Virus record (IMG/VR): IMGVR_UViG_3300001460_000272
Coordinates: 1 to 20,717 of that record
Origin: a virus
Reading direction: 5' to 3' (one strand)
DNA: 20,717 bases
Below the pieces are notes generated by a model, which was not told where the DNA came from, ran no database searches, and saw only the letters and a program-made list of their open reading frames with translations. A program made the position numbers and the translations under genes. Below, one piece after another: positions 1-20,717 of this stretch. The number at the start of each line of letters is the position of its first letter. The first letter of the stretch is position 1.

Positions 1-171
1 GATAAGGTAATTCAAACATTTGGCGAATCAGCACCAAACAACACATCAAATGCTTATCCTGTTGCAATGGCTGAGAAGCGTGCAATGAGTAGAGCAGTTT
101 TAAAGCTAACAGGCTTTTATGAGCTTGGACATTTTGGAGAAGATGAAGCTGATGACTTTAAAAGAAAATAA
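1..171 (+). CDS. Phage recombination-type protein, C-terminal end only
   Basis: The window opens inside this frame, so only the last 56 residues are visible. They contain the segment PVAMAEKRAMSRAVLKLTGF followed by an acidic, hydrophilic tail ending in DDFKRK. A block of this form (AMAEKRA..RA.LKL.G) is, from memory, typical of the C-terminal part of phage proteins found next to single-strand annealing and recombination genes. The exact family, ERF-like or an uncharacterised one, cannot be fixed from this fragment. The following gene starts three bases after the stop, so the two are probably in one transcript. The SSB-like and replication genes downstream fit a role in DNA recombination. The coding frame is certain; the function is an inference. 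Confidence 0.6.
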   Translation, partial: DKVIQTFGESAPNNTSNAYPVAMAEKRAMSRAVLKLTGFYELGHFGEDEADDFKRK

Positions 172-174
172 GAT

Positions 175-396
175 ATGAAAAACGAAACAGGAAGAGGTTG
201 GAATCCAACCACAAATTTACAAGAGGTGTTGTTGAATACCTACAAGACAAAGGCAACAATCGGTACTGCTTTAAAGTTATCTCAACCGACATTGAATGTT
301 CTGCTCAAAGATGAGCGAAAGATTACATTTAGTCAGTTGGTGCAGATTAGCAACGATTCAAAAATAAGTTTAATCAAATTAATAAAACTACTGTAA
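175..396 (+). CDS. Small helix-turn-helix protein, Cro/repressor-like
   Basis: This 73-residue protein has a likely helix-turn-helix in its central and C-terminal part: KATIGTALKLSQPTLNVLL (about residues 25-43) reads as two helices, with LSQPTLNVLL as the recognition helix, followed by a further helical region. The size and fold suggest a small phage DNA-binding regulator. It begins three bases after the preceding stop, and its own stop overlaps the next ATG in a TAATG junction, so it is translated within the early operon. I do not recognise a specific family. It could be a Cro-type regulator or an accessory replication protein. Confidence 0.6.
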   Translation: MKNETGRGWNPTTNLQEVLLNTYKTKATIGTALKLSQPTLNVLLKDERKITFSQLVQISNDSKISLIKLIKLL

Positions 397-875
397 TGTT
401 TAAAGAAGATAAATTTGAATACTTAATCGAACAAGCTGCAAAGCTGAACAAGACGAGTTCTAAAAATATAATGAGTACAAATAGACAAAGGTTTATTGTA
501 GGTGCTAGAAATATGGTTTATGCATTCCTTTTAGAAAATCATTGGGGGTGTACAAAAATAGGTAGAGCATTCGGTAAGAACCATGCATCAGTAATTCATG
601 GATGCAGGAATCATGAGAACGATTATAAGACTTTTGATTATTACAGAAAGACTTATGATAATCTAGTTCTTATCATGGCAGAAAATACAGATATGGATGA
701 GGTTGTAAAGTTACGAGCAAAGCAAAGAGCAAAGGATGAACTCGAAAACTTGCAGAATGAGAATGCCAGACTTAAAGAGAAGATTTACGATTTAAAAGAA
801 AAGACTAGAAAGGTATTACAGGCACACAACGAATCAACTATGTTAACCCAAAAATTACATATATTATGCAGCTAA
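396..875 (+). CDS. Protein with DnaA C-terminal (domain IV) DNA-binding domain
   Basis: The 159-residue product has a DnaA domain IV-like helix-turn-helix at about residues 28-76. The region RQRFIVGARNMVYAFLLENH resembles the basic first helices. GKNHASVIHGCRNH (about 60-73) matches the DnaA box-recognition signature, which in cellular DnaA runs G(R/K)DH(S/T)TV.HA. There is no AAA+ ATPase domain, so it cannot be a full initiator. The second half (about 105-150) is rich in E, K, L and Q with heptad character and is probably a coiled coil. It starts in a TAATG overlap with the helix-turn-helix gene and overlaps the SSB-like gene by ten bases. By domain it should bind DnaA-box-like DNA. Whether it recruits the host replisome, competes with host DnaA or acts as a repressor is open. 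Confidence 0.78.
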   Translation: MFKEDKFEYLIEQAAKLNKTSSKNIMSTNRQRFIVGARNMVYAFLLENHWGCTKIGRAFGKNHASVIHGCRNHENDYKTFDYYRKTYDNLVLIMAENTDMDEVVKLRAKQRAKDELENLQNENARLKEKIYDLKEKTRKVLQAHNESTMLTQKLHILCS

Positions 876-1183
876 AAGGAACAATCCTTAAAATCAAAGA
901 TGTACAAGTTATATCTGACAAATTCAAGAAACAAGAGGTTATCTTGAAACAAGCCGATACAGAGTACGATGCAGACATTCCAATAGAGTTTATGCAAGAC
1001 AAAGGAATAGCTCTTGTAAAGGGCTTAAAAGTAGGTCAGAACTACGAGATTAGTATTAACATAAGTGGTAGAGAATGGAAAGACAGGCATTTCGTGAGTT
1101 TAAAGGCATGGAAAGTCGAAAAGTTAGAGGGTTTTGAGCCTGTCGAATCTACATCATCAGCAGATGATTCATTACCATTTTAA
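866..1183 (+). CDS. SSB-like OB-fold protein (DUF3127-like)
   Basis: This 105-residue protein looks like the DUF3127 family, an OB-fold family typical of Bacteroidota and their phages. An N-terminal strand (MQLKGTILKIKDVQ) is followed by KKQEVILK, a central region ending in VGQNYEISINISGREW, and the strand HFVSLKAWKVEKLE. The C-terminus is a short low-complexity linker ending in DDSLPF, which resembles the acidic tip (DDIPF) with which bacterial SSB recruits partner proteins. It probably coats single-stranded DNA during phage replication or recombination. The start overlaps the upstream gene by ten bases. It is the last gene before a clear terminator. Confidence 0.75.
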   Translation: MQLKGTILKIKDVQVISDKFKKQEVILKQADTEYDADIPIEFMQDKGIALVKGLKVGQNYEISINISGREWKDRHFVSLKAWKVEKLEGFEPVESTSSADDSLPF

Positions 1184-1185
1184 TT

Positions 1186-1213
1186 AAGAGGAGCGTAATG
1201 CTCCTTTTTTTTT
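1186..1213 (+). terminator. Intrinsic terminator after the SSB-like gene
   Basis: GGAGC (1190-1194) pairs with GCTCC (1200-1204) around the five-base loop GTAAT. The stem extends outward through A-T and G-T pairs to about 1186, and a run of nine T follows (1205-1213). It lies three bases after the SSB-like stop and ends the early cluster. Its T-tract runs directly into the promoter-like box of the next gene. Confidence 0.85.
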
Positions 1214-1220
1214 ACCTTTG
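1213..1220 (+). promoter_or_regulatory. Bacteroidota-type -7 promoter box TACCTTTG
   Basis: TACCTTTG matches the known Bacteroidota -7 consensus TAnnTTTG exactly and lies 13 bases before the ATG of the replication gene, directly after a terminator. Initiation about seven bases downstream would leave a leader of only a few bases. I see no good -33 TTTG element about 20 bases upstream, since that position is occupied by the terminator stem. The call therefore rests on the box and its placement. Confidence 0.5.
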
Positions 1221-1233
1221 ACAAAACAAAACT

Positions 1234-1884
1234 ATGGAACAACCAAATTATTACTCGATTCTGACTGCATCGGTTAGGTATGACAAAGACTTGACACCAA
1301 ATGCCAAGCTCCTGTACTCAGAAATCACTGCATTATCTAACAAGAAAGGTAAATGTTGGGCAAGCAATGGATACTTTGCAGAGCTTTACAATGTATCAAA
1401 CACATCAATCTCTAAATGGATAAAGCAATTAGCAGATAAAAAGTACATTCATGTGCAAATGCTTTACATTTCTGGAACTAAGCAGATTGATAAGCGAATT
1501 ATATCAGTTACCCCTATTAAAGAAAAGTTAAATACCCCTATAAGAAAAGTTAAGGGGGGTATTGAAGATATATTGCATACCCCTATTGAAGATAAGTTAA
1601 AGGATAATACTACAAGTATTAATACTACAAGTAATAATAAAGAGAGTAAACCCTCTAGTCTTTTAATTGTTGAAGATTATTTTAGATTAAAAAACTTTGA
1701 TTTAAGCGAGGCAATTAATTTCTTCGAGTATTACGAAAGCAATGGTTGGAAAGTGGGCAGAAACGCAATGAAAAAGTGGAAGCTCGCAGCAAATAGATGG
1801 ATAAGGAATGCCAAGCCAAAGAAAAAAGGATTGAGTGAGGAATACTTTGGGGATTTTATGAACAAACAAAACAAACTGACATGA
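1234..1884 (+). CDS. Replication initiator / helicase-loader-like winged-helix protein
   Basis: This 216-residue protein has the layout of phage replisome organisers. Its N-terminus (YYSILTASVRYDKDLTPNAK, about 6-25) and the helix-turn-helix ELYNVSNTSISKWIKQL (about 50-66) match the HTH_36-type winged helix of phage replication proteins. A flexible middle follows (about 92-140). The C-terminus carries NGWKVGRNAMKKWKLAANRW, a motif typical of DnaD-like and related phage initiators. It would bind the phage origin and help load the helicase. The DNA encoding the middle contains iteron-like repeats (separate entry), as in lambda O, whose origin lies within the gene. A terminator and a promoter-like box precede it. 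Its stop overlaps the methyltransferase start in an ATGA junction. Confidence 0.72.
   Translation: MEQPNYYSILTASVRYDKDLTPNAKLLYSEITALSNKKGKCWASNGYFAELYNVSNTSISKWIKQLADKKYIHVQMLYISGTKQIDKRIISVTPIKEKLNTPIRKVKGGIEDILHTPIEDKLKDNTTSINTTSNNKESKPSSLLIVEDYFRLKNFDLSEAINFFEYYESNGWKVGRNAMKKWKLAANRWIRNAKPKKKGLSEEYFGDFMNKQNKLT
1509..1633 (+). repeat. Iteron-like repeat cluster, possible replication origin
   Basis: Three direct copies of a unit starting TACCCCTAT and continuing to an AAGTTAA motif begin at 1509, 1533 and 1578. An inverted core, GGGGTA, lies at 1556-1561. Immediately downstream an AT-rich 13-mer, AATACTACAAGTA, occurs twice (1606-1618 and 1621-1633). The cluster encodes the unstructured middle of the initiator protein, where the peptide TPI.(E/K).K(L/V) repeats as a consequence. 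C-tracts are rare in this AT-rich genome, so selection on DNA is plausible. Iterons next to an AT-rich stretch inside the initiator gene are the known design of lambdoid origins. That this is the origin is inferred. Confidence 0.55.
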
Positions 1885-2642
1885 AAAAAAACATTATTTA
1901 CAATGAGTCAAATGAACTGACAATGAAAAAAATGCAATCAAATTGTATTGATTTAATTATTACATCTCCTCCTTATAATATTATAAGGTCAGAAGCAAAA
2001 GACAGAGGTTACGATTTATATAAGGATGGCATGACTAATAATGAATATATTAAATGGACATTAAGAATATTTAAAGATTTCGATAGAATATTAAAAAAAG
2101 ATAATGTTGTACTATACAATATGAGTTATGGAACTGAAAACCCAACTTTAATGAGTTTAGTAATTTCTGATATTATTCGAGAAAGTAACTTTACATTAGC
2201 AGATATTTTAATTTGGAAGAAAAAAAACGCAAGTCCAAATAATATGAGTAGTAATAAAATGACAAGAATTGTTGAGTATATATATGTATTTTGTAGAAAA
2301 GATGAATTTGATACTTTTAATTGTAATAAGAAAATAGTAAGTCATAGAAAAACAGGTCAAGCAAATTACGAAAATGTTTTTAATTTTATAAATGCAAAAA
2401 ACAATGATGGTTCTACTGATATAAACAAGGCAACATTTAGTTCAGAATTAGTAAGAAAATTAACTAAGATATATGCAAAACCAAATAGCATTATTTATGA
2501 CCCGTTTATAGGTACTGGCTCAACTGCTGCTGCTTGTTTAATTGATGGTCATAATTACATAGGAAGTGAAATATCTAAAGCTCAATGCGAATACGCAGAG
2601 AAAAGAATTAAACCATTAAAATCACAATTAAATTTGTTTTAA
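1881..2642 (+). CDS. DNA methyltransferase (N6-adenine or N4-cytosine type)
   Basis: The 253-residue protein has the catalytic motif IV TSPPYN at about residues 28-33, and the S-adenosylmethionine-binding motif I DPFIGTGSTAAA near the C-terminus (about 207-218), followed by GHNYIGSEI. The order catalytic motif first, cofactor motif last is that of beta-class amino-methyltransferases. The target sequence cannot be read from the protein. No restriction endonuclease lies beside it, so it is an orphan that could protect phage DNA from host restriction or mark it. The gene is much richer in A and T than its neighbours (10 G or C in the 60 bases 2041-2100 against 24 in 2941-3000), suggesting a separate origin. 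It starts in an ATGA overlap with the initiator gene. Confidence 0.9.
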   Translation: MKKNIIYNESNELTMKKMQSNCIDLIITSPPYNIIRSEAKDRGYDLYKDGMTNNEYIKWTLRIFKDFDRILKKDNVVLYNMSYGTENPTLMSLVISDIIRESNFTLADILIWKKKNASPNNMSSNKMTRIVEYIYVFCRKDEFDTFNCNKKIVSHRKTGQANYENVFNFINAKNNDGSTDINKATFSSELVRKLTKIYAKPNSIIYDPFIGTGSTAAACLIDGHNYIGSEISKAQCEYAEKRIKPLKSQLNLF

Positions 2643-2654
2643 TATCTTAGCAAA

Positions 2655-3335
2655 ATGGAAATAGGAAAACAACCGACAGAACAATTACTAGACTTTTGCT
2701 TTAAGACTTTGAATAAAGCATTGTTTGAGATGAGCCAGAACAAAGCAGAATCAGACAGGAAAGTATTAGCAAACATTTTAATGAACGATTTAAACGAAAA
2801 GTTTTTTAGGTTGACTGCTGAAGATGTTACTCAGGCATTTCACAAAGGAGTGAGAGAGGGAGAGCAGCTTGCAATCAATCCAAGAACATGGTTTAATTGG
2901 CTAAACAAACAAAAGATGAAAACTAACAAACTACGCATTGAGCAGTCGCAAGATGGCGAACGATTACTAATAGAATCGAATGCTAAGAACATAGACAAAG
3001 AAGAGGTGCTAAAGGAGTTCCTAGAGCTTTGTGTTATAGAACCATTTGAGGAACATTGCAAAGGCGATGAGTACACTTTTCAAGGAATTAACCAAGCATT
3101 CCAATGGCTAGAGCTTAATAACTTTATTGTGCTTACACAAAAGGACAAAGAGCAAATTTGGGAAGAGGTGCAGGAGGAGATAGTTGCAAGAAAAAAGTTT
3201 GTTCACAATAAACGCAAACAATTCCATCCTGTAATTATGTGCAGAGAAAAAGCCTTAAGAATGCATTTTGGTAAGTGGAAGAAAGCAAAGAAAAACCTAA
3301 GAAAAGAAATATATAAAATACTAGACAATGGATAA
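2655..3335 (+). CDS. Uncharacterised phage protein in the replication cluster
   Basis: The product has 226 residues and I do not recognise a named family with confidence. Around residues 55-86 it reads LTAEDVTQAFHKGVREG and then NPRTWFNWLNKQ. From memory this pairing (an AF..G helix followed by a short W-containing motif) recurs in Bacteroidota phage proteins beside replication genes. The C-terminal third is strongly basic with many K and R residues, which fits nucleic-acid contact. It follows the methyltransferase after only 12 bases and overlaps a tiny downstream ORF by eight bases, so it is part of the same transcript. An accessory replication role is guessed from context only. Confidence 0.6.
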   Translation: MEIGKQPTEQLLDFCFKTLNKALFEMSQNKAESDRKVLANILMNDLNEKFFRLTAEDVTQAFHKGVREGEQLAINPRTWFNWLNKQKMKTNKLRIEQSQDGERLLIESNAKNIDKEEVLKEFLELCVIEPFEEHCKGDEYTFQGINQAFQWLELNNFIVLTQKDKEQIWEEVQEEIVARKKFVHNKRKQFHPVIMCREKALRMHFGKWKKAKKNLRKEIYKILDNG

Positions 3336-3504
3336 GAGGATAAGTAAATTACTAAAGCAGAACGCAGCTAATGTTGCAAACTCTGGCACAGGCAGTAAGA
3401 AAGATATTGGAGGAGAGAAAGAAGTTGCAAAGGCTTGGAAAGAGATACAAAAAGATATTAAGAAAATAGATAAAGAGTTTTACGAAATAATTAAAGAGAG
3501 ATGA
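3328..3504 (+). CDS. Small basic hypothetical protein (58 aa)
   Basis: An ATG at 3328 opens a 58-residue frame beginning MDKRISKLLKQNAANVANSG. It has a glycine/serine-rich hinge and then a charged helical half (KEVAKAWKEIQKDIKKIDKE). It overlaps the preceding gene by eight bases, and its stop overlaps the next ATG in an ATGA junction; this chain of couplings is the main evidence that it is translated. No family is recognised. Confidence 0.5.
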   Translation: MDKRISKLLKQNAANVANSGTGSKKDIGGEKEVAKAWKEIQKDIKKIDKEFYEIIKER

Positions 3505-3587
3505 AATACGTAAAATTTGATACATTTTGGTTGATGTTTGGATTTACTCCTCCTGAAATGCCAAGAGGTAAAGACAAAAGAAAATGA
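3501..3587 (+). CDS. Tiny ORF (28 aa) coupled on both sides
   Basis: The frame starts in an ATGA overlap with the 58-residue ORF and ends in an ATGA overlap with the VRR-NUC gene. The peptide begins MKYVKFDTFWLMFGFTPPEM and ends in a basic tail (GKDKRK). The aromatic first half followed by a basic end could associate with a membrane or a partner protein, but this is speculative. It may serve only to hand ribosomes on to the nuclease gene. Confidence 0.4.
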   Translation: MKYVKFDTFWLMFGFTPPEMPRGKDKRK

Positions 3588-3931
3588 AAGCAGCAGAGGA
3601 CAAACTACAAACTGCTATTGTTTCCTATTTAAAGATGAAGTATAATGTTTTATATTGTGCATCTTTAGGAGGTCAATATCAAAAATATCATTCGCAGAGG
3701 CTCAAAGCCAAGAGGACAGGATACGTTAAAGGGTTTCCAGATATATTCATCTATGAAGCTAGGAACGGATTTAATGGTTTAGCGATAGAGCTTAAAGTAA
3801 AAGGTAACTATGCAAGTCCATCTCAAAAGGTATGGATTGTAAACCTTAACAATAGAGGTTACCTTGCCAAAGTTTGTACAGGCTTTGACGATGCAAAAGA
3901 AACGATTGATAACTATTTTAAAGAAGATTAA
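3584..3931 (+). CDS. VRR-NUC domain nuclease
   Basis: The 115-residue protein is the length of a stand-alone phage VRR-NUC domain, a PD-(D/E)XK-type nuclease. The key pattern is visible. An N-terminal glutamate lies in AEDKLQTAIVSYLK. The acidic metal-site motif is GFPDIFIY (about 47-54), the ELK motif is in AIELKVKG (about 65-72), and SPSQKVWIVNLNNRGY follows, matching the Q..W and C-terminal strand of the family. Known members cut branched or single-strand/double-strand junction DNA, or are replication-linked nucleases of unclear substrate. The start codon sits in an ATGA overlap with the 28-residue ORF. Its position fits replication or recombination. Confidence 0.85.
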   Translation: MKAAEDKLQTAIVSYLKMKYNVLYCASLGGQYQKYHSQRLKAKRTGYVKGFPDIFIYEARNGFNGLAIELKVKGNYASPSQKVWIVNLNNRGYLAKVCTGFDDAKETIDNYFKED

Positions 3932-3933
3932 AC

Positions 3934-4011
3934 ATGATACAAAACGTCATAATAATTGCATCAACTGCAATAGCATTAACAGTAATTGTAGAATCATTTA
4001 ACAAAAAGTAA
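3934..4011 (+). CDS. Tiny membrane peptide (25 aa)
   Basis: The ATG lies two bases after the nuclease stop. The peptide MIQNVIIIASTAIALTVIVE, followed by a short basic end (SFNKK), is almost entirely one hydrophobic segment long enough to span a membrane. Its stop overlaps the next ATG (TAATG). Coupling on one side and the clean membrane-segment composition support a real small protein. No function can be assigned. Confidence 0.45.
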   Translation: MIQNVIIIASTAIALTVIVESFNKK

Positions 4012-4148
4012 TGAGCAAAGACAAAAAGAAACGCAACGAAGAGATTGCAAAGGAAACATGGGATAGTTGGATTGTTGATTTAGAAGAACAAGAACAACCT
4101 GAAACATGCTCAATAGATGATGAAGATTGCGAAGCCTGTGGTTCATGA
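4011..4148 (+). CDS. Small acidic cysteine-containing protein (45 aa)
   Basis: This frame starts in a TAATG overlap and ends in an ATGA overlap. The N-terminus is basic (MSKDKKKRNEE), the middle has a tryptophan pair (TWDSWIVDLEE), and the acidic C-terminus contains three cysteines in the pattern C-x6-C-x2-C before the final GS. The cysteines could bind a metal. No family is recognised, and translation is inferred from the couplings. Confidence 0.45.
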   Translation: MSKDKKKRNEEIAKETWDSWIVDLEEQEQPETCSIDDEDCEACGS

Positions 4149-4381
4149 GTAAAATAGAAGAGAAAGTAGTTCATAAGATTTTAAAGCGAGCAGAGGTAGG
4201 TTTTAATAAATATGGTACTACGATGGAGCGAGTTGATTTAGGTAGCTTAGAATGGCTTATACACGCACAGGAAGAAGCTATGGACTTAGCTGTGTACCTT
4301 GAAAAATTAATAGCACTTGAACAAGAATTGTTATTGGCAAAAAAACTTATAGATGAGAAGTCTAAAAAGTTAATAACTTAA
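4145..4381 (+). CDS. MazG-like / nucleotide pyrophosphohydrolase-like protein
   Basis: I place the start at the ATG at 4145, in an ATGA overlap with the preceding ORF, rather than at an in-frame ATG 18 bases upstream, giving 78 residues. The sequence RAEVGFNKYGTTMERVDLGS and then LEWLIHAQEEAMDLAVYLEK resembles small phage MazG-like proteins, in which a KYG motif and an E(E)..D helix form the NTP-pyrophosphohydrolase helical bundle. The acidic E..xD positions that hold metal are present. Members hydrolyse nucleotide triphosphates, so it may adjust dNTP pools or alarmones. It is the last gene of this operon and is followed by a promoter-like box and a structured leader. Confidence 0.65.
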   Translation: MSKIEEKVVHKILKRAEVGFNKYGTTMERVDLGSLEWLIHAQEEAMDLAVYLEKLIALEQELLLAKKLIDEKSKKLIT

Positions 4382-4400
4382 TTAGTTAAAATAAAATTGT

Positions 4401-4408
4401 TACATTTG
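4401..4408 (+). promoter_or_regulatory. Bacteroidota-type -7 promoter box TACATTTG
   Basis: TACATTTG fits the Bacteroidota consensus TAnnTTTG exactly. It lies in the 118-base intergenic gap before the 68-aa and sigma-like genes. Transcription would start near 4414, exactly where the first arm of the leader hairpin begins. No convincing -33 element is visible. Confidence 0.55.
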
Positions 4409-4413
4409 TAATT

Positions 4414-4462
4414 CCTAACAATAATTGTCTTGTCATCAGTTGTTTTGTGTGGAGTTGTTAGG
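4414..4462 (+). promoter_or_regulatory. Antiterminator-like hairpin of a structured leader
   Basis: CCTAACAA (4414-4421) is perfectly complementary to TTGTTAGG (4455-4462), with a 33-base loop. The second arm shares bases 4455-4460 with the stem of the downstream terminator, so the two hairpins cannot form together. This is the arrangement of attenuators and riboswitch expression platforms. Alternatively the whole 4414-4487 segment is a short stand-alone RNA. No known riboswitch core is recognised. Confidence 0.5.
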
Positions 4463-4487
4463 TAACACTAGCAGCTCCATTTTTTTT
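4450..4487 (+). terminator. Intrinsic terminator in the leader before the sigma-like gene
   Basis: TGGAGTTG (4450-4457) pairs with CAGCTCCA (4472-4479) with one G-T wobble. The stem can extend inward to 4460/4469, leaving a loop of eight bases. Eight T residues follow (4480-4487). It lies 13 bases before the ATG at 4500, so it would end transcription before the 68-aa protein and the sigma-like factor unless it is prevented from folding. Confidence 0.75.
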
Positions 4488-4499
4488 ATTTAAAAAGTT

Positions 4500-4706
4500 A
4501 TGAGAGGAATAATCAATCAAGTAATACTCAGAGGAATCAAAGCAAACGATTCTCAAAGGAAGATAAAGCAAACACTAAAGAAGCTGCACAACATTACTAT
4601 TGCATCTGAGGTGTTTAAAACTCGCTACAATGCCATTAAATCAAGAATTAGCCAAGTACTACCCAAAGTTACTAAAGCTAGCAGAAAAGATAACAAAAGG
4701 AAATAA
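4500..4706 (+). CDS. Small basic hypothetical protein (68 aa) before the sigma-like gene
   Basis: The frame begins MRGIINQVILRGIKANDSQR and is strongly basic and helical, ending in a lysine/arginine-rich tail (TKASRKDNKRK). It is the first ORF after the structured leader. It overlaps the sigma-like gene by 77 bases in a different frame, an unusually long overlap here, so its last 25 residues are encoded by DNA also used for the sigma-like N-terminus. A small DNA- or RNA-binding protein is plausible. I recognise no family. Confidence 0.5.
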   Translation: MRGIINQVILRGIKANDSQRKIKQTLKKLHNITIASEVFKTRYNAIKSRISQVLPKVTKASRKDNKRK

Positions 4707-5160
4707 GGTTGATGCACTAGATCTGGTGCAAGACTTATATGTTATCATTTTAGAGTACGACCAAGAGAAAATTAAAAAGATAGTCGAAAACGGACATCTT
4801 GTTTTTTGGTCTGCAAGAGTTTTGATGAATCAGTATGTAAGGACAAACTCAGCATTTAAAACAAAATACTACACCAAGCTAAGAACGGAAAACTACGATG
4901 TTAAAAACTTCCAATACTTTGATGGTATTGAAGAGCTTGTAGAGTTCGAGAATAAGTTGCAGTTTGTTAAGGATAAGATGAACAACCTGCATGAGTACGA
5001 CAAGCTCCTGTTTGAGATTTACTTTAGTTCTGGAAAGAGCATTCGCAAATTAGCAAAGGATACCGGCATAAGTACCACATCGATATACACTACACTTAAA
5101 AACGTTAAACAATACTTGAAAGATGAAGTTGAGAGCGAGTACAAAGAATTTGAACGATAG
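4630..5160 (+). CDS. RNA polymerase sigma-70-like factor
   Basis: I chose the ATG at 4630 (product MPLNQELAKYYPKLLKLAEK..., 176 residues). The longer frame from 4600 adds residues that do not fit. The N-terminal part resembles sigma region 2: DALDLVQDLYVIILEYDQEK matches the helix seen as (D)L.Q(D/E)(V/T)F in ECF sigmas. The C-terminal part holds a region-4 helix-turn-helix, GKSIRKLAKDTGISTTSIYT, followed by LKNVKQYLK. The arrangement and size fit small phage sigma-like proteins of Bacteroidota phages. It would direct host RNA polymerase to phage promoters, perhaps the late genes that follow. The structured leader suggests controlled expression. Its last 38 bases overlap the zinc-binding gene. 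Confidence 0.68.
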   Translation: MPLNQELAKYYPKLLKLAEKITKGNKVDALDLVQDLYVIILEYDQEKIKKIVENGHLVFWSARVLMNQYVRTNSAFKTKYYTKLRTENYDVKNFQYFDGIEELVEFENKLQFVKDKMNNLHEYDKLLFEIYFSSGKSIRKLAKDTGISTTSIYTTLKNVKQYLKDEVESEYKEFER

Positions 5161-5497
5161 ACTTGCAATCTGTAATAAGTGCAAGCATTTTAGAAAGTCA
5201 GTAAATCAATGCAAGAAATGTGGTTGCTTCATGCAGATAAAAGCAAGAATAGCATTCACTAAATGCCCAATTGATAAATGGGACAGAGAAACTGATATAA
5301 CTAAAGACCAACTCTCAATACTTAAAAGAGTGTTTGAGGAGATAGAGGGCGATAAAGTAACGCATGACCAAAACAGGAACTTGACCAACATCTACAACGA
5401 TATATTCGGAATGAATAAGAAAGTTACAGGTTGTGCAAGTTGTGTAAAGCAAACAGTTGAGGATTTAAAAGCAGTATATGAAGCCTATAAAGATTGA
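5123..5497 (+). CDS. Zinc-binding phage protein with two cysteine clusters
   Basis: The 124-residue protein has an N-terminal cysteine cluster. RLAICNKCKHF is followed by C..CGC and then TKCPIDKW, with cysteines at about 17, 20, 30, 33, 35 and 48. This RL.IC..C...C..CGC...K....CP..KW pattern is recurrent in phage genomes and is expected to bind one or two zinc ions. A second CxxC (GCASCVKQTVEDL) lies near residues 102-114. The function of the family is not known to me, but DNA or protein binding is likely. It begins inside the sigma-like gene (38-base overlap) and overlaps the ParB-like gene by 20 bases, so the three are tightly coupled. Confidence 0.6.
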   Translation: MKLRASTKNLNDRLAICNKCKHFRKSVNQCKKCGCFMQIKARIAFTKCPIDKWDRETDITKDQLSILKRVFEEIEGDKVTHDQNRNLTNIYNDIFGMNKKVTGCASCVKQTVEDLKAVYEAYKD

Positions 5498-5936
5498 GAG
5501 TAAAAAGATATTCACTTTAGAGTTTGCTGAGTACAACCCTAGAACAATATCTAAAAAGCAGTTTAAAGATTTAAAGAAGTCAATAACTGAGTTCGGTATT
5601 GTTGCACCTATTGTAGTAAACATAAACAAGGACAGAGAGAACGTAATTGTTGGAGGGCATCAAAGAGTTAGAGCTTTGCAAGATTTAGGTCATGAGAGCG
5701 TTCTTTGTGCTTTGGTTGATTTACCATTGCAGGAGGAGATGAAACTTAACCTTAGGCTAAACAAGAACGGAGGGAAGTTTGATGATGACATGCTTATTAA
5801 TTACTTTGACGAAGAGGTGTTGTTTGAGGTTGGATTTACTGCAAACGATTTAGATATAAACATAGACAAATACGAGGACAATCAATTACAGGAAGCTACA
5901 AAAGATGTATGCGAATGTTGTGGAGCTAAGATATGA
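5478..5936 (+). CDS. ParB/sulfiredoxin-fold domain protein
   Basis: The 152-residue protein carries the ParB-like nuclease fold. LEFAEYNPRTISKKQFKDLK (about 14-33) has the YNPR motif and the helix preceding ITEFGIVAPIVVN. VIVGGHQRVRALQDLG (about 56-71) has the nucleotide-binding GGH(Q/E)R motif. Phage versions often sit fused to or beside DNA methyltransferases or terminase genes; here it stands alone, just upstream of an HNH nuclease and the terminase. The C-terminus ends CECCGAKI, a possible half zinc site. A role in DNA modification, segregation or packaging is possible, and CTP binding or nuclease activity cannot be judged from sequence alone. It joins the HNH gene by an ATGA overlap. Confidence 0.8.
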   Translation: MKPIKIESKKIFTLEFAEYNPRTISKKQFKDLKKSITEFGIVAPIVVNINKDRENVIVGGHQRVRALQDLGHESVLCALVDLPLQEEMKLNLRLNKNGGKFDDDMLINYFDEEVLFEVGFTANDLDINIDKYEDNQLQEATKDVCECCGAKI

Positions 5937-6211
5937 CAAAACACTTAAAAATATACCTGGAATACTTTGGCTTTGATGTAAGCGATTACATTCAATGTGA
6001 GGTATGCTTTTCTCCTGCTGATGATATACATCACATAGATGCTCGAGGCATGGGAGGGAGCAAGACAAAAGACTACATTGAGAACCTGCAAGCAGTATGC
6101 AGACCATGCCATATTAAGTATGGAGATAAGACAAAACATAAGGAACAATTAAAGGAGATACATCTTAAATACATGGAACGATATGGAACAAAACAGAACA
6201 AAAGAAGCTAA
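5933..6211 (+). CDS. HNH endonuclease
   Basis: The 92-residue protein is a compact HNH nuclease. CEVC (about 22-25) and CRPCH (about 56-60) form the structural zinc site. DIHHIDARGMGG (about 31-42) has the first catalytic histidine pair, and ENLQAVC supplies the central asparagine. It starts in an ATGA overlap with the ParB-like gene and overlaps the small terminase gene by 29 bases. HNH proteins encoded beside terminases are known, for example gp74 of HK97, to support the terminase cut during packaging, and the position here fits that. A homing nuclease is less likely, because the gene is knitted into the operon by overlaps on both sides. Confidence 0.88.
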   Translation: MTKHLKIYLEYFGFDVSDYIQCEVCFSPADDIHHIDARGMGGSKTKDYIENLQAVCRPCHIKYGDKTKHKEQLKEIHLKYMERYGTKQNKRS

Positions 6212-6542
6212 AAAGCGAATGCTCAAAGCGTTAAGCAGTTCATTGGGTATTGTTACTACTGCATTGAAAGCTGCTGACGTTGGAAGAGTAACATATTATG
6301 CATGGCTAAAGCAAGATGAAGAGTTTGCAAAGCAAGTAAAAGAAGTTGAGTCAATAGAACATGATTTTATAAGGTCTAAGTACTACGAGTGCATCAAAGA
6401 CAAAGTGCCTAGCGTTGTGATTCATGCAGCCAAAACTCAGTTAGGCTTAAATGAGAGGCAGCTTATTGATGTAACAACACAAGGCGAGAAGATTAACAAA
6501 ATAGAGATAGAGATTGTCAAGTCTAAAGATAAAGACGAGTAA
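6183..6542 (+). CDS. terS: Terminase small subunit
   Basis: The 119-residue protein begins with a helix-turn-helix: LGIVTTALKAADVGRVTYYA then WLKQDEEFAKQVKEVE. This matches the DNA-binding domain of phage small terminases, in which a short recognition helix (VGRVTYYAWL) is followed by F...V.E. The remaining helices would form the oligomeric ring that recognises the packaging site and passes DNA to the large subunit. It overlaps the HNH gene by 29 bases and the large subunit by 29 bases. Its identity rests on the helix-turn-helix and its place directly before the large terminase. Confidence 0.82.
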   Translation: MEQNRTKEAKKRMLKALSSSLGIVTTALKAADVGRVTYYAWLKQDEEFAKQVKEVESIEHDFIRSKYYECIKDKVPSVVIHAAKTQLGLNERQLIDVTTQGEKINKIEIEIVKSKDKDE

Positions 6543-7680
6543 CGTATTTGAGCGTAATTATAACGCACCTACAAAAATTGTAGTGAATCAAGGAGGGACA
6601 AGATCTGGAAAGACTTACTCACTTTGTCAACTTCTTATTGTCAAAGCATTTGAGAATACCGGCAAGAGATTCAGCATTGTTAGAAAGTCATTGCCTAGTC
6701 TTAAGCTCTCAGTCATGAAAGACTTTTTTGAGATACTGAGCAACCTAGATTTGTACAACGAAGCACATCACAACAAATCAGACCATACCTATACTTTAAA
6801 TGGTAACACATTTGAGTTTATATCTCTTGACCAACCACAAAAGAAAAGAGGTACAAAAAGACACTTCCTGTTTTGCAATGAAGCAAACGAATTAACTTGG
6901 GAGGATTTCTTTCAGCTAATCATTAGAACTGAGGAGAAGATATACATCGATTACAACCCATCTGACACACACCATTGGATATATGATAAGGTGCTAAGCA
7001 GAGAAGATTGTACGTTCATTAAATCAACGTATTTAGACAATCCATTTTTAGCTGATGAATTGGTTAATGAGATTGAAAGGCTAAAGCATACCGATGAAGA
7101 GTATTGGAAGATATACGGATTGGGAGAGCGAGGGTTCAGTAAGTCGATTATATTTAACAAGGTGCAGATTGTTGGAACGATTCCAGAAGATGCTAAAGAG
7201 ATTGCAATAGGTTTAGATTTTGGTTACACAAATGACCCTACTGCATTGATAGAAGTTTACGAGTACGAGGGTGCTTTAATATTTAACGAGCTGATATATG
7301 AACGAGGACTCACTAACCAAGACATTGCTAAGTCTTTACACAATTTCGGGATTGATAGACGAAGAGCTATTTACGGAGATTCTGCTGAACCTAAATCTAT
7401 CGAGGAAATATATAGACTAGGGTTCAATATAAAGCCTGCATCTAAAGGTAAGGACAGTATTAACATAGGGATTGATTTGCTCAAACGTTACGAGCTTAAA
7501 GTAACAAGCAAGAGTACAAACCTTATCAATGAGTTTAATAGCTACAAATGGCAGGAGGACAAGAACGGATACCTGCTGAACAAACCGATTGACAATTACA
7601 ACCATGCTATTGATGCAATCAGGTACGCAGTTATCATGACAAAGTCAAGACCAAACATCGGTCGATATTCTATTAAGTAA
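6514..7680 (+). CDS. terL: Terminase large subunit (packaging ATPase and nuclease)
   Basis: The 388-residue protein has both terminase domains. The ATPase has Walker A GGTRSGKT (about 27-34), Walker B HFLFCNEANE (about 117-126) with the catalytic glutamate after the acid/asparagine position, and the coupling motif IDYNPSD (about 144-150). The nuclease has GLDFGYTNDPTA (about 232-243) with the metal-binding aspartate, YGDSAEPKS (about 286-294) and NHAIDAIRYAV near the C-terminus. This is the PBSX-like Terminase_3 type. The start is TTG at 6514: the frame opens only at 6511 after a TAG, and no ATG occurs until well past the Walker A motif. The overlap with the small subunit supports translational coupling. 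Confidence 0.95.
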   Translation: MSSLKIKTSNVFERNYNAPTKIVVNQGGTRSGKTYSLCQLLIVKAFENTGKRFSIVRKSLPSLKLSVMKDFFEILSNLDLYNEAHHNKSDHTYTLNGNTFEFISLDQPQKKRGTKRHFLFCNEANELTWEDFFQLIIRTEEKIYIDYNPSDTHHWIYDKVLSREDCTFIKSTYLDNPFLADELVNEIERLKHTDEEYWKIYGLGERGFSKSIIFNKVQIVGTIPEDAKEIAIGLDFGYTNDPTALIEVYEYEGALIFNELIYERGLTNQDIAKSLHNFGIDRRRAIYGDSAEPKSIEEIYRLGFNIKPASKGKDSINIGIDLLKRYELKVTSKSTNLINEFNSYKWQEDKNGYLLNKPIDNYNHAIDAIRYAVIMTKSRPNIGRYSIK

Positions 7681-7712
7681 ACACATTACACATTTTTTAT
7701 ACAATAACAAGT

Positions 7713-7727
7713 TAAACCTATTTAATA
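7713..7727 (+). repeat. Shared intergenic motif TAAACCTATTTAATA, copy 1
   Basis: This 15-base sequence is repeated exactly at 16485-16499, and a degenerate version (TTTACTATTTATTAATA) lies in the gap before 18722. All three precede virion genes after a break in the chain of overlaps. Here it ends only two bases before the ATG at 7730. It could be a phage promoter element, an RNA-processing site or a translation signal. A 15-base match is close to what chance gives in an AT-rich window of this size, so support is moderate. Confidence 0.35.
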
Positions 7728-7729
7728 AT

Positions 7730-8332
7730 ATGAAAGTTATAATTCCACAAGACTTAAACGAGATTACTATAAAGCAGATGATTAAACTAGCTGATATTGA
7801 AAAGCTAGAGATTGACGAAGTTGAGAAAGCTAAAGAAGTTATTAAGCTCTTGGTTGATAAAGTAGACGATTCTAATATCAACAGAATTAAGGTGCTTGAT
7901 TTATTAGCCATGTACAAGAAACTTTGTGCAATGACTAACACCGAAACATCGTTAATCAAATTGGTAAGCATAGAGGGTGTTAAATATGGCTTCAATCCAG
8001 ATATTCAGAGTATATCAACAGGCGAGTTCATGGATATTGACATGCTTTGCAAAGACTTAGACAAAAACTTGCACATGATTATGGCAATCCTTTACAGGAA
8101 AGTTACAACTGAGGGCGAGGGTAAGTATCTGATTGAGGAGTACGATGCAAAGATAGATGAGAGGGCAAACCTATTCTTGAATAAGATGCCTGCATCAGTT
8201 GCACAAAGTTGCTTGGTTTTTTTTTATCGTTTAGGGAGGGGTTATTTGAGCGACACAATGGTGTCTTTACAGGAGGAGGAGAAAGTGAGTCAAGTGCAAA
8301 CTTCGGTAAACGATGGGGTTGGTATTCTGTAA
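7730..8332 (+). CDS. Probable tail assembly chaperone, short (unshifted) form
   Basis: The zero-frame product has 200 residues, starting MKVIIPQDLNEITIKQMIKL. It is helical, with the segment MDIDMLCKDLDKNLHMIMAI (about 102-121) and then FLNKMPASVAQSCLVFF (about 149-165). From memory, this series (IP..LNEIT...K...K.LHMI.A.L...MP......FF) resembles Bacteroidota phage proteins encoded in tail modules. At 8217-8225 the gene has nine T in a row, followed in the -1 frame by an open frame to 8454 (separate entries). This is how lambda G/GT and many siphovirus tail chaperones are made. It is the first gene after the terminase, preceded by a 49-base gap with a shared motif. The chaperone role is inferred from the frameshift architecture and position. 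Confidence 0.6.
   Translation: MKVIIPQDLNEITIKQMIKLADIEKLEIDEVEKAKEVIKLLVDKVDDSNINRIKVLDLLAMYKKLCAMTNTETSLIKLVSIEGVKYGFNPDIQSISTGEFMDIDMLCKDLDKNLHMIMAILYRKVTTEGEGKYLIEEYDAKIDERANLFLNKMPASVAQSCLVFFYRLGRGYLSDTMVSLQEEEKVSQVQTSVNDGVGIL
8218..8224 (+). other. -1 ribosomal frameshift site (T TTT TTT)
   Basis: In the chaperone frame the codons read GTT TTT TTT TAT, so T8218 followed by TTT TTT makes a perfect X XXY YYZ slippery heptamer. A slip of -1 continues at 8224 with TTA. A purine-rich AGGGAGGGG lies at 8233-8241. A small hairpin, GACAC/GTGTC with loop AATG, lies at 8252-8265, further from the site than usual for a stimulator. Confidence 0.65.
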
Positions 8333-8454
8333 TAATGATGTTGTGCAACGATGACATACTTAAAATGGATGCAGTAACAAAGCTCAACATAAACGAAACA
8401 CTAACATACATCTCTTATATTAAAGATAGGAACAAAGTAAATAAGAAGAAATGA
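8224..8454 (+). CDS. Frameshift extension of the tail assembly chaperone (long form)
   Basis: After the -1 slip the frame adds 76 residues, giving a long form of about 241 residues. The extension contains FGKRWGWYSVIMMLCNDDIL and then KMDAVTKLNINETLTYISYI. Its helical W-G-W-(Y)..I....DI.K.D.(V/I).(K/E) pattern resembles, from memory, C-terminal domains of tail chaperones. The main evidence that it is translated is its end: its TGA at 8452-8454 overlaps the next ATG at 8451 (ATGA). The unshifted frame would instead leave a 118-base gap in an otherwise gapless operon. An alternative is a sequencing or assembly error in the T9 run that split one gene. Confidence 0.6.
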   Translation, partial: LSFREGLFERHNGVFTGGGESESSANFGKRWGWYSVIMMLCNDDILKMDAVTKLNINETLTYISYIKDRNKVNKKK

Positions 8455-8909
8455 AAAGTTACATTGATATAGTAAATACGTTTAAGAAGATATGCGAGCA
8501 GCACCAACAAGTTAAAACCTTTACAACAGGAGATATTTTTGAGGCTGATTTAGAAACGCAAGACGTATTTACAAAGGTGCATTTAATCGAAACAAGTGCA
8601 TCAATTAACAAGACTACATTTACGTTTACTTTTGATTTGCTTGTTATGGATTTGGTCGATGCTGATGGTTCAGACCAAGATTTTGCTTTAAATAGAACAT
8701 TCTTAATACTAGCAGATATATATCGAGAATTTAGAACAGGAAGCTACTCAAATACATCAGCAGTAACGCAAAGCATAACGATGCCTGAGAGCTTGTCTTG
8801 TGAACCATTTACAGATAGGTTTGAGAACTTACTAAGTGGTTGGAAAGGTACATTCAACATAACTGTGCAAGCACAAAATTCTGCTTGTGAAACACCGATG
8901 AATCGATAG
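8451..8909 (+). CDS. Tail completion/terminator-like protein
   Basis: The 152-residue protein begins MKSYIDIVNTFKKICEQHQQ and has alternating strand-like segments: KTTFTFTFDLLVMDLVDADG (about 45-64), then ALNRTFLILADIYREF (about 72-87). This mix of an N-terminal helix, a strand pair ending in (L/V)MD.V, and an LADI helix resembles tail terminator or neck proteins of Bacteroidota siphoviruses. Such proteins cap the tail tube or connect it to the head. It starts in an ATGA overlap with the shifted chaperone frame and directly abuts the next gene. The specific role is inferred from fold-like pattern and position. Confidence 0.5.
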   Translation: MKSYIDIVNTFKKICEQHQQVKTFTTGDIFEADLETQDVFTKVHLIETSASINKTTFTFTFDLLVMDLVDADGSDQDFALNRTFLILADIYREFRTGSYSNTSAVTQSITMPESLSCEPFTDRFENLLSGWKGTFNITVQAQNSACETPMNR

Positions 8910-9446
8910 ATGGAATTTAAAGGAGAGAACTTATCTAAAGCCTTAAACAAGTTCGGTAAAAAGACTGTTGAGGTGGCTGCTGCAAATTTGCTGAGAAGCA
9001 AACGAGGGTACGATACAGGTAAGCTCCTTAAGTCTATTGATTATGATGTAGCGGTTACATTAAATGCATTCTCTTTAAAATTCAATTACGAAGATTATGG
9101 AGAGCAGATTGATAAAGGAAGAGGTAAGTCAAACAATTCACAAGGTGGGGTTGTTTACCAAAACATATTGGAGTGGGTTAAGCGTAAAAAGTTAAGACCG
9201 AGAAACTCCAAAGGACAATACGAGGCATGGAAGAACAAGACACAACAACAAAGGTCGATTGCTTTTCTAGTTGCCAGAAAGATTAACAGGTTTGGATATG
9301 AGGGTAACGGATTTTTTACCAACGCATTTAAACAAACATACAAGAAACTGCCTAAAGAAATTAAAAAGGCATACATGTTAGATTTTGAAAAGTTTATGAG
9401 TTTTACATTAGATGAAATAAAGACAAATGGCAACAACGGCAACTAG
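8910..9446 (+). CDS. HK97 gp10-like tail completion protein
   Basis: The 178-residue protein has the features of the HK97 gp10-like family. The N-terminal helix KALNKFGKKTVEVAAANLLR is followed by DTGKLLKSIDYDV (about 32-44), matching the family's (D/T)G.L..S(I/V) motif. A strand ending NYEDYGEQIDKGRG (about 60-73) matches the Y(G/A)..(I/V)(D/E).G turn. The C-terminal half is basic and contains GFFTNAFKQT, as in members whose C-terminus inserts in the neck. These proteins join tail tube and head. The start directly follows the previous stop, and the end overlaps the next gene by 20 bases. Confidence 0.65.
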   Translation: MEFKGENLSKALNKFGKKTVEVAAANLLRSKRGYDTGKLLKSIDYDVAVTLNAFSLKFNYEDYGEQIDKGRGKSNNSQGGVVYQNILEWVKRKKLRPRNSKGQYEAWKNKTQQQRSIAFLVARKINRFGYEGNGFFTNAFKQTYKKLPKEIKKAYMLDFEKFMSFTLDEIKTNGNNGN

Positions 9447-11001
9447 AAGTAATTATTGGATAGTAACAACCACAAGTACAACAACACCTGTATTTAATTT
9501 CAGGTACATTGTAGAGGTTGTAATTGGTGGAGTTGTTAAGGCAACATTGAAACAACCAAAGAACAATGCAGGTGCAGCTCATTTTAATATTGAGCGTATT
9601 GTTAAGAACTACACAACAGTAACGAATAAGCATGCTAACACTATCACAGGTGCAGTAAGTTACAATTCTATACATTTGATGCCTAGAAATATTCCAAACC
9701 CATCAGCAGGCTCTAATGTTGATTTTGCAATTAGCAAGAATACAGATACTTTACGTTTAGTTACTCTTAGATTTTATGAGGAGTTTGCTTCAACTGATGG
9801 AGGAACGATAAGCAGAGTTGACCAAAACATTGATGTTACTTATGCGTTAATCAATTACGCAAATGAGTGGGAAGACCAAATGAACTTTAAATTTGAGTTG
9901 TATGCTCCTAGACTAACAACACCATACGAAAAGTTCTTGAGCAAAATTCCATACGTAACAACACAACCAAACGATACAAGTGGCATGATTGCACATCTTA
10001 CAGGTGCAGGAGATTACAGAACATTATCATGGTTAAATGAAAGTAGTACATATTTCAATAGTAGCAACATAGGTTTCCAATATAAATTTTATAGTGAAAC
10101 TCCAAACGCAGATTTAAGTAACTACACAGCACAAATATACTTGCCAAATCAATCAACTTATGGTGGTGTTCTTGCAAGCGATGCAACAGGCGATGAAGAT
10201 GAAATGCTTTTATTTATAGCAGCAGGGTATGAGAATGTAGCTAAAATGAAGTATGTTGATTTGGGAGGTTACCAAATGCAAACAACTGATAAATATTATA
10301 CTATTAGTGTAGGTAACGTAACAAGAGCACAAACTATTATTGATGCAAAAGCAGCATCAACTGCTAAAATAGGAGATTATATATACATACAATCAAGTGG
10401 AGATACTGATTGGGTTTCTATGGGTGCAGCAGATAACAATGTTGCTACTTTATTTATAGTTAGTGCAGTTGGTTCTGGTACAGGTAACTATCACAAAATT
10501 ACATCTTATCCAACTGCTGAATATATAAGACCATTATTATTTGAGATTTCTCAATGTTCAAAATATCCATCTCAATCAGTAGCTTGGAAGAACAAATTTG
10601 GTACATGGGATTACCACTATTTCAATAACAACTCAGATGAGAGTATATCGATGAAAAGGTCAATCGAATACGAACGGAATGCAGGCTCATGGAATGCAGC
10701 AACATTTTCAATAGATAGCTTTGAGAGAGGTAAGGTGCAGAGCGTTAACGGAACAAAGCAGATAACAGTTAACACAGGCTATTTAGATGAAGCGTACAAC
10801 GATTACTTTAAAGGAATGATGCAGTCAAACGATATACAATTAATTGCTCCTGTTGAGGTTGGCGATGATGGTGTATTGCAAGAACCTGTACCTTTGATTT
10901 TAATTGATAGCCAATTCCAATACAAGACCACAGTCAAAGATAAGCTCATTCAATACTCGTTTACTTTCCAATACGCACATAACTTAAAAAGAATGATATA
11001 A
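9427..11001 (+). CDS. Large tail structural protein with inserted module (524 aa)
   Basis: The beta-rich 524-residue protein resembles a Bacteroidota phage tail protein. VFNFRYIVEVVIGGVVKATL (about 22-41) starts the fold, and a C-terminal block contains NKFGTWDYHYFNNNSDES (about 396-413). An aromatic-rich N.(F/Y)G..D.(F/Y).F motif of this kind recurs, as far as I recall, in these tail proteins. From about residue 289 to 356 it carries what looks like an inserted module ending GDTDWVSMGAADNN, then SAVGSGTGNY. This resembles a small repeat module, with a DW..(I/M)GA....(V/L)F..(T/S)..GSGTG pattern, seen in many marine phage proteins. Its stop overlaps the next ATG (TAATG). A distal tail or tail-tip role is probable. 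Confidence 0.6.
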   Translation: MATTATRSNYWIVTTTSTTTPVFNFRYIVEVVIGGVVKATLKQPKNNAGAAHFNIERIVKNYTTVTNKHANTITGAVSYNSIHLMPRNIPNPSAGSNVDFAISKNTDTLRLVTLRFYEEFASTDGGTISRVDQNIDVTYALINYANEWEDQMNFKFELYAPRLTTPYEKFLSKIPYVTTQPNDTSGMIAHLTGAGDYRTLSWLNESSTYFNSSNIGFQYKFYSETPNADLSNYTAQIYLPNQSTYGGVLASDATGDEDEMLLFIAAGYENVAKMKYVDLGGYQMQTTDKYYTISVGNVTRAQTIIDAKAASTAKIGDYIYIQSSGDTDWVSMGAADNNVATLFIVSAVGSGTGNYHKITSYPTAEYIRPLLFEISQCSKYPSQSVAWKNKFGTWDYHYFNNNSDESISMKRSIEYERNAGSWNAATFSIDSFERGKVQSVNGTKQITVNTGYLDEAYNDYFKGMMQSNDIQLIAPVEVGDDGVLQEPVPLILIDSQFQYKTTVKDKLIQYSFTFQYAHNLKRMI

Positions 11002-14000
11002 TGGTTCAGTTAGTTGTAAAAGAGCAAGGAGGAACTGATTTACATTATCTTGATGTAAGTGATGTATCTATCAAAGGGAATTACTCAGCTAAAGAGATAC
11101 AAGATCTGGCATCGCAAAAGTCTGACTTTACTCAAGCGTTTACGTTGCCATTTACACAAGTCAACAATGATTTCTTTAGTCATTTTTATGATGTTGTTTC
11201 TGTTGATGGCTCTTTTAATAGTTCTATAAAATGCGAGGCTGATATTTATGTAGATTCAAATATTGTCTTTAGTGGTTATTTACAACTGCTAAATGTAAAC
11301 AATTCTACAAAGTATTATGAAGCTCTAGTTTTTGGTGTAATATCAAACATTGCAACATCACTAGACGAGAAGCAACTTAATGAACTAGACTTATCTGAGT
11401 TTAGCCATTTACTTACTGCTGCAAATGTAAAGGATTCATGGAGTGGAGATACAACCTATACAACATCAGCAGGGCAAACAGGAGAGGAGATATTATATCC
11501 TATTGCTGACTATGGTTATGACTATAATAATCAAAATCTAAACGGAACGATTGAAGAGGGAATAAACCCTACTAAATTAAAACCTGCAATAAACGTAAAG
11601 GTACTATTTGAAAAGATACTTGCATCAATAGGTTATACAATAAGCTCTACATTCTTTGCAACTGATTTCTTTGCAAAGCAATACATGACTTTAGCAAATA
11701 GCTTTCAAACATTGGAAAGTAATTTTTTAGATTCCTTTAGAATAGGCTTGCAGCAAGACCAAGATATTGATATTATCTTCGATGGTAACAGTCATTTGTC
11801 TCCTATATATTTTAATACTATTGGAACGAGTAACCTTTTTGATGCAGTAGGTAACTATAACGAGTCAGCTGCAACACCATATTACAATGTACCAATATCA
11901 GGTATGTATAAATTTAGAATTAATTTACAATACAATTTTGCAAATACAAGTGGTTTTGGTGCATTTTTAGATATAAGAAAATTAAACGATTCTTCATACT
12001 TTCATGTTGTTACAACACAATTTAGTCAAGGTTCTAATGGCACATTTAACAATAAATTTTTTGACAATGTAACTACATCACAAACTACTAAAGATGTAGT
12101 AACTGCTGAGATATTTTTAGAGCAAAATGACCAAATATACTTAGCTGCATTTCAGTCATCAGCTTTAGGATCTGGTAGTAATACATTGCAGATAAAACAA
12201 ACATTTGGAAGTCCATCAGTATATTCAAACTTTTCTTTATTTGCTGCACCTATTCAAGCTGAGGGTTCAACTGTTGATTTATCAGCTAACAATAATATAT
12301 TACCAACTGAAAAGCAGGTTGATTTTATTAGTGCTATATGCTCTAGGTACAATCTTATTATTGAGATGGATAAGGGTGTTACAAATCAGCTTAATATAGA
12401 ACCTGCACAAGATTACTTTGACGCAGGAACAAGTAAGGATTGGAGTAACAAAATAGACTTAAATAAGGATGTAAAGCTCAAGCCAACAAATGAGTTCAGA
12501 AAAGAACGCATATTGATGAGTGATTTAGAAGATGAGGACAGGCTAAACTATTATTGGCAAGATACGTTTGATGAGGTTTACAATAGTTATACTGCTGCAT
12601 TAAGTGGAGATTTTGGAAAGGGAGAGTTAGAGGTTAAGTCAATATTTTCTTCATGGAATACCAAAAGACCACAAGGACATAATATGCTTATTGCATTGCC
12701 TTATAAATGGGATAATGGAGCAGCAACTTTTGTAGAGATTAAACCTAGATTATTTGCTTATAGTGGTTTAAAATCTTGTGATGCATATAGATTTTGGAGT
12801 TATGCAACAGGAGGATATACAACAGAAACATCTTATCCTTTTTGCAATCATTATTTAATGAGTGGCACAAATGTATCTACAACTGATTCAGATATTAGAT
12901 TTAAAACTAAGTATGCATTTGATTTACAATTTTACGTTGATTCACAACCTGTAAACGATACATATGCAAAGTGTTGGAGGAAGTATTTGAACAACATATA
13001 TAATAAAGATGCAAGAATACTTACTGCAAACTTTTATCTAACTCCAGAGGACATTGCTCAGTTTAAGTACAATGATAAAATATTTGTTCAAAATTCATAT
13101 TATAGAATAAATAAAATTACATCCTATGCTTTAGGTAAAAACCAAAGTACAAAGGTAGAGCTGATAAAAATAATTGAGGGTACATTTGATGATTCAATGA
13201 GTGTTCTTGATTGTGATTTAGAATTATTATCAACAAACTTAAACGGTACTACAACTTGGGCAAATTCAGCAGGTGCATCAGCTACTCCAACACAAGCATG
13301 TTGCGAGGCTAACAACTTTAGCTTTATAGACAATGTTTGTTATTGGAATACAACTGTCTTGCCACACGAACCTGTACCATCTCCAATTGTATTTAATCAA
13401 AATAAGAATGTAAATACCACAGGTGGCGAAGTTATAGTCGGACAAACTGCATCAAGCGTTGTGGTAAACGAATCAACACAAATATACCTAGAGGGTACAG
13501 TTCGGAGAATAGGCGAAGAGGCTAAAGTAAACGAGGTTTTAAGCTATGATGAAGTAAACGAACATACTGAATGGGTAACACGCACAGAGTTCCCTAGTAC
13601 AGTTCCAATAAGAGGGCAGAACATAGGAACGATTTACGATACTGAAATGTACCTTACTGCTGCTGACTTTACAAAAACAAATTCAAATAGTGGTGCAGGT
13701 GGTGTAATGGCTGCATATGGGCAATACGTTACATCTCCAAGCTCATCGGTAAACTTGATTTCATCGTTTCAATTACCTTTAGGTTATAGAGTTAATTCTG
13801 TAGTAGTTTATGGAGATAATACTGCTGCAACTTTCTCAGTAAGGGTTTCAGAAGTTGACGATGCTACAAGTACAGAGGTTGGTGCATCAACTGCAATTAA
13901 CTCAACTGTTACACTTACAGGACAGAACGCAGCTAAAGGAACTTATTGGAGTATAATAGTAGTAACAGGACATACTGCAAGGTATGTGTCAGGTGCAAAA

Positions 14001-14030
14001 TTAATCTTAGAAAGAGTAGCAGGTTCATGA
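11001..14030 (+). CDS. Very large tail protein, tail-tip/fibre-like (1009 aa)
   Basis: The N-terminus carries SDFTQAFTLPFTQVNNDFFS (about 41-60), a KSDFT.(A/S)F..P.T..N..FF pattern I associate with large tail proteins of flavobacterial phages. SGYLQLLNV and ILASIGYTISSTFF follow. The middle is beta-rich, with YRINKITSYALGKNQST near 698-714. From about 763 to 779 it has a cysteine motif, ACCEANNFSFIDNVCYW. The last 250 residues look like a separate beta-rich fibre or adhesin domain, with threonine- and serine-rich strands. Length and place before the tape measure suggest a baseplate hub or fibre. It would contact the host or form the tail tip. It overlaps the next small ORF by an ATGA. Confidence 0.6.
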   Translation: MVQLVVKEQGGTDLHYLDVSDVSIKGNYSAKEIQDLASQKSDFTQAFTLPFTQVNNDFFSHFYDVVSVDGSFNSSIKCEADIYVDSNIVFSGYLQLLNVNNSTKYYEALVFGVISNIATSLDEKQLNELDLSEFSHLLTAANVKDSWSGDTTYTTSAGQTGEEILYPIADYGYDYNNQNLNGTIEEGINPTKLKPAINVKVLFEKILASIGYTISSTFFATDFFAKQYMTLANSFQTLESNFLDSFRIGLQQDQDIDIIFDGNSHLSPIYFNTIGTSNLFDAVGNYNESAATPYYNVPISGMYKFRINLQYNFANTSGFGAFLDIRKLNDSSYFHVVTTQFSQGSNGTFNNKFFDNVTTSQTTKDVVTAEIFLEQNDQIYLAAFQSSALGSGSNTLQIKQTFGSPSVYSNFSLFAAPIQAEGSTVDLSANNNILPTEKQVDFISAICSRYNLIIEMDKGVTNQLNIEPAQDYFDAGTSKDWSNKIDLNKDVKLKPTNEFRKERILMSDLEDEDRLNYYWQDTFDEVYNSYTAALSGDFGKGELEVKSIFSSWNTKRPQGHNMLIALPYKWDNGAATFVEIKPRLFAYSGLKSCDAYRFWSYATGGYTTETSYPFCNHYLMSGTNVSTTDSDIRFKTKYAFDLQFYVDSQPVNDTYAKCWRKYLNNIYNKDARILTANFYLTPEDIAQFKYNDKIFVQNSYYRINKITSYALGKNQSTKVELIKIIEGTFDDSMSVLDCDLELLSTNLNGTTTWANSAGASATPTQACCEANNFSFIDNVCYWNTTVLPHEPVPSPIVFNQNKNVNTTGGEVIVGQTASSVVVNESTQIYLEGTVRRIGEEAKVNEVLSYDEVNEHTEWVTRTEFPSTVPIRGQNIGTIYDTEMYLTAADFTKTNSNSGAGGVMAAYGQYVTSPSSSVNLISSFQLPLGYRVNSVVVYGDNTAATFSVRVSEVDDATSTEVGASTAINSTVTLTGQNAAKGTYWSIIVVTGHTARYVSGAKLILERVAGS

Positions 14031-14179
14031 TAAACGAAGTTATAAGGTTGGTTACATCTAACCAGATCAAAGAAACGGAAGAGAACAAAGTATTGTTTGG
14101 AGCTTACAAATATCCAACATCTATAAAAGAAGCATGGCAACAATTTAAAAAAGAGATATGGCAGAAGAGTACAAACTAA
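14027..14179 (+). CDS. Small hypothetical protein (50 aa) between tail genes
   Basis: I choose the ATG at 14027, in an ATGA overlap with the large tail protein, over an in-frame start 81 bases earlier. The peptide begins MINEVIRLVTSNQIKETEEN, has a short aromatic stretch (FGAYKYPTS) and ends in a basic helix. It overlaps the tape-measure gene by 22 bases. Coupling on both sides supports translation. The function is unknown. Confidence 0.5.
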   Translation: MINEVIRLVTSNQIKETEENKVLFGAYKYPTSIKEAWQQFKKEIWQKSTN

Positions 14180-15831
14180 AACTTGTTGCTGATGTAGAAG
14201 CATTGCAAAAAAGTTTAGATGAGGTTAAGGAATCATTAGAGGAAAACGGCAAAGCAGCCGAAACATCTAACTCAAAACTAGCAGGAGGTTTAAAAAAAGT
14301 TGGTAAAGGATTTAAGGGTGTTGGGCTTGCCATGAAAGCGATGGGTATCGGTCTTGTGATTGAGGCATTCAATTTCTTGAAAGAGATAATGATGCAAAAC
14401 CAAACTGTTATTGATGGGGTTGCTATTGCAACTGAAACAATGGGAGTGTTATTTAATCAAATCACTAGTGTTGTTACTGATGTGTTTAATGCAGTAAGCA
14501 AATCTTCTGAGGGGTTTGAGGGCTTAAAAAAGGTTATAGGTGGTTTAATGACTATTGCTATTACTCCTTTAAAACTTGCTTTCTATGGTATTATATTGGC
14601 AGCTCAAGAGGCTCAATTAGCTTGGGAAGAATCTTTTCTTGGCGATAATGATCCTGAAACAATAAAGTTATTAAATGAAAAATTAGTTGAAACAAGAGCT
14701 AATTTAACAGAGGTTGTAGATGATGTTATTGTTGCAGGAGAACAAGTTGCAACAAACTTTGCAGAAGCAGTTGTAGAGATTGGTAATGTTGTTACAATAG
14801 CAACTAAGGTAGCAACTGAGGGTATAAAAGAAATATCTATTGAGTCAGCAACTGCAACAGGTACTGCTTTGGCAAATGCAAAGAAGAATGCTGAGTTGTT
14901 GGAAGTTCAAAGAGCAAAACAACAACTACAAAGCCAATTAGATGCAGAGTTGCAAAGACAAATAAGAGATGATGTTCGTAAAACATTCGATGAGCGTATT
15001 GCAGCTAATGATGAACTAGGTAGGATACTAGAAGAACAAACTGCTAAAGAAAAAGAAATAGTTGATGAACGAGTAAGGATTGCAGCTCTTGAATTATCTA
15101 CACAAAAAGATTCTATTGCATTACAAACTGCGTATGAACAAGCATTGCTTGAGCAATTAGACATTGAAGAAAGGATTGCAGGACAAAGGTCTGAGCAATT
15201 AACTAACCAAGCAGCTCTTGAGAAAGAATTAGACGAGGCAAGAAATGACATCAGGCTTTCAACAATGAGTGCTAGAGAGCAAGAACTTGAATCACTTACT
15301 CAAGAGTATAATCTTAAAATTCAGTTAGCTAGAAAAGCAGGAGCAAATGAACTTGCAATAACTAAGAAGTTTGAAGCAGATAAAAAGATACTAAGGCAGA
15401 ACTCAGTAAATGACCAACTAAGTGCAGCATCTCAACTTGCAGGTGCGTTAGGTGCATTAGCAGGAGAAAGTAAAGAGCTTGCTATTGCATCAGCAATAAT
15501 TGATACTTATGTAGGTGCAAACAAAGCATTTGCACAAGGAGGTACGTTAGGTTTTGTTACGGCAGCAGCAGTCATTGCAGCAGGTTTGGCAAACGTTAAA
15601 AACATAATGCAAACTGAGGTCAAAGGTTCAGGAGGTGGTGCATCAGCATCAATACCAAGTGCATCTCCAATAGGTAATACAATAGGTCAAGCAATACCTG
15701 TAAATGCTAACCTAAACGATTTAGTTAATCAAGGAAATGATACTCCTCCTGTGCAAGCCTATGTAATATCACAAGAAGTAACAGATTCACAAGAAGCAGA
15801 TTTATACATTAAAACTCAAACTGTATTATAA
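14158..15831 (+). CDS. Tail tape-measure-like protein (557 aa)
   Basis: The N-terminal 50 residues are charged and helical (LKLVADVEALQKSLDEVKES). A hydrophobic glycine-rich region follows (KGVGLAMKAMGIGLVIEAF, about 54-72), with another at ITPLKLAFYGIILAAQEAQ (about 138-156). Then comes a long coiled-coil zone, about residues 245-430, rich in E, A, Q, K and L. The end is alanine- and glycine-rich with a proline/serine tail. This layout, with membrane-active hydrophobic segments inside a long helical protein in a tail module, is that of a tape-measure protein, which sets tail length and helps DNA entry. At 557 residues it would specify a fairly short tail. Its stop overlaps the protease start (TAATG). 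Confidence 0.75.
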   Translation: MAEEYKLKLVADVEALQKSLDEVKESLEENGKAAETSNSKLAGGLKKVGKGFKGVGLAMKAMGIGLVIEAFNFLKEIMMQNQTVIDGVAIATETMGVLFNQITSVVTDVFNAVSKSSEGFEGLKKVIGGLMTIAITPLKLAFYGIILAAQEAQLAWEESFLGDNDPETIKLLNEKLVETRANLTEVVDDVIVAGEQVATNFAEAVVEIGNVVTIATKVATEGIKEISIESATATGTALANAKKNAELLEVQRAKQQLQSQLDAELQRQIRDDVRKTFDERIAANDELGRILEEQTAKEKEIVDERVRIAALELSTQKDSIALQTAYEQALLEQLDIEERIAGQRSEQLTNQAALEKELDEARNDIRLSTMSAREQELESLTQEYNLKIQLARKAGANELAITKKFEADKKILRQNSVNDQLSAASQLAGALGALAGESKELAIASAIIDTYVGANKAFAQGGTLGFVTAAAVIAAGLANVKNIMQTEVKGSGGGASASIPSASPIGNTIGQAIPVNANLNDLVNQGNDTPPVQAYVISQEVTDSQEADLYIKTQTVL

Positions 15832-16487
15832 TGAAAAAGAAAGACGAAGAAAAGCGTAAAAAAAGAAAGTACGATAAAATGAAATTAGTTGAGTTCGTGC
15901 TTAACGAGAATGATGCAGATGTTGGTGTCTTTGCTATTAGCTTAGTTGAAGATCCTGCAATAGAAGAAAACTTTATGTATTTCTCTAGATCTGGCAAGCC
16001 TCAGAAGTTTGCAACATTAAACGATGAGAAACGTATTGTCATGGGTGCAGTAATGATTCCTGATATGCCTATATTAAGAGTTGATGCAGAGGGCGAAAAG
16101 TACAACTGCTTCTTTAGTAAGGAAACAATACGCAGAGTTGAGGAACTTTACATGATTAATAGCAAACATCAATCTGCTACTTTAGGACATGAGAGAGCAG
16201 TTAACGGAGTTACCACAATCGAAACTTGGATTGTAGAAGATTCAAAGATTGATAAGTCAGCTTTGCATGGGTTTAATTATCCTGTTGGAACTTGGGTTGC
16301 TTGCATGAAGATTGAGAACGAAGATGTTTGGAGCAACTATATAAAAGAGGGCGAGGTTAAAGGTTTCTCTATTGAGGGCTACTTTGATACTAAAGAATCT
16401 GAGGGCATTAAAATGGAGAAAGAAGATGTATTAAGTAAGCTCAGACAAATCATCAAGGATAGCGAAAATAAAACAAACAAAAAGTAA
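15831..16487 (+). CDS. Prohead protease, XkdF-like serine protease
   Basis: The 218-residue protein begins with a basic stretch; an internal ATG at 15879 is an alternative start, but 15831 lies in a TAATG overlap. FAISLVEDPAIEENF (about 34-48) and IVMGAVMIPDMPILR (about 69-83) match the start of XkdF-type proteases. The likely catalytic histidine is in TLGHERAVNG (near 120), followed by IETWIVEDSKID, PVGTWVACMKIENEDVW and GEVKGFSIEGYF with the probable catalytic serine near 180. The family processes scaffold and capsid during head maturation. It sits directly before a scaffold-like protein and the major capsid protein, which fits that role. Confidence 0.85.
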   Translation: MKKKDEEKRKKRKYDKMKLVEFVLNENDADVGVFAISLVEDPAIEENFMYFSRSGKPQKFATLNDEKRIVMGAVMIPDMPILRVDAEGEKYNCFFSKETIRRVEELYMINSKHQSATLGHERAVNGVTTIETWIVEDSKIDKSALHGFNYPVGTWVACMKIENEDVWSNYIKEGEVKGFSIEGYFDTKESEGIKMEKEDVLSKLRQIIKDSENKTNKK

Positions 16488-16499
16488 ACCTATTTAATA
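16485..16499 (+). repeat. Shared intergenic motif TAAACCTATTTAATA, copy 2
   Basis: This is an exact second copy of the 15-base motif at 7713-7727. It starts at the protease stop codon and lies in the 34-base gap before the scaffold-like gene, ending 22 bases before its ATG. Both copies are preceded by an ACAA-rich stretch ending in AGT or AAGT. See the finding for interpretation. Confidence 0.35.
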
Positions 16500-16521
16500 G
16501 AATAGAAACAAACCCTAGAAA

Positions 16522-17139
16522 ATGGAAGCATTAGACAAAATCAAAGAACTTTTGGGTATGGTAGAAGTGGTAAGCGAAAACGAACCTACACCTGCTGAAT
16601 TATCTGAAGCAAAAGAACATTTAAAATTCGAGGAGGCAACTTTAGAAGATGGTACTATTATAAGTGCAGATTCTTTTGATATTGGTAACGAGGTGTTTAT
16701 CGTTGTAGAAGATGAGCGTCAGCCAATGCCTGTTGGAGAGTATGTTTTTGCTGATGGTACTTTGCTAGTAGTAGAGGAAGAGGGAGTTATTGCTCGTATC
16801 GGAATACCTGAAGAAGAGGTTGTTGAGGAAGTAGTTGAAGATTCAAAAACTGAAGAACTCAGCGAAGCAAACACCGAAACAAAAGACGCATTAGTGCAAG
16901 CGATTGGAGTGCTAGAGAATTTAGTACAGGAATTTGCAAGCATTAAAGAAGAGTTCAATACTTTGAAAACTGCAAAAGAAGAGGCAGTTGCTAAAGTTGA
17001 AGAGTTCGAAAAAGTAGGCGAGGAGATAACTCCAAGTCCAGAGGGAAAGACAACAGGAACTAAATCAATGGTTGAGTTTTCTAAGTTATCCCCACAAGAA
17101 AGAGTTCAATATTTAATTAATAAAAACCAAAATATTTAA
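16522..17139 (+). CDS. Scaffold-like acidic protein upstream of the capsid
   Basis: The 205-residue protein is strongly acidic. The first half holds a small beta domain: FEEATLEDGTIISADSFDIG, a strand ending NEVFIVVEDE, GEYVFADGTLLVVEEEGVIA. Its (T)L.DGT.I.....(D/E)(I/V)G...V...(G)(E)Y.L.DG....V...G.I..I pattern recurs, from memory, in Bacteroidota phage capsid-neighbour proteins. An acidic linker (EEEVVEEVVEDS) follows, then a coiled coil (about 125-165) and a short C-terminal region with LSPQERVQYLINKN. Coiled coil, acidity and place between protease and capsid fit a scaffolding protein; the beta domain might instead act in capsid decoration. It is separated from the capsid gene by three bases. 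Confidence 0.6.
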   Translation: MEALDKIKELLGMVEVVSENEPTPAELSEAKEHLKFEEATLEDGTIISADSFDIGNEVFIVVEDERQPMPVGEYVFADGTLLVVEEEGVIARIGIPEEEVVEEVVEDSKTEELSEANTETKDALVQAIGVLENLVQEFASIKEEFNTLKTAKEEAVAKVEEFEKVGEEITPSPEGKTTGTKSMVEFSKLSPQERVQYLINKNQNI

Positions 17140-17142
17140 GAA

Positions 17143-18039
17143 ATGGCAGATTCGTATACTAAACTGTACGCAGGGAAAGCGGCAGCAGGGTTTATGAGTG
17201 CATCTCTACTAAGTGGAGAAACACTTGCAAAAGGATACTTGACTGTGTTACCAAACGTAGCATTTAAAGTAAACCTAAACAATTTTAATTTAGCAGCAGC
17301 AGCAGTAGCAGATGCAACTTGTGATTTTACAAGTGCAGGAGATGTTACTTACGTTGAGAAAGCTCTTGCACCAAAGCGTTTACAAGTAAACAGAGCATTG
17401 TGTAAAAACGATTGGCTTTCAACTTGGGCAGGTGCAAACATGAGAGCAGGTTTAGATGGTACTTTACAATCTGACTTCGCAACTTACTTAATCTCTTATG
17501 CAGGTTCTTTAGTAGGGCAGCAAGTAGAGAAGTCAATTTGGCAAGGTGCAGCAGCAACAGGTGGAGAGTTTGATGGATTCCAAGCGTTACTTACTGCCGA
17601 TGGTGGTGCAGATGTAGGAGCAGTTGTAGGTGGTATCAATGCAGGAAACGTAATTGCTGAAATTGGTAAAGTTCGTGATGGAATTGCAGACGCAGTTTAC
17701 GGACAGGATGACTTATGTATCTTTATGGGTACGGCAGCATTTAAACATTACATCTCAGCTCAAGCAGCTTTAGGTTACTTAAACCAATACCATGCAGGTG
17801 TAACTGAGTCAAACTTTGAGGGTATTCCAATTAAGTGGTGTCCGGGTATGGCAGCTAACGTAATGGTAGCAGGTCGTAAATCTAACATGTTCTTTGCAAC
17901 AGACTTAGAGGGAGATATGACTGAGGTAAAACTACTTGACCAAACTATAATTGATGGTTCAGATAATGTTAATCTAGTAATGAAGTTCAATGCAGGTGTA
18001 GGTTACTCTACTCGTGCAGACATCGTTCTTTACGCATAA
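17143..18039 (+). CDS. Major capsid protein, HK97-fold
   Basis: The 298-residue protein has no visible internal coiled coil, consistent with a separate scaffold upstream. The C-terminal half carries YISAQAALGYLNQYHAGVTE, then SNFEGIPIKWCPGM and GRKSNMFFATDLEGD. This series (EG(I/V)P(I/V)....GM....(V/M)(A)....(N/L)(F)(F)(A)TDL) is typical of HK97-fold capsid proteins of Bacteroidota phages. The N-terminal arm lies ahead of ALAPKRLQVNRALCKNDWLS, a block characteristic of the same group. Its codons are unusually regular, for example many GCA and GCT alanine codons, which fits high expression. The gene follows the scaffold after three bases. Confidence 0.88.
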   Translation: MADSYTKLYAGKAAAGFMSASLLSGETLAKGYLTVLPNVAFKVNLNNFNLAAAAVADATCDFTSAGDVTYVEKALAPKRLQVNRALCKNDWLSTWAGANMRAGLDGTLQSDFATYLISYAGSLVGQQVEKSIWQGAAATGGEFDGFQALLTADGGADVGAVVGGINAGNVIAEIGKVRDGIADAVYGQDDLCIFMGTAAFKHYISAQAALGYLNQYHAGVTESNFEGIPIKWCPGMAANVMVAGRKSNMFFATDLEGDMTEVKLLDQTIIDGSDNVNLVMKFNAGVGYSTRADIVLYA

Positions 18040-18050
18040 TTCGTTAAGGT

Positions 18051-18611
18051 ATGGCATGTTTATTAACAAATGGTAGAGGCTTAGAGTGTAGAGAAGCAGT
18101 AGGCGGTTTAAGAAACGTCTACTTTGCGAATCATGATACACTTGGAGCTTACACAGTTGACGCAGATGGTCAACTTACAGGTGTAGCAGGTACTGCAAAT
18201 GTTTTCAAATATGCTTTAAACCCACAAAGCTCTGAATATACTGAAACTATAACTGTGTCTGAGGACAATGGTACAGTATTTTATGAGCAAGTAACTACAT
18301 TAATGTTACCAAATTTAAGCAAGGCAGCACTTTCTGCACTTCGCTTATTAACTTCTGGTCGCTTTCAAATATTCACAGAGGACAACAATGTGAATGAAGC
18401 GAATGGATTTGGGCAATGTTACTTAGTAGGTGCTTACAATGGTGCAACTGTTACAGGTGGTAGCGTTGCATTGGGTAAAGCTCTTGGCGATATGAGTGGC
18501 TATACATTGACGATAACATCAAGAGAGCGTAAATCTGCTCTTTTTGTTGAACCGGGAACAACAACCATATTTGATGGTTTAGGTGCTACAATAACAGTTG
18601 TAGATTCATAG
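18051..18611 (+). CDS. Likely major tail tube protein
   Basis: The 186-residue protein begins MACLLTNGRGLECREAVGGL and continues RNVYFANHDTLGAY. SSEYTETITVSEDNGTVFYE (about 65-84) and TLMLPNLSKAALSALRLL (about 88-105) follow. The C-terminal strand is GDMSGYTLTITSRERKSALF (about 147-166). Two-sheet sequences with (GY)(T)LT(I/F)(T/S)..E...A near the end are what I associate with siphovirus tail tube proteins, and this series closely resembles Bacteroidota phage proteins of that kind. It is next to the capsid gene, eleven bases after it, and followed by a strong terminator, as suits a highly expressed structural protein. A head-tail connector is possible but less likely. Confidence 0.6.
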   Translation: MACLLTNGRGLECREAVGGLRNVYFANHDTLGAYTVDADGQLTGVAGTANVFKYALNPQSSEYTETITVSEDNGTVFYEQVTTLMLPNLSKAALSALRLLTSGRFQIFTEDNNVNEANGFGQCYLVGAYNGATVTGGSVALGKALGDMSGYTLTITSRERKSALFVEPGTTTIFDGLGATITVVDS

Positions 18612-18630
18612 ATCTGGTATATAATATTAG

Positions 18631-18660
18631 AACCCTTGCAGAGATGTGAGGGTTTTTTTT
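18631..18660 (+). terminator. Strong intrinsic terminator after the tail tube gene
   Basis: AACCCTTGC (18631-18639) pairs with GTGAGGGTT (18646-18654), nine pairs including two G-T wobbles, around loop AGAGAT; T residues continue to 18660. It lies 20 bases after the stop and separates the capsid and tube genes from the small virion gene. The remaining bases up to 18721 are AT-rich, contain TTTACTATTTATTAATA near 18687, and hold no ORF of their own. Confidence 0.9.
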
Positions 18661-18721
18661 GCTCTATACTAAAACAAAACAGGTAGTTTACTATTTATTA
18701 ATATACTTAAAAAACAAGATT

Positions 18722-18979
18722 ATGCCACAGAATACAATAGTAAGACAAGCAGCAACTGCATCAATAGTAACACCAAGCGATGGAACTGCAATAGTAGGAG
18801 CATCTTTTAACTCTCCTGCTGCATTATTTGTAGGTACAGGAGGAAATATAAATGTAATCACTTTAGGTGGTTCTACTGTCTTATTAAAGAACATAGCAAA
18901 CGGAAGTTTTTTACCTGTACAAGTTACGCATGTAAAAGCAACAGATACAACTGCAACGGACATAGTAGCTTTATTCTAA
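18722..18979 (+). CDS. Small virion protein (85 aa), decoration or adaptor type
   Basis: I use the ATG at 18722; an in-frame TTG at 18659 lies inside the terminator T-tract and adds a hydrophobic stretch that does not belong. The product reads ATASIVTPSDGTAIVGASF, then ALFVGTGGNINVITLGGSTV and SFLPVQVTHVKATDTTATDIVALF. A PSD......L(F/Y)VGTGG...V.T.GG..V...N...G..LPVQV..V.ATGTTA(T).IVAL(F/Y) pattern is widespread in tailed-phage genomes near head or fibre genes. It is a small beta domain, probably a trimeric virion component. It sits ten bases before the adhesin gene. I assign only a general structural role. Confidence 0.65.
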   Translation: MPQNTIVRQAATASIVTPSDGTAIVGASFNSPAALFVGTGGNINVITLGGSTVLLKNIANGSFLPVQVTHVKATDTTATDIVALF

Positions 18980-18989
18980 AAAGGGCTAT

Positions 18990-20717
18990 ATGTTAGTAAA
19001 CATTATACAGAATACAATAAGTAGTTTTCGTAGTGCATTAGCAGCAGCCGAAGTCATCACAACCAATCTAAAGATGTGGCTTGGATTTGAAACGAGCGAA
19101 ACATTAGGTACGGAGGAAGTTGTCAATGGAGATTATTCAAATGGGTTAACAGGTTGGTCAACGCAAATACCAAGTGGTCAAGTTGTAGAGGTTGTAAACA
19201 ATCAGCTACACATAGATTACGATGCGTCTGAAACGCAAAACTCAACAGGAGTTAATCAAACTATCTTTGATGCAAATAAAACATATCAAATAGAAGTTGA
19301 CATTGAGTCTATTACAGGTACAATAAGAATACAAGCAGGTGGAGTTGTTAATGACTTTAATACAGATGGAATAAAAACTTTTATAGTAAAACCAACTTCG
19401 GCTATTTTATATATTATAAGGTCTAGTAATGGTAATAATGTTGATGCTGTTATTAATAACATCACCGTAAAAGAACTAACCCAAATAACACCTGACAAAT
19501 CGGGCAACAATAATGTAGGCGAGTTGTTTACAGGAAAGGCTCTTGATTTTAATGGCTCAACTGAATATGTAAATACAACAGGGTTCGAGATGAGTGGTAC
19601 AAGTGCTACTTTTGCATTTTGGATTTACCCTAAAGATACTGCATATCAGTTCGTGATGGATTTAGATGGTACTGTTAGAACTATATTAGGTTTATTTAAT
19701 GCAGGTAGTGGGCAAGTGTTTGCTTTTTTTAATAGTGGATTTAAGCAATTTGGTACACCTATACAGAACCAATGGCAACGTGTGGTATTTAGAGTAAATG
19801 CTTCAACTGTTGAGTGTTATGTTGATGGTGTTAAGTCTGGCTCAACTTTAGCATTAACATCTCCTATTGATTTAAGTACAGTTGGGAATTCAGTTATAGG
19901 AGGTAGATATGATACAACAAACGCAGCTAATAGATTTGATGGTAGTTTATCAGATTTTCAAATATATAATGCTTATTGGAGTACGGATGACATAGCATAC
20001 GATTACGCAAACCCAAATAAACTTGCAATAGATAACCCTAGTACGTCTTTAAGCGTTACAAACTTAAAAGCATATTGGGCGTTGAGCGAGGGCGATGGAT
20101 TGGTAGCTTATGATAGTGGAACTAATTTGGAAGAGGAAGAGGTTGTTGATGGAGATTTTTCATCAGAAACTAATTGGGTATTAAGTAGTGCATCTATAAG
20201 TGACAATAAATGTACTATGACATCTGTCGGAGGAGCTTCAACTTATTTTTATCAAACAGGGTTAAGTTTAACTCAAAACAAATCTTATAAAATATCTTTT
20301 AAAGCGACTAGAATAAGTGGAGATACCAACTTAGCGTTTTCTTCATTTACAGGTACTAACGTACCTAATTCGCCTACAATATCTCAAAGTGGAGAATATT
20401 CCTTCGATTTTACACCTTCTAGTACTGTACCTAATTTTGGGTTAAAAAGAGTTACAGGTAATAGTGGAGCGGTTTGGGAAATAGAAAACTTTTCTGTTCG
20501 AGAAGTAACCGCATCCGACCACGGAGGTTTGATTAATGGAGCTGTATACGTTGATGCTCAACCAAGAATACCACAACTAGGTATGATGAATTGGGCGAAA
20601 AGTACACCTGTGGCAGATGAGGTTACTTTAATACCTAACCCAACTATACCAACACAAGACATCTTCGGTAACGCAGTTCGAGATAGATTGAACTCGTTTA
20701 ATTTAGACGGAACAGGT
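18990..20717 (+). CDS. LamG and carbohydrate-binding-module adhesin, truncated by the window end
   Basis: The frame is open from ATG 18990 to the last base, 576 codons without a stop. The architecture is repeated. Unit 1 has a starting strand NLKMWLGFE (26-34), a carbohydrate-binding-module-like segment running from VVNGDYSNGLTGW (44-56) to NNITVKEL (156-163), DKSGNNNVGEL (169-179), and a concanavalin/LamG body (about 180-340) with GKALDFNGSTEYVN and SATFAFWIYP. Unit 2 has NLKAYWAL (358-365), a second CBM-like segment from VVDGDFSSETNW (385-396) to ENFSVREV (499-506), DHGGLINGAVYV (510-521), and FNLDGTG at the window edge, where the next LamG would begin. Such proteins are typically host-binding fibres. 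The catalytic state and C-terminus are unseen. Confidence 0.75.
   Translation, partial: MLVNIIQNTISSFRSALAAAEVITTNLKMWLGFETSETLGTEEVVNGDYSNGLTGWSTQIPSGQVVEVVNNQLHIDYDASETQNSTGVNQTIFDANKTYQIEVDIESITGTIRIQAGGVVNDFNTDGIKTFIVKPTSAILYIIRSSNGNNVDAVINNITVKELTQITPDKSGNNNVGELFTGKALDFNGSTEYVNTTGFEMSGTSATFAFWIYPKDTAYQFVMDLDGTVRTILGLFNAGSGQVFAFFNSGFKQFGTPIQNQWQRVVFRVNASTVECYVDGVKSGSTLALTSPIDLSTVGNSVIGGRYDTTNAANRFDGSLSDFQIYNAYWSTDDIAYDYANPNKLAIDNPSTSLSVTNLKAYWALSEGDGLVAYDSGTNLEEEEVVDGDFSSETNWVLSSASISDNKCTMTSVGGASTYFYQTGLSLTQNKSYKISFKATRISGDTNLAFSSFTGTNVPNSPTISQSGEYSFDFTPSSTVPNFGLKRVTGNSGAVWEIENFSVREVTASDHGGLINGAVYVDAQPRIPQLGMMNWAKSTPVADEVTLIPNPTIPTQDIFGNAVRDRLNSFNLDGTG

Follow-up and report, generated by a model that had tools for sequence, protein, structure and literature searches.

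A conserved T9 tract joins two overlapping frames of a probable tail assembly chaperone gene in Bacteroidota phages: a case for RNA-polymerase slippage

The window analysed here is a stretch of 20,717 nucleotides from a phage of marine bacteria (IMG/VR record IMGVR_UViG_3300001460_000272, positions 1-20,717), and the features of the locus are collected in Table 1. Gene X contains the codons GTT TTT TTT TAT at 8216-8227, read in the frame of its ATG. A slip of -1 near the end of this T run would join the first 165 residues of X to the 76 residues of a second domain, M, giving a fused product X-M of 241 residues, while without a slip X stops at 200 residues and 118 bases (8333-8450) stay uncoded. 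The earlier note on this DNA had described the slippery heptamer, the -1 frame open up to a TGA overlapping the next ATG, the 118 non-coding bases behind the unshifted stop at 8332 and products of 200 and about 241 residues; on re-reading, the coordinates and sizes proved correct throughout. Runs of nine T's are not unusual as such (at 35% GC, 0.63 are expected per window on the + strand), and the evidence has to come from conservation of the run in relatives. A second T9 at 1205-1213 lies between the ORFs 866-1183 and 1234-1884 and is not coding.

Table 1. Features at and around the X-M locus of the window
Feature	Position	Strand	Remarks
Terminase large subunit	6514..7680	+	directly upstream of X; PF04466, E 4e-29
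Gene X, 0-frame product of 200 aa, G-like	7730..8332	+	residues 1-165 precede the shift; phrog_32199
-1 frame ORF	8209..8454	+	open throughout; TGA at 8452-8454
T9 run, putative shift/slippage site	8217..8225	+	nine or ten T's in every intact relative
In-frame T_TTT_TTT heptamer, possible ribosomal -1 site	8218..8224	+	read from sequence
Domain M (T-like), 76 aa, within the -1 ORF	8224-8451	+	conserved in relatives
Overlap of the 0-frame tail with the -1 ORF, doubly coded	8226..8332	+	both frames
ATGA stop-start overlap, M / next gene	8451..8454	+	same overlap in most close relatives
Next gene, 152 aa, function unknown	8451..8909	+	stop-start coupled to M
Tail completion / Neck1-like protein	8910..9446	+	phrog_5, E 1.2e-7
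Tape-measure-like protein	14158..15831	+	matches tape measure protein of Cellulophaga phage phi46:1

X-M lies upstream of the tape-measure-like gene but not adjacent to it, with four genes in between, just as had been claimed for its place in the tail module. The order terminase, X-M, tail genes is kept in distant relatives. Phage phi46:1, which has the related tape measure, carries a different gene at the position of X-M. Head genes are found downstream of the tail genes, with an XkdF-like protease (15831) and a capsid-like protein (17143) in the stretch 15831-18039, and of the window's proteins ten were scanned, none of which was recognised as a portal. At the other end of the window, a protein at 4600-5160 is placed like the sigma-70 region 2 gene of phage P12024S, and one at 396-875 resembles the DnaA C-terminal domain, as judged by eye.

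Relatives were collected from IMG/VR scans (with X, the next gene and alignments), from the cultured phages P12024S and P12024L and from whole bacterial genomes, and their similarity extends from near-identical to the edge of what profile searches detect. The run-length set comprises 266 loci, forming 94 groups at <90%, 44 at <70%, 20 at <50% and 13 at <40% protein identity; some loci are one contig retrieved twice. M stands in the -1 frame of X in all 261 intact loci that have both domains. The run is T9 in 254 of these and T10 in the other 7, a run of eight T's or fewer being absent among the intact loci of the 266-locus set. T10 arises in two separate places of the tree, and in both the -1 relation of the frames is kept. 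The bacterial-genome loci all have T9 (7/7), and the run is also present in strongly diverged bacterial-genome loci at 0.40-0.43 GC. In three fragmentary loci X is broken upstream of the site: L024 and L029, which are one contig, at the contig start, and L062 upstream of position 1030, with the T9 still present.

The two frames also carry the marks of coding sequence. M is kept in 22 aligned relatives, down to about 25% identity, and its raw pN/pS is 0.27 beyond the 0-frame stop and 0.36 overall, compared to 0.22 for X and 1.47 for the unused third (+1) frame in the overlap. In the 0-frame tail after the slip, the first ~20 residues (FF[YW]x[LI]GxxL) look conserved, with a raw pN/pS of 0.58. 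These values indicate that M is under purifying selection, and conservation of both frames supports both predicted products, X and X-M. A sequencing or assembly error, or a phase-variable tract in what is one fused gene, had to be considered, because homopolymers are error-prone and hypermutable and because relatives with a single ORF exist. The same T9 and the same -1 relation recur, however, in independent assemblies, in two cultured phages and in bacterial genomes, and no relative of the T9 group has its frames fused by T8 or T10, which makes this explanation very improbable. Chance or error as the origin of the second frame is ruled out by the -1 relation at all loci, the run length and the pN/pS values; judged by this comparison of sequences, the second frame is neither an error nor an accident, and both the frame change and the link to the following gene are real and ancient. 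The comparison of the T run and of both downstream frames in related phages, which the earlier note had proposed as a check, has thus gone in its favour, and the stop-start coupling that it described is strongly supported. A T8 or T10 run fusing the frames had been named there as a refutation; the T10 runs seen here do not amount to one, as they leave the frames -1 apart.

In more distant phages a single ORF covers both X and M, and therefore the X-M fusion is a real protein. One continuous X-M protein is found in Flavobacterium phages FPSV-F7 and laban6-1, Cellulophaga phage Ingeline_1, Polaribacter phage Leef_1 and Microcystis phage Mea-Yong924-1, so that the groups with a single ORF include Duneviridae, Helgolandviridae and Microcystis phages; X-M aligns with the single-ORF proteins with an hhalign probability of 98.3% over 230 columns. 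The Duneviridae (FPSV-F7, laban6-1, Ingeline), Leef_1 and Mea-Yong924-1 thus resemble the window phage in having the whole X-M protein and differ from it in reading it from one continuous frame. In FPSV-F7, the one single-ORF relative that was read base by base, the T9 is absent from the X-M junction. On these alignments X-M is one protein, made from one ORF in some phages and, in the T9 group, via a frame change. The Nonlabens phages P12024S (gp38/gp39) and P12024L (gp40/gp41) belong with the latter: their X and M are homologous, with the same T9 and the same -1 layout, but unlike the presentation here they were deposited as two separate hypothetical proteins each.

Flavobacterium phage 6H appeared to offer an alternative heptamer (T_TTT_TTC), which was rejected; 6H is locally altered, because its near-identical relatives have one open frame. 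Its single-ORF relative of X-M (locus L274, 10352-10927, minus strand) is truncated from about residue 186 on by a local difference in sequence, and in the near-identical phages FPSV-F7, 23T and 2A it is intact. In the bacterial genome G024, positions 1221-1794 (locus L286) encode, in a single ORF, a protein of 191 residues that matches the M domain weakly and lacks a T run.

What could this protein be? X corresponds to phrog_32199, a family of unknown function (E 2e-15), and M has no match to a family of known function in Pfam, PHROGs or PDB sequences; no known chaperone gave a significant sequence match to X or M in the same three collections. Residues 1-165 of X are predicted confidently by AlphaFold2, with a pLDDT of 88.8, and M is predicted, less confidently, as all-helical with a pLDDT of 77.7. 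Neither a Foldseek search of the X fold against the PDB (no significant match) nor a fold search with M (no match) pointed to a relative. The best of 461 structural comparisons with X was the HK97 tail assembly chaperone 2OB9 (Z 3.7, 62 residues, 3.2 Å), which is below the noise guide and hence below a meaningful level, so it can be taken as a hint only. On the other hand, the layout is that of the chaperone genes, with two overlapping ORFs, a frame change near the end of the first and a short and a long product predicted. Because of its place in the tail module, the two-product layout and a single-ORF relative near a tape measure (in the siphovirus Ingeline (PMC8776804) it precedes the annotated one by two genes), we consider it quite probable that X/X-M is a tail assembly chaperone. 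Such genes usually stand directly before the tape measure, and the lack of adjacency here speaks against the assignment. Of the assignment to G/GT-type chaperones made in the earlier note, the architecture and the context therefore stand, while the matched families bring no known function and the fold comparison stays at the level just given.

The two products could instead be real and have another job in the tail or in head-tail joining. Such a role would fit the missing family assignment, the position of X directly after the terminase rather than after a major tail protein and one weak match to a head-tail adaptor family (phrog_4931, E 0.03). It accounts less well for a two-product -1 layout in a tail module, for the single-ORF relative two genes before a tape measure and for a tail chaperone being the best, though weak, of the 461 fold comparisons, and we regard it as unlikely.

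The T run itself is under closer constraint than a heptamer would require. Its eighth T is both the third base of a 0-frame Phe codon and the first base of a -1 Leu codon, so a change of T8 to C is silent in both frames. Elsewhere in the gene, roughly one in four to one in three comparable positions carry C, yet T8-to-C is seen in 0/35 lineages at <70% identity (given that codon use, P is about 2e-6 to 2e-5), and the codons at the site are TTT for the 0-frame Phe in 68/68 and TTR for the -1 Leu in 64/64. Since synonymous sites are near saturation, with dS in X about 1.3 already for pairs of 70-92% identity, the lineages are close to independent. The ninth T is likewise constant, though the 0-frame residue that it begins varies among Tyr, Trp, Cys, Ser, Phe and Leu.

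Losses at the start of the run are compensated at its end. Four lineages have lost the first T, codon 163 being GCT, GGT or ACT and not GTT or CTT, and in all four the fourth codon is TTG, so that the run is shifted by one base and is still exactly nine. A T at that position of the fourth codon is found in 4/4 of these lineages vs 1/40 others (Fisher P 4e-5). The T8 intermediate, with the consensus TGG or TAY as fourth codon, would keep the heptamer and both proteins, and it was never seen among these loci. The run is thereby kept at nine across three codon phases. Elsewhere in these phages such runs are avoided: the other genes hold 1 run of T>=9 vs 10.0 expected and 5 of A>=9 vs 39.8 expected, the avoidance setting in at 8-9, whereas in-frame T7 is fairly common (45 seen vs 77 expected). 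Rare T9 runs do occur inside other ORFs of related phages: one (L142, 6210) lies close to the ORF end, and at another (L202, 4258) the frame stays open past the run. Avoidance of long A/T runs in other genes could also be explained by replication slippage. Taken as sequence patterns, the silent position and the compensated losses show selection on run length, for at least nine T's, beyond the T_TTT_TTT heptamer.

Nine is the length known for slippage of bacterial RNA polymerase. In vivo, runs of nine A's or T's give efficient slippage (PMC5009743), Tn with n>8 has been tied to transcriptional realignment (PMC3711429), and A/T runs of nine are selected against in many bacterial genomes, with an onset at nine (PMC1088944). 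Because selection for at least nine T's coincides with this length, polymerase slippage is favoured, and we hold it likely that the RNA polymerase, rather than the ribosome, does the slipping. According to this scheme, the faithful mRNA would yield the short form X. A slip of the polymerase on the T9 tract that inserts one extra U would result in a net -1 frame, and ordinary translation of this mRNA would run into M and give the long form X-M, ending at the ATGA where the next gene starts. As in programmed transcriptional slippage, an A/T run of at least nine is present at the frame junction and its length is selected regardless of codon phase.

The rival view is a classical programmed -1 ribosomal frameshift on T_TTT_TTT in a tail chaperone, as in lambda G/GT, with the extra T's kept by amino-acid needs or to raise slip efficiency. 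An in-frame heptamer of the X_XXY_YYZ type (T_TTT_TTT) is indeed present in all intact loci, but it is implied by any T9; codon 163 and the fourth codon (codon 4) are partly fixed by hydrophobic or aromatic residues, and the mechanism is established for tail chaperone genes (PMC5009743). Against it stand the doubly silent T8-to-C change that is never used, the compensation of run length across codon phase and the tolerance of in-frame T7 in other genes of these phages. What a ribosomal -1 slip requires is the seven T's of T_TTT_TTT, not nine, and at the last of these, Z, another base is tolerated. There is also no downstream structure signal: a conserved downstream stem-loop or upstream hairpin was rejected for want of folding-energy support, the mean folding z of pseudoknot-free structures being about 0 in 60-nt windows from -180 to +180 in 32 lineages, which indicates no conserved stimulatory RNA structure within that scope. 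Some known -1 ribosomal frameshift sites do without a 3' stimulatory structure. We regard the ribosomal frameshift as the less probable mechanism, though one of some weight. The earlier note had proposed a ribosomal slip on the heptamer; the heptamer is always there, while selection for at least nine T's points to RNA-polymerase slippage. Run-length selection and the transcriptional reading are additions to that note, and from the sequences the mechanism is more likely transcriptional than it held.

Frame changes in tail chaperone genes are widely conserved among tailed phages and are generally taken as ribosomal. To our knowledge, every known tail chaperone shifts by the ribosome, and a literature search, with most subscription journals outside its reach, found no report of transcriptional slippage in a tail chaperone. 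Like lambda G/GT and other chaperones with a programmed frameshift, X/X-M would combine a short product with a rarer -1 fusion, here predicted from sequence, and like lambda G/GT it lies in the tail module upstream of the tape measure. It has no detectable sequence relation to lambda G/GT, which has a mixed heptamer in place of a T9 run, and unlike it X/X-M follows right after the terminase, with four genes between X-M and the tape measure. The closest parallel to the proposed route is Shigella mxiE, where insertion of a nucleotide at a U run fuses two overlapping ORFs into a longer protein (PMC1088944); mxiE is an unrelated bacterial regulator, whereas X-M is a phage morphogenesis gene whose mechanism we infer. 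Thermus thermophilus dnaX and IS elements similarly use a nine-base A/T run as slip site to set a two-product ratio, but slippage in Thermus dnaX gives the shorter product, unlike X-M, and the genes are unrelated.

Taken together, we moderately favour the view that X/X-M is a tail assembly chaperone pair of Bacteroidota phages whose long form arises via RNA-polymerase slippage on T9. The T9 tract is unchanged while the X and M proteins have diverged beyond ordinary similarity search, and we infer that the X : X-M ratio matters for tail assembly. It is an even question whether polymerase slippage, instead of ribosomal frameshifting, is how these Bacteroidota phages, a large and ancient group, set the ratio between their two chaperone forms. 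If the slip is made in transcription, what is conserved would be the product ratio and not the ribosomal step, as seen for dnaX. Polymerase slippage and a ribosomal frameshift predict different RNA. An unannotated gene family, made up of phrog_32199 and the M ORF that is filed apart from it, would also receive a name across Bacteroidota phages of marine and fresh waters, and annotators would gain a simple rule, namely to fuse the two ORFs at T9.

A conserved TTTAGG directly behind the run, which places a stop in the +1 frame, was considered as a guard against wrong slips and rejected. It is better explained by 0-frame Leu/Ile-Gly, because in lineages that have TATCGG the early +1 stop is gone and Ile-Gly is retained.
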